DNA from: a virus
Reading direction: 5' to 3' (one strand)
Length of the DNA: 48,908 nucleotides
IMG/VR virus record: IMGVR_UViG_3300042292_000490
Location: 1-48,908 of that record
The notes under the pieces were generated by a model. That model was not told the DNA's origin, made no database searches, and saw nothing but the letters and a program-made list of their open reading frames with translations. The first letter of the stretch is position 1; each line of letters starts with the position of its first letter. Below are positions 1-48,908 of the stretch, in pieces. The translations under genes and the position numbers were made by a program.

Positions 1-726
1 GTCAAACGTATAGAAAAGCCTTTTTGGATTCTCGATAAATTCAAGCGTTCTTGCTGCAAAATCAAAGACATGAAACCCTTTGGCTTCCCAAACGTCTGAG
101 AAAGCCATTTGATACTGAGATCCCAGGTAATGTATATTATCCCGGCTAGATTTAATATGATAATGCCCAGTAAGAACATATTCAAATTTGTCAAAATGTT
201 TTGGGTCATAGCCATGCTCAATAAAGATACCACGAATACTCTGAAAGCCACACAATTCTAAATGTCCTAGTAGTAGAGAGCATCTAGTGTTGGTAATAAA
301 CTCTGCCGATTGAATCTCATTCTCTGGGTTGATCCAAGGCAATAATGCTACACAACCAGCAGAGGTTTGAATCTCTGTTGGTTCTGAATGAATCTCCCAG
401 TTAGAATACTGTTGTGCAATTTCTTGTAAAGAATTGACCGTATTATTATTCTTGTAGTAGGTATCATGATTGCCACAGATAGCAATACACTTTACGCCAA
501 GTTCTTGAAGGGGTTCAAAGAACCTTGTGCGAACCTGTTGAAGAGTCTTAAAATTAATATATTTTCTACGATCAAAGACGTCACCTAGGTGAAAGATGGT
601 CTTGATATTGTTTTCTTTAATATATGGAAATAACTGTCCTTCAAAGAAGGACATAAAGTATTCTAGGACTATTGGGGAATCTGCTTTGTACCCAAAATGG
701 GTATCATTAAGAATTATTGATTTCAT
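1..726 (-). CDS. 47: gp47-like recombination endonuclease subunit (SbcD/Mre11 type), 3' end cut off
   Basis: This is the calcineurin-like phosphoesterase subunit of the gp46/gp47 nuclease complex, which resects DNA ends for phage recombination-dependent replication and host DNA breakdown. The 242 visible codons run from an ATG at 726 to the window edge without a stop; T4 gp47 is about 340 aa, so the C-terminus is missing. The phosphoesterase motifs appear in order: NDTH near residue 7, GDVFDRR, GNHD and GHYH, which are the metal-binding signatures of Mre11/SbcD. The start overlaps the gp55 stop by 4 bp (ATGA), so the two genes are translationally coupled. The family is clear; only the end is unseen. 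Confidence 0.93.
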   Translation of the reverse strand, partial: MKSIILNDTHFGYKADSPIVLEYFMSFFEGQLFPYIKENNIKTIFHLGDVFDRRKYINFKTLQQVRTRFFEPLQELGVKCIAICGNHDTYYKNNNTVNSLQEIAQQYSNWEIHSEPTEIQTSAGCVALLPWINPENEIQSAEFITNTRCSLLLGHLELCGFQSIRGIFIEHGYDPKHFDKFEYVLTGHYHIKSSRDNIHYLGSQYQMAFSDVWEAKGFHVFDFAARTLEFIENPKRLFYTFD

Positions 727-1295
727 ATATCAAGTGTATCTTTCTTTGACTTACGCTTGCGCTTAACGCCCTCTTTCTTAGGTGGATTTAGCATAACACC
801 AAATCTATCCATGTCAAGGTCTGTAAGTCCAAAGAAATCTCTTCGACCAATGTCTACACCAGCGTATACTTTATTAAACCAATGATGAAAGTCTTTATCA
901 TTCTGCTGTTCTGCATACTTATATTGTGTATACTTTTCTTTCTTTTCTTTGTTTATAATACGAACAAAAGAAAACCAGCAAATCTGAGTAAGATATCCGA
1001 ATGGACTTTTAGACTTTTCTGGATCAAAGTTACCAATATATGTAATACAGTTTAAAACCGCATCAGATACCATTTCTTCTCTATATGGATAGTTTGCAAA
1101 ATTGGGACGGAAAGAAAGTCTTGATGCAATCTTAAGAACACATTCTCCTATAAAATCTGGAAGCTTTGGTTTCTTTCGACCTGCATTTTCTGCATCATTA
1201 GACTTTTTACGATAATCAACTAAAGCATCATATAAATCAGAGTTACTTACGTAATCTGCATCTGATGGTTTCTTTTTTTTGGATGGGTTTTTCAC
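723..1295 (-). CDS. 55: gp55-like late-transcription sigma factor
   Basis: This protein is related to T4 gp55, the small sigma factor that directs host RNA polymerase to late promoters together with gp33 and the gp45 sliding clamp. Its length (190 aa against 185 in T4), the N-terminal segment YVSNSDLYDALVDYRKK, the central sigma region 2-like stretch (EEMVSDAVLNCITYIGNF, then SPFGYLTQICWFSFVRI) and the basic C-terminal tail fit the family. The start is GTG at 1295: no ATG is available upstream of residue 81. A consensus sigma70 promoter ends 6 nt before this GTG, so the message may be leaderless. The gene is coupled to gp47 downstream. Late promoter boxes throughout the window are its expected targets. 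Confidence 0.9.
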   Translation of the reverse strand: MKNPSKKKKPSDADYVSNSDLYDALVDYRKKSNDAENAGRKKPKLPDFIGECVLKIASRLSFRPNFANYPYREEMVSDAVLNCITYIGNFDPEKSKSPFGYLTQICWFSFVRIINKEKKEKYTQYKYAEQQNDKDFHHWFNKVYAGVDIGRRDFFGLTDLDMDRFGVMLNPPKKEGVKRKRKSKKDTLDI

Positions 1296-1329
1296 TAAGG
1301 TATTATAATATAGTAATACTTAATGTCAA
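1296..1329 (-). promoter_or_regulatory. Sigma70 promoter of gp55, leaderless geometry
   Basis: On the minus strand, TTGACA (1324-1329) is separated by 16 nt from TATAAT (1302-1307), both perfect consensus hexamers. Only 6 nt lie between TATAAT and the GTG start of gp55, so transcription should begin at or next to the start codon. No Shine-Dalgarno sequence can fit. Confidence 0.85.
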
Positions 1330-1334
1330 GCAAA

Positions 1335-2231
1335 TTAAATATACTTATTCAAGGATATAGTTGCCTTCCAACCAAGAATTTTTTCAATTTTTGTTGTATC
1401 TGCTATTGTATCTCGTGCTTCACCGGGTCTAGGCGCAATATTAATTATATTAGTTGGATCTGGTTCTATTTTTGATGCAATCCAATTTATTGAATAATTC
1501 TTACCAGTTCCAACATTAAATATTTCTCCAAAAAGGTTTTCTTTATGTGTTGTTGCTAATATATTTGCTTTTACTACATCTGAGACATGTATATAATCTC
1601 TAGTTTGTTCACCATCACCAACCACAGTAAGTTTCTGTTTAGATTCTTTTTGTCTAGTAAAAATACCTATAACTGGTGCATATGGGCCTTTCTTTGGTTG
1701 GTTTGGTCCATAGACATTAAAATATCTTAAACACACAGTATCAACCCCATACATTAAACTATACATTTTACATGCTTGTTCAGCATTAAATTTGCTTAAA
1801 GAATAAGAATTTAAACAATCTGGTAGCATTTCTTCATGTAATATTCCAGTATTTTTTAATCCATATATTGCAGAAGTTGTAGAAAGAACTAATCTCTTTA
1901 CATTATATTTCTTACATAAAGAAAGCATATTAAGAGTTCCAATTAAATTTGTCTCGTATGCTTTAATAGGATCTGCAATACAATTTTGAATCCTTGCCTC
2001 AGCTGCTGAGTGTAATACAAAATCTGGTTTAGCCCTATTAAATGCATCGGAACACATCTCATAATCAATTACACTATAGTGATAATATTTTGCTTTAAAA
2101 TTAAAATAAAATTCATCATGGGCATCTGATGATAAATTGTCTATAACCACCACTTCGTGTCCATCATCAATTAGTGTATTAACTAAATTAGATCCAATAA
2201 ACCCAGCCCCACCTGTAATTAAATATTTCAT
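1335..2231 (-). CDS. NAD-dependent sugar epimerase/dehydratase (SDR, GalE-like)
   Basis: This is an extended short-chain dehydrogenase acting on nucleotide sugars. The Rossmann motif GGAGFIGSN is at residues 7-15, the catalytic Tyr-x-x-x-Lys is YSLSK (Tyr143, Lys147), and the LSTTSAIYG segment supplies the Ser/Thr. The region after YGPNQ and the NVGTGKNYS segment are typical of UDP-glucose/UDP-GlcNAc 4-epimerases. At 298 aa it is slightly shorter than many homologues (310-340 aa). It is the last gene of the leftward glycan island and overlaps the GT6 gene by 4 bp. A 4-epimerase could supply UDP-Gal or UDP-GalNAc for that GT6; the substrate is an inference. Confidence 0.85.
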   Translation of the reverse strand: MKYLITGGAGFIGSNLVNTLIDDGHEVVVIDNLSSDAHDEFYFNFKAKYYHYSVIDYEMCSDAFNRAKPDFVLHSAAEARIQNCIADPIKAYETNLIGTLNMLSLCKKYNVKRLVLSTTSAIYGLKNTGILHEEMLPDCLNSYSLSKFNAEQACKMYSLMYGVDTVCLRYFNVYGPNQPKKGPYAPVIGIFTRQKESKQKLTVVGDGEQTRDYIHVSDVVKANILATTHKENLFGEIFNVGTGKNYSINWIASKIEPDPTNIINIAPRPGEARDTIADTTKIEKILGWKATISLNKYI

Positions 2232-2935
2232 TGCGATTTTCTTACTTGTAAATGATTTTTATCAATGTGTAATATTTTTGTAGGTCCAAATGAAGACCAA
2301 CTTTCGGGCTGTGCATATGTTGGGGGCAGTACTACCGTTGGTGTATTTAAAATCATATATTTGTTCATATAGCTTTCATCATGCCACAATGCTATATAAT
2401 TTTTTCTAAGATCTTCTTCAGATTGATCTCTTAAATATTTACACATATTAATAAATTCTTTGCTTTCTCCACCCTGAAAACAATTTTGATAATAATGATT
2501 CCCTTTGCCAATATCTACTCCTGAGTTTGCAGCCACATTTCTATCATATGGAAATTTTGAATTATTATCAAATGATGACATTCCTGGATGACTGACACAA
2601 ACACGATGTCCTAAAATTTCTTCACCAACCATATCTTTCATTATCATATCACAATCAATATGATATACATAATCATAATTTTGTAAAACTTCACAATTAC
2701 TATAATAATGATATCTTAGTAAAGAAATTAAAGGAAAGGGTACATGTGTTATATGTACTCCAATTGGATTTACACGACCAAAGTGATTTTTAAATAATTC
2801 AGGTTTATCTGTAAATACAAACAGGTTAACTTGATCTTGAGTATTTGAAAATGCATGTTTATTCATGCTCTCCAAAAGATTTTCTGCATATTTAATATAC
2901 TTATTAGTGGCTATTGTTACAAAAGCTATTTTCAT
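2228..2935 (-). CDS. Family 6 glycosyltransferase (ABO/alpha-1,3-Gal(NAc) transferase type)
   Basis: The protein matches the catalytic domain of GT6 enzymes, which add Gal or GalNAc in alpha-1,3 linkage. Diagnostic features are VFTD near residue 40, a DxD metal site DCD at 94-96, the HYYQNCFQGG segment and WHDESYMNKY at 184-193, which corresponds to the GT6 signature WHDES.LNKY. The 235-aa protein has no membrane anchor, unlike vertebrate GT6. Many bacterial GT6 have NxN in place of DxD; this one keeps DxD, as reported for a cyanophage homologue. It overlaps the upstream GT4 gene by about 30 bp and the epimerase downstream by 4 bp, indicating one transcript. Confidence 0.88.
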   Translation of the reverse strand: MKIAFVTIATNKYIKYAENLLESMNKHAFSNTQDQVNLFVFTDKPELFKNHFGRVNPIGVHITHVPFPLISLLRYHYYSNCEVLQNYDYVYHIDCDMIMKDMVGEEILGHRVCVSHPGMSSFDNNSKFPYDRNVAANSGVDIGKGNHYYQNCFQGGESKEFINMCKYLRDQSEEDLRKNYIALWHDESYMNKYMILNTPTVVLPPTYAQPESWSSFGPTKILHIDKNHLQVRKSQ

Positions 2936-3872
2936 TTATAAATTCTTTCACAATTTTTATATAATCATCACAGACAACATCCCAATCAAAATAATCTAAA
3001 GCATATTTTCGAATATCATCTCTATATTTATTGTTATCTTCAATTGCAGTTCCTATTGTTTCATTTATTGAATCATTAATAGGACCATCTATTACATGTA
3101 TAAATGGAAGCGTAGTATCAAGATTTGCTGCTGCAGTTGGAGAAACAACTAAACTTAATCCGGCAGATAAAGCCTCTGGCACCACTAGAGGTGCAGCCTC
3201 ACCATCACTCAATAAAATTAAACATTTATAATTAGTCATATTTTGATACAAATCTGGTTTAGCCCAAACACCAGCATATTTGCATGTTTCATTTTCTTTA
3301 AAAGCATAGTCAATTACTGGACCAACAAAATCTATATGATTTTTGTTTCTACATGCATTTGCTAAATCTGCCTGTCTTTTACGTGGCTCCACTTTTCCTA
3401 AACAAAGACCATGTTTACTAGGAGTTTTTATAAAATTAAATTCAGAACTTCTTGCCCCATTACGCAAAGATCTTAAAAAACCTTTATATCCAGAACCTTT
3501 AAATAAATTGGAAATTTCTGGTGCTAAAGATATAATACCTTTGCTATTTAATACACCATTATATATATTTTTCCATCCTGGATAATCTGGATAATGTTCT
3601 TTTATATATCCATAGTGAGTTGTGGTGCAAAATGGTTTATTAATTAATTTAGTTAAAACTTGTGCATGATCATCATAATGAAGATGAATAAAATCATAAT
3701 CAACTTCATTTACATAATTTGCAACACTTTGTAAATCTGGACTATTGATTATTTCTACATCATGTCCCTTTTTTAAAAGGTATTCATATTGATCCCATAT
3801 TAAACTTTCAACTGCACCCCAATTATTTGGGGGTATTGGCATTATACCTGGTCCTATTAAACATATTTTCAC
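2904..3872 (-). CDS. GT4-type (GT-B fold) glycosyltransferase
   Basis: The N-terminus (MKICLIGPG, then WGAVESLIWDQYEYLLKKGHD) is the classic opening of family 4 glycosyltransferases, and the C-terminal half has the donor-site pattern with E..APLVVPEALSAG around residues 225-238. At 322 aa it is a little short for GT4. The start is GTG at 3872, preceded by AGGAG with 6-nt spacing, which fixes the start despite the absence of ATG. Its 3' end runs about 30 bp into the GT6 gene. The sugar transferred is unknown. Confidence 0.82.
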   Translation of the reverse strand: MKICLIGPGIMPIPPNNWGAVESLIWDQYEYLLKKGHDVEIINSPDLQSVANYVNEVDYDFIHLHYDDHAQVLTKLINKPFCTTTHYGYIKEHYPDYPGWKNIYNGVLNSKGIISLAPEISNLFKGSGYKGFLRSLRNGARSSEFNFIKTPSKHGLCLGKVEPRKRQADLANACRNKNHIDFVGPVIDYAFKENETCKYAGVWAKPDLYQNMTNYKCLILLSDGEAAPLVVPEALSAGLSLVVSPTAAANLDTTLPFIHVIDGPINDSINETIGTAIEDNNKYRDDIRKYALDYFDWDVVCDDYIKIVKEFINENSFCNNSH

Positions 3873-3901
3873 TTTATTCTCCTATTATCTGTAATATACT
3901 A

Positions 3902-4681
3902 TTATGCCATATCTTTTAAAAATGGCAACGGTTTTCCATTTAGATTAAAATGAATATTAAACAAATTTGGATTATTTTTCCATAAAATACCAAGAATAAT
4001 TTGTTCATTATTGATACACAAGTTATTTAAATAATATTCAAATTTGTTTTTTACTAAATGTGATAATTTTGTCATTATTGGTTTGCCCCCACCAAATAAA
4101 CCTCCACACAACATTGTATTACAATTCCATATATATTGATCATCACCTGGCCAATTTTTATTAAACAATAAAGTATTAATATTTCCTTGAATATTTATTT
4201 TTTCTACCTGTAATAAAGAATAATTATTGGGCCAATTTTGTAAATCAATTCCATCAAAAAACCTACTAATTCCTGCATCCATCCAAAAATAATAATCAGT
4301 ATCAAAATACTTATTATCTATACACTCTTGAATCCAATCAAATTTAGAATATTGTATAATATTATATAACGGCAACACGCATTCAACTCGGTCATTTGCC
4401 ATCATTTTATGTTTATATTCTTTTGAATATATTATATTTTCTATATTAGTTTTATACTTGTAATAAGGTATTTCGTTTAAAGGTTTAATTATAAGTTTAG
4501 TTTTATTATTTATTCTATTTTCATTTATAAAAGATTCAAATTTTTTTTCAGTATAAATTACTAAATTTATATTTAATTTTAAAGTTTCTTTAAACCAGTC
4601 AAGATATTCAGAAATGCTTCTTCCATCTCCTTTAGTTTCTCTTTCTATATCATATAATGCAGTTATTGCGGTAATAGACAT
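3902..4681 (-). CDS. HtrL/YibB-like putative glycosyltransferase
   Basis: The 259-aa protein resembles the HtrL/YibB (WlaTC-related) family found in polysaccharide clusters: it opens with ITAITALYDI, has RSISEYLDWF about 20 residues later, YYFWMDAGISRF in the middle and a GGLFGG segment. The ATG at 4681 lies 2 nt beyond the stop of the upstream gene and is preferred over an in-frame GTG at 4705. Members are thought to be glycosyltransferases but no substrate is established. It shares the strand and tight spacing of the island. Confidence 0.7.
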   Translation of the reverse strand: MSITAITALYDIERETKGDGRSISEYLDWFKETLKLNINLVIYTEKKFESFINENRINNKTKLIIKPLNEIPYYKYKTNIENIIYSKEYKHKMMANDRVECVLPLYNIIQYSKFDWIQECIDNKYFDTDYYFWMDAGISRFFDGIDLQNWPNNYSLLQVEKINIQGNINTLLFNKNWPGDDQYIWNCNTMLCGGLFGGGKPIMTKLSHLVKNKFEYYLNNLCINNEQIILGILWKNNPNLFNIHFNLNGKPLPFLKDMA

Positions 4682-4682
4682 A

Positions 4683-5687
4683 TTATATTTCTTTATTGAA
4701 TACACGCATCAATGAATTAACTCTATTTAAATATGTGTGACTGTCTTTGACAAAATTCATTTGATTTTTTATATAATCATAGTCTTTTAATTTTGATAAA
4801 GATATATCTAATAATTCTTCTTCATTATCTGAATATAAAACATTATCACCAAATAATTCATATACTGCTTTAGAATTGGTTATACCAAGTTGTCCATAAC
4901 TTATATTTTTAAATATTCTGCAAGGAATATATCCTATTTTTTTATGGTTTGATCCAGTATCTATTTGTCCATTTACCATAGAACGATTAGCTGACCCTCT
5001 TATATCTGGAGCAATAAATGACTTTTGAGTATATGTTTTTGCATCTTCCCAACTTAAAGGGTTTGACCAAGGATCATTGTGATGAAACCCTATTCCATGT
5101 TTACTAAGATTGTTAATAAATTTATTTATTTCTCTATAATTACTTTCAGCTATTGAGCCAATCCAATGTATTACATTGTCTCGGTTTATATAAACATCAT
5201 CATAATTAAATTCGTGAGGTAATAAATCAGTAGCCCAACTTAAATAAAGTGCTTCATAATCTTTTATTCCTTTTTTATATTTGTCAGATAATACTGAATC
5301 ATTTGCATTTTTTTCATAAAAAGAAACTTCATCTAATTTTAATAATTTTGATTTATCTACTATAATTGAATAATTACAATCATTTATTTCAGAAACATTA
5401 AATCTAATATCAATTAATCTTGCACCCTTTAAAATATATTTTTCTGGATTTACGCATATATGAACAAAATAAGTTGATGTTTCATTAATTGGAATATTTT
5501 TTTCAGCATACCCTTCTGTAATAAAAAGACAATTTGAATAATCAAAATCTATAGGATATGATTCATCGTTAAACCAATGAACATCATATCCTAAATGTTT
5601 GAATGTTTTGTACCATGCACCATGTATATACGAGTGGGTATGGCTGTGTAGTGGATATCCCCAAATAATAACTTTTTGTTTAAACAT
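4683..5687 (-). CDS. Putative glycosyltransferase (GT-B-like), island gene
   Basis: No close family is recognised with certainty. The 334-aa protein starts KQKVIIWGYPLHSHTHSY and has a Rossmann-like alternation, then WIGSIAE near the middle and a region with PCRIFKNISYG followed by GDNVLYSD near the C-terminus, a pattern seen in GT-B glycosyltransferases. The start at 5687 is chosen because AAGGAAC lies 3 nt upstream of this ATG (spacing 5-6 from the AAGGA core); a longer version from 5717 would overlap the preceding gene more deeply. It overlaps the upstream stop by 8 bp. Confidence 0.6.
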   Translation of the reverse strand: MFKQKVIIWGYPLHSHTHSYIHGAWYKTFKHLGYDVHWFNDESYPIDFDYSNCLFITEGYAEKNIPINETSTYFVHICVNPEKYILKGARLIDIRFNVSEINDCNYSIIVDKSKLLKLDEVSFYEKNANDSVLSDKYKKGIKDYEALYLSWATDLLPHEFNYDDVYINRDNVIHWIGSIAESNYREINKFINNLSKHGIGFHHNDPWSNPLSWEDAKTYTQKSFIAPDIRGSANRSMVNGQIDTGSNHKKIGYIPCRIFKNISYGQLGITNSKAVYELFGDNVLYSDNEEELLDISLSKLKDYDYIKNQMNFVKDSHTYLNRVNSLMRVFNKEI

Positions 5688-6390
5688 ATTGTTCCTTATA
5701 TTGATGCACAAGAGCATGATCCGAATTCATCCAATTTGGATTTCTCCGGTATTCTGTAAGTTGTTGATTAACAGTAACTTTTTTTCCACATACAAAATAA
5801 ATAAGAACTAATAGTTGATCCATTGATCCATATCCAAAATTGTATTTTTTTCCAGATAAATTTTTAACAATATAATCATGATCTTCATTTATAAATTTTT
5901 TAATTAAATCAAATTTATTAAGTAATATTTCCGTATTTAAAACAGTTCCACCACAAGCATTATACCAATTTATATTTGGAAATACATTGTATTTTTTACT
6001 TAAATAATCTAAAACTTCATTTGGAATTATATTTCCTGGAGAATCAACACCAGCCAAATCTATATTTGTATCTAAATTAAATTTTTTTCTACATAATACA
6101 TCATCTTCCATCAATAAAAGATATTCAGATGATGAATTTATAGCACATGTTTTTAATCTGTTTATTATTTGATGTGCTTGATCTACTGTATAATAATCCA
6201 TACCAATATTGTTTTTTTCAAAAATATAATTACAAGAATATTTTTTTGCTATTTCACTAAAATCTTCTCCTCCATCAGATACTAGATAATAGTCTATATT
6301 AGGATTATGTTGTTTAAAATTTTTAATAGCAAATTCTGTTGCTTTTTTATTATTAAAACATTGATGATAAACTGTTAATTTTTTACTCAT
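5680..6390 (-). CDS. GT-A-type glycosyltransferase
   Basis: The 236-aa protein has the layout of a GT-A nucleotide-sugar transferase: an N-terminal LTVYHQCFN strand, YYLVSDGG near residue 35, and LLLMEDDV near residue 95, an acidic metal-binding motif like those of GT2/GT25-type enzymes. A glycine-rich acceptor region (YNACGGTVL) and a MDQLL helix follow. It sits 3 nt from the neighbouring island gene. Donor and acceptor are unknown. Confidence 0.7.
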   Translation of the reverse strand: MSKKLTVYHQCFNNKKATEFAIKNFKQHNPNIDYYLVSDGGEDFSEIAKKYSCNYIFEKNNIGMDYYTVDQAHQIINRLKTCAINSSSEYLLLMEDDVLCRKKFNLDTNIDLAGVDSPGNIIPNEVLDYLSKKYNVFPNINWYNACGGTVLNTEILLNKFDLIKKFINEDHDYIVKNLSGKKYNFGYGSMDQLLVLIYFVCGKKVTVNQQLTEYRRNPNWMNSDHALVHQYKEQYV

Positions 6391-7161
6391 TTAAAATCTT
6401 GGAACCTCTACAATTAAGTTATCTGAAATGGCTACAATTTCAAAATGATCTAATATTGTCTTGTGTATCATTTCGTTTGACCATGCTCCATTTTTATTTT
6501 TCATACATTTTTTTAAAATTGTGTCGAAAACTGAAAACACACCCATAAAAACATCCATATTACTAGAATTACTAAAATTTATCCAATCTGCAACCATATT
6601 ATCTGGTTGGTTTAATATTCCTGTGTAATATAAAAAATTGCTATCGTAATTTTCAAAAATTATTTTATTATGTAATATACAATCTGATCTAATTCTGATT
6701 ACATAATCATATTTAAAATTATTTAAAAATTCATATTCTTTTTTAAGCAGACAAACTTGATTCATGCTATAAAAGTTTGATAAAGTATTATTGATCATTC
6801 TACTTCTATAGTTTGGTTCGTTATTTTCTTTCCAGTGTCTAGTCCAATTTATCAATTCGCCAGTATCTCTATAACAATACTCTGTTTTTATTGAATCATC
6901 TATAAATGTTTTGCTTTTTTCTACTTTATATAATTTTGGATTATAAATTTTAATTGCGTCATCAATAGCATTTATATCAATTCTTTGGTTAATCCATTCA
7001 CCATTTCCTCCATATTTATATGGTTTTGTAATCAAATTTTCATCAAACCAAAAATGAAAAAAACTATCTACATCATAATTATTACAAATATTTTTTAAAA
7101 TATATGGTGAAACTTCTTTTATAAATCTTGGTTGCCCTGATAGACATAATGCAATTTTCAT
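6391..7161 (-). CDS. Putative glycosyltransferase, 'LSGQPR' family (paralogue of the gene at 7865)
   Basis: The protein opens KIALCLSGQPRFIKE, then has SFFHFWFD, and a strand YDYVIRIRSDCILH that places an R-x-D in the position of a GT-A metal motif. This pattern recurs in uncharacterised transferase-like proteins of polysaccharide and viral glycan clusters. It is related to the island gene at 7865-8596, which has IAICYKGLLRTID, DIFCHTWD and YDLVCVLRPDILFY at matching places. The start at 7161 is preferred to 7200 because it follows the upstream stop directly. The length is then 256 aa. Confidence 0.6.
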   Translation of the reverse strand: MKIALCLSGQPRFIKEVSPYILKNICNNYDVDSFFHFWFDENLITKPYKYGGNGEWINQRIDINAIDDAIKIYNPKLYKVEKSKTFIDDSIKTEYCYRDTGELINWTRHWKENNEPNYRSRMINNTLSNFYSMNQVCLLKKEYEFLNNFKYDYVIRIRSDCILHNKIIFENYDSNFLYYTGILNQPDNMVADWINFSNSSNMDVFMGVFSVFDTILKKCMKNKNGAWSNEMIHKTILDHFEIVAISDNLIVEVPRF

Positions 7162-7163
7162 TT

Positions 7164-7868
7164 TTAAATTGTTTCTTTTTGTATAAACATTGTCGGACAT
7201 AAACAGTCTATTGAATTCATTTTAATGTGTTTATCTTTAAAAAACCTATCAACCCCTTTTGATTCTGACCAATTGTGGTATGCATACTCATCAAAAACTA
7301 CAATGCCATTTAAACTAATTCTATCCCAGAATTGGCATAATACATCATATGTTGGGGCTTCTAAATCCAAATCCATATACAATAAAGAAATTTTTAAACC
7401 AGGTCTTGATTTTAGATATTCTTCTGATGTATGAGATACATCACCAGCAATCAATTCAAAATCCTTTTTATCAAAACCATACGATAATATTTGATCACCT
7501 AAATTAGAAGAAAACTCTTTTTTGTGTTCAAACTCTCTTTGTTTAAACAAAACTTCCATTGCCTCTTTATCTTGACCACTTAAACTATTAATTAATTCAT
7601 TTGAATTAAAAAAATCAAATCCCAATACTTTTTTATATGAATTTGGCATTAATAATTTTTTTAATTTTAAAAATGTCAATAACCCAGTTCCTTTAAATAC
7701 ACCACATTCAATAATATCTCCGGGGACATTTTTAACTTTATCTAATAATAAACTACGCATTACTAACTTATTAAAAATTTTTGTGTCTTCACTCAAAATA
7801 AAATTATTAAAATCTGAATATAAATTTTTATTAGTTTGTACTAGTTCTATGTCTTGTAGATTTATCAA
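7164..7868 (-). CDS. TylF/macrocin-O-methyltransferase-like SAM methyltransferase
   Basis: This class I methyltransferase has its SAM-binding glycine loop IIECGVFKGTG at about 52-62, GFDFF at the end of the second strand, and MDLDLEAPTYDVL with the acidic residues that bind metal in the TylF family, followed by GIVVFDEY. At 234 aa it is full length. It probably methylates a sugar hydroxyl of the glycan made by the island. The start is TTG at 7868, overlapping the upstream stop as TTGA, and is supported by AAGGA located 5 nt upstream; no ATG occurs in the first 37 codons. Confidence 0.8.
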   Translation of the reverse strand: MINLQDIELVQTNKNLYSDFNNFILSEDTKIFNKLVMRSLLLDKVKNVPGDIIECGVFKGTGLLTFLKLKKLLMPNSYKKVLGFDFFNSNELINSLSGQDKEAMEVLFKQREFEHKKEFSSNLGDQILSYGFDKKDFELIAGDVSHTSEEYLKSRPGLKISLLYMDLDLEAPTYDVLCQFWDRISLNGIVVFDEYAYHNWSESKGVDRFFKDKHIKMNSIDCLCPTMFIQKETI

Positions 7869-8596
7869 ATTGTTCCTTCTGGTTTGAATACCGTGTGTAT
7901 AGTAGACAACATATTTATTTCGATATTACTTTGATTTAAATGTGATCCAAATAATACTTCTGGTATTAAAGGTTTCTTTTGTTTAAAATATAATCCAGAT
8001 ACATTTAAAAATGTCTCACAATATGTTTTTATAACTTCTGGTTTAGAAATTGCAATATGATCTATTATTGCGTTTTTACAATTTAATAAATCATCTGTTT
8101 TTTCAAACCATGAAATATTTATTTTTTCATAAATTAATTCATAAAAATTTATAGAATTGTAAAAAAGTATGTCCGGTCTCAACACACAAACTAGATCATA
8201 TTTTTTATTATTTATTTGAGAATACAGATCACACAATATATATGATTGTTGTGTGGAATATAAATGGCTCAAAATATTAAATGGTTTCGAATGCAATACT
8301 ATATTATGTGATTCTACAAATTTTAAATTTTGTGAATGTAAATTATCATTTATTTTACCATCAAAAAATATAGAATCGTATGGATGATTATTAAAATTTT
8401 TAAATTCCTCTTTAAAAATAAATTTACATTCTGGTAAATTTTTTACAAAATTATAAGTTACATCATTATTTGTGTCCCATGTATGACAAAATATATCAAT
8501 ATTATTATCCCCAAATAAAAATTTTTTATGATTATCAAAAGTGCGATCTATAGTTCTCAATAGACCTTTATAACATATAGCTATATTTAATTTCAT
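7865..8596 (-). CDS. Putative glycosyltransferase, paralogue of the gene at 6391
   Basis: The 243-aa protein carries the same three landmarks as its paralogue: an N-terminal strand with a small basic loop (YKGLLRTID), DIFCHTWD, and YDLVCVLRPDILFY. Pairwise divergence is high, so the duplication is old or the two were acquired separately. It overlaps the methyltransferase start and the GDPD-like stop by 4 bp each. Function is inferred from context and shared fold features only. Confidence 0.58.
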   Translation of the reverse strand: MKLNIAICYKGLLRTIDRTFDNHKKFLFGDNNIDIFCHTWDTNNDVTYNFVKNLPECKFIFKEEFKNFNNHPYDSIFFDGKINDNLHSQNLKFVESHNIVLHSKPFNILSHLYSTQQSYILCDLYSQINNKKYDLVCVLRPDILFYNSINFYELIYEKINISWFEKTDDLLNCKNAIIDHIAISKPEVIKTYCETFLNVSGLYFKQKKPLIPEVLFGSHLNQSNIEINMLSTIHTVFKPEGTI

Positions 8597-9033
8597 GCGT
8601 TTAATAACCTATTATAATATAAAATATAATCAGTACAAATTCCAAAATATTTTTTATTTAAAATTTTTTTATCTTTATTTAAAACAACAGTTATTCCGTT
8701 TTTTATAAATGCATTTGGAAAACACCATGGAATATTTTTATTTGTTAAAGTCAATTTGTCATTTTGGTGCCAAAAACAATGTATATTATTTTTTAACATT
8801 TTATCCATAGCTTTAATATTTTTTGCATGACACCAAAACTTTTTATTTGTTAAAAAAGTTTTGTTTATTTTGTATAATGGTTCATCATGTCCCAAATAAA
8901 AACTGTTTTTATAAAACCACACATCTATCTCTACATCATACCCTTTATTTAAAGCTAACAAAATATATTCTGGACTATTTTCTAATACAGGATCTGAACC
9001 ATTTAAATTACCTCTATGTGATACCAGCAACAT
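8593..9033 (-). CDS. Short GDPD-like (glycerophosphodiester phosphodiesterase-related) protein
   Basis: The N-terminus carries the GDPD active-site pattern: SHRGN at 5-9, ENSPEYI from Glu19, EIDVW with Glu35 and Asp37, and GHDEP with His49. These correspond to the catalytic histidines and metal-binding acidic residues of the family. At 146 aa it is much shorter than typical GDPDs (240-300 aa), so the TIM barrel would be incomplete; short relatives occur in polysaccharide loci. It is preceded by the nucleotidyltransferase and HAD genes, suggesting a phosphorylated substituent on the glycan. Confidence 0.65.
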   Translation of the reverse strand: MLLVSHRGNLNGSDPVLENSPEYILLALNKGYDVEIDVWFYKNSFYLGHDEPLYKINKTFLTNKKFWCHAKNIKAMDKMLKNNIHCFWHQNDKLTLTNKNIPWCFPNAFIKNGITVVLNKDKKILNKKYFGICTDYILYYNRLLNA

Positions 9034-9035
9034 GA

Positions 9036-9758
9036 TTAATTTGCCTTATAATTGTTTATAAAATAATTAAGATCTTCTGGTGTACCTATTCCCCACATTT
9101 TGTGTACGTAGAATGGTATTAATGTTTTTTTATTGTTAATTAGTTCATTGTAAACCGGTGCTATATAAAATTCATTATTAACTCTTATATTTTTTTCAAT
9201 CATTTTTTCTGCGTAACTTACAAAATCTTTTCCTTTTCTATACCAATATATTCCACATGTAGCAATATTTGATATTGGGTTTTTTTCTGCTACTTCTGTA
9301 ACCATTCCGATATCATTTATCTTTACAAATGACCATTTCGGATGTACAGCATTAAAAGAAAAAACAATTGAATCCACTGTAGTCAATAGTTTTAAATAAT
9401 TAAAATTTTCTTTTGAATACTCTACAATCTGATCAGAGTTTGCAATCAATAAATCATCGTCATTGTTAATAAATTCTTTAGCTAATAGTGCAGTACATGC
9501 TGCACCTTCTGTCAATTTATCTACAACAACAATTTTGCAATTATTGTTAGTAATTTGTTTTAATAAAAATTTTAAACCAGAATATTTTTCTATATGTTCT
9601 TTTCTAACCAAAAATATATACTCTGCAGAAAAATTTAAATTTTCAACAATATTTTGTATCATAGGTTTACCATTAACCTCTATTAAAGGTTTTGGAAACG
9701 TATATCCTTCTTTAGCAAATCTGCTTCCCTCTCCTGCCATTGGTATTAATATTTTCAT
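9036..9758 (-). CDS. Sugar-phosphate nucleotidyltransferase
   Basis: The signature of NTP-transferases is at the N-terminus: MKILIPMAGEGSRF, then KPLIEVNGKPM from about residue 23, with LIANSDQIV near residue 105 supplying the metal-binding Asp. At 240 aa it is a single-domain enzyme lacking the left-handed beta-helix of longer pyrophosphorylases. It would activate a sugar or polyol phosphate for the island's transferases. It directly abuts the HAD gene, a frequent pairing. Substrate unknown. Confidence 0.85.
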   Translation of the reverse strand: MKILIPMAGEGSRFAKEGYTFPKPLIEVNGKPMIQNIVENLNFSAEYIFLVRKEHIEKYSGLKFLLKQITNNNCKIVVVDKLTEGAACTALLAKEFINNDDDLLIANSDQIVEYSKENFNYLKLLTTVDSIVFSFNAVHPKWSFVKINDIGMVTEVAEKNPISNIATCGIYWYRKGKDFVSYAEKMIEKNIRVNNEFYIAPVYNELINNKKTLIPFYVHKMWGIGTPEDLNYFINNYKAN

Positions 9759-10373
9759 TTAAATACTTTCTATAAAATTTATATAATTTTTTAATGTTGT
9801 ATCAGTAGCATTGTTAACAATCCAAATATTTTTTACACATGATTGTTTTGCAGACTGTATTCCATTTGGTGAATCTTCTACACACATAGAAGTTAATGGA
9901 TCGGCATTTAATTGTTTAATAGCAAAATTATAACAATCCGGATTTGGTTTATTATTAACAACATCACTATTTGTAACAAGTAAATCAATAAATTCTATTT
10001 GTCCTGTTTTTATTAACATTAACTCAGCTGTAGTTTTAATAGAATTGGTAACACAAGCAATTTTTATATTAGAATTTTTTAAATGTTTATGCAATTCTAT
10101 TTTTTCTGGCATTAATTTTGCTTGATTTGAAATAATATCTAATGTTATTTCTTGTTTTAATTTTTCAATTTCTTCTGAAATTGAAACATCTAATCCTAAT
10201 AATTTTAATTTTATTTTTGTTGGCAATCCATTATATTTTTTAATATGATCTTCTCTATTAATTTGAAATCCAACTTTTTTTTGTAAAGCTATATTTAAAG
10301 CATCATAATGCCAATCACACGCATCAACTAAAACTCCATCTAAATCAAATAATACAAAATTTATTTTTTTCAT
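9759..10373 (-). CDS. HAD-family phosphatase/phosphomutase (beta-PGM-like)
   Basis: All HAD motifs are visible: FDLDGVLVD at 9-17 with nucleophile Asp10 and Asp12, CVTNSIK (motif II Thr/Ser), KPNPDCY (motif III Lys) and VEDSPNGI (motif IV acidic pair). An alpha-helical C1 cap lies between motifs I and II, as in beta-phosphoglucomutase-like enzymes. The gene ends exactly where the nucleotidyltransferase starts. Together they could process and activate one sugar phosphate. Confidence 0.85.
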   Translation of the reverse strand: MKKINFVLFDLDGVLVDACDWHYDALNIALQKKVGFQINREDHIKKYNGLPTKIKLKLLGLDVSISEEIEKLKQEITLDIISNQAKLMPEKIELHKHLKNSNIKIACVTNSIKTTAELMLIKTGQIEFIDLLVTNSDVVNNKPNPDCYNFAIKQLNADPLTSMCVEDSPNGIQSAKQSCVKNIWIVNNATDTTLKNYINFIESI

Positions 10374-10424
10374 AAATTAACCCATTTTTTTATTATTAAC
10401 AACCATATCATTTAGTTTGTTTGT
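10374..10424. other. Short intergenic gap inside the glycan island
   Basis: These 51 AT-rich bases separate the HAD and GT11 genes. On the minus strand a weak CTAAATG resembles the late box of this phage, but it is one base off and has no independent support. No hairpin was seen. Confidence 0.4.
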
Positions 10425-11213
10425 TCATAGTATAATCCACTCTTTACAATAAATGTCAGACCAATTTTTTGGAGCACTTGGTGCAGACCCAAACCACTTT
10501 GAAGGTGCGATAGTTTTCTTAGAATCACTCAACCAAGATCCCCACCAACTAAAAGAACTGTTAGCAATAATATGATAATTGCATAAAGTCATCAAACACA
10601 TATCAACATACTTATCATTACTTTCAGTAAATACAACTTTACGATTTAACGATTTAAAAAATTCAGTTGCCTCTGGAATATCATCACTAAAGACATAAAT
10701 TAAAATATCATCAGGCAATAACTTCAGTGCTTCTGCATAATATTCTAAAGAACAAATTGGATGATTGTCTTGCAACTGAACATAATCACCTAATCTTAGA
10801 TGTATCGATATAGTTGGTAACCTTGTTAACGAACGAATATCTACTGCTTGCTTATAAATTCTATCATTAAAAGCAAATTCTTTTAATAATTGTTCTCTAT
10901 AATCTACAAAATATTTTTCACTTTGAAAATAACCAGTAATATCCGTATTATCTTGGATTCCAAAAATACCAGCATTATATGTAAACTGACGTTCCTGAGC
11001 TTTATTTAAAGCAGCATAATCACTACTATCAGCTGCAGATAGATTTGAAAAACATTCAGGTAAACAAAAATTATAGTATTCATTATTAGTTTTTAACTTA
11101 TATGGAACACCAAATTGATATTTTCTAGTTTTAGCAATAGAATATAATGTAGCATATTGAAACATCTGATTTCCAAATCTACCATTTGTTCCAATTCTAT
11201 TATATGTAATCAT
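10425..11213 (-). CDS. Family 11 glycosyltransferase (alpha-1,2-fucosyltransferase-like)
   Basis: The N-terminus GRFGNQMFQY (11-20) and HLRLGDY (138-144) are the hallmark motifs of GT11 alpha-1,2-fucosyltransferases; HxRxGD binds GDP-fucose. A third motif, SSFSWWGSWLS near residue 220, also matches. The 262-aa length is close to bacterial members (about 280-300 aa). The start overlaps the upstream stop by 4 bp. Making an H-type Fuc-alpha-1,2-Gal linkage is the known activity of the family. No GDP-fucose synthesis genes are in the window, so the donor would come from elsewhere. Confidence 0.88.
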   Translation of the reverse strand: MITYNRIGTNGRFGNQMFQYATLYSIAKTRKYQFGVPYKLKTNNEYYNFCLPECFSNLSAADSSDYAALNKAQERQFTYNAGIFGIQDNTDITGYFQSEKYFVDYREQLLKEFAFNDRIYKQAVDIRSLTRLPTISIHLRLGDYVQLQDNHPICSLEYYAEALKLLPDDILIYVFSDDIPEATEFFKSLNRKVVFTESNDKYVDMCLMTLCNYHIIANSSFSWWGSWLSDSKKTIAPSKWFGSAPSAPKNWSDIYCKEWIIL

Positions 11214-11845
11214 AGATACGCTGAATCCCTATCTTCTAGTGTATTATCAGTAAAGTGTTGCCACTTGTTAGCTGAATCTCTATTATCTGATTGATAAAAA
11301 AATGGTTTATTTGGTGTATACACTTTAGTTTGAAACTGCAATGATGCTGCCCCTACATCCCATGGTTGTTTTAAATCATGGATACAATGCTTGGCTATAC
11401 GAGACATATAATCTCTATAGATGGGTGTTACATATAAAATCGCATGAGTGGCTAGTATTCCACCTATTCTCATATATTCTGGTGTATATCGCTTAGTTTG
11501 ATAACCACGATTACCACTAGAAATACCAAGGTAAATGCCATCTGTATCGTCTGGAATATCCATAATTGGATTAAATGAATCTGTAAATTCTGCGTCATCT
11601 TCTAAAATTAGAAGTGGCGTTGTATACTGCACATCATCCAAAATATCAATATGGGATTGTGCACAGCCAACATAATGTGCATTACTTGGTATAGTGCCTT
11701 CGGGAGCTGGAATGATTCTAGCAGATTTTCTATAAGTATGTTTAAACCCATACTTTAGAAGATTGTCTTGCATAATTTCAGCATTTTTAGTTGCTGAATC
11801 CAAATTAATCCATACGACTGGAATTTCACGTAAATCAATAATCAT
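11210..11845 (-). CDS. GT25-like (LPS glycosyltransferase-type) protein
   Basis: The 211-aa protein begins with IPVVWINLDSATKNAEIM, typical of GT25 transferases, has GCAQSHIDIL and then PLLILEDDAEF near residue 80, the acidic motif of the family. It is the first gene of the leftward glycan island. Upstream on its strand lie a sigma70-like promoter and a CTAAATA late-type box. GAGG lies 4 nt ahead of the ATG. Confidence 0.75.
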   Translation of the reverse strand: MIIDLREIPVVWINLDSATKNAEIMQDNLLKYGFKHTYRKSARIIPAPEGTIPSNAHYVGCAQSHIDILDDVQYTTPLLILEDDAEFTDSFNPIMDIPDDTDGIYLGISSGNRGYQTKRYTPEYMRIGGILATHAILYVTPIYRDYMSRIAKHCIHDLKQPWDVGAASLQFQTKVYTPNKPFFYQSDNRDSANKWQHFTDNTLEDRDSAYL

Positions 11846-11859
11846 ATAACCTCGTGTTA

Positions 11860-11887
11860 AATATAATACAACTTATAAAGATGTCAA
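11860..11887 (-). promoter_or_regulatory. Sigma70-like promoter for the glycan island
   Basis: TTGACA (11882-11887) and TATATT (11860-11865) on the minus strand are separated by 16 nt. The predicted start lies about 8 nt upstream of the ATG at 11845. It would drive the whole 14-gene leftward run. Confidence 0.6.
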
Positions 11888-11889
11888 GA

Positions 11890-11896
11890 TATTTAG
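11890..11896 (-). promoter_or_regulatory. Late-type box CTAAATA upstream of the glycan island
   Basis: CTAAATA on the minus strand matches the box found before gp18, gp22 and gp23. If active it would give late expression of the glycan genes with a leader of about 40 nt. Confidence 0.45.
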
Positions 11897-11924
11897 TTGA
11901 CATTTTCTTGACTTCTACTATACT
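11897..11924 (+). promoter_or_regulatory. Sigma70 promoter of uvsY, leaderless geometry
   Basis: TTGACA (11897-11902), a 16-nt spacer and TATACT (11919-11924) are followed after only 6 nt by the uvsY ATG at 11931. Transcription would start at the A of the start codon. No Shine-Dalgarno sequence precedes the ATG. Confidence 0.75.
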
Positions 11925-11930
11925 GTCTTT

Positions 11931-12368
11931 ATGAATCTAGAAGACCTTAAACTCAATATTTCCAAAGACGCTTCTGTTGACTCCTCAGAACTAGGAAATG
12001 AGGCTATTAGAACTCCTCAACTGCATAGTAAGTACCTGTGTCTTCATGCAGATTTTAAACTGATTCTCTGTAAGCAGGTAAATGACTTAGCAATTCTTAA
12101 ACTTCGTAAGTGGAAGATTTTTACCGGTAAGGCTAGTCGTGAAGAATTAGAAGCATGGGGAGAAGATCCAAATGGACTAACTCTACTAAAGACTGATGTA
12201 GAAAAGTTCATAGAGGCAGATCCCAAGATTATTGAACTAAAATTAAAGATTGCTGTAATTGAAGTTAAGGTTAAGATGGTTGAAGAATTTTTAAAAGTTC
12301 TCAATAATAGAAACTTCTCTATTAAGTCCGCTATTGAGTGGTTCAAGATGACTCAGGGTATCGTATAA
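11931..12368 (+). CDS. uvsY: UvsY-like recombination mediator
   Basis: The 145-aa protein fits T4 UvsY (137 aa), which loads the UvsX recombinase onto gp32-coated single-stranded DNA. Visible features are an acidic N-terminal helix, a central LRKWKIFTGKASREELEAWG segment rich in basic and aromatic residues, and two C-terminal helices ending FSIKSAIEWFKMTQGI. It is immediately followed by uvsW, as in T4. The ATG at 11931 sits at the predicted transcription start. Confidence 0.85.
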   Translation: MNLEDLKLNISKDASVDSSELGNEAIRTPQLHSKYLCLHADFKLILCKQVNDLAILKLRKWKIFTGKASREELEAWGEDPNGLTLLKTDVEKFIEADPKIIELKLKIAVIEVKVKMVEEFLKVLNNRNFSIKSAIEWFKMTQGIV

Positions 12369-12375
12369 TCTTACC

Positions 12376-12382
12376 ATAAATA
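12376..12382 (+). promoter_or_regulatory. Late-type box for uvsW
   Basis: ATAAATA ends 4 nt before the GTG start of uvsW. T4 uvsW is a late gene, so a late promoter here is expected; the distance leaves no room for a ribosome-binding site. Confidence 0.55.
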
Positions 12383-12386
12383 TTGA

Positions 12387-13889
12387 GTGGATGTAGAAGT
12401 TGAATCTGTAGACGAAGTTCGTTACTATATAAAAACAGAAAAGGGCGTTAAACAAGAACTGAGAGATTATTTCTCGTTCATGATTCCCGGTGCTGAGTAT
12501 ATGCCATTGTTTAAACGGCGTATATGGGATGGTAAGATACGATTATTTGATATTCTGTCTTCCACTCTACCAAGAGGTCTGAAATCTTACCTGAGTAAGT
12601 TTTGTAAAGACCGCCAATACACTTTAAATATTAAAGAGAGTAGGAATCCGCTATGCATAACGGAGGAGAAACTTCTGGACTTTTACGACACACTGAAAGT
12701 TTCAGTCAAGAAACAGCGGGTCAAAATGCACCCCCACCAAAGTCAAGCAATTCTGCACGCTATCAACGCTCACCGGTGTGTAATAATATCTCCGACAGGT
12801 TCTGGAAAAAGTTTAATAATCTACGTCTTGCTCCGCTATCTACTCTCCGTAATAAAATCAGACAGAAAGATTTTAGTTTTAGTTCCAACTGTGGGGCTGG
12901 TTACACAGATGGAAACCGACTTCTTTGATTACTCAAAGGCAGATCCTTCTTGGTTATCAAGAAAATATATTCATAAAATTAGTGCTGGACTTGAAAAGGA
13001 TACTAACAAACAAGTAATTGTTTCTACTTGGCAATCTATCTACAAGTTACCCCGAGAATGGTTTGATCAGTTCGATGCTATCTTCTTTGATGAGTGTCAC
13101 CAAGCCAAAGCAGAATCAATTAACCTAATTGGTCAGAAGTTGACTAAAGCATGGTTTCGTATTGGTACTACTGGCACATTAGATCAAACGCAGGCACATC
13201 GTTTAAGCATAGAAGGCATTCTAGGACCTGCTGTACAATTTATTCAGACAAAGAGCCTTATGAACAAGGGATTGCTTGCTACTCTTGCTGTTGACTGTAT
13301 TGTACTCAAGTATACAGATCAAGAGAAGCAGGATATGAAGAAACAAAAATATCCTGATGAAATCAAGACTATAATAAGTAATAGTAGGAGGAATGAATTT
13401 GTCAAAGAACTCGCAATTCATACCAAAGGCAACACCCTCATCCTCTTCAACTATGTCGAAGGACACGGGAAACCTCTCCACGCTCTCATTGAGGCAGCAG
13501 GAACGGATAAGAAAGTATATCTTATTCACGGAAAAACAGAAGGTGAAGCAAGAGAATCAATTCGCCGTATCGTGGATACACAAACTAATGCCATATTGGT
13601 TGCGAGTTACGGTACTACTAGTACTGGCATTAACATTGTCAACATTGATAATATTATCCTTGCCTCTCCTACGAAATCTGTAATTCGTTTACTACAAAGT
13701 ATTGGCAGAGGTTTAAGGACATCTGCTAAAAAGAAAACTTTGAAAGTTTATGATATTGTCGATGACCTTTGTTACATGTCATACAAGAACCATGTTTATA
13801 GGCATTTTGAAGAACGAATCAAAATTTATAAAAAAGAAAAGTTTGATTACAAGATAATGTCGATGCCACTACCTACCGATGATAAATAA
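12387..13889 (+). CDS. uvsW: UvsW helicase (RNA-DNA and branched-DNA helicase)
   Basis: This superfamily 2 helicase matches T4 UvsW, which unwinds R-loops and branched DNA and helps shift replication to the recombination-dependent mode. The N-terminal domain (ELRDYFSF, then IWDGKIRLFD by residue 55) aligns with T4. Walker A SPTGSGKS is at 135-142 and the DECH box at 235-238; GTTGTLD and the C-terminal VASYGTTSTGIN and QSIGRGLR motifs follow. The start is GTG at 12387: the preceding in-frame codon is TGA and T4 UvsW also begins with Met-Asp at this point. Length 500 aa against about 503 in T4. Confidence 0.92.
   Translation: MDVEVESVDEVRYYIKTEKGVKQELRDYFSFMIPGAEYMPLFKRRIWDGKIRLFDILSSTLPRGLKSYLSKFCKDRQYTLNIKESRNPLCITEEKLLDFYDTLKVSVKKQRVKMHPHQSQAILHAINAHRCVIISPTGSGKSLIIYVLLRYLLSVIKSDRKILVLVPTVGLVTQMETDFFDYSKADPSWLSRKYIHKISAGLEKDTNKQVIVSTWQSIYKLPREWFDQFDAIFFDECHQAKAESINLIGQKLTKAWFRIGTTGTLDQTQAHRLSIEGILGPAVQFIQTKSLMNKGLLATLAVDCIVLKYTDQEKQDMKKQKYPDEIKTIISNSRRNEFVKELAIHTKGNTLILFNYVEGHGKPLHALIEAAGTDKKVYLIHGKTEGEARESIRRIVDTQTNAILVASYGTTSTGINIVNIDNIILASPTKSVIRLLQSIGRGLRTSAKKKTLKVYDIVDDLCYMSYKNHVYRHFEERIKIYKKEKFDYKIMSMPLPTDDK
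13882..13888 (+). promoter_or_regulatory. Late-type box upstream of the Sm-like gene
   Basis: ATAAATA overlaps the uvsW stop codon and is followed by AGGAGG before the ATG at 13905. The leader would be about 10 nt, placing the SD sequence at its very start. Confidence 0.45.
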
Positions 13890-13904
13890 ATTAGGAGGGT
13901 TACT

Positions 13905-14573
13905 ATGACTGATGAAGTACAGGAAACTCCCTTTGGTGGTATTGTTAGAGTTGTTAAACTTATCAATGGTGACGAACTAATTGGATTGGTTCGTGATGCT
14001 CAATTAGATAAAATTTTAATATCATTTCCAGCCAAAATTGACTGTGCAATGTCAAGAGATCAAAGTGGTGATCTCATTGAATATTTTAAATTAACTAATT
14101 ACGCATCCAATTTACAACTATCAGAAATTTCAATTAATCGAACTTCTGTATTATATACAGGAGTTCCTACTGAAGATCTTTCTAAGATGTATGACGTATT
14201 TTTTCATACAATGCAAGTAGATCCAAAATCTGTAATGAACAATACTAATGAAGATTTAGTAGTGGGACCAGAAGCTGGACTTATGATGTTAAATGAACTT
14301 TTTAATAATGAAGATTTTGTAAATTTTGTAAACGATATGATTGACAGTTTTGAGGGGTCAGAGGTCATTCTTGACGATGAATTAGAAGAAATAGAAGAAT
14401 CTGAGCAGCAGGAACCCTCTGTAGAGGATCTATTGGTTGAGGAGGCTCCGAAGCCACCTAAACCCGTAAAACGCCGCACAATGAATCCTGAAACTAAAAA
14501 GCTACCATTTAATCCAGAGAGCAGTCCTAATTCTGCTGAAAGCTGGTCTGATAATCCAGAAGATTATATTTAA
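13905..14573 (+). CDS. Sm/Lsm-like phage protein with acidic tail
   Basis: The first 100 residues (VRVVKLINGDELIGLVRD, then a beta-rich stretch ending SVLYTGVPTEDLSKMYD) have the strand order of an Sm-like barrel and resemble the protein at 47330-47641. The C-terminal part holds an acidic run (LDDELEEIEESEQQEP) and a Pro/Lys-rich tail. A strong AGGAGG SD lies 7 nt before the ATG. It follows uvsW in the same direction and its stop overlaps that of the convergent gene by 4 bp. Function unknown; RNA binding would be a guess from fold alone. Confidence 0.55.
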   Translation: MTDEVQETPFGGIVRVVKLINGDELIGLVRDAQLDKILISFPAKIDCAMSRDQSGDLIEYFKLTNYASNLQLSEISINRTSVLYTGVPTEDLSKMYDVFFHTMQVDPKSVMNNTNEDLVVGPEAGLMMLNELFNNEDFVNFVNDMIDSFEGSEVILDDELEEIEESEQQEPSVEDLLVEEAPKPPKPVKRRTMNPETKKLPFNPESSPNSAESWSDNPEDYI

Positions 14574-15094
14574 GCAGTATTTTTAAGATTTTCTGGGGCA
14601 TCTGGGTAAATCTCATAATATGAAAATTTAAAAGTGCAGGATGCTTTTTGTATTACTGCATCAGAAGTATCTGATTGAAATACAATACCAGTAAGTTTAC
14701 TTGGGACGATATACCGAAATGTTACTGTAGTAACAACACAATTTGATATAGGGCTTACTATTGATAATACTGCCTGATGATGCCATTGTTGATACGGCAA
14801 ATTGTTTGTATTATCATTTTGAATGTTTGCTACATTGCGCATCCAAGAGTATAAACTTTTCCAATTGTTTAATTCAGAATCAACAATAAATTCGACATTT
14901 AAGGTTTCATAATTGAACTGCATAGTTGGTACTGGAATTGTTGTACCAAATGTTGTTGGTTGATTTACATCAGGAACAGTACATCCAGGAAGATTTGCTT
15001 TTTGACAATTTAATTCAAATTGTTTTGTTCCACGACCAAATATTAATGTGAAGTAACTATTGTATAGTGGATTTATATTTGAAATGCAGCTCAT
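14570..15094 (-). CDS. Tail-tube-fold-like virion protein
   Basis: The 174-aa protein contains FTLIFGRGTKQFELNCQKAN followed by LPGCTVPDVNQPT and a strand-helix pattern with FIVDSELNNWKSLYSWMRN, which resembles small T4-like virion proteins of the tube/terminator type. It lies downstream of the major capsid gene beyond a terminator, with its own late-type box GATAAATA ending 5 nt before the ATG. Assignment to a specific T4 gene is not possible from the sequence alone. Confidence 0.5.
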   Translation of the reverse strand: MSCISNINPLYNSYFTLIFGRGTKQFELNCQKANLPGCTVPDVNQPTTFGTTIPVPTMQFNYETLNVEFIVDSELNNWKSLYSWMRNVANIQNDNTNNLPYQQWHHQAVLSIVSPISNCVVTTVTFRYIVPSKLTGIVFQSDTSDAVIQKASCTFKFSYYEIYPDAPENLKNTA

Positions 15095-15099
15095 AGAAA

Positions 15100-15107
15100 T
15101 ATTTATC
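15100..15107 (-). promoter_or_regulatory. Late promoter box, leaderless geometry
   Basis: GATAAATA on the minus strand is followed by 5 nt (TTTCT) and the ATG at 15094. The 15-nt string ATAAATATTTCTATG is identical to that before gp13. Confidence 0.65.
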
Positions 15108-15111
15108 TAAT

Positions 15112-15144
15112 AACAAAAGCCCTCCTCATTTCTGAGGAGGGCTT
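15112..15144 (-). terminator. Intrinsic terminator after the major capsid gene
   Basis: On the minus strand a perfect 12-bp GC-rich stem (15133-15144 with 15117-15128, tetraloop between) is followed by a T-rich run TTTTGTTATT. It lies 30 nt beyond the gp23 stop and should end the abundant capsid transcript. Confidence 0.88.
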
Positions 15145-15174
15145 CGAAGTGTTACTTAAATTTTGACCTATTAC

Positions 15175-16578
15175 TTAGATCGTGTTACCGTGTAGATGTG
15201 TTACACGAGTTAGACGATAGTATTGGTTAAGACCAGTGGTCAATGCGTCTGCATCAGGTACAGCACCATTGAGAACAAAGGGATTAGCAACTACGCCGTA
15301 ACGAGTCTTGAACGCGATACGTGGTTGGAAAGTAGCAGGATCAACAGCACGAACCATTTGGAGCGGAACGTATGGGCAGTAGAACAGACCTGCATCATAT
15401 GGTGATTCTCCCTTATAGCCTGTGCAGAAGAAATTAAATCCTGTTGGGCTATATGGATCGATATAAACGCGAATCTTACCACTCAAGAGACCAGCAAAAT
15501 TGCTTTGAGTATCGTCAACATTCATCTGTGGAGCAATACCAGGTGATAGGCTCATGAAACCAGACATTGCAAGTGCTGCAGCGGTATCGCTGTCGCAGAT
15601 GATGAAGTTACCCTTGCCACGGCGGGTTTCCTTGGCGATTGCATTGCACTCGCGCTCGATTTGGAAACTGAGACCACGGAAGCGTTCTGCTGACCAACGA
15701 CCATCAGAATCTTGATCAAGATCGTATGTACCAGGAGTGACGAGATCGGTTTGTTGAGAACCATTCTTAGCAACATAATAGATGGTCTTGACGAGCTCAC
15801 GGTTGATTTCAGCAAGAATTTCTGTGCTGAGAAGATTTGCGAGTTCGGCTTCGGCATCTAGACCGTGAACAGCCTTCAAGTCTTGTGCAAGTTCAACAGT
15901 GTAATTACTGCTTAGTGCACGAGTCTTGGCTTGTACTGCAACGCGGTCAATGCTGAAGGCCATTTGATTCCAGCTAGCATATGGAGCAGTCTTGCCAATA
16001 CCTTCACCATTCGCAGTAAGAATACCACGAAGATTTTGGAGGGCTACAAAATTTGTTGCTGCGCATGAACCAGGGAAGAATCCACCATTGTTGGCCGATA
16101 GACCCTTAGCTGCAACATAAGATGCATCAAGTGTCCAACCACAACCACCGAAGGATGCTTGTGGCTCTTGGAACATGGCTTCTGCATATGTACCGGTATA
16201 AGTACCAGCAACACCAGCAGGTTGATAATTTGCACGCATGGCAAAGATCAAACCTGTTGGAGCGGTCATTGGCTGAACGCCGCAGATGTCGTAGGCCATT
16301 AGATTCGGCATAGAACGACGAATGAGCGAGATTAGTACGGGATCATAACCTGCAACGCCACCAGAGTTGGTGAACGATGAAGGCATACCGAGATTGGCAC
16401 CAGATGCCATATCTTCGGTTAGATGCTGAGAACGAAGAGATTGCTCTTGATTCTCTAAAAGAACGGCGGTTACCTTGCGGCGGTAATCGTCTTTGATTGG
16501 AGCGAGTGCACCGTGACTAAGTACGGGCTCCCACTTCTCGGTTAGAATGTCATACGGGGTGTTTTCTTGAAAATTCAT
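15175..16578 (-). CDS. 23: gp23-like major capsid protein
   Basis: The 467-aa protein is the HK97-fold major head protein of T4 type. The N-terminus (WEPVLSHGALAPIKDDYRRKV) is the delta/propeptide region, ending in LTE at residues 53-55, a match to the (L/I)-x-E consensus cut by the gp21 protease; T4 gp23 is cut at Glu65. Then YDPVLISLIRRSMPNLMAYDICG, a strongly conserved gp23 block, follows. T4 gp23 is 521 aa. It has its own late box CTAAATA and an SD (AGGAG) 14 nt ahead of the ATG, an unusually long distance, and ends at a strong terminator. Codons are visibly richer in C and G than in the glycan island. Confidence 0.95.
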   Translation of the reverse strand: MNFQENTPYDILTEKWEPVLSHGALAPIKDDYRRKVTAVLLENQEQSLRSQHLTEDMASGANLGMPSSFTNSGGVAGYDPVLISLIRRSMPNLMAYDICGVQPMTAPTGLIFAMRANYQPAGVAGTYTGTYAEAMFQEPQASFGGCGWTLDASYVAAKGLSANNGGFFPGSCAATNFVALQNLRGILTANGEGIGKTAPYASWNQMAFSIDRVAVQAKTRALSSNYTVELAQDLKAVHGLDAEAELANLLSTEILAEINRELVKTIYYVAKNGSQQTDLVTPGTYDLDQDSDGRWSAERFRGLSFQIERECNAIAKETRRGKGNFIICDSDTAAALAMSGFMSLSPGIAPQMNVDDTQSNFAGLLSGKIRVYIDPYSPTGFNFFCTGYKGESPYDAGLFYCPYVPLQMVRAVDPATFQPRIAFKTRYGVVANPFVLNGAVPDADALTTGLNQYYRLTRVTHLHGNTI

Positions 16579-16609
16579 GGTAAGTTATTAATCTCCTATT
16601 GATTAAAAT

Positions 16610-16616
16610 TATTTAG
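16610..16616 (-). promoter_or_regulatory. Late promoter box of gp23
   Basis: CTAAATA on the minus strand, in the context TTTACTAAATAATT, lies 31 nt upstream of the capsid ATG. The leader contains AGGAG at 16593-16597. Confidence 0.7.
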
Positions 16617-16629
16617 TAAAAGTAAAAGT

Positions 16630-17640
16630 TTAGACTCTTTTATTGAGTCGTCCGATAGCACCAACATATCCCTCTACGAGGGTTGTTGGTGTATTTTTGA
16701 CGGGGGAAAAGGTTTGTTCAGGTTCGGCATTACGAGCGACTGGACGACCTTTGGTTAGATAGTTTTCACGAATAGCAACAAGCTTTTCGCGGTATTCGTC
16801 TGGATTGCTGAAATTAACGCTTTCCATTAGATTTTGTAGTTTAGCAACTTGTGTGTCTGCGAGATCACGTGTTTCGGCAACAAAGATACCAGCACACTCA
16901 GTGAGTGAAACTTCTTTACGAAGATTCATGTTGTATTGGAATGATTCATTGAGCTTGGTTTCTAGTTCACGGTTTTGAGCATAAAGTTCATCAAGAACAT
17001 TATACTTTTCTGCTGGAACATCGATGTAATGATTCTCGAAGAGATTCTTGAGACCACCGATGAAGTTTTCTGCAATTTGTGTCTTAACACCTTGCTCAAC
17101 TGCAACAGCATTCTCGGTCATCCACTCTTCGACAACAAAGTCAAGATAATCATCAACCTTCTCTACAAGTGATTCAGTTACATTATCAAGATATGTCTTG
17201 ACATTACCATCAACATTTTGAACGATGTTGGCAACAGTTTTCTCGACACGATCAGATACAGCAGCTTCAAAGATTGCTTCTAGTTGTGATACCAATGATG
17301 CGTCAACATCTTCACCTAAAAGAGAAACAAGAGCATTGCGGAAATCCTGTTTGGTTTCCTCGGTGGTCTCAACCACATCGTCATCCTCTTCTTCTGTATC
17401 TTCGTCCGTCTCATCTTCATCTTCTGATGAAGAAGCCATAGCAGTTGGAGCTGCCATTCCAGCACCAACTGGAACTTGGGCTTGAGCCATGGCTGCACCA
17501 CCAAAATCAATTGGTTGTGAAATGACTGAACCCTTACCAGTTCCATCAAAATCTGATTGACCGTTGGACATCGGGTACCCACCTAGACCCATGGCTTCGG
17601 CTGCTGCTTCTGAAATAGTTTTCTTGCTTTTTTGTTTCAT
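16630..17640 (-). CDS. 22: gp22-like prohead core scaffold protein
   Basis: Position between the protease and capsid genes and composition identify the T4 gp22 type scaffold, the main internal core protein degraded by gp21 during head maturation. The 336-aa protein has an Ala/Gly/Ser-rich N-terminal part, an acidic run around 70-95 (SSSEDEDETDEDTEEEDDD) and a long helical C-terminal region with several (L/I)-x-E sites. T4 gp22 is 269 aa. A CTAAATA late box and AAGGA SD precede it. Confidence 0.85.
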   Translation of the reverse strand: MKQKSKKTISEAAAEAMGLGGYPMSNGQSDFDGTGKGSVISQPIDFGGAAMAQAQVPVGAGMAAPTAMASSSEDEDETDEDTEEEDDDVVETTEETKQDFRNALVSLLGEDVDASLVSQLEAIFEAAVSDRVEKTVANIVQNVDGNVKTYLDNVTESLVEKVDDYLDFVVEEWMTENAVAVEQGVKTQIAENFIGGLKNLFENHYIDVPAEKYNVLDELYAQNRELETKLNESFQYNMNLRKEVSLTECAGIFVAETRDLADTQVAKLQNLMESVNFSNPDEYREKLVAIRENYLTKGRPVARNAEPEQTFSPVKNTPTTLVEGYVGAIGRLNKRV

Positions 17641-17663
17641 AATAAAAGAATCCTTGTGTTAAT

Positions 17664-17670
17664 TATTTAG
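17664..17670 (-). promoter_or_regulatory. Late promoter box of gp22
   Basis: CTAAATA on the minus strand (context ACTAAATAATTAA) lies 23 nt before the gp22 ATG; the leader carries AAGGA. Confidence 0.7.
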
Positions 17671-17682
17671 TAGTTTTTAAAA

Positions 17683-18408
17683 TTACGGAGTTATACCGTA
17701 TGCTTTTTCTTGTGCTTCTAACTGTCTTTGTGATACTGCACGTCTTCTTGCATCTAATGGGTCCTCGGGTTTAAATGCTGCACGCTTTGAGCCAACTAGT
17801 GGTACCCATGGACTTCCAGCTCCCTGTGCTGCCAAATTTTGAGCATTTTGACCTATCTTACCAATATTTGCATCAAACCAACTTGATCCAGATATATCTG
17901 CAGCCTGACCTAAAAGTGAGTCTATTGCTCCTGGAACTTTATTTAAAACTGGAATTTTTTTAAGCACACCACCTCCAATAGATGATGCTTTATTTCCTAA
18001 CAATTTTCCCATCCAATCTAAACTGCTTCCAAGAGCATACGCCCCAACCGCACTATATTTACCAAGGTCATCTTTTTCTGTAGCCCCAAATAAAACTTTA
18101 TCCATATCTAAATCACCGTCATCACTTGCACCTTCACTTTTTCCACCACGACCTCCACCTACACCATACGGTAATTTAATTTTAGAAGGATCTTTCATAG
18201 TATCAAGAGCATGACGATCAACAGGAATAACATCTTTAGTTGGAGTTTTTGGTAATTTGGGTGCTTTTGTTTTCTTATATGCATCAACGGCTATACTTGG
18301 ACCTTCTCCAAATTCTCTTAAGAATTCTTCATGCAAATCACCCGTTGAATGTTTATTAAACGATTCAATTAAATAAGTTCGAGCAAGATGGGAAATATCT
18401 TTATTCAT
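17683..18408 (-). CDS. Head-cluster protein of unknown function between protease and scaffold
   Basis: No family is recognised. The 241-aa protein overlaps the gp21 stop by 4 bp and precedes gp22. It has an N-terminal helix with YLIE at 13-16, an (L/I)-x-E motif that the prohead protease could cut, then a Pro/Lys-rich segment (KTKAPKLPKTPTKD), a Gly-rich stretch (YGVGGGRGGKSEG) and an Ala/Gly-rich half ending in a basic-acidic helix. Neither composition nor size matches a known T4 core protein. Location suggests a prohead core or packaged protein; this is inference. Confidence 0.55.
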   Translation of the reverse strand: MNKDISHLARTYLIESFNKHSTGDLHEEFLREFGEGPSIAVDAYKKTKAPKLPKTPTKDVIPVDRHALDTMKDPSKIKLPYGVGGGRGGKSEGASDDGDLDMDKVLFGATEKDDLGKYSAVGAYALGSSLDWMGKLLGNKASSIGGGVLKKIPVLNKVPGAIDSLLGQAADISGSSWFDANIGKIGQNAQNLAAQGAGSPWVPLVGSKRAAFKPEDPLDARRRAVSQRQLEAQEKAYGITP

Positions 18409-19052
18409 TTAAGTTTATTAAAATATTCTTCAAATACTTTGACAATATTTTTGTTTAGATTTCGGCTTGACGAACCAGTAATAAGTTTTCTTGCTGCATC
18501 GATTTGACGCTCTTGCCACGATCCTTCGACAAGCATCCATTCACGTCCTTCCATGATTCCATTTACGAAAGCATGTGGAGCAGATGGATCTGCAACAATA
18601 TCAACAGCAGCAAGCATAAAGTCTTCTTGTACTTCTTGATATCCATTTTTGGACTTTAAAGAACCCATACCACGAGTAGATACACCTAATTGTGCACCCT
18701 CATCAATAAGATTCTTTACAATCTTTCCCATTGGAGTATCTAAAATTTTTGCTTTACCACAGATAGAATTACCATCTTCATGGAGTTCTTTGATAATATG
18801 TGATACTCTATCCAAGTTTACGGTAGGTCCAGTTGGGTGATTTAGTTCACCGAGAGCACGACCTTTATTTACATATTCGGTAATATAACGGTTGGTCTCC
18901 TTGGCAAGGGTTCCTTGTGGGTATACACGACCATTGCGGTTCTTTACACCAGATTGCATAAAAATACCTTCAATGAAGTAATGTTTATCTCCATTGCCAG
19001 CATTCTCTTTGATATACTTTATATCTTCAGTTAATTCGGTAATCAGCTTCAT
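18405..19052 (-). CDS. 21: gp21-like prohead protease
   Basis: The 215-aa protein is the T4-type prohead maturation serine protease. Characteristic segments are YFIEGIFMQSGVKNRNGRVY near the N-terminus, GELNHPTGP around residue 90 with the catalytic His, and LGVSTRGMGSL around residue 138 with the catalytic Ser, followed by VDIVADPSAPHAFV. T4 gp21 is 212 aa. The ATG overlaps the small upstream gene's stop. It would cleave gp23, gp22 and internal proteins after (L/I)-x-E. Confidence 0.93.
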   Translation of the reverse strand: MKLITELTEDIKYIKENAGNGDKHYFIEGIFMQSGVKNRNGRVYPQGTLAKETNRYITEYVNKGRALGELNHPTGPTVNLDRVSHIIKELHEDGNSICGKAKILDTPMGKIVKNLIDEGAQLGVSTRGMGSLKSKNGYQEVQEDFMLAAVDIVADPSAPHAFVNGIMEGREWMLVEGSWQERQIDAARKLITGSSSRNLNKNIVKVFEEYFNKLK

Positions 19053-19213
19053 TTAGGTTCTTTCTTTCCAAGAAAATCTTTAGCAATGACTTTATATTGT
19101 TCTTGTAGTCGGGTTCCAACTTTGCCATAGAGGACTTTAGTGGCTTGTTCTTTGAATGCAACAGCATTTTCTTCTACTACGGTCTTGAGCATTTGACGGA
19201 TATTGTTTTTCAT
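19049..19213 (-). CDS. Small prohead-core-region protein (gp67 position)
   Basis: A 54-codon gene sits between its neighbours with 4-bp ATGA overlaps on both sides (19210-19213 and 19049-19052), strong evidence that it is translated. The product begins MKNNIRQMLKTVVEENAVAF and is an amphipathic helix-rich, lysine-rich peptide ending LGKKEPK. In T4 the small core protein gp67 (80 aa) is encoded between portal and protease; this gene has the same position, but similarity cannot be shown by eye. Confidence 0.7.
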   Translation of the reverse strand: MKNNIRQMLKTVVEENAVAFKEQATKVLYGKVGTRLQEQYKVIAKDFLGKKEPK

Positions 19214-19620
19214 AATAAATTTCTTACCTTCTGTGAAAATGTTAAATGTTGCTTAAATGTCGTACCATCAGTAAATAATTCGGAAACCATACGTTCTCTA
19301 TTTTTAACATTCAATGATTCAAATAAATTTTTAATATGTATTATATCTGAATCAGTAATATTTATATTTGAACCACTTTGAAACTTATAATTTCCGGGTT
19401 TAAAGTTAGTTACAAAGTCTACAAATTCATTTAACGTAGAATTTTCTGGAGTAACCGACTCTCTGTATAACAATGATTTTGATACTAGTAATTCAGTTTC
19501 TTTAATAGTTTCGTTCAATTTGGTGGACAAAACTTTAATTATACTTTGCTTAAAGCTTTCATCATTTTTAAAAATGATGTTCTCTATTCCTGATTTTAAT
19601 AATAATTTAGTATTATTCAT
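19210..19620 (-). CDS. Unknown protein between portal and prohead core genes
   Basis: The 136-aa protein (FKQSIIKVLSTKLNETIKE, then LNEFVDFVTNFKPGNYKF) is predicted mostly helical with no recognised motif. It starts 7 nt after the portal stop and overlaps the 54-aa gene. In T4-like genomes this interval carries prohead core proteins (gp67, gp68), so a core role is plausible but unproven. Confidence 0.6.
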   Translation of the reverse strand: MNNTKLLLKSGIENIIFKNDESFKQSIIKVLSTKLNETIKETELLVSKSLLYRESVTPENSTLNEFVDFVTNFKPGNYKFQSGSNINITDSDIIHIKNLFESLNVKNRERMVSELFTDGTTFKQHLTFSQKVRNLL

Positions 19621-19626
19621 GGAATC

Positions 19627-21189
19627 TTACTGCTGTCCACCTTCTTGGGCTGCTTGTTGTGCTGCCATTGCTGCCTGTTCCTGTGCAATTCTTTGTCTGT
19701 CAACAACCATTTGTTTTTCCATAACTTTGAGTTGTTCAGGTAGTTGTTTAAGAATATCAGTCTTAACAAACTCAGTTGAGAAGTATTTACCAATGTAAGG
19801 TTCAACAAACGAAAGCATCTTAAGACGTTCGGATAGAATTTCGGATTCTTTGAGATCCCAGAAATAATTATCCGTGTTGAATACAAATTTAATATCGGTT
19901 TTTAAAACATCCCAATCTTCTTGAGTCATTACACCTTTTAGAAGCAATTGAACTCTTAATGTATCCATGAACAAACGAGAAAACTGATATCGAATACGAT
20001 CAACAAATTTATAGAATTTAATTTCTTCTCTGGTAATTTCGGTAGAACGACCCATATTGAAACCAGTTGATTCAGCAGATAAACGACTAATTGGAACATT
20101 TAAACATGCAAACAATTTCTTTTTAAAGTATTCAATGTCTTCAATTTGTGAAGTTGATTGTGCACCAGGAATAGTTGTGATTTCAGTTCCACGTGAACCT
20201 TCTCTACGTGGAAGCCAGTAATCTTCAAGTACTGACATCATCTTTCGTTCATCTCTTACTTCACCAGTATCTTGGTTGTAAGTAAGTTTTGTGCGGAATC
20301 TGCTCATCATGTCCCGCATATATTGTTCGGCTTTGGCTTTTGGTAGTTGACCAACGTCTACATAAAAGATTTTACGTTCTGGAGCACGAGCAATACGATA
20401 TACCAACATCGCATCTTCCATTTGACGCAACATGTTTAGTGGTCTGATGGCTTTATGCAAATATCCTAAAATACGTTTTGTATTAAGATCAACCAATCCA
20501 GATGGAACATATACAATGCTATCAAGAGATAAATGAAGTCCTTGTGGACCAGTCATTACTGGTGACTCTTTATCATTATTCGTATAAACATAATACTCTT
20601 CAACTTCTTTAATTAATTGAATTGGTGTATTTGTCTGCTGAACATACTTATCCATTTCCTTTTTAAACTTACGAACCTTTTTAATCTTTAATGGATCGAC
20701 TGCAACAATACTTTGGATACCCTGACCAGGAAGATCCTTATCAATTACAATGTTATAAAATAACTTTGAATCTACGTACCATCTGCGAAAGATCTCGTAT
20801 GATTTATGGTTAAAATCTAAGAGGTGAATTACAGTATCAAACTCTTTATATATTTTTGTTTTAATATTATCAGAAATTGGGCATTTTGATAAATCTAATT
20901 TAACAGGTGTGTGATCCGTACCGGGAACAATTGCTGCATTTACAATCTCATCTACAGCAGCATCAATTTCTGGATATATTGAAATATTTCGGTATTGAAT
21001 TATAGACTGTGTTTCATCACGCATTGTGGCTGCGTAATCAAGAGCAGTACCAAAGAAACCTCCAGCCTCAACAGTTACAGTTCCATCAAATACTTCTGGA
21101 ACTGCAAACGATGCCATTGCATCATTTTTTTGATCTTCCTTGGTAGTTTTCTTTTTTCCAAACTGAAATCCAAATATATCAATTTCCAT
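19627..21189 (-). CDS. 20: gp20-like portal vertex protein
   Basis: The 520-aa protein has the size and blocks of T4 gp20 (524 aa), the dodecameric portal for DNA entry and exit and initiator of prohead assembly. Recognisable stretches are YRNISIYPEIDAAVDEIVN, YVDSKLFYNIVIDK, VDPLKIKKVRKF and APERKIFYVDVGQLPKAKAE, all conserved in T4-type portals. The C-terminus is Gln/Ala-rich (QEQAAMAAQQAAQEGGQQ). AAGGTG precedes the ATG. Confidence 0.95.
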   Translation of the reverse strand: MEIDIFGFQFGKKKTTKEDQKNDAMASFAVPEVFDGTVTVEAGGFFGTALDYAATMRDETQSIIQYRNISIYPEIDAAVDEIVNAAIVPGTDHTPVKLDLSKCPISDNIKTKIYKEFDTVIHLLDFNHKSYEIFRRWYVDSKLFYNIVIDKDLPGQGIQSIVAVDPLKIKKVRKFKKEMDKYVQQTNTPIQLIKEVEEYYVYTNNDKESPVMTGPQGLHLSLDSIVYVPSGLVDLNTKRILGYLHKAIRPLNMLRQMEDAMLVYRIARAPERKIFYVDVGQLPKAKAEQYMRDMMSRFRTKLTYNQDTGEVRDERKMMSVLEDYWLPRREGSRGTEITTIPGAQSTSQIEDIEYFKKKLFACLNVPISRLSAESTGFNMGRSTEITREEIKFYKFVDRIRYQFSRLFMDTLRVQLLLKGVMTQEDWDVLKTDIKFVFNTDNYFWDLKESEILSERLKMLSFVEPYIGKYFSTEFVKTDILKQLPEQLKVMEKQMVVDRQRIAQEQAAMAAQQAAQEGGQQ

Positions 21190-21197
21190 AATTCACC

Positions 21198-21740
21198 TTA
21201 TGTTCTCCTTGTCACATTTTTGATTTCCATATAATCAAAAACAATCATTACAGTATAACTATTTAACACGTTGGGAGAACCCATATTCATTTGAACTGGT
21301 TGAATACCAGCAGGCCAGCAGCCATGTAAAATATATTCTTTGAGTGGTTGATCGTTGCCATTTAAATCTAAGTGCTGTATTCTCCAATTATCCGCTTTAT
21401 ATTCTCTTGATACTGAACCAGTTCCTACTCCGGGGGTAGCAGATTTATTGTTATCATGATCATTAATTAAATTTTGCCATCTATTTAATTTACCCCATAA
21501 ATTATTATTTCCAACATCATCCCATATCGTGATATTCCATGTTCCATAATCTCTTTCACCAGGATAATGAAATTTTCTACCAAAATAATCATAACTTAAA
21601 GTTTTACTAGTAACTCTAGGGAGGGTGGCAGCACGTATATGAAAATCTGTAAATTTACCACCTGTTGGAAACGAACCTTCTATTCTAAATCTATTAGAAC
21701 GGGTTCCACCAAAAAAGGTATTTTTAAAATCGTTTAGCAT
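21198..21740 (-). CDS. 19: gp19-like tail tube protein, second copy
   Basis: The 180-aa protein shares with the next upstream gene the start F..GF/TFFGGTRSNRF, a W-N-[IV]-T-I segment (GTWNITIWDD), the helix WGKLNRWQNLINDH and a C-terminal FDYMEIKN. This is the T4 gp19-type tube fold (T4 gp19 is 163 aa). It lies 12 nt downstream of the other copy, directly before the portal. Two similar tube proteins side by side could form one mixed tube or a tube and a specialised end ring. Confidence 0.8.
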   Translation of the reverse strand: MLNDFKNTFFGGTRSNRFRIEGSFPTGGKFTDFHIRAATLPRVTSKTLSYDYFGRKFHYPGERDYGTWNITIWDDVGNNNLWGKLNRWQNLINDHDNNKSATPGVGTGSVSREYKADNWRIQHLDLNGNDQPLKEYILHGCWPAGIQPVQMNMGSPNVLNSYTVMIVFDYMEIKNVTRRT

Positions 21741-21752
21741 TGTTATTTAATC

Positions 21753-22295
21753 TTAACTATTGTAATCATCTTGAATTTTGATATAATCAAATGTAAGAGT
21801 TGTACTAAAACCAACAAATCCTGGCTCTGCCATATTCAAACTTATTTCATCTACTACAGATGGCCAACATTTGTATAATGTTATTGTTTTTAAAATTTCA
21901 CCATTAGCATCTAATTGTTTCATTCTCCAAGTAGTTTGTAATTTTTTATATGAAAAATCATTATCTTTTACTTTATGGGTATAGTGACCATCCATAAATT
22001 CTGCCCATTGGTGTAAACCCTTCCATATACTATTGGTGTTATTATCATCGTAAATGGTAACATTCCATGGTGCATACATTCTATCACCTGCAAAATTTAT
22101 TAATCTTCCACGATATGGAACACTAATAGTATTCATAGTTGATGCAGGTAACGATGCAGAAATCATTTTAAATGAAGAATCTTCTGCAGGAACATTAATA
22201 CTTACAGGCCAAATGGGTTCAACAACAAATCTATTGGCACGAGTGCCGCCTAAAAAACCTTCTTTAAAAGTTGTTATTGAATTATTGTTTGCCAT
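21753..22295 (-). CDS. 19: gp19-like tail tube protein, first copy
   Basis: This 180-aa protein immediately follows the sheath gene, the position of T4 gp19. It opens TTFKEGFLGGTRANRFVVEP, has APWNVTIYDD and IWKGLHQWAEF in the middle and FDYIKIQDD at the end. It is homologous along its length to the adjacent gene but clearly diverged. It overlaps the sheath stop by one base. Confidence 0.8.
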   Translation of the reverse strand: MANNNSITTFKEGFLGGTRANRFVVEPIWPVSINVPAEDSSFKMISASLPASTMNTISVPYRGRLINFAGDRMYAPWNVTIYDDNNTNSIWKGLHQWAEFMDGHYTHKVKDNDFSYKKLQTTWRMKQLDANGEILKTITLYKCWPSVVDEISLNMAEPGFVGFSTTLTFDYIKIQDDYNS

Positions 22296-23593
22296 TATTG
22301 TGTTAGGTTAATATCAATTACAAAACTGTCAATACTTAGAATTGGTTTGATTACAACCATCATATTTAAAGAACCAGAATTATCAACATTATTCGAACTA
22401 TCGCAAATAATTTGTGTTTGAGTTGTATCAATAAATGATAGATATGGATCAATTGCACTTTCAATTTCCGAAGTAACTTGTGCTCTGGTGGTAGAATTAT
22501 TAATTTCAAAAAGATACTTCAAACCAATTACATCTAAATCTTTTCTTAAGGCTGAACGCAAACGAGATGGTCCAACTCGATTATCACTTGTAAGCAATCC
22601 GCTCGAAGTTGCACCAACAATATCTGAACCAAGGAACTTTGGATTATAATTAACAAAGAAATTTACTTTATTATTTCTTAATGTGGTTTTTAGTGAATCA
22701 TTCCAATCTATTGATGTTGAGACATTTCCATTAAGGATTGTTGATCTGTCTAAACCGGCAACTGAAAGATATAATTCATTTCTGTTTTTTGCTCTTGCAA
22801 AGAATCCAGCAACATCTGTAGAAGTTGGAAGTTTATATGTTATTTGAGTATTTGACTGCAATGTAGAGGTATCTAAATTTGAAATGTCCTTAACACCGTA
22901 GACATTAAATATTCGGTTGGCAACTGTTGTTCCTGTTACAAGAGAAGCACTACCAAACAATGAAGCATAATTTGCCATCGTGTAACCGCTACCAGTTATA
23001 CCACTAGAATCTGGAATAGAAGGAAAGATTCCTGTTGTATATGGTTGGTCAATCAACCAGGTGCATAGTGCTGTATTAGCTTCTTGACCAACAATAACAT
23101 CTAGATAATTTTCTGTAGTTGCAATATAGTTGTCAAAACCTACCGGATCACCAACAAGAACTAATGTACCACCATATGCAAGATAATTAATTGCATGAAG
23201 AAAATCAGTTCCAGCAGGTCTTGGTACAAGTTGAACTTTTGTATCTATTGTTCCACCAGTTTGGAAAAAACCAAATGTACCACCAGCTGAAGGATCTGAA
23301 ATTAAACAGGAAGTAATACCGGACAACTGGTTTAAATCACCAACAAGTTCTTGTGGTGTCGTATATACAATGTAGGTAGCTGATGTTGTTCCCTTTGGGG
23401 TGGTATATAAGTTTGCTCTAGCATATACCAACCAACCAAATAAACCACCAGGATTATTACCGGCTGCACCGTTAATACCATTAAAAGTGATTCCGGCAAA
23501 GGTTGAACCTAACTTCATACCACCTAATAGATCAAGAGTGGTACTTTCAGTAGAATATTGGCTGGCGTTAATAAAGGAGCTAAGTGATGGCAT
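22295..23593 (-). CDS. 18: gp18-like contractile tail sheath protein, short form
   Basis: Location between terminase and tube genes and the C-terminal domain (RLRSALRKDLDVIGLKYLFE, then IICDSSNNVDNSGSLNMMVV and PILSIDSFVIDINL) identify a contractile sheath subunit. At 432 aa it is much smaller than T4 gp18 (659 aa) and nearer the P2 sheath (396 aa), so the outer insertion domains appear to be absent. A CTAAATA late box overlapping the end of gp17 and an AAGGA SD drive it. Confidence 0.85.
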   Translation of the reverse strand: MPSLSSFINASQYSTESTTLDLLGGMKLGSTFAGITFNGINGAAGNNPGGLFGWLVYARANLYTTPKGTTSATYIVYTTPQELVGDLNQLSGITSCLISDPSAGGTFGFFQTGGTIDTKVQLVPRPAGTDFLHAINYLAYGGTLVLVGDPVGFDNYIATTENYLDVIVGQEANTALCTWLIDQPYTTGIFPSIPDSSGITGSGYTMANYASLFGSASLVTGTTVANRIFNVYGVKDISNLDTSTLQSNTQITYKLPTSTDVAGFFARAKNRNELYLSVAGLDRSTILNGNVSTSIDWNDSLKTTLRNNKVNFFVNYNPKFLGSDIVGATSSGLLTSDNRVGPSRLRSALRKDLDVIGLKYLFEINNSTTRAQVTSEIESAIDPYLSFIDTTQTQIICDSSNNVDNSGSLNMMVVIKPILSIDSFVIDINLTQ

Positions 23594-23616
23594 TTATTTT
23601 CCTTATGATGTCAAAA

Positions 23617-23623
23617 TATTTAG
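23617..23623 (-). promoter_or_regulatory. Late promoter box of the sheath gene
   Basis: CTAAATA on the minus strand lies just past the gp17 stop, 23 nt before the sheath ATG. The leader contains AAGGA 6 nt from the ATG. Confidence 0.65.
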
Positions 23624-23627
23624 CATT

Positions 23628-25283
23628 TTAACTAGGATACCAAATCACTCCATCCTGGACATATTCGCCCTCATCATCTTCTGAATGGTTGGAAGGCATG
23701 AATAAAACATTATCATCTTCAGGTTTTTTGGCATCTTCATAACTAAATTGAGCTTGTTCGATTAAATCGGCAAAATATTCTTGTCTAGTTAGCCATGCAA
23801 AAAACACCAAACTCATCACCAAATCGTCATGCTGACCGTCTTCTGCCTTATATGTATTGGATTTGGAAATAAATGACATCAATTCTACGATAATACGCTC
23901 ATCGTTTAAGATGATCTTATTTTCTTCAATTAACCGTTTAAGGATGGCACAACCAATTTTTTTAGTTTGTGCGGTAGTTCTTATACCCATTTCATTTTTA
24001 CCCACACCACCAAAACCCTGAGACAATATTTGTCCTTTACGACCCATTACTTTTGTCATCAATACATTTTCATATTCAAGATCGGTGTGTAAAATATTAG
24101 AAACTTGACCACCCAAGTCATTTGTTTCAATCAAAACATATGCATTATTATATGCTTTTGCTGAATTAAATATAACTGTTGGAAAATTAAATGGACTAAT
24201 AGTATTATTTCTATATGTGGAAACCACTTTATATGGGGTACTAGTTCCATCGATTACCGTAAACGCAGAATAGTCAGACCCCTGTCCACGGGATACATCG
24301 GCTTGTAAAAAATAAATTTTATCAGGTTGTGGAATTTCATAGACTCTATGACCTTCTACATTTTCAGAAATCGGTTCTTCGGGAGCAAGAACATTTAACT
24401 TTGTTGATGAAATCAAAGTATTCGAAGATCCTAAGAAACTACAACCATACTCTTGATTAAACTGTTCTTGGCTGGTATTGGCAATCTGTTCTTCTGCCCA
24501 TTCAGCATTTCGTCTAGGACCACCTGGAGTTATTGGAACCTGGGTCCAATCAACTTCAACTGGTACAAATCTATTTTTGGATTTGTGTCCCATAGGTCTA
24601 TTAGCATCAACCCATAATTTGTGAAAATGGTTCATACCATTGGGGGTTGAAACAATGATAAGTTTGGTAGTCAAACCTGCCGAAATGGTTGGGTATGTTG
24701 AAGAATAGAATTCTTCAGCAATATGTGAAGGTAAGAAGGCGTACTCATCTAACAACAATAGGTTATAAGAGCCACCACGGATCGCTGAAGACGAAGTTGC
24801 GTCACATACCACTCTAGATCCGTTTTCCAATTTAAAACTCGTCTTGTTCCATTCTACTACTCCTTGTTGCAAGAAATGTGGTAGGTTTTCATATGCTAAT
24901 TGAAGTTTAGCAAACAATTCATCCTTTGCTGTCTTTAACTTATTGGCAAGAATAGCAACATTTACGCTTTGGTTAAAAGTAACATAATGGCAAATATATC
25001 CAATAACCGAAGTAGACTTTCCAGACTGCCGAGGCCATTTTGAGATAACAAAACGATTTTGGTGAATCTGTTTTACAAATTCTTCCTGGTAATCATACAA
25101 TTTGAAAGGCATGATACCTTTATCAAGAGTTTTAACTTTTACATATTTACTACAAAAATATACAGGATCATTAGCACACTTGACATATTCTTCCAGTTGC
25201 TCTTTAGTATACTGAATATCAATGCCGGGTGGCTTTAGTTTTGGGTTATTTCTATAACCTTGATTACCGTTGTTTAGACTCAT
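23628..25283 (-). CDS. 17: gp17-like large terminase (packaging ATPase/nuclease)
   Basis: The 551-aa protein is the T4-type DNA-packaging motor. The N-terminal ATPase has Walker A KWPRQSGKST at 82-91 and Walker B LLLLDEY at 175-181 with the catalytic Glu. The C-terminal RNase H-like nuclease starts at ADVSRGQGSD with Asp329, followed by LIETNDLGG and a final acidic cluster DGQHDDLVMS. The start overlaps gp16 by 20 bp, as expected for co-expressed terminase subunits. Confidence 0.97.
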   Translation of the reverse strand: MSLNNGNQGYRNNPKLKPPGIDIQYTKEQLEEYVKCANDPVYFCSKYVKVKTLDKGIMPFKLYDYQEEFVKQIHQNRFVISKWPRQSGKSTSVIGYICHYVTFNQSVNVAILANKLKTAKDELFAKLQLAYENLPHFLQQGVVEWNKTSFKLENGSRVVCDATSSSAIRGGSYNLLLLDEYAFLPSHIAEEFYSSTYPTISAGLTTKLIIVSTPNGMNHFHKLWVDANRPMGHKSKNRFVPVEVDWTQVPITPGGPRRNAEWAEEQIANTSQEQFNQEYGCSFLGSSNTLISSTKLNVLAPEEPISENVEGHRVYEIPQPDKIYFLQADVSRGQGSDYSAFTVIDGTSTPYKVVSTYRNNTISPFNFPTVIFNSAKAYNNAYVLIETNDLGGQVSNILHTDLEYENVLMTKVMGRKGQILSQGFGGVGKNEMGIRTTAQTKKIGCAILKRLIEENKIILNDERIIVELMSFISKSNTYKAEDGQHDDLVMSLVFFAWLTRQEYFADLIEQAQFSYEDAKKPEDDNVLFMPSNHSEDDEGEYVQDGVIWYPS

Positions 25284-25710
25284 TATTCACAACCTCTGCT
25301 TCGATTACTTTATCGGTGCTTCTATCTTTATTTAAGAGGTTCTGAAGATCCTTGGTCGATCCAACAAAAACTGAATTATTTGTTTGTGAAATTTTAGTAT
25401 TAGATGCGGTAGTATCTTTGGCTTTCTTATGAACATCTAAAACATTATTATTAAGATCTGCCATAGTTTTTAATAGAATGGCAACCACTTCAAATGCTCT
25501 TGGGCTATCAGATTCGGTAGCAACTTTCAATGCACTTTCTAATGCTATATTTCCATTGCCCAATAAATCTTTTAAATTTGATTGAACAAACTCATAATCT
25601 TTTTGAAAATTATTATTGTCAAACGTACCACCAGATGCTGCCTTTGGTTCTGCAATTATTGCAGTATCAGGAACATCAAACAACTTAACTAAATTTTTAT
25701 TAATTTTCAT
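25264..25710 (-). CDS. 16: gp16-like small terminase
   Basis: Position directly upstream of and overlapping gp17, size (148 aa; T4 gp16 is 164 aa) and the central helical pair (ALKVATESDSPRAFEVVAIL, then LKTMADLNNNVLDVHKKAKD) fit the T4 small terminase, which recognises concatemeric DNA and stimulates the gp17 ATPase. The tail is rich in Asn, Ser and Lys. Confidence 0.85.
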   Translation of the reverse strand: MKINKNLVKLFDVPDTAIIAEPKAASGGTFDNNNFQKDYEFVQSNLKDLLGNGNIALESALKVATESDSPRAFEVVAILLKTMADLNNNVLDVHKKAKDTTASNTKISQTNNSVFVGSTKDLQNLLNKDRSTDKVIEAEVVNNESKQR

Positions 25711-25712
25711 AT

Positions 25713-26375
25713 TTAATCTTCAAAAACTACACCACTGTTGGCTGTAGTAACCGCCGTTGCCGTCTTTATTTCACCAAAGATCCAAGATTTTGCTACAAAT
25801 TGAAATGATGCAATATTTAATCTTCTACTACTTAGATCACCTTCATATTTTTCAGTTAAACTATTTGTTACCATAACAATTGGTATTTGAACATCTTGTT
25901 GTGTTTCATTCATATTCATTGTTATAATATGTTCTGGAACAAAATAGGGCATAATTTGTTCTACAATTTGTAACATATCATCTGTGTGTCTGGTGTAAAC
26001 AAACAAATTAAATGATACATTTACTGGAATCTTAGATCCAATTTGAGTTCCAGAAGATTGACATGATCCATTAACATTTGTTAAATTCAAAATTGGGGCA
26101 ATACGATTTAACCGGCGAGTAGGATCCGGAACAATGGTATTAATAATATAACTTATAATTGGTAATTGAGTTTCAATACGAGTTCCATCAGTTATAGAAG
26201 ATGGTTGTAATAAACGCTGAATAAACTTTTCTTGAGGCGAATAGTGAATGGGAACACGAATATTAAAACTGGTAGATGTGTCTGGTTCAATACGAGCAAC
26301 TTCAATCTTACTAAACAGCGAACCAAAACCAACTACAAGTTTTCTTAAATTTTCGTTGTAATAGTGTCCAAACAT
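25713..26375 (-). CDS. 15: gp15-like tail terminator / sheath stabiliser
   Basis: The 220-aa protein opens FGHYYNENLRKLVVGFGSLF and continues with RVPIHYSPQEKFIQRL, both hallmarks of T4-type gp15, which caps the tail tube and sheath and joins them to the head. The order gp13-gp14-gp15-gp16-gp17 is as in T4. T4 gp15 is 272 aa. Confidence 0.88.
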   Translation of the reverse strand: MFGHYYNENLRKLVVGFGSLFSKIEVARIEPDTSTSFNIRVPIHYSPQEKFIQRLLQPSSITDGTRIETQLPIISYIINTIVPDPTRRLNRIAPILNLTNVNGSCQSSGTQIGSKIPVNVSFNLFVYTRHTDDMLQIVEQIMPYFVPEHIITMNMNETQQDVQIPIVMVTNSLTEKYEGDLSSRRLNIASFQFVAKSWIFGEIKTATAVTTANSGVVFED

Positions 26376-26383
26376 ATTAATCC

Positions 26384-27058
26384 TTATGGGTTACCCGGTT
26401 CATCACAATCTGAAAATGGATCATTAGGATCAAATCCATAACAATTGCCTTCAGTCTGTAGTACATCATTAATACCAAAGGTGGTACCAAGAATATTATT
26501 TAGTGGAATTACCAACGATCCCGATAGTCCTTTAGTTGATGTATAGGGATTGTTAATGGTATTATTATTGGTATCAATTTTCTCATAACTGTAAGTAAAG
26601 AGTTCTGCAGTTATTTGATATGAATATAATTTTCCTAATGGATACAGAGGATTTTCATGTTCAACAAAATTAATTTCAAACAATGATTTAGATAATGGCA
26701 GATAGATAAGATCACCTTCGCGGGGTCTAATGATAGTAGAATCAATATCTGTGACTTCTTGTTTAAATCTTTTACGGGCAAAAACTAAGGTAATCTTATC
26801 TTTAATCTCTAATCCAAATTGAGTAATGACATCTGTACCATCAAAGCTCTTATATGATTGAATAAACATCTCTAACGTGTAAGCTTTTTTAAATGATGAT
26901 GATGGATCCTCACCAAAAATTTTATCTATTTGAAAATATTGACGTGGAACATATACCAAATCTTGTCCAATTCCTTGAATTAATTCAACAGTAATATCTT
27001 CGATCAGAGTTTGTTCTGGTCCGTATTTGGTACTATTGATATAAGGATTAATAGCCAT
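26384..27058 (-). CDS. 14: gp14-like neck protein
   Basis: Its place between gp13 and gp15 and the N-terminus MAINPYINSTKYGPEQTLIE identify the T4-type head-completion neck protein gp14. The IDKIFGEDPSSSFKKAYTLE and GDLIYLPLSKSLFEINFVEH segments recur in marine relatives. The ATG at 27058 is preferred to an in-frame TTG at 27067 because it begins just after the gp13 stop. Length 224 aa against 256 in T4. Confidence 0.88.
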   Translation of the reverse strand: MAINPYINSTKYGPEQTLIEDITVELIQGIGQDLVYVPRQYFQIDKIFGEDPSSSFKKAYTLEMFIQSYKSFDGTDVITQFGLEIKDKITLVFARKRFKQEVTDIDSTIIRPREGDLIYLPLSKSLFEINFVEHENPLYPLGKLYSYQITAELFTYSYEKIDTNNNTINNPYTSTKGLSGSLVIPLNNILGTTFGINDVLQTEGNCYGFDPNDPFSDCDEPGNP

Positions 27059-27059
27059 A

Positions 27060-27890
27060 TTAACCAATCATTGGATCTACAGGTAGTTCCTGTGTTTTTA
27101 ACAACATTGCTTCAATTGTATCTAGTTCGCGTACAGCATCTTGCATTATGGCTGGAGCATTGAGTTGTGCTCCACCTGGAAGAGGCATACCAGTATACTT
27201 CATCAGATTCTGTGCCCATTGTTTTTTCAACAATGCAGCGTAATGTCTTTGGAAAATACGATCACTCCATATTTTTGGATAATAATCTGGATTTACTTGT
27301 ACGTATGCTTCTACCATAACATATGAATTTGTTCTAACCTTATCCCATTCATTTTCTAAAAACAAACGATCAGTAGTTTTGGTATACGTAAATGAAGAAG
27401 GGTAATTAAATACATCATTTATCATAGAAATATATGTCATTGCTTCCATATATAAACCCATAGGACCCTGGGAATAACCACTCTGATTAAAATATAAACC
27501 AAAGAAGTCAAATAAAGTCATTTGATATCTTAGATCAAACATATAATCACCAACAACAGATCCTGGACTATATACCTTCGAAATAGTTCTAATATCTGCA
27601 GCGGCTGGCCAAAATGATGTTACTCCTGTAGTGGAAGACGTAACGGCTTGAGCACCAATACTATAACCAAAGGTGCTAACATCAAAATATTTGTTTGCTA
27701 TAATATTAGCGGTAATTGGTACGACAAACTGTGCACGCTCATTAAAATCAAAATGACGTTCATGCATATATTCTAATGATTCATCTAAACGATCTTCAGC
27801 TTGCTCAGAATCAATATTAATTTGAATTACTGGAGCACCGAGTCGTCTATAGGTAAAATCAATGAATTCTTGTCGAGTTGTAATTGCCAT
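27060..27890 (-). CDS. 13: gp13-like neck protein
   Basis: The diagnostic N-terminal block YRRLGAPVIQINIDSEQAED and RLDESLEYMHERHFD matches T4-type gp13, which with gp14 seals the filled head. 276 aa; T4 gp13 is 309 aa. A late box ATAAATA ends 5 nt before the ATG, so the neck-terminase run probably starts here on a leaderless message. Confidence 0.9.
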   Translation of the reverse strand: MAITTRQEFIDFTYRRLGAPVIQINIDSEQAEDRLDESLEYMHERHFDFNERAQFVVPITANIIANKYFDVSTFGYSIGAQAVTSSTTGVTSFWPAAADIRTISKVYSPGSVVGDYMFDLRYQMTLFDFFGLYFNQSGYSQGPMGLYMEAMTYISMINDVFNYPSSFTYTKTTDRLFLENEWDKVRTNSYVMVEAYVQVNPDYYPKIWSDRIFQRHYAALLKKQWAQNLMKYTGMPLPGGAQLNAPAIMQDAVRELDTIEAMLLKTQELPVDPMIG

Positions 27891-27895
27891 AGAAA

Positions 27896-27903
27896 TATTT
27901 ATG
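27896..27903 (-). promoter_or_regulatory. Late promoter box of gp13, leaderless geometry
   Basis: CATAAATA on the minus strand, 5 nt (TTTCT) from the ATG at 27890. It immediately follows the stop of the preceding gene. Confidence 0.7.
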
Positions 27904-28351
27904 AATTCTCAACAATTTTATTTATTTTATCTATTAAATTTTCTTTTTCTTCACTTGAGCCTATCGTTACCTGAATAAATTGTAATTCGTTTGGATCTAT
28001 GGCTTCGATCATTTCTTTTCGTAATTTGACTTCTATCGGTTTAAAGTTTGGATCATAATCACTAAATCCAGGCATTTTCATTGGGCAATTCAAAACAGGA
28101 TAATCTAATTTTGAATAATCATCCGAACTTTGAATTAACCATGTATGTGGTTTATCTCCACAACCACATCCACCACAGTAACTCTTGGTTGGGTCAACTG
28201 AACTAGTCTTTAAAAAGACACATGGTGTGTTTATACTGCTTCCACCAAAACAAGATAGAACTCTAAGTTGTTTTGTTTGAATATCGGTTTTTTTGTTGCC
28301 AAGTCCTCTAGATGCTAGAGAAGCAGCAAACATCATCATTTTTTGAAACAT
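27899..28351 (-). CDS. Cysteine-motif protein of the baseplate cluster, unknown function
   Basis: The 150-aa protein follows the I-like gene. Its centre carries YCGGCGCGDKPHTW and then LNCPMKMPGF, a C-x2-C-G-C ... C-P-x-K arrangement typical of a small zinc site; the same arrangement occurs in the protein at 42545. The C-terminal third (FKPIEVKLRKEMIEAIDP, FIQVTIGSSEEKENLIDK) is a beta-alpha unit. The start at 28351 is chosen because it follows the upstream stop; an in-frame ATG at 28408 would add a hydrophobic stretch from the overlapping reading frame. A role in the tail is inferred from location only. Confidence 0.6.
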   Translation of the reverse strand: MFQKMMMFAASLASRGLGNKKTDIQTKQLRVLSCFGGSSINTPCVFLKTSSVDPTKSYCGGCGCGDKPHTWLIQSSDDYSKLDYPVLNCPMKMPGFSDYDPNFKPIEVKLRKEMIEAIDPNELQFIQVTIGSSEEKENLIDKINKIVENS

Positions 28352-28355
28352 AATC

Positions 28356-28991
28356 TTATAAAGTTGTATAATTAACAGCCATACCAGCAGGAACAACATA
28401 TGAAGCAATAAATGGTTTAAACTTTTCTATATCTAAAAGCAAAGAACTAGTTACTTTAATATCTATATTGGTAAAATTAGATGTGGTAACTACAACATCA
28501 CTTATTGAAAATCCAAGTAGTGAACATATCAAATATTTGATTGCAGGTGGTGTACCTTTAATATCAAAATAATTTGAATCTGATTTAATTAAAAATCTTC
28601 TTATATTTGGAAGTATTGAACGCAAATGAGATTGAGAAAAATCAGCATTTGGAAAATAAAAATCTGCAACTGCTTCTAAAAATAGTGAATTCATAAACAA
28701 TGGAACTCTAATATTTTCCCAATTTAATTGAGCACCATATCCATATTCCTGACTTAATAACCATCTTAAATAATTTTTAATTATTGGAACAATAGCAACA
28801 TTATTTGGATCGGATTCATATGCTTTAAGAATCCACTGTGGAAATAAAGAGTCTACTGTAAGATTATCACCCAACCATTTAGAATTATTTCGGTTATAAA
28901 AATCACTCCCATAAAGACTACTGGCTCTTGCAGTAGTAATTGCGTTTTTTACCTCATAAGAAACAGGTTGTTCTTTAAGAAAAAAGATCAT
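28356..28991 (-). CDS. Tail protein I-like baseplate component
   Basis: The 211-aa protein follows the J/gp6-like gene with an ATGA overlap. Its centre and C-terminal half (NIRRFLIKSDSNYFDIKGTP followed by PAIKYLICSLLGF) match the pattern of phage tail protein I (P2 gpI), where a K-G-T motif follows a conserved arginine-containing helix. T4 has no separate gene of this kind in this place. The start at 28991 is fixed by the overlap with the upstream stop. Confidence 0.65.
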   Translation of the reverse strand: MIFFLKEQPVSYEVKNAITTARASSLYGSDFYNRNNSKWLGDNLTVDSLFPQWILKAYESDPNNVAIVPIIKNYLRWLLSQEYGYGAQLNWENIRVPLFMNSLFLEAVADFYFPNADFSQSHLRSILPNIRRFLIKSDSNYFDIKGTPPAIKYLICSLLGFSISDVVVTTSNFTNIDIKVTSSLLLDIEKFKPFIASYVVPAGMAVNYTTL

Positions 28992-30067
28992 AATTGATAC
29001 ACCAAATTTATACCAGCTACACATCTAGCATTTAAATATGCTAGTAATAGTGTTTGATTAGTAGAAGAAAGACCATTTACATAAATTTGAACTGTTCCTG
29101 GAATACAGCAATGGTTTGCTACAGTTATAAGTGAAGAATCTGATGTGCCAGAAATCCCCGAACCTAAAATAGCATTAATATAATCATTAATTGTTACACA
29201 TCTATCTTGTCCAGTTGCTTTAAATAAAAGCCTACATCTAGCTTCTGTAACAGAAATTTGACTATACCCACCAGAAGGAATTGCATTTGTTACAAACGTA
29301 ACATCAGATCTTGCAGTTATAGCAGCATTATTGCCAGATGTTCCGTTTGATGTAATTGCTTTAATTAATACTGAATTTGAAGTTTGTATTTCTTGAGCAG
29401 ATACAAAATTATTTGTAACAATAAATCCCTTGGGACCATTGATTACTGTAAATGTTTTATTATTTCCAACCATCCCTGTAGAACTTTTATCTACTCGAGT
29501 CCATTCTGAGTATGTAGCAGAACCATTTGCATTTTCATAAAAAGAAATTGTATCTGGATCAACTGTATATGGGAGTTCACACGATTGTGTGGCATAATCA
29601 TAATTCGTATAAGACACAACTTCTGATCCAGAATATAATTTTAAGGATTTACTTACACCAGAATTTACTGTACCTATATTGAAAAAGAAAGTATCGGCTC
29701 CGGTTGTTGTTTTTGCTTTAAATGTAGTATATGGATATAACGTTGCACCAGCAGCAGTTACAGTTCTGGTACATGTAGCACTTTGTGATGGAGCGATGAG
29801 TACTGAATTGTTAGCAGCAATACCTAAAATACTTGGTAATAAAGTTGTCGTGGTAGCAAATGAATTTACATAACCATATTGAGCATATATTCCGTTATAT
29901 GCAGTAACTGTAGAAAGAATATTTAATATTAAATTTGCCGTACTAGCATTATTTGCAAAATCAATATCCTTTAATTCTGATTGATTATTAAAAAATGATG
30001 TAAGTGATGATTTAATTTCACTAAAATCTAAAGAGGCAACATTGAGGTTTTTTAGTTGGTATGTCAT
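28988..30067 (-). CDS. 6: gp6/J-like baseplate wedge protein, short form
   Basis: The N-terminal 100 residues (LDFSEIKSSLTSFFNNQSEL, then LSTVTAYNGIYAQYGYVNSF) match the T4 gp6/P2 gpJ wedge family, which forms the inner baseplate ring. A second domain with repeated beta strands and an SEARCRLLFKATGQDR-like segment (VTEARCRLLF) follows. At 359 aa it is about half of T4 gp6 (660 aa) and close to P2 gpJ (302 aa). It directly follows gp25. Confidence 0.82.
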   Translation of the reverse strand: MTYQLKNLNVASLDFSEIKSSLTSFFNNQSELKDIDFANNASTANLILNILSTVTAYNGIYAQYGYVNSFATTTTLLPSILGIAANNSVLIAPSQSATCTRTVTAAGATLYPYTTFKAKTTTGADTFFFNIGTVNSGVSKSLKLYSGSEVVSYTNYDYATQSCELPYTVDPDTISFYENANGSATYSEWTRVDKSSTGMVGNNKTFTVINGPKGFIVTNNFVSAQEIQTSNSVLIKAITSNGTSGNNAAITARSDVTFVTNAIPSGGYSQISVTEARCRLLFKATGQDRCVTINDYINAILGSGISGTSDSSLITVANHCCIPGTVQIYVNGLSSTNQTLLLAYLNARCVAGINLVYQL

Positions 30068-30447
30068 TATAGTTCGACTTCAATAAATGTAGAGGTGTTT
30101 GATTGTTTTACGATGCCATCAGAAGTTGAAAAGTAAATTAAAAATTGAAATACTGTATCTGATGCATATTGTACATTTACTTTAACATCGGTTAAAGATG
30201 GTATAGCAGAATTAATATATGCTGCCATATTAGTTTCTAAAAGCCCAATATTTGACTGTCCATCAAAAATATAACTAAAATAATCAGAGCCAAGATTGAT
30301 ATCAGATACCAATTCTCCTTTTTGAGTTTTGCACACATTTTCAATATATTGTGAATATGCATTAAACCCACTAACTAGACCTATGTCTTTTTTAGTAGAT
30401 GAAGAATTTATCTTTTCAAATAATATTGAAAAATCTTTGATAGCCAT
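30067..30447 (-). CDS. 25: gp25-like baseplate wedge protein
   Basis: The 126-aa protein (T4 gp25 132 aa) has the GPW/gp25 fold landmarks: IENVCKTQKGELVSDINLGS followed by DYFSYIFDG, then alternating strands ending STSDGIVKQ. It initiates sheath assembly at the baseplate. The ATG at 30447 is chosen because a perfect TATAAATA box ends 5 nt upstream; an in-frame ATG at 30480 would add 11 residues and overlap the upstream gene. Both remain possible. Confidence 0.87.
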   Translation of the reverse strand: MAIKDFSILFEKINSSSTKKDIGLVSGFNAYSQYIENVCKTQKGELVSDINLGSDYFSYIFDGQSNIGLLETNMAAYINSAIPSLTDVKVNVQYASDTVFQFLIYFSTSDGIVKQSNTSTFIEVEL

Positions 30448-30452
30448 TAGAA

Positions 30453-30460
30453 TATTTATA
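30453..30460 (-). promoter_or_regulatory. Consensus late promoter TATAAATA, leaderless geometry
   Basis: A perfect T4 late box on the minus strand followed by TTCTA and the ATG of gp25. It lies just before the stop codon of the preceding hub gene. Confidence 0.72.
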
Positions 30461-31261
30461 TCATGGGTAAATTGGGACATTCATTGTTATCCCGGTGTAA
30501 TCGCCAGCAATTGTCGTTAAAGCTAATGCAGATTCGTGTGTCCCAGAACTGGTAACTACATGTTTAATTCCCGTAATATAATAAACAGTATTTAATACAG
30601 CATTTTTTGATGCATATGGATATCCACTGATACCATTAGAATTTAAACGAATTGTCTGCCCAACTTTTAAATTAAAATCACCAGGAATAGTTACATCTAC
30701 TTTTCTTCCATACTGCAATGCATCTGTAAATTCTGCTCGTTTTACTGGTGTTTCAACAGGAGTATTCCAGAAAGATGCTACATTTAATCGAAGTTTGATA
30801 TACGCTTCATACTTAGGTCCTATATCTGGGCAAGTACAACTATATGGTGCAGAAGGCGTTCCCCAAAGACAACCCAACCATTTGTCACCCAATCCTTCTG
30901 TACTATTAATTTTATCGCATTCTTCATTAGATGTATCAAAATATATATCTACAGGTATTGATGAATTTAACCTATTCAGTACCGGTGGACATCCAGTTGG
31001 ACCTTCCCACAATGATATACCACCGGAACTTCCAGAAACACCTTCAGACTCTTCTACTGGTGCTTTATAGAATCCAATTGCTTCTGCAATCTCTTTAACT
31101 CCAGGAAAACTTTGAAAACATTCTTCTATAGATCCAGGAGTACTTGTAACGCCTCTAGTAATAGACGAATTGGCACATTCATAAGAATCACGACTTATAA
31201 CTGGATAAAATGATTCTTGCCCTTGATTAGTACCGTATGTGTATATTTGTTTTGATGACAT
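30461..31261 (-). CDS. Baseplate hub protein, C-terminal-domain-like part (gp27-related)
   Basis: The last 90 residues of this 266-aa protein (VTIPGDFNLKVGQTIRLNSN, then TVYYITGIKHVVTSSGTHES) resemble the final barrel of T4 gp27, which has the order FNLTPGVKI ... FYVDEVIHELSNNNSVT. The N-terminal part is different: it has Cys-containing and Gly/Ser-rich stretches (EGVSGSSGGISLWEGPTGC, SCTCPD). It lies 14 nt after the 660-aa hub-like gene. The two may together form the hub ring; alternatively this is a separate hub accessory protein. Confidence 0.6.
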   Translation of the reverse strand: MSSKQIYTYGTNQGQESFYPVISRDSYECANSSITRGVTSTPGSIEECFQSFPGVKEIAEAIGFYKAPVEESEGVSGSSGGISLWEGPTGCPPVLNRLNSSIPVDIYFDTSNEECDKINSTEGLGDKWLGCLWGTPSAPYSCTCPDIGPKYEAYIKLRLNVASFWNTPVETPVKRAEFTDALQYGRKVDVTIPGDFNLKVGQTIRLNSNGISGYPYASKNAVLNTVYYITGIKHVVTSSGTHESALALTTIAGDYTGITMNVPIYP

Positions 31262-31275
31262 CGAATATCCTAATT

Positions 31276-33258
31276 TTAACAGAGTCCATCCAAGACATTT
31301 TCAATCCAAAAATAAGTTACTCTTGTTTTTGCATCAATTTGTTCAATACAAACTCTAGCAATATGATTTATATTACCACCACTAACACCGATAGCAGAAC
31401 TTGTATTTGCACCAATTGGTCTGAATTTAAATGAAGCTGATGTTGGACTAACCCATCCAGGTGGTAAATACGCCCCAGACAAACCTCTTTCATTTAAATT
31501 GATTGCCCAAGTATCATCTTGGGTGGGACTAGATTTTGTGCTAGGATCTAAACACCATTTTTCTAATTGATGACTATAGGTTGTACACCCAGATATGCCA
31601 TTTCCACTAGACGCACCAGATGCACCAGAACTACCACACGTTCCACAAGTTACACCTTCATGTCCCGGTTCAAATAATATTTTATTCCATTTATATCTGT
31701 AAAATTTAGCAGAACCTGGTAAGGTTGGATCTGGGGCACATGTTACTCCATAATAAGTATTATCTGGTTCATATCGTTGAAGAGCCGCAAAGAAACAATT
31801 TTCTTGTTTTCCCATACAGCACAATGAATACATTACAAAGTTCTGTGCTTCAATTTCTCTAATTTTTTCTAGTCTACCAGCCGCGGCAGATGCTCCAGAC
31901 GCTCCACCAGAAAATATATCATATCTAATATCCATTACCTTTTGTAACTTTGTGTCTACACCAGAAACAATGTTAGCGGGATCTGCGTCTATACTATCAG
32001 GATAATCCGGATGAATAGGAGTAACATCAAACATATTTTTCCACATATCTGGACTATCCAGGAACGGCATAAATCCATCCAGACCCATTAAACTTAATGA
32101 TTTATAATTGCTTTCAACACCATATTGATTATAGATGGTATTAGTAATAGATTTAGCATTACTGGGAACTTGTCCATCATAATATCCCCATGAGTTTTCT
32201 GGAATTAGTTGATCGCCACCTTGTGGTGCGTCTGTTCCTCGCCCAGACACAGTTACAACATCAATATTATATTTTTGTCCATCATCTTGAAATTGAAAGG
32301 TAAGATTTTTTAATGCTGTATTTTGTGTAGTATTCGCTGCATCAACTTTTGCTGTTTCTTGTTCTTCTTCACTTAAACCATCAGGAATAGTAATTTCAGG
32401 AAGACTATCTAAGTATTTTGGTGTTTTTCTAATATAGTAATAGTTTTTAGAAATCCATTGATATGCTGGATTAGACGCAAAGAAATAAGCTTTTCTATAT
32501 TGTTTTTTATCAGACAATTTTTGAATAACTGCATCACCTTTGAATATACCAACATTTCTTACATCAGCATCCATAGATGCATATGATGCATCAGCTTCAA
32601 TGTTTCGTTTAAATGATTTAAAATTAACATCACCAGCCATACCAGTCCAAAATATAAAATTAGGTTCACCGAATTCATCAACAGCACCGGTTGAAAGATA
32701 ATTAAATAACTCAATTGCATTATCTGGAATAGTTTCTTCACCAGAATTATATGGAGACAATGGTTTATATAAAAAATAATTTGAGGCAGAATCATTCCAA
32801 CCAGACCCAGGTATTACTCCAAACGTAAATCTTAATTGTTCTACTAGTTCATTTACATGAAACACTTTAGGTTTCTTAAACTGTAAAAGTGCATTTAATG
32901 AATTTGTAGAAAAATATTTATAATAATGATTTGTAAAATTGATAGCAACTATTGTATCATCACTATCTGATCCTGCATTATTAACATAAGAAACGCTAGT
33001 AACATCACAATCCCATTTTTTACCATCAAAAAATTCAATAATAACTTTATCAATTTTGTTGTTGCTAACATAACTAACAATATCTTTTAAATCTGTAACA
33101 ACTACCGTTCCACGTGGTAAAACTTCTGTTATGTTTTCAACAATTTCTATTCTTTCAAACCGACATTCTGTATTTTGTTTGTTTATTTCTAAACCACCAA
33201 CAAAAACTGATTTAATAGTAGAATATGCTGGATTAAACTGTGATTGTGTATTTGGCAT
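31276..33258 (-). CDS. Baseplate hub protein, gp27 N-terminal-like, with Cys/Gly-rich insert
   Basis: The N-terminal 250 residues (FERIEIVENITEVLPRGTVV, then a strand-rich region with KKPKVFHVNELVEQLRFTFG) follow the domain order of T4 gp27 tube and barrel domains. The 660-aa length far exceeds gp27 (391 aa) because of extra sequence with GGASGASAAAG, a CCMGKQENC cysteine cluster and TCGTCGSSGASGASS. It lacks an obvious gp27-like C-terminal barrel, which instead appears in the next gene. It probably forms the central hub contacting the tube. Confidence 0.65.
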   Translation of the reverse strand: MPNTQSQFNPAYSTIKSVFVGGLEINKQNTECRFERIEIVENITEVLPRGTVVVTDLKDIVSYVSNNKIDKVIIEFFDGKKWDCDVTSVSYVNNAGSDSDDTIVAINFTNHYYKYFSTNSLNALLQFKKPKVFHVNELVEQLRFTFGVIPGSGWNDSASNYFLYKPLSPYNSGEETIPDNAIELFNYLSTGAVDEFGEPNFIFWTGMAGDVNFKSFKRNIEADASYASMDADVRNVGIFKGDAVIQKLSDKKQYRKAYFFASNPAYQWISKNYYYIRKTPKYLDSLPEITIPDGLSEEEQETAKVDAANTTQNTALKNLTFQFQDDGQKYNIDVVTVSGRGTDAPQGGDQLIPENSWGYYDGQVPSNAKSITNTIYNQYGVESNYKSLSLMGLDGFMPFLDSPDMWKNMFDVTPIHPDYPDSIDADPANIVSGVDTKLQKVMDIRYDIFSGGASGASAAAGRLEKIREIEAQNFVMYSLCCMGKQENCFFAALQRYEPDNTYYGVTCAPDPTLPGSAKFYRYKWNKILFEPGHEGVTCGTCGSSGASGASSGNGISGCTTYSHQLEKWCLDPSTKSSPTQDDTWAINLNERGLSGAYLPPGWVSPTSASFKFRPIGANTSSAIGVSGGNINHIARVCIEQIDAKTRVTYFWIENVLDGLC

Positions 33259-33264
33259 AAGATA

Positions 33265-34122
33265 TCAATTATACTTAGTAGTAACAAATGAAGATTGAAT
33301 TAAACCAAGTTGTTTTGGTACGTATGCTTGAATATTCTTAGAAGCAATTGTAATTTCTTGTTGTGCAGTATATGTTGTATATGCAGTAACACCATTTAGT
33401 GGAGTTGATTGTGGTAGAATAGTATCTAATGTTGGTGCTGTATTAAAATCTCTAGTATTTTTATATATTGTTTTTCCATCAGTAGAATTAACTTGTTTAA
33501 TAACTTTATTGTTTGATGTTTGTAAACTTCTCATAAATCTAAAAAAAGGTTCCCCATAACTTCCATCCGATTTTAAAGGAATTACTGTAAGAGGTGCAGC
33601 AGTAAGTGTAGATAAAAAATTATTTCCTCCTTTTACTATACTTACTGTAGTCGTTAGATCATAAAACGATGAATCAACTATTACCGCCATAGGTCCATTC
33701 ATATCATAATAACCCGTAGATGCAAAGGAGTAGGGTGGGGCTAAATTATCTGATAAATAAGGAAATATTAAACTACCGATAGGTGCGGCGGTAAATCCAT
33801 TGGCTGCAGGAAGAAAATATGCTTGACTAGTTAAAACAAAACACTGATTATTTTTATTATCATTTGTAAAAATATTAACATTACTCTCAACTAATGTAAA
33901 TGGATTAATTACATTATTTGCAGCAACAATTGCCCAGAAACTATCTGGATCTTGATATGTAGTAGCAGCAGCCTCTAATAGAGTAGTTTTACTATCTATT
34001 GATATATTACTCTCTTGTATTGGAGCATTTTCTACATCAAGATATGTAAAAAAATCAGAGATACTAAATGTACCAATTGTAGTTTCAAACGAAGTTTTTG
34101 GTAAATTTTCAAAGAATTTCAT
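33265..34122 (-). CDS. 53: gp53-like baseplate wedge protein
   Basis: The first 90 residues contain SISDFFTYLD and, after a Thr/Ala-rich helix, DPDSFWAIVAANNVINPFTL, matching the LysM-like core of T4 gp53 (YWVLL.CNDN.DP pattern). The remaining 190 residues are beta-rich and do not match T4 gp53 (196 aa). gp53 bridges wedge sectors in T4. Overlaps the preceding gene by 4 bp. Confidence 0.6.
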   Translation of the reverse strand: MKFFENLPKTSFETTIGTFSISDFFTYLDVENAPIQESNISIDSKTTLLEAAATTYQDPDSFWAIVAANNVINPFTLVESNVNIFTNDNKNNQCFVLTSQAYFLPAANGFTAAPIGSLIFPYLSDNLAPPYSFASTGYYDMNGPMAVIVDSSFYDLTTTVSIVKGGNNFLSTLTAAPLTVIPLKSDGSYGEPFFRFMRSLQTSNNKVIKQVNSTDGKTIYKNTRDFNTAPTLDTILPQSTPLNGVTAYTTYTAQQEITIASKNIQAYVPKQLGLIQSSFVTTKYN

Positions 34123-34940
34123 GCGGATGGACCAAAATAATAATTTGAGATTTCTGATTTAGACCAAACAGAATTTGCTTCTGGGACATATGTACCAGTT
34201 TCAAATTCACTAAAAAGCAACCCTAATAAAGTAATAGATGATGCGCCATTTGGTAGATATCTGATAACCGGATCAATTTCATCATTCTTTTGAACCTTGA
34301 CAGTTTCTAAAACACAAACTAAAGGTTCTCCCATCCAGTTTGCTGTTAAGTTTTGTTCACCACCTAATGCAACACCATTACCTTTGGATATTTTTAATGC
34401 CCATAGATTTTGAGGGTATGACCGTTCGGGTAAACCGGTGGCTACGGCTGGATAAGATGATTTTCTAAAAGTTCCAATAATTTCTTCAATTTGAATACTT
34501 TCTGCAGCATTTTTTGGAACAAAAACATATTGAAAAAAGTATTTTTTACGTCCTTCAGATACCATTGTTGCTTCAGCAATATTGCTGAAACGTCTATAAG
34601 TAGAGGTTGCAAACATTCTTTCCCAATAAAAGGTTGCTGGTTGTATATTTCTTTTTAATAGATTGATTGCCCCTTTCATTCCTCCACCGCTGTTCGCTAG
34701 CCCAGATCTATTGATCATAGGTCCAACTGGATTGTTATTGCTTTCACCGTATTCGTGAGCAACTTGATATCCAGGTTCTTTTGGCATAGGTAATGAAATT
34801 TGGGCAAATGCTCTGTTTATAACCCCTGCTCTGGTACGTTCATTATTTTTTAATGAATAATTAGCAGCATAAAAATTCAACCAAAGAGGTTGTTCTGCTT
34901 GAGCCAAGCCATATGGATATCTAAAGTTATATTGTGCCAT
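34119..34940 (-). CDS. 48: gp48-like baseplate tail-tube cap protein
   Basis: The 273-aa protein has a segment RKKYFFQYVFVPKNAAESIQ followed by a helix and YPQNLWALKIS, the conserved core of T4-type gp48/gp54 proteins that connect the hub to the tail tube. Near the end, LLFSEFETGTYVPE matches the final strand of this fold. T4 gp48 is 364 aa. It is the first gene of the long leftward morphogenesis run and has its own late box. Confidence 0.65.
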   Translation of the reverse strand: MAQYNFRYPYGLAQAEQPLWLNFYAANYSLKNNERTRAGVINRAFAQISLPMPKEPGYQVAHEYGESNNNPVGPMINRSGLANSGGGMKGAINLLKRNIQPATFYWERMFATSTYRRFSNIAEATMVSEGRKKYFFQYVFVPKNAAESIQIEEIIGTFRKSSYPAVATGLPERSYPQNLWALKISKGNGVALGGEQNLTANWMGEPLVCVLETVKVQKNDEIDPVIRYLPNGASSITLLGLLFSEFETGTYVPEANSVWSKSEISNYYFGPSA

Positions 34941-34947
34941 GTAATAA

Positions 34948-34954
34948 TATTTAG
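34948..34954 (-). promoter_or_regulatory. Divergent late box (leftward)
   Basis: CTAAATA on the minus strand is followed by 7 nt and the ATG at 34940. It faces away from an identical box on the other strand 9 nt to the right. Confidence 0.7.
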
Positions 34955-34963
34955 ATAATTTAA

Positions 34964-34970
34964 CTAAATA
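34964..34970 (+). promoter_or_regulatory. Divergent late box (rightward), leaderless geometry
   Basis: CTAAATA on the plus strand is followed by TTATA and the ATG of gp4 at 34976. No ribosome-binding site can be placed in the 5-nt gap. Confidence 0.7.
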
Positions 34971-34975
34971 TTATA

Positions 34976-35413
34976 ATGGCGTACAGAACAATTTTTAATC
35001 CTAAAAATCCAAGAAAATACGCAGGAGATGTATCCAAAATTGTCTGTAGATCTATGTGGGAAAGAAATGTATGTGTATTCTGTGATGAACACTCAAGTAT
35101 ATTAAAATGGTCATCTGAAGAAATTGCCATTCCATATATGAGTCCTATTGATAAAAAGATGCACAATTACTATCCAGATTTTTTAATACAGTTTCAGAAC
35201 ACAAATGGTTTACAAAATTGGATGGTTGAAGTAAAACCCAAAAAACAAACCATGATAAAGGAAAATGCTTCTAAAAAAGAGAAGTTTACTTGGATCGTAA
35301 ATAATTGTAAATGGAACGCAGCTAAGTCGTATTGTGATAAGAATAATATGGTTTTTAAAATAATAACAGAAAAAGAACTTTTTTCAAATGGCAATACCAC
35401 CAAATCAAACTAA
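34976..35413 (+). CDS. 4: gp4-like head completion protein
   Basis: The 145-aa protein resembles T4 gp4 (head completion, 150 aa), a TnsA-like nuclease-fold protein: CRSMWERNVCVFCDE, WSSEEIAIPYMSPIDKKMHN, YYPDFLIQF and WMVEVKPKKQT follow the family's D...E-x-K order. It starts the rightward late run and its end overlaps the next gene by 26 bp. Confidence 0.85.
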   Translation: MAYRTIFNPKNPRKYAGDVSKIVCRSMWERNVCVFCDEHSSILKWSSEEIAIPYMSPIDKKMHNYYPDFLIQFQNTNGLQNWMVEVKPKKQTMIKENASKKEKFTWIVNNCKWNAAKSYCDKNNMVFKIITEKELFSNGNTTKSN

Positions 35414-35975
35414 TTCAATCACAGCAATCAAAGACTTTTTTGATAGACACAAAGGACTACAGAGACCTAATAGATTTTCTATGTCCTTTAATGGACTGCC
35501 ACCAGCATTAAGTGGATTAGTACCAGCCAATGACTTTCAACCAATCGGAGTAATGATTGGTGCAAGAGCTATTGATTCTGTAGCAGACAATCTTGCAGGA
35601 TATGGTTTGGGTAGAAGCGTTCCTAGATCTCAAAAATTTCCTCAAGGAATTATGTTAACTTTTGCTGTAACCAATGATCATTTTATTACAGATTTTTATG
35701 ATACATGGTTTAATTTAATTTACTCGGGAGGAAGACAAAGAGGTACATACAAAACACCTTTTCAACTTTCATACTATGATGATATAATTGCAAAAACACA
35801 AATGAAAATTAATATACTTGATCCTAACGGTAATATTAATAGAATATATACATTTTTTGAAATATATCCTATTGAATGTTTACCAATTGAATTGAGTATG
35901 ATGAAGACTAATGATTATATGACATATCAAGTGTTGATGATGTTCAGAGATTTCACTTTTAAACCAGGTACATAA
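35388..35975 (+). CDS. 54: gp54-like / tube-fold baseplate-tube junction protein
   Basis: The 195-aa protein has a tube-fold architecture: RPNRFSMSFNGLP at the start, FAVTNDHFITDFYDTWFNLI in the middle and a YTFFEIYPIECLPIELS motif near the end, as in T4 gp54/gp19 family members. T4 gp54 is 320 aa and initiates tube polymerisation. Given three other tube-fold genes in the window, this could instead be a further tube ring protein. Confidence 0.6.
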   Translation: MAIPPNQTNSITAIKDFFDRHKGLQRPNRFSMSFNGLPPALSGLVPANDFQPIGVMIGARAIDSVADNLAGYGLGRSVPRSQKFPQGIMLTFAVTNDHFITDFYDTWFNLIYSGGRQRGTYKTPFQLSYYDDIIAKTQMKINILDPNGNINRIYTFFEIYPIECLPIELSMMKTNDYMTYQVLMMFRDFTFKPGT

Positions 35976-35976
35976 T

Positions 35977-36639
35977 ATGGATATACTTAATTCGTTGGAA
36001 AGTCTTTTACCAAAATATCAGACTACTCTTCCTTTCTCGAAACAAACTGTTTCGTTTGTTCCATTCAGAGTAAAGGATGCAAAAAATATCTCTATTATCT
36101 TACAAGAAGAAAATAGAAAATTGGCATTAACTAGTTTAGTTGATATTTTAAAAACTAATGTTAAAGATATTAATGTTTTAGAATTGTGTATGGCAGATGC
36201 TGAATTTCTTTTTTTACAAATAAGATCAAAGAGTGTAGATGAACAATTAAATTTGATTCATAATAAAGAACGAATTCAAGTTTCTATTTCTGAGATATAT
36301 GGAAAAAATAGTATATCATCGCAAACTATAGAGTTAACTAATAATGTTAATTTAGTATTAGAAACACCAACGATAAAAGATTTATTAAAATTAAATACAC
36401 TGAATAAAGAAGATGTAATTCAAGCATGTATTAAAAAAGTTATATTTAATGGTGAGATCTTTCATGTTAGTAAATATGTTACAGAAGAAATTAAATTAAT
36501 TTTAGATAATTTACCTATGACCGTTCTTCCTAAATTTGAAGAATTTTTAAAGACCCAGCCTGATTTGTTTTTAATTATCAAAACGGAAGATGGTGATAAG
36601 GAGGTAAATGGATTTTTAACTTTTTTTACTTATCGGTAA
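35977..36639 (+). CDS. 26: gp26-like baseplate hub assembly chaperone, zero-frame product
   Basis: The 220-aa protein has the T4 gp26 layout (208 aa in T4): an N-terminal LPFSKQTVSFVPFRVKDAKN strand, INVLELCMADAEFLFLQIRS and a helical C-terminal half with LNTLNKEDVIQACIKK. Near its 3' end the codons ACT TTT TTT form a T TTT TTT slippery heptamer at 36621-36627, followed by a stem-loop. Most ribosomes should end at the TAA at 36637; a fraction should shift to the -1 frame and make a 284-aa fusion. Confidence 0.78.
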   Translation: MDILNSLESLLPKYQTTLPFSKQTVSFVPFRVKDAKNISIILQEENRKLALTSLVDILKTNVKDINVLELCMADAEFLFLQIRSKSVDEQLNLIHNKERIQVSISEIYGKNSISSQTIELTNNVNLVLETPTIKDLLKLNTLNKEDVIQACIKKVIFNGEIFHVSKYVTEEIKLILDNLPMTVLPKFEEFLKTQPDLFLIIKTEDGDKEVNGFLTFFTYR

Positions 36640-36680
36640 AGTTTTTTGATTTAAAAGATTACTATGTTACTAACTTTACC
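36621..36680 (+). promoter_or_regulatory. Programmed -1 ribosomal frameshift signal
   Basis: The heptamer T TTT TTT (36621-36627) is in phase with the gp26 frame. A 7-nt spacer follows, then a perfect 9-bp stem: GGTAAAGTT (36635-36643) with AACTTTACC (36672-36680) and a 28-nt loop. Slippage by -1 joins gp26 residue 217 to a 67-codon open frame ending at 36830. All three parts have the textbook geometry. Confidence 0.8.
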
Positions 36681-36830
36681 CTGATAAATAATTTTAATTG
36701 GAATCTGTTTGATTTAGAAAATATGGTATGGTGGGAACGCGAAGTTTATGTTAAATTGTTAGTAGATTATCAAGATCAAAAGAACCAAGAAAATATGTCA
36801 CACACACCAAACATGCAAGGATTTAATTAA
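36627..36830 (+). CDS. 51: -1 frame extension of gp26 (gp51-position domain), made by frameshift
   Basis: This 67-codon frame encodes YLSVKFFDLKDYYVTNFTLI followed by a Trp-rich helix (MVWWEREVYVKLLVDYQ) and a Gln/Asn-rich end. It has no ATG, GTG or TTG before the ATG at codon 33, so expression as a C-terminal extension of gp26 is most likely. Its stop overlaps the next ATG as TAATG. T4 encodes the hub-assembly protein gp51 next to gp26; the symbol reflects position, not demonstrated similarity. The arrangement recalls the G/GT tail chaperones of lambda. Confidence 0.68.
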   Translation, partial: YLSVKFFDLKDYYVTNFTLINNFNWNLFDLENMVWWEREVYVKLLVDYQDQKNQENMSHTPNMQGFN

Positions 36831-37300
36831 TGGTAGACGATAATAATATATCATTGGATGTAACCGCAGAACAACAGCTATTTGCCCCATCTATTAAACC
36901 TTCAGATATTCGATCAGCGCAACTTGATAGTAGTATTCCCGAAGATATGGATTTACCTGAAAGTGTTGTGTTTAAAACAATTGTTGATCCACCGTTACTG
37001 GATTCAATCGTTTATCAAGCAACTAAAGTAGATGTATCTGAAAAAACAAGTGCAGAAGTCGCTGACGTTGGAATAAAATTACAAGTTAAATTTGATCCAG
37101 AAGCATCCTATAAAAAATTAGAAGAAAATGTAGATGGTATAAGAGATAGTGTAACAAGTTTGGCAGATAATGCACAGAATAAATGGATACCAAATCCAAG
37201 TCCAGCTTCAAAGTTTGAAGAACGACCAACACTAGAACAAACTAATTTAGTATTTGATGCCAGAGCAGAACGTTTTGCTCAATATCCAACATGGGCATAA
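36830..37300 (+). CDS. Unknown protein coupled to gp26/gp51
   Basis: The 156-aa acidic protein (DDNNISLDVTAEQQLFAPSI; later VKFDPEASYKKLEENVDGIR) starts inside the TAATG overlap with the frameshift product, so it is translationally coupled. A central helical segment is flanked by Pro/Ser-rich sequence; no family is recognised. In lambda-type phages the gene after the chaperone pair is the tape measure, but this protein is too short for that. It ends at a bidirectional terminator. Confidence 0.6.
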   Translation: MVDDNNISLDVTAEQQLFAPSIKPSDIRSAQLDSSIPEDMDLPESVVFKTIVDPPLLDSIVYQATKVDVSEKTSAEVADVGIKLQVKFDPEASYKKLEENVDGIRDSVTSLADNAQNKWIPNPSPASKFEERPTLEQTNLVFDARAERFAQYPTWA

Positions 37301-37325
37301 AAAAAGCCCCTTGCGGGGCTTTTTT
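37300..37325. terminator. Bidirectional intrinsic terminator between gp26-operon and gp32
   Basis: A near-perfect 11-bp stem (37300-37310 with 37315-37325, loop TTGC) has an A-run on one side and a T-run on the other, so it should terminate in both directions. It overlaps both flanking stop codons. Confidence 0.92.
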
Positions 37326-38182
37326 CAATCATTCTCCATTTCGGAGAAGTACTTTAGAGGATCCTTTTCCTCAATGTCTTCACGGATTACATTATCCGTG
37401 ACATCATCTTCAATACTCTTTGAGTCGGTAAACTGAGCACGAATATCGTCTCCAGTTGCCTTCTTGAGTCTAGCCTTGAGTTCATCATAACTCTTGAACT
37501 GACTCTTGTCAGTAAACTCCTTGAGAGCATACTGCTTCTTCCAAAGTTCTTCTAACTTCTTATCATCTCCACCAAGAAGAGGAGTAGGAGTAGCAAACTC
37601 AGAACGATCATAATTCACGTATCCACCAACATTGCGAATCTTGATCTTAAAGTCTGCACCAGTCCAAAAGTTGAATGGATCGATTGCAGTCTCATCCTTA
37701 AATTCTGGATGAGCAAGTGCTTGGATCTTTTGGAAAATCTTGGTACCATACTGATAAAGAAAAACCTTTCCCTTATTCTCGGGATTTGCAGGATCTTCAA
37801 CAACAAGAATGTTAGAGATGTAAGTCAACTTACGCTTACGATTACGTGCAATATTCTTGTCATCCTCAATTCCACTATTCCAGAGTTCCGTGTTTGCTTC
37901 ACAAACAGGGCACTTCTCTCCAAGAGTAGTTGGGCAGTTTTCAAACAACCAACCACCCTTGCCCTTGAAGGCATGACTGTAAACTGAAACAAAAGGAGTA
38001 TCTTCTCCTGCAATCTCAGGAAGGAATCGAATTACTGCATAACCGTTTCCAGCCTTGTCAATACCTGGCTTCCAAATACGGTCATCCTTGTAACTCTCCT
38101 TTGACGTGAGCTTATCCATGCGCTCGGTTAGTGATGCGACTGAGTTCTTACTCTTCTTCTTGAAATCTGAAAAATTTGCCAT
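37325..38182 (-). CDS. 32: gp32-like single-stranded DNA-binding protein
   Basis: The 285-aa protein is the T4-type SSB (T4 gp32 301 aa), coating single-stranded DNA in replication and recombination. The basic N-terminal domain KKKSKNSVASLTERMDKL mediates cooperativity. The zinc subdomain is present, with candidate ligands His70, Cys83, Cys91 and Cys94 (T4: His64, Cys77, Cys87, Cys90). The C-terminus is acidic (DIEEKDPLKYFSEMEND). A sigma70-like promoter and a hairpin in the leader precede it, suggesting autogenous control as in T4. Confidence 0.94.
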   Translation of the reverse strand: MANFSDFKKKSKNSVASLTERMDKLTSKESYKDDRIWKPGIDKAGNGYAVIRFLPEIAGEDTPFVSVYSHAFKGKGGWLFENCPTTLGEKCPVCEANTELWNSGIEDDKNIARNRKRKLTYISNILVVEDPANPENKGKVFLYQYGTKIFQKIQALAHPEFKDETAIDPFNFWTGADFKIKIRNVGGYVNYDRSEFATPTPLLGGDDKKLEELWKKQYALKEFTDKSQFKSYDELKARLKKATGDDIRAQFTDSKSIEDDVTDNVIREDIEEKDPLKYFSEMEND

Positions 38183-38198
38183 ATGTGTCTTTCTTTCC

Positions 38199-38215
38199 CC
38201 AAGGATCTACCTTGG
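38199..38215 (-). promoter_or_regulatory. Hairpin in the gp32 leader, candidate translational operator
   Basis: A perfect inverted repeat CCAAGG-5 nt-CCTTGG lies in the 44-nt gp32 leader, 16 nt upstream of the ATG. T4 gp32 represses its own translation through a leader pseudoknot plus an unstructured region; this hairpin is placed to act similarly, but no pseudoknot was demonstrated. Confidence 0.55.
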
Positions 38216-38232
38216 CCTAACAGTTCTCTATC

Positions 38233-38260
38233 ACTATACACTCTGATTTAGATTAGTCAA
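38233..38260 (-). promoter_or_regulatory. Sigma70 promoter of gp32
   Basis: TTGACT (38255-38260), a 16-nt spacer and TATAGT (38233-38238) on the minus strand. GAGTG immediately precedes the -10 box, as in the promoter at 41164-41191. The -35 element overlaps the gp33 stop. Confidence 0.75.
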
Positions 38261-38486
38261 TCGGTAACTTCTTAGATTTAGACTTTTTCATCAAATGTAA
38301 ACTTTGGGCTTCTTGTTGAATTTTTTCAATAATTGGCTTGGTTAAAAGTTTACCAGAAGCACTTGGATCTAAACCCATTTCTTCTGTAATTTCTAAAACA
38401 CAATCCATAAAAGTCATATTGGTCGATTTGACTCTTGATATTACCTTATTTGAAAATTGTTCTTTTGCAGAGTCATCTATATACAT
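38253..38486 (-). CDS. 33: gp33-like late transcription co-activator
   Basis: The 77-aa protein resembles gp33, which links RNA polymerase to the gp45 sliding clamp at late promoters. It has the helical core FMDCVLEITEEMGLDPSASG, then KLLTKPIIEKIQQEAQSLHL, and a basic tail ending in a hydrophobic-acidic LPID, where T4 gp33 carries its clamp-binding motif. T4 gp33 is 112 aa. It is encoded just upstream of gp32, as in T4-type genomes. The promoter ends 6 nt before the ATG. Confidence 0.78.
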   Translation of the reverse strand: MYIDDSAKEQFSNKVISRVKSTNMTFMDCVLEITEEMGLDPSASGKLLTKPIIEKIQQEAQSLHLMKKSKSKKLPID

Positions 38487-38492
38487 AATGTT

Positions 38493-38521
38493 ATTATATC
38501 ATGGATTTATATTAAATCCAA
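38493..38521 (-). promoter_or_regulatory. Sigma70 promoter of gp33, leaderless geometry
   Basis: TTGGAT (38516-38521), a 17-nt spacer and a perfect TATAAT (38493-38498), then 6 nt to the ATG at 38486. This is the same -10-to-start distance as for gp55 and uvsY. Confidence 0.65.
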
Positions 38522-38533
38522 TAAATATAAGAG

Positions 38534-38541
38534 TATAAATA
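38534..38541 (+). promoter_or_regulatory. Consensus late promoter TATAAATA
   Basis: A perfect late box on the plus strand, 29 nt before the ATG at 38571. The leader contains AAGGA twice; the nearer copy is 6-7 nt from the ATG. Confidence 0.8.
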
Positions 38542-38570
38542 TTGAAGACCAAGGAACACAAGGATAAATT

Positions 38571-39557
38571 ATGTCATTATCACCATATTTTGGAGAAACG
38601 TATGTTGTTATCGAAACAAGTGGAGTAACCTTTGCTGTTTCGGCTGATCCTGTATTAGTCAGCGGTATAACTAATTACACCCAAATTTATAAAATGGCAT
38701 ATGGTCCTACTGGATCACTTACAGTAGTAGATACTGCTACTCCACTTCCTGTCAGCGTAGCTGGTGGTATGACTGCTAATATTTCCGGATTCTGTGGAAC
38801 AATCAATATTCAGGGTGTTGGATCAGGAACTCCAGTTCCAGTATCTGGTACTGTTAATGTTATGGGTCTTACTGCATCACCTGTATACGTACAGACCACA
38901 ACTGGTTGCAGAGTAGAAGTTACTGGTGGACGATATTTAAATAAACTTACAGACAATGTTTCTGTATTTGGTCCAAGTGGAAATACTTGGATTTATTCTA
39001 ATATGGTCAATGCCAGTGGTGTTGCTATCGGAACTACTTCAAATCCAATGCAAGTAAGTTTTAGCGGTGTTACAATCACTGCAAATATTGCATCAACAAT
39101 TGGTGTAACCAATGACTCTCCTGGTAATGGATTACGCATTCAAGGAATGACTGGTGGACTTAGTGTTGCAGTAACAGTGGGAAATACAGTTGGTATTAAT
39201 GATACAGCTATTCTTGCTGGTATGACCAATGTATATGGTCAACTTCTTACACTCAATGCTCAAATCTTGAGTATTGCTGGTAGTGTTCCGTCTAGTATTA
39301 AATCTAGTAGAACAGCTCCAACTGCCGTTGTATCACAAATGGATCCAACTGGGTTTACATGCTCATATGGTATAAATCTTAAAGCTGCAGCAACTAATAC
39401 AAATTTAGTTTATTTTGCAGGTAATACTGGAGTATCTTCAACAACATCATACGGATTAGATCCAGGTGAAGAAATATTTGTTAAAGTAAATAATACTAAT
39501 AAAATTTGGACTGTTACCGGAAGTGGTACACAAGCACTATTTTATAATGCATCGTGA
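38571..39557 (+). CDS. Beta-rich virion structural protein (fibre/decoration-like)
   Basis: The 328-aa protein is low in charged residues and rich in Val, Thr, Gly and Ser, with repeated strand motifs of the type PVPVSGTVNV, PLPVSVAGG and NPMQVSFSGV spaced through residues 55-170. The C-terminal 80 residues (SSRTAPTAVVSQM, GLDPGEEIFVKVNNTNKIWT) look like a compact beta sandwich. Such proteins are usually phage tail-fibre or head-decoration components. It is late-expressed and precedes another structural gene. Exact role unknown. Confidence 0.6.
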   Translation: MSLSPYFGETYVVIETSGVTFAVSADPVLVSGITNYTQIYKMAYGPTGSLTVVDTATPLPVSVAGGMTANISGFCGTINIQGVGSGTPVPVSGTVNVMGLTASPVYVQTTTGCRVEVTGGRYLNKLTDNVSVFGPSGNTWIYSNMVNASGVAIGTTSNPMQVSFSGVTITANIASTIGVTNDSPGNGLRIQGMTGGLSVAVTVGNTVGINDTAILAGMTNVYGQLLTLNAQILSIAGSVPSSIKSSRTAPTAVVSQMDPTGFTCSYGINLKAAATNTNLVYFAGNTGVSSTTSYGLDPGEEIFVKVNNTNKIWTVTGSGTQALFYNAS

Positions 39558-39564
39558 ATAAAAA

Positions 39565-40848
39565 ATGGCAGAAACAGAATCAGCATATACATTAAATAAA
39601 GTTAGAACTTTAAAAAATTATGGTTTGTACGTTACTGGATTAACCGTAGACCCTATTTTTACAAAAGGAATTTTAAATTCCAAACCAAATATTTTAATAA
39701 GTGGTTCCACATGTACAATTGATTATTCGCATGTATATGATGTGTCTGATTCATTATATTTAAAAAGAACTTTTGGTGGATTTTCTGGTGCAGGAGAAAC
39801 ATTCTCTATATCAGCATCACAATATTTTGATGAATATAACAATGTTACTACAACGTTAAGTGGAACTTGTAGGTTATCAACTACTATTAATGATAATCAT
39901 ATTATTATTGCTACTATTGTTTCCGGTCTTACTGCAACAACTGATTACAATTATTATGGAAAAGATAATTTTGTAGACACCCCACAATATACTTTTACAT
40001 CTACTGGTGGAACTATTGGATATTTTTTAGTAAACTCTCTTCCAAATCTTTCTAAAACAACATTCAATAGTATGGGTATTCTTGGATCAGCATATGGTTT
40101 TGAAGAATACATTGAAATATCGGGTGGTACATTAAACAACGCTGAACGTATTCTAATCAGTGGAACTATACAACTAAAAGACTCTACTGAACTATTATAT
40201 TTTGCATCAGGTGGAACTTTTCAAGATTTTTCAACTACTAATACTTCAGTTGATTTATATATGCGTGGATACCCATCCTTGTTGACTTATCCACAACAGT
40301 CTAATGTAACTGGAATTTATACAATATCTAACGCTTTAACTAAAGATTTAATAAATTGTTATGAAAACCAAACTTTAAACCAATCGCAATTAAGAACTTC
40401 AAAGATAGCAGTTGGATACTTATCTAGTTTTGTAAACTGCAAATCGTGTTATGATTTAATATATGGAAGTGGTATATCAACTCCATTTAGTATAATATCT
40501 CCATCATTTAATAATTTAATTTATATTACAATAAGTTCACCAACATCAACTACAAATATTGCTGCATTAAATATAAATGTTACAATGTCAGTATCATCAG
40601 TAACATTAACACAACCAAGTGGTAATACAACTTTAAAAATTGATTTAAGTCATCCGTCTATATTAGGATATTCATTAGAAACATATATTGATGCCGCTAG
40701 AGAAATTCCATTGGGATCTGCTTATAAAAGTTATGGTGTTCCTGGATATAATGGCGCATATGCCATCATAGATTCATATAGTACATCAACACCAATATAT
40801 TGTGTAATGAGTGGACTGTCTACAATATACTTTAGTATAAAAACATAA
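39565..40848 (+). CDS. Beta-rich virion structural protein, unknown role
   Basis: The 427-aa protein follows 7 nt after the previous gene. It is rich in Ser, Thr, Tyr, Ile and Asn with repeated short strands (IISPSFNNLIYITISSPTST, NVTMSVSSVTLTQPSGN), typical of fibre or receptor-binding-region proteins. No enzyme motif is visible. It ends at a hairpin shared with the convergent gene. Confidence 0.55.
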   Translation: MAETESAYTLNKVRTLKNYGLYVTGLTVDPIFTKGILNSKPNILISGSTCTIDYSHVYDVSDSLYLKRTFGGFSGAGETFSISASQYFDEYNNVTTTLSGTCRLSTTINDNHIIIATIVSGLTATTDYNYYGKDNFVDTPQYTFTSTGGTIGYFLVNSLPNLSKTTFNSMGILGSAYGFEEYIEISGGTLNNAERILISGTIQLKDSTELLYFASGGTFQDFSTTNTSVDLYMRGYPSLLTYPQQSNVTGIYTISNALTKDLINCYENQTLNQSQLRTSKIAVGYLSSFVNCKSCYDLIYGSGISTPFSIISPSFNNLIYITISSPTSTTNIAALNINVTMSVSSVTLTQPSGNTTLKIDLSHPSILGYSLETYIDAAREIPLGSAYKSYGVPGYNGAYAIIDSYSTSTPIYCVMSGLSTIYFSIKT

Positions 40849-40870
40849 GACCCCCATTACTGGAGGTCTT
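40847..40870 (-). terminator. Hairpin terminator, best formed by the leftward transcript
   Basis: In the leftward RNA AAGACCUCC pairs with GGGGGUCUU over 9 bp (one G-U) around a 6-nt loop and is followed by AUGUUUUUAU. In the rightward RNA the G-U becomes a C-A mismatch and no U-tract follows, so termination should favour the leftward direction. Confidence 0.65.
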
Positions 40871-40895
40871 GTGTCTAACAAAAAGTTTACAAATT

Positions 40896-41132
40896 TTACC
40901 GACTACGTGAGCGAACAACTCGGTAGTGTGCACGACCCTTAACGGTCTCACGAACTACAGTATACTTGAGATCCATACGATCAAAAGCCTCACGAAGGTT
41001 GCTCATAGTTGCGCGCATATTTGCAACCTTAAAACGCTTACGGGCTTCACATGCATTCAGCGGAGTACCATTTCGCATATAATCAAACACTCTCTGAATC
41101 TTAGTCGGACGGTCAACAGTAGTAATATCCAT
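40896..41132 (-). CDS. Small helix-turn-helix-like DNA-binding protein
   Basis: The 78-aa basic protein has a helix-turn-helix-like run: KIQRVFDYMRNGTPLNACEA, then RKRFKVANMRATMSNLREAF, and a beta-wing (YTVVRETVKGRAHYRVV). This is the layout of a winged helix, with NMRATMSNLREA as the recognition helix. It has its own strong sigma70 promoter and AAGGA SD, as expected for an early regulator. Targets unknown. Confidence 0.65.
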   Translation of the reverse strand: MDITTVDRPTKIQRVFDYMRNGTPLNACEARKRFKVANMRATMSNLREAFDRMDLKYTVVRETVKGRAHYRVVRSRSR

Positions 41133-41163
41133 AGAACTTTCCTTTCTTATAAGAAGTTGCTAT

Positions 41164-41191
41164 ACTATACACTCTATATTTGACCTGTCAA
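41164..41191 (-). promoter_or_regulatory. Sigma70 promoter of the small DNA-binding protein
   Basis: TTGACA (41186-41191), a 16-nt spacer and TATAGT (41164-41169) on the minus strand, with GAGTG directly before the -10 box. Confidence 0.8.
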
Positions 41192-41199
41192 GTGATTAT

Positions 41200-41207
41200 T
41201 ATAAATA
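41200..41207 (+). promoter_or_regulatory. Consensus late promoter TATAAATA
   Basis: A perfect late box on the plus strand, 21 nt before the ATG at 41229; the short leader contains GAGGAGG. It is back-to-back with an early-type promoter on the other strand. Confidence 0.8.
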
Positions 41208-41228
41208 ATACTGACTGAGGAGGACTTT

Positions 41229-41828
41229 ATGGAACAGATGAGTCATCAGTTTATAAAATTTGTACGTCAGCATCTTGCCCAATATGGTATGAAACTTATT
41301 ATTGGACGCGGTAAATGTGTCAATGTAGATGGGTTTCGCTGTTCTGGGTGCTTTGATGAGTCTGGAAAGGCTATTCGTATTGCCAGACACTGTAATCAAT
41401 TTTTACATGTTCTCGTTCATGAATATTGTCATTTTTTACAATACATTAATAACAGTAAAGTATATGAAAAGTCATATAAAGCCTCAAATATTGTAGATGG
41501 ATGGCTAAAAGGTAAAAATTATGCTGCTAAAGATGTTAAAAGAGCATTTTTTATTGTTCGCTCTATGGAAAGAGACTGTGAAAAACGAGCCGTTCGATTA
41601 ATTAATGAATTTAAATTAAAAATTGATACAAAAATGTATTCCAAACGGGCTCACGTATACATCTATAGTCATTTCATGATGGAAAAATCACGAAAATTCT
41701 ATTCTTTTAAACAAGATCCATATTATAGCAAATGCGTTCTACGCATCATGCCGTCTAACATGGCTGTTCTGAGTCATGTGTCTATTCCAACAAAGGTCTA
41801 TTCTGTTTTAGAATCTTTGATGAAATGA
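41229..41828 (+). CDS. Zinc metallopeptidase-like protein (HExxH)
   Basis: The 199-aa protein has a zincin motif HEYCH at 64-68 in the context FLHVLVHEYCHFLQ, with a helical segment carrying ERDCEKRAV (Glu114, Glu118) about 50 residues later as candidate third ligand. This fits small gluzincin-like phage peptidases. An N-terminal pair of cysteines (CSGC at 38-41) may be structural. It has a late promoter and a very strong SD. The 3' end overlaps the convergent gene by 31 bp. Substrate unknown. Confidence 0.72.
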   Translation: MEQMSHQFIKFVRQHLAQYGMKLIIGRGKCVNVDGFRCSGCFDESGKAIRIARHCNQFLHVLVHEYCHFLQYINNSKVYEKSYKASNIVDGWLKGKNYAAKDVKRAFFIVRSMERDCEKRAVRLINEFKLKIDTKMYSKRAHVYIYSHFMMEKSRKFYSFKQDPYYSKCVLRIMPSNMAVLSHVSIPTKVYSVLESLMK

Positions 41829-42163
41829 CTTTGAGCATATTTGGCAACAAACTTGGTAAATGGTTGTTCACCGTAGGGCCAACGATCAATTGGATCCATA
41901 AATCCATGTTGAATTAGATCATCAATATGCTCATCCATCATGGATAGAGTTACATCATCTACATTCCATTTGAGCTCACCATCGTAATCGATTGATGGTT
42001 CTTCTGCTGCATTATGTTCTGCAACTGCAAGATCAGATATCTTTGCAAGATTACCAAGAATTTCTAATGATTTAGCACATTGATAAAAAAGATCCTTGTT
42101 GATAGGATCTTCTTCTTTGCGTGCTAGTTTTCGGACTTCGTAAACTAGTTCTGAAATTTTCAT
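41798..42163 (-). CDS. Unknown small protein convergent with the metallopeptidase
   Basis: The 121-aa acidic protein has an N-terminal helical half (ISELVYEVRKLARKEEDPIN, LFYQCAKSLEILGNLAKISD) and a C-terminal part with MDEHIDDLIQHGFMDPIDRW. No family is recognised. AGGAG precedes the ATG by 5 nt. It is 8 nt from the next gene upstream and overlaps the convergent gene's 3' end by 31 bp. Confidence 0.6.
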   Translation of the reverse strand: MKISELVYEVRKLARKEEDPINKDLFYQCAKSLEILGNLAKISDLAVAEHNAAEEPSIDYDGELKWNVDDVTLSMMDEHIDDLIQHGFMDPIDRWPYGEQPFTKFVAKYAQSHFIKDSKTE

Positions 42164-42171
42164 ATTAACTC

Positions 42172-42534
42172 CTATGACAAGGTTAGTAAGTATTTGGTTT
42201 GTTGTACCAAACCAAGCATCTCATCCCTTATATTTAACAAGGCAGTTTGATCTCCACCAAGTTCTTTTGGTACTTCTTCAGTCAAATAATCTTCAAATGA
42301 ACTCAATACCTGCATAGCAGTTGTTTTATATGGTCCGTTTAAAGTCAACTCATTAATATCTCTTAATTCATCCTTACCAAGCGTTCCCATATAAGTCTCG
42401 GCAAAAGAGTCTAATAGAGCATCAATGCCTGTGTAGGCAGCTCCTAGTGCTATGTGTGCGGAATATGACTTAGTTCCCCAGTGGTGAAGGCGTAATTCAT
42501 TTTGAAAATTTAAGATTGTTTTAATACATGACAT
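42172..42534 (-). CDS. DUF5856/ferritin-like helical protein
   Basis: The 120-aa protein starts with LNFQNELRLHHWGTKSYSAH and ALGAAYTGIDALLDSFAETY, a pattern of a four-helix, Dps-like protein common in T4-like marine phages (annotated DUF5856). The helical heptads and the His-His-Trp motif fit a ferritin-like bundle but a full di-iron set cannot be identified. A late-type box ends 7 nt before the ATG. Confidence 0.62.
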   Translation of the reverse strand: MSCIKTILNFQNELRLHHWGTKSYSAHIALGAAYTGIDALLDSFAETYMGTLGKDELRDINELTLNGPYKTTAMQVLSSFEDYLTEEVPKELGGDQTALLNIRDEMLGLVQQTKYLLTLS

Positions 42535-42541
42535 AGTATAC

Positions 42542-42548
42542 TATTTAT
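42542..42548 (-). promoter_or_regulatory. Late-type box, near-leaderless
   Basis: ATAAATA on the minus strand, 7 nt before the ATG at 42534, the same spacing as the leftward box at 34948. Confidence 0.5.
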
Positions 42549-43219
42549 TCTTTCTGCTCTGTATTGATTTCTTCATCAGATTCTTTTTTCTTAAAAAGAT
42601 CACCAACGGATTGAATAATTCCTTTCACTGAATCTAATGCATCAGCAGCATTAAATCCTTCACCAACCTCTTTAGGGAATTTCTTTAAAGGACATTCAAG
42701 GTCTGGCATCCATAATTTATGTGAAAGGGCTGCTCTTGGATTCTTTGCACTACAACCACAGCTAGAACACCAACCAATAGATTCTGAATCTGGTTTAAAG
42801 TTATTTCGTCTTGGACAAGACATACACAAAGCTTTTCTTTTTTCAAAAACCTCTTCAGATACTTTACCAGTTAATAATTGTGATCCTTCAATTTTTGAAT
42901 ATTGTGCAGCCTTAGATAAAAAACTTTGATCAACATTATTCTGTACAGGTACAGCCGTATAAAGATTTGTTTGTGGTATTAAACTTTGCATATCTTTTAT
43001 TACATTAGATTTAATATTTTGTTGTACAGTTTCAACCAATGGAGTTCGTACATCACATTTAGAACAATCACTTGCTAATACATGCTTGGATTTTAAAGTA
43101 CAGTATGGTGCACACTTTCCATCATTTTCTACAACCCACTGGGTACAATTAATTCTATGAAATGCTTTAGATTTATTTGTTTCACAATAAACAATTTGTT
43201 TTAAAGAAATATTTTGCAT
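42545..43219 (-). CDS. Cysteine-rich protein with zinc-finger-like modules
   Basis: The 224-aa protein has two Cys clusters. The N-terminal one (residues 12-60) contains CAPYC and CSKC. The second, around 130-175, reads CMSCPRR, GWCSSCGCSAKNPR and LECPLKKF, a C-x2-C ... C-x2-C-G-C ... C-P-x-K pattern suggesting zinc sites. The C-terminal helix is charged (FKKKESDEEINTEQKE). It directly follows the 1233-aa cysteine-rich gene, so the two are probably functional partners. Function unknown. Confidence 0.62.
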   Translation of the reverse strand: MQNISLKQIVYCETNKSKAFHRINCTQWVVENDGKCAPYCTLKSKHVLASDCSKCDVRTPLVETVQQNIKSNVIKDMQSLIPQTNLYTAVPVQNNVDQSFLSKAAQYSKIEGSQLLTGKVSEEVFEKRKALCMSCPRRNNFKPDSESIGWCSSCGCSAKNPRAALSHKLWMPDLECPLKKFPKEVGEGFNAADALDSVKGIIQSVGDLFKKKESDEEINTEQKE

Positions 43220-43222
43220 AAG

Positions 43223-46200
43223 TTAGTATGGACCTTGTGCTTTTATTATAATATGATTTCTACCATATGTCAACCCACTTCTTGCTGTATTTGGTTCATA
43301 TGTCGTATCCCATGGGCACAATTCTTCATCTCTGTTTATTTGATCAAATACATCATCAAACATTATATTATATTTTTCAAATCTAATATGATAATTTGGA
43401 TCTAGATCACTGACAGCTTTCAGTCTATCTATTGTAGTAGATAGTGAATTAATTGGTACATTTGCTTGCACACAATCGCCTACTGACCATGCTACATCGC
43501 ATCCGTTAGCAGTTGTGCTTCCTGTGATTCCATCTTTGGCACCACATCCCCATTCAAATTTTCCCATAATATCGGGTGGAATTTTATAACCATCTACTGA
43601 ACGTTGGTGGCATAAATATTTTTTCCAATTAATCATCATATTTCTAGGAAAACCAAATCCAATACCACTTCCCGCACCTCCACAAAATTGACATGATCCA
43701 TCTTCATTAAAACATCCAGTTGGTGGATCTGGGGCAGGACATGAACATCTTGCAGCACATCCTAAATTGCCGAGACCAGTATACGCATCCACTTGTCCAA
43801 ATGCCGTAAAATAAAATCTTTCAGAGTCCAATCCAAATCTATGTGGTATAGTGTTATTATCTAAACAAGTAGGTTCATATACTCCCTGTGGAATTTCTGG
43901 AAAACAAGTATAATTAAAATCTGCAGCACCATATCCATTTATTCTTGATAGATTTGTATTACACCCATAACTTGGAAACAAAAATGGTCCAATATTTGCT
44001 GCATTGGGATTATCTTTATTACAAGGACATATTGCAAATCCACCTTCTCCTGCACAAAAACCACCATTAAATACATCACTACATGGAGGAAAAGATCCAT
44101 CCCTACATGGTTGTCCTGGTTCTGGTATTTCTGGGTCTGGTTCTTCAGTAGTATTGGATGCACCACATGGACAATGTATGATACAATTACCTACTTTAGC
44201 TATCGATGGCCATTTATCTACATATATTCTTGCATTTTGAAAAATATCTCTGGGTTTAGAAAATTCATTACCACATATATTTCCAGAAATACATCTATAT
44301 TCTTCATATTGATGAACATGTGTACCAAATACCTCACTTCCATCTTCATACTTAAAGTTTAATTCATTTTCTATGGCAGATGATGATTGAGATATAGGCA
44401 TATAAGAACTTCTATATCTCAATATACCAACATAACCTTTATGTCCAGCAGCACGTGGAATATCAGCAATCGCATCATCAAATCGTGCTCCGTGTTCTTT
44501 AAATATTGCATATACACTGTCTGGTGGATCAATCATTTTAATATCACCAGCAGGAATATATAAATTAGGAGAACATCCTGCACCCAATAAAGTCCAACAT
44601 TGCGTTATACATGTTTGTATCGGTTCACTGGGCCAAGTACCGTATTTGGGAAATTCAATAGGACAGTCGGTTGGACATGCAACACCCGACCCATTGACAA
44701 TCATCAATTGTCCACCCTTTGGATTTATATTAGTAAGGGGGTGAGTGCGTGAGCCAAATTTTTCTGCACAATTTGTAAATGCTTGATCATTTGGTCCAGA
44801 ACAATTAGAACATCCGGTTTCATCAGTTTCAAGTATTGCTCGAATAATAATTGGACCACGTTCAGAAAAAGATACACGTCCTCCAACATTATCAGAATTT
44901 GGTCCATCTATATTAGATTCCCAACAAGAAGCAAATGGTGATTCTTCAAACTCACCAAATATAACATGATCATCACAAGCATCTTCAATACTTACAGTTT
45001 TACCATCTTCATTAATTGTAATTCCGGATGGACAATCACAACCAAGACTAGAAAACTGAACTTCTTCTACTTTTTGTTTTAAACTAATTCTAAATTTAGT
45101 TTCTTGTGGAGTACCTGCATTAAAAATCTTTACTCTATTACATACTGTCACGTCCCAATCTCTAAAAACTCTCCACACTTTTCCAGGAGCAATATCACTA
45201 TGATCTAAAGTAAATAATACTCTTAATGCACTAGTTGGTGTTTGATGAATCCATATACCATCTGCTTCTCTTCCGTTAGACCATTGATATCCAGCAAGTT
45301 CTAATGCACCAATTTCATCAGGTGCTTCATAATCCATACCAAAACACCATTCACCAAACCCTAAACCCTGTGCGCCTGCATCTGGGCTACAAAAAGGATT
45401 TTTTCCACCTTCCTCTACTCCAAAATCATATTGAGTTGGAACAATTACATTTAAACTTACTTTTTTACTTGATAAACCTAATGTATATCCTTGTGGGCCA
45501 CATGCTCCACATGCTCCACAAAATCCAGATGGTGCACATGTATAACCTGTTCCATCACAACCACAAATAGTTGTACCAGTTAATCCGGCTGGACCTTCAT
45601 ATAAATCCCATTCAGGTGTGGTGTATCTATTGAAAGGATTCATCCAACCAAAGAAATGCATATTAGCTGTACTTCCATCGAAGGGCAGACTTCCTACAAA
45701 ATTAGGATTTGAATTGGAATATGCTTTACAACCTTCTGGAACGTCTTCCCATCCAAATGGAGTTCCATTGTCTGGATCTAATTGAGTACATATTTGATCA
45801 GGATCTAAAAAAGTACCACTGCAACAAGCATCAACATCTTGACCAAATGTACCAGAACATTTAGTTTGCACTAAGGGGCATTGTCTTATCCAGGGAGTGT
45901 CAGAATATGACTCTGGGTCTGCAAGAGCTTCTTCAACTTGTTGTTTGGTAAATTTAGATCCCTCAAAAACTGCATTACCAGACCAACATGCTGCAGAATT
46001 TTGATCTATATCCATATTTTTTTTAAATCTATATGGCCAGGGTCCACGAGGCATACGAGCAAAATCACGTGCGCATATAGCTGGAATTCCATCATCATTA
46101 AATGTATCAAAAAATACTTCACAATTTGATAATTCTCTCCAAGGATAATTTTCATTTACATTAAATGAATGACAAGCATCTGGATGTGGTCTTACATTTC

Positions 46201-46924
46201 TAGCAGGACCAGTACGTTTAATATCAATAACTGTTGAATATGTATTTCCTTGACTATTATATTTTTCTATTTTTAATTCAAATGTAAAATTAAAAAAGTG
46301 ATTATCATTATAATATGTTGGTTGACAACATGCATCCAAACCAGTATATCCAGATGTGCCACAACACCCAACAGAACCACAACAACCACAAGAACCACTC
46401 AATCCAGATGGACCACAACATCCAGTAGGTCCTGCTGGTCCTGGACCAGATGTACCAGAACAACCTGGAGTTCCAGAAAAAAGATCAACATTTGTCATAT
46501 TGATTCCATTGAACCAACATGGAGAAATATCACCATAGAATGCAGCATCACCCCATCCATATGATGGTATATCTAATAAATTGGAAGGAGTTCTAAAAGA
46601 ACTTGTAAGACCTGCAAGGGGATCTTCTGGATCTATTATTTTTATTCGAGCAACATCTGGTTGTCTACCTATTTCACAACAACTCTGTGAGTCTTGTCCC
46701 CATGGAGGACAATCGTCACAATTAATTAAATTTAAACCAGTCATTGGGTGACCAACACTTGGTAACTCTGTAGTAATAGTACCGGTAGATGCCCAATTTG
46801 GTTGAGTTGGTTGTTCTAATATGCCTTCATTTGCAAAAGGATCTTGTGGATCATATGTATTTCGATACCAATGATCTCTATCGCACCAACTACATTTATT
46901 ACAACAGCACGCTTTTTTTGGCAT
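43223..46924 (-). CDS. Giant cysteine-rich virion-like protein with collagen-like tracts
   Basis: This 1233-aa protein is the largest in the window. It contains about 75 cysteines (6 percent), many as CC or CxC, starting with ACCCNKCSWC at the N-terminus. Residues 151-195 form a Gly-x-y run (GTPGCSGTSGPGPAGPTGCC and onward), and a second Gly/Cys tract (FCGACGACGPQG) follows near 470. Between them are beta-rich segments with Asp/Pro/Gly loops. A TATAAATA late box and AAGGG SD indicate late expression, so it is probably a virion protein. No known family is recognised. Confidence 0.7.
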   Translation of the reverse strand: MPKKACCCNKCSWCDRDHWYRNTYDPQDPFANEGILEQPTQPNWASTGTITTELPSVGHPMTGLNLINCDDCPPWGQDSQSCCEIGRQPDVARIKIIDPEDPLAGLTSSFRTPSNLLDIPSYGWGDAAFYGDISPCWFNGINMTNVDLFSGTPGCSGTSGPGPAGPTGCCGPSGLSGSCGCCGSVGCCGTSGYTGLDACCQPTYYNDNHFFNFTFELKIEKYNSQGNTYSTVIDIKRTGPARNVRPHPDACHSFNVNENYPWRELSNCEVFFDTFNDDGIPAICARDFARMPRGPWPYRFKKNMDIDQNSAACWSGNAVFEGSKFTKQQVEEALADPESYSDTPWIRQCPLVQTKCSGTFGQDVDACCSGTFLDPDQICTQLDPDNGTPFGWEDVPEGCKAYSNSNPNFVGSLPFDGSTANMHFFGWMNPFNRYTTPEWDLYEGPAGLTGTTICGCDGTGYTCAPSGFCGACGACGPQGYTLGLSSKKVSLNVIVPTQYDFGVEEGGKNPFCSPDAGAQGLGFGEWCFGMDYEAPDEIGALELAGYQWSNGREADGIWIHQTPTSALRVLFTLDHSDIAPGKVWRVFRDWDVTVCNRVKIFNAGTPQETKFRISLKQKVEEVQFSSLGCDCPSGITINEDGKTVSIEDACDDHVIFGEFEESPFASCWESNIDGPNSDNVGGRVSFSERGPIIIRAILETDETGCSNCSGPNDQAFTNCAEKFGSRTHPLTNINPKGGQLMIVNGSGVACPTDCPIEFPKYGTWPSEPIQTCITQCWTLLGAGCSPNLYIPAGDIKMIDPPDSVYAIFKEHGARFDDAIADIPRAAGHKGYVGILRYRSSYMPISQSSSAIENELNFKYEDGSEVFGTHVHQYEEYRCISGNICGNEFSKPRDIFQNARIYVDKWPSIAKVGNCIIHCPCGASNTTEEPDPEIPEPGQPCRDGSFPPCSDVFNGGFCAGEGGFAICPCNKDNPNAANIGPFLFPSYGCNTNLSRINGYGAADFNYTCFPEIPQGVYEPTCLDNNTIPHRFGLDSERFYFTAFGQVDAYTGLGNLGCAARCSCPAPDPPTGCFNEDGSCQFCGGAGSGIGFGFPRNMMINWKKYLCHQRSVDGYKIPPDIMGKFEWGCGAKDGITGSTTANGCDVAWSVGDCVQANVPINSLSTTIDRLKAVSDLDPNYHIRFEKYNIMFDDVFDQINRDEELCPWDTTYEPNTARSGLTYGRNHIIIKAQGPY

Positions 46925-46948
46925 AGATAATCACCCTTACGAACTTAA

Positions 46949-46956
46949 TATTTATA
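46949..46956 (-). promoter_or_regulatory. Consensus late promoter TATAAATA of the 1233-aa gene
   Basis: A perfect late box on the minus strand, 24 nt before the ATG at 46924; the leader carries AAGGGTGA. The box overlaps the stop codon of the preceding gene. Confidence 0.78.
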
Positions 46957-47326
46957 GAATATGTACACCCTCATCATCGGTGTAGTATATTTTATGAAAA
47001 GCTTCGTTGCACCACTTGGCACACACTGGACAGGGCTTAGAATTTCTATAGTTACCAAATCTATTAAAACGAAAATTAAGAAGAGTTAATTTTTCTCCTC
47101 TTAACGATTTTGGAATTTTTCGGTAGGCATCGAGTTCTGAGTGCATATCAGAACCACGGTATCCCAAACGAAAAGTATCGGGGTGGGTCTTAAATACATT
47201 CTGACCCACCGCGATAATTTTCCGCTTATAGATTACTAATGAGATATGCTTCTTTTGTCTCTCCATTGCCATCGAAAGTGGCTTGGCAATAGGAACAAAA
47301 TTTTCAATCACATGATCTATATTCAT
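46952..47326 (-). CDS. Cytidine/deoxycytidylate deaminase-like protein
   Basis: The 124-aa protein carries the zinc deaminase signature: HSE at 62-64 (His ligand and catalytic Glu) and PCPVC at 98-102 (two Cys ligands). The core length fits a minimal cytidine-deaminase fold, without the extra domains of T4 dCMP deaminase (193 aa). It could act on free (deoxy)cytidine or its monophosphate; a nucleic-acid substrate is also possible. Confidence 0.75.
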   Translation of the reverse strand: MNIDHVIENFVPIAKPLSMAMERQKKHISLVIYKRKIIAVGQNVFKTHPDTFRLGYRGSDMHSELDAYRKIPKSLRGEKLTLLNFRFNRFGNYRNSKPCPVCAKWCNEAFHKIYYTDDEGVHIL

Positions 47327-47329
47327 AAT

Positions 47330-47641
47330 TTACACAGATAACTTTAGCTGGGAGAGTGGATCCACTCCCTTAGCAGAAGTAATAATTCCCTTATTGAGAC
47401 TACTATCATACTGAGCCTTGAGTTCATCAAGTGGCTCAACCGTAAAGGCAATAAATGCATTAGGAATTGTTACACCCTTTGCAGCCTTGCTATACATCAT
47501 CCAAGGCATAAGACCAATTTGACCTTGTTGCATAGGTACAAGAATTGCAGGATCCTTTAAAGTCCACGATGTTTCATTTTCAGTAAACCGTGATAAAATC
47601 TCTTCGCCAGAATTAAGTCTAAATATTTTTACATTACTCAT
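47330..47641 (-). CDS. Small Sm/Lsm-like protein
   Basis: The 103-aa protein (VKIFRLNSGEEILSRFTE; then LKDPAILVPMQ, GLMPWMMYS and AFIAFTVEPLDELKAQYDSS) has the strand order of an Sm-like barrel. It parallels the N-terminal domain of the protein at 13905. Similar proteins are common in T4-like marine phages with unknown role. A promoter and an AAGGAAC SD precede it. Confidence 0.6.
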   Translation of the reverse strand: MSNVKIFRLNSGEEILSRFTENETSWTLKDPAILVPMQQGQIGLMPWMMYSKAAKGVTIPNAFIAFTVEPLDELKAQYDSSLNKGIITSAKGVDPLSQLKLSV

Positions 47642-47664
47642 AGTGGGTTCCTTTGTATAATATA

Positions 47665-47692
47665 ATTATATCACTCTTATTACTAATAGCAA
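47665..47692 (-). promoter_or_regulatory. Sigma70-like promoter of the small Sm-like gene
   Basis: TTGCTA (47687-47692), a 16-nt spacer and a perfect TATAAT (47665-47670) on the minus strand. GAGTGA precedes the -10 box, close to the GAGTG of the gp32 and 41164 promoters. Confidence 0.6.
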
Positions 47693-47703
47693 GCAACAAT
47701 AAT

Positions 47704-48300
47704 ATGAAAACATTTAAACAATATTTGGCAGAAGAAAATCAAAATGTACAATGCGATATTAATGGAATATGCAAGGTTATTAAAGAATATGAGTCTGCAG
47801 GAAATGAAGAAAAAATTCTAGGTGTATATAAAGATAGTAAAAATTTAGATACCATTGGTCACGGACATCTAGTTACACAACAATCAGAAGAAATTTTTAA
47901 AGAAGTTTTTCCAGAAGAACACAAAAAAGATCCAAATTTTGGATCTAGTGTTTTGCGTAAAGGTGGAAGAATGACACCTGAACAGGCTGATAGATTGTTA
48001 GCACGAGATGTTACTAAAAGACTTCCGCAAGTAAAAAAACTTGTTCCAAAGTTTGAAACATATTCTCCTGAATTGCAGTCTCAACTTGCATCAGAACAAT
48101 TTAGAGGAATGTTAGGTAAATCACCAACGGCATTGAAACATTTGAATTCTGGCAACTTTGCTGAAGCAGGTAAAGAATTTTTAAATGCATCTGATTACAG
48201 GAAGTCTGTAAAAGAAAAAACTGGTATTGCTGCAAGAATGAAAGCATTATCAGATGCTATGGTGTCTGAACCAACTCGTCAGAAGAAACCTGCGAAGTAA
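47704..48300 (+). CDS. GH24 lysozyme with a capsid-targeting-like N-terminus
   Basis: The 198-aa protein has a T4-lysozyme-type core: VYKDSKNLDTIGHGHLVT aligns with YKDTEGYYTIGIGHLLT of T4 lysozyme, giving the catalytic Asp and the Thr 6 residues later. The catalytic Glu lies in EYESAGNEEK, exact residue uncertain. The first 10 residues, MKTFKQYLAE, resemble the capsid-targeting sequence of T4 internal proteins (MKTYQEFIAE) and end in L-A-E, a prohead-protease site. The ATG at 47704 is used because the only longer in-frame start is a TTG at 47653. The 3' end overlaps the convergent gene by 44 bp. Confidence 0.8.
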   Translation: MKTFKQYLAEENQNVQCDINGICKVIKEYESAGNEEKILGVYKDSKNLDTIGHGHLVTQQSEEIFKEVFPEEHKKDPNFGSSVLRKGGRMTPEQADRLLARDVTKRLPQVKKLVPKFETYSPELQSQLASEQFRGMLGKSPTALKHLNSGNFAEAGKEFLNASDYRKSVKEKTGIAARMKALSDAMVSEPTRQKKPAK

Positions 48301-48769
48301 ACCACTCAGGTGCATTACCAAGTTTCCACTTAGCAAACCTGGCTTTCTCTCCAAGATAATACGCTCGATATGCGGCTACACCATCAGCGTTCTTATATTG
48401 TTCTGGCATTGCTTGTGCAAAGTCAGTACAAATAGTATTAGGAAGATTACTTGGTGCATTTTTAGTAAACCAATGTGACATACTAGTAGACTTATGGATT
48501 TTACCATAACGGCTAGTATATTCATTAGTTAATTCATATGTATGATTGGCTAACCAATAATAATTGGACTTAGATGCTCTTGCCCAAATAGTACATGGAT
48601 GATTGTGAAAACATGGTTTATATAATTCTGGTTTGTTGCCTTGCACTATATCTAAAGAATGAACTGTTGAAAGCATCTGACATCCTTCAAGAATCATTTT
48701 ACAGACATGAGAATCACAAAGCATTTGAGCAGCAACATACGGATCTTTATCTAAAACAAAAATATTCAT
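48257..48769 (-). CDS. Conserved T4-like phage protein, possible DNA-repair-type fold
   Basis: The 170-aa protein begins MNIFVLDKDPYVAAQMLCDS, HVCKMILEGCQMLSTVH and continues with NHPCTIWARASKSNYYWLAN, QAMPEQYKN and AAYRAYYLGEKARFAKWK. I recognise this as a protein widespread in marine T4-like phages, sometimes labelled as related to pyrimidine-dimer glycosylases; that label is not verified. The start overlaps the GMP-reductase-like stop by 4 bp. Confidence 0.62.
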   Translation of the reverse strand: MNIFVLDKDPYVAAQMLCDSHVCKMILEGCQMLSTVHSLDIVQGNKPELYKPCFHNHPCTIWARASKSNYYWLANHTYELTNEYTSRYGKIHKSTSMSHWFTKNAPSNLPNTICTDFAQAMPEQYKNADGVAAYRAYYLGEKARFAKWKLGNAPEWFTSQVSSDELVQTP

Positions 48770-48908
48770 ATTTCATTCTCTTCAAAAATGTTATTGATTG
48801 TACGATTAACCTTTACCAATGTACCATTGGAGTATAGAGAAGGCAAATCAAAAGCACCAACATAAGAACAAGCCGAGCGCAAACCACCAAGAATTTCTTG
48901 TATCGTAT
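48766..48908 (-). CDS. guaC: GMP reductase/IMP dehydrogenase-family protein, C-terminal fragment
   Basis: Only the last 46 codons lie in the window. They read ILGGLRSACSYVGAFDLPSL and end VNRTINNIFEENEI. This closely follows the C-terminus of bacterial GMP reductase (ILGGLRSACTYVGA ... TTFIRV ... NRIF) and differs from IMP dehydrogenase, which ends with a longer tail. GMP reductase converts GMP to IMP with NADPH. The gene overlaps the next one by ATGA. The call rests on the C-terminus alone. Confidence 0.7.
   Translation of the reverse strand, partial: TIQEILGGLRSACSYVGAFDLPSLYSNGTLVKVNRTINNIFEENEI

Follow-up and report, generated by a model that had tools for sequence, protein, structure and literature searches.

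The gp26/gp51 locus of this T4-like phage very probably encodes a short and a long tail-assembly chaperone by -1 frameshifting. The sequence analysed, hereafter the window, is a 48,908-base IMG/VR virus record (33% GC) whose T4-like genes include those for the portal, major head protein, sheath, terminase and single-strand DNA binding protein. An initial annotation had proposed that a programmed -1 frameshift joins a gp51 domain to gp26, and comparative evidence now strongly supports this, the fusion being a predicted product. Relatives were grouped into class A (the window's own lineage, 33 alleles), class K (Kyanoviridae-like, 83 alleles) and class B (8 alleles), and positions past the heptamer are given as h+n.

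The locus and its predicted products

The features of the locus are as follows.
35388-35975: tail tube gene upstream of gp26 (phrog_45)
35977-36639, plus strand: gp26, the predicted short tail-assembly chaperone (TAC-N), an open reading frame of 220 aa with stop TAA at 36637-36639
36598-36604, plus strand: Shine-Dalgarno-like AAGGAGG, 16 nt 5' of the heptamer
36600-36830, plus strand: -1 reading frame, opening after TAA 36597-36599 and ending with TAA 36828-36830
36608-36619, plus strand: ATG GAT TTT TAA, a three-codon frame behind the Shine-Dalgarno-like sequence
36621-36627, plus strand: slippery heptamer T_TTT_TTT, in phase with gp26
36627-36827, plus strand: gp51 C-domain of the putative long form, 67 aa after the shift
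36628-36634: 7-nt spacer between heptamer and stem
36635-36643, plus strand: hairpin 5' arm GGTAAAGTT, invariant in the 33 class A alleles
36672-36680, plus strand: hairpin 3' arm AACTTTACC, pairing perfectly with the 5' arm here

The final gp26 codons are ACT TTT TTT ACT TAT CGG TAA, which place the heptamer exactly where the initial annotation had put it; the 7-nt spacer and the perfect 9-bp stem were likewise confirmed. As proposed, the -1 frame is open for 67 codons, from TAC at 36627 to a TAATG overlap in which its stop (TAA, 36828-36830) shares a base with the next gene's ATG at 36830, and its first 32 codons hold no start, with no ATG, GTG or TTG before codon 33 (an ATG). The perfect Shine-Dalgarno sequence and the ATG at 36608 precede three codons only (36598-36619). 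On neither strand of the window is there a second T/A-type heptamer positioned no more than 40 nt from the 3' end of an ORF (80 aa or longer) whose -1 extension reaches 40 codons or more; long -1 extensions are common by themselves, and among the 60 ORFs of 100 aa or longer, 19 have one of 60 codons or more.

The gp26 frame matches Pfam PF12322, T4_baseplate (E = 1.6e-21), and phrog_150, baseplate hub (E = 5.3e-21), and the -1 frame matches phrog_634, the baseplate hub assembly catalyst or gp51 family (E = 1.7e-14). On these profile matches, the N-domain belongs to the gp26 family and the C-domain to the gp51 family. An AlphaFold2 model of gp26 had a pLDDT of 89, and the viral models closest to it were gp26/gp51 hub chaperones. 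No PDB entry resembled gp26 by sequence, and a fold search of the model against solved structures returned a best E of 0.18, to an unrelated structure.

That ribosomes slip here, how often they do so and what the stimulators contribute are inferred from the sequence features. Most ribosomes would stop at the gp26 stop codon and release the short form of 220 aa. A minority would slip by -1 on T TTT TTT, where both Phe tRNAs could re-pair with UUU, and would go on to add the 67-residue gp51 domain, giving a long form (TAC-NC) of 284 aa (217 + 67). The upstream AAGGAGG and the downstream hairpin probably raise the rate of slippage. T4 gp26/gp51 and the lambda-type chaperones suggest a joint role for the two forms as non-virion chaperones in tail and hub assembly, comparable to that of lambda gpG/gpGT towards the tape measure. 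The predicted tryptic junction peptide of the fused form in phage P-SSM2 is ENEVVLEGLQSFFR, and the unshifted form would end in ENEVVLEGLQSFFV; the corresponding predictions for the window virus are EVNGFLTFFYLSVK (fused) and EVNGFLTFFTYR (unshifted).

The gene 3' of the gp51 frame (36830-37300) encodes 156 aa here, 142 aa in the distant relative L056 and approximately 200 aa in the distant relative L076. It has no clear family. Beyond it come a terminator and, on the opposite strand, the single-strand DNA binding gene; the terminator-like inverted repeat is strong (AAAAAAAGCCCCTTGCGGGGCTTTTTT, 37299-37326) and lies between the gp26/gp51 transcript and that convergent gene. In Pelagibacter and other relatives, a small protein occupies this place and the tape measure comes next. 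Among the scanned ORFs of the window, none was recognised as a tape-measure gene, so that gene must sit elsewhere or be unrecognisable. Two neighbouring plus-strand genes of 328 and 427 aa (38571-40848) have no family matches; the position of the first is kept in L056 and L076, and that of the second in L056, where it is visible. On the minus strand, 43223-46924 encodes a 1233-aa protein with collagen-like glycine-rich stretches, whose tail fibre family match is limited to residues ~145-240. Glycosyltransferase-like genes lie upstream of the structural block, at 2904-3872 and 10425-11213.

Conservation of the heptamer and coding in the -1 frame

A blastn search of the region against phage records gave no match, and relatives came from protein search; wider searches supplied 63 and 80 IMG/VR loci, plus named phages. 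The conservation of the heptamer in homologues that a frameshift implies was found throughout: an in-phase T TTT TTY (TTA in two) was present in 172 of 172 junction-spanning loci, 171 called by script and one (L129) by eye, with L014, which ends before the junction, left out. Some loci are overlapping extracts of one contig, so the 124 unique alleles (TTTTTTC in 78, TTTTTTT in 44 and TTTTTTA in 2) are the better measure of independence. In 13 close relatives (91-100% protein identity), the sequence from the heptamer through into the 5' arm of the stem is kept exactly. The heptamer is present across at least six phage groups, including the window's lineage, marine and freshwater Kyanoviridae, the KVP40-like Vibrio phage V09 (Straboviridae), Sinorhizobium phiM12, Agrobacterium OLIVR5 and Stenotrophomonas DLP6. 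The codon 5' of it is AGT, TCT, ACT, GCT, AAT, CGT or GAT, the residue varying and the final T remaining constant, and among the 235 columns of a 122-allele gp26 alignment, those of the heptamer come 1st and 4th for synonymous conservation. This arrangement of the heptamer is beyond chance.

Variation immediately 3' of the heptamer shows which frame is constrained. In class A, the nine bases that follow occur in six versions, every one of which reads YLS in the -1 frame; read in the gp26 frame, they give TYR, TCR, TFR, IYR or IFR. Pairwise codon differences there in the -1 frame were 351 synonymous and 0 non-synonymous, and beyond the gp26 stop 58% of changes fell at -1-frame third positions. 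Because YLS is constant while the gp26-frame peptide varies, the -1 frame appears to be read as protein immediately past the heptamer, still within gp26, a pattern that independent initiation further downstream leaves unexplained. In the cultured phage Melnitz, a -1-frame TAG stands directly before the heptamer and a gp26-frame TAA directly after it, and these flanking stops leave the heptamer as the only place for a -1 shift. One class A allele (L043) also has a -1-frame TAG directly upstream of the heptamer. The elements of the site, their conservation and joint coding in the -1 frame are thus evident at the level of sequence.

Start codons for gp51 are distributed unevenly among the classes. 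Between the upstream stop and h+60, the -1 frame contains no ATG in any class A allele (0/33), and 27 of the 33 also lack GTG and TTG in that frame before h+60. In contrast, the -1 frame of 70/83 class K and 7/8 class B alleles has an ATG close to h+15, so a separate gp51 could also be made in many relatives. The residue encoded there, Leu or Met, belongs to a conserved peptide, FFRI.L/M.H, and the ATG may serve as coding sequence, as a start or as both. Within the window, the ATG at 36608 was rejected as a gp51 start, since it is absent from L007 and L008 (AACGG) and from most of class A. An AUU at 36612 was considered as a non-canonical start and also rejected; the codon is lost in other class A alleles (e.g. 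L033 and L041), and the -1-frame stop of L043 precedes the heptamer.

GenBank annotates gp51 from the h+15 ATG or a later one. In syn9 (L090), Melnitz (L080), HTVC008M (L082), Mosig (L083) and OLIVR5 (L088), the annotated gene begins at an internal ATG, and in S-CAM4 (L079) gp51 is missing from the annotation. Those records consequently lack the fusion and carry the domain truncated. If the fusion is as predicted, gp51 would be mis-annotated as a separate or truncated gene, or omitted, in many deposited genomes.

We weighed frameshifting against other accounts of these data. A free-standing gp51 gene that initiates at a start of its own through translational coupling to gp26, with the T-run being simply Phe codons, is highly improbable. 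The h+15 ATG does lie beside the gp26 stop in many Kyanoviridae and in class B, where GenBank places the start there or further in; however, the window and the rest of class A have no such ATG, the class A -1-frame peptide is conserved between the heptamer and the stop, upstream of the ATG position, the heptamer is retained even where the ATG is present, and T4 gp51 has a gp26-like domain on the same chain. Next to no probability attaches to the idea that a T-run contains a wrong base or a genuine one-base indel, which would hide a normal overlapping gene starting at ATG 36608. A perfect Shine-Dalgarno sequence does precede this ATG, and with one T fewer its frame would enter gp51, but contigs from different metagenomes, several of them identical across 1400 bases, have the same T-runs, the ATG is missing from L007 and L008, and the heptamer is constant across very distant phages; we rejected this explanation.

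Mixed products could also arise by transcriptional rather than ribosomal slippage on the T7 run, with an identical fusion. Seven Ts are a possible though short tract, yet the run in most relatives is the shorter T6C, which remains compatible with tandem tRNA slippage, and the accompanying Shine-Dalgarno-like and hairpin elements fit ribosomal shifting, which makes a transcriptional origin very unlikely. We give a modest chance to a fourth account, under which relatives with the post-heptamer ATG make three products (short, fused long and free gp51 domain) and the window's lineage has lost the third. The class distribution of the h+15 ATG against a constant heptamer is consistent with it, but the alignment of that ATG with Leu or Met in FFRI.L/M.H means that it may be plain coding sequence, and in Kyanoviridae it also sits within the hairpin. 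A -1 ribosomal shift on the heptamer thus remains the preferred reading for the window.

Putative stimulators around the heptamer

The upstream AAGGAGG, which the initial annotation had missed, is kept in 29 of the 33 class A alleles. Within the motif, Glu is encoded by GAG in 33/33 class A and 8/8 class B alleles, compared with 26% GAG usage in gp26 genes, and Kyanoviridae have GGAGG at a spacing of 10 nt in 53/83. Judging from this pattern, AAGGAGG likely stimulates the -1 shift.

Downstream, the 9-bp stem begins 7 nt from the heptamer, within the 5-9 nt spacing expected of -1 sites. Conservation of the stem in homologues held for two of the classes, with mean fold z scores of -3.7 in class A and -2.5 in Kyanoviridae-like sequences, but not for class B (-0.1), which lacks a stable hairpin; thus, the hairpin is not universal. 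The class A 5' arm, GGTAAAGTT, never varies. The 3' arm is weakened in 6 of 25 distinct class A sequences, and all six carry ACTTTACC slightly upstream, which pairs with the same 5' arm and is found in none of the other 19 (P = 5.6e-6, Fisher test, relatedness ignored). This switch of partner required four changes on the best tree, although the well-supported branches are also compatible with one origin; the backbone of the tree is weak, so the switch may have few independent origins. No compensatory double changes were found in the class A stem. The Kyanoviridae-like stem of 11 bp is 88% paired, and one pair has changed from U-A to G-C in 7 sequences.

On balance, we lean towards the view that in this uncultured lineage the gp51 domain is made solely as a frameshift fusion, with a two-sided stimulator consisting of AAGGAGG and a hairpin that has kept its 5' arm but changed the position of the 3' partner one or more times. 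If so, the T4-like phages would form a series, from an obligate frameshift fusion, through frameshifting with a possible free gp51, to the two genes of T4. We found no earlier report of this lineage, of its AAGGAGG, of its lack of any separate gp51 start or of its partner-switching hairpin.

Comparison with T4, lambda and dnaX

Vladimirov, Gautam and Davidson are said to have found frameshifting conserved in several T4-like groups, with T4 using genes 26 and 51 instead. According to later accounts of that work, some T4-like phages have one short and one long copy in place of frameshifting (Vladimirov, Gautam and Davidson, Virology 2022, 566:9-15, via PMC10885494), and poly-T frameshift signals occur in TAC-N genes of T4-like phages (Vladimirov et al. 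2022, via PMC12846349). The T4-like chaperones described there belong to the gp26 and gp51 families and come in short and long forms, as here. The initial annotation had presented a frameshift as linking the T4 hub chaperones to the tail-chaperone system; the link is supported comparatively, but was already in the literature. Since frameshift chaperones of T4-like phages are published, this locus is a further instance of a published kind, and its contribution is that comparison down to single bases strongly supports frameshifting in the tail chaperones of T4-like phages, the cultured phage Melnitz among them.

T4 gp26 and gp51 are listed as hub assembly chaperones (PMC3004832). They belong to the same two families as the proteins predicted here but are encoded by two separate, divergently oriented genes, so no frameshift is needed. 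The earlier description of them as separate is correct as to the genes, but T4 gp51 is more than the downstream domain: its residues 1-201 belong to the gp26 family (PF12322, E = 3.9e-52) and its C-terminus to the gp51 family (phrog_634, E = 1.2e-23), and the profile of our -1-frame domain aligns to its residues 198-244 (E = 6.4e-5, probability 64%). With a gp26-like domain joined to a gp51 C-domain in gp51, T4 encodes the short and long forms as two genes. This supports the view that T4 gp26 and gp51 are not unrelated hub factors but one chaperone in a short and a long form.

One likeness to lambda gpG/gpGT (Xu, Hendrix and Duda 2004) is that the tail tube gene adjoins the locus. Unlike in lambda-type systems, a tape measure was not recognised directly downstream here, and gp26 had no sequence or structure match to solved tail assembly chaperones. 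The heptamers also differ, being T TTT TTY here and G GGA AAG in lambda G/GT. The site also recalls a dnaX-type -1 frameshift, whose Shine-Dalgarno-like sequence upstream, hairpin downstream and homopolymeric heptamer are all found here too. The spacing from Shine-Dalgarno to heptamer is shorter in dnaX (approximately 10 nt) than in the window (16 nt), and is 10 nt in the Kyanoviridae relatives.
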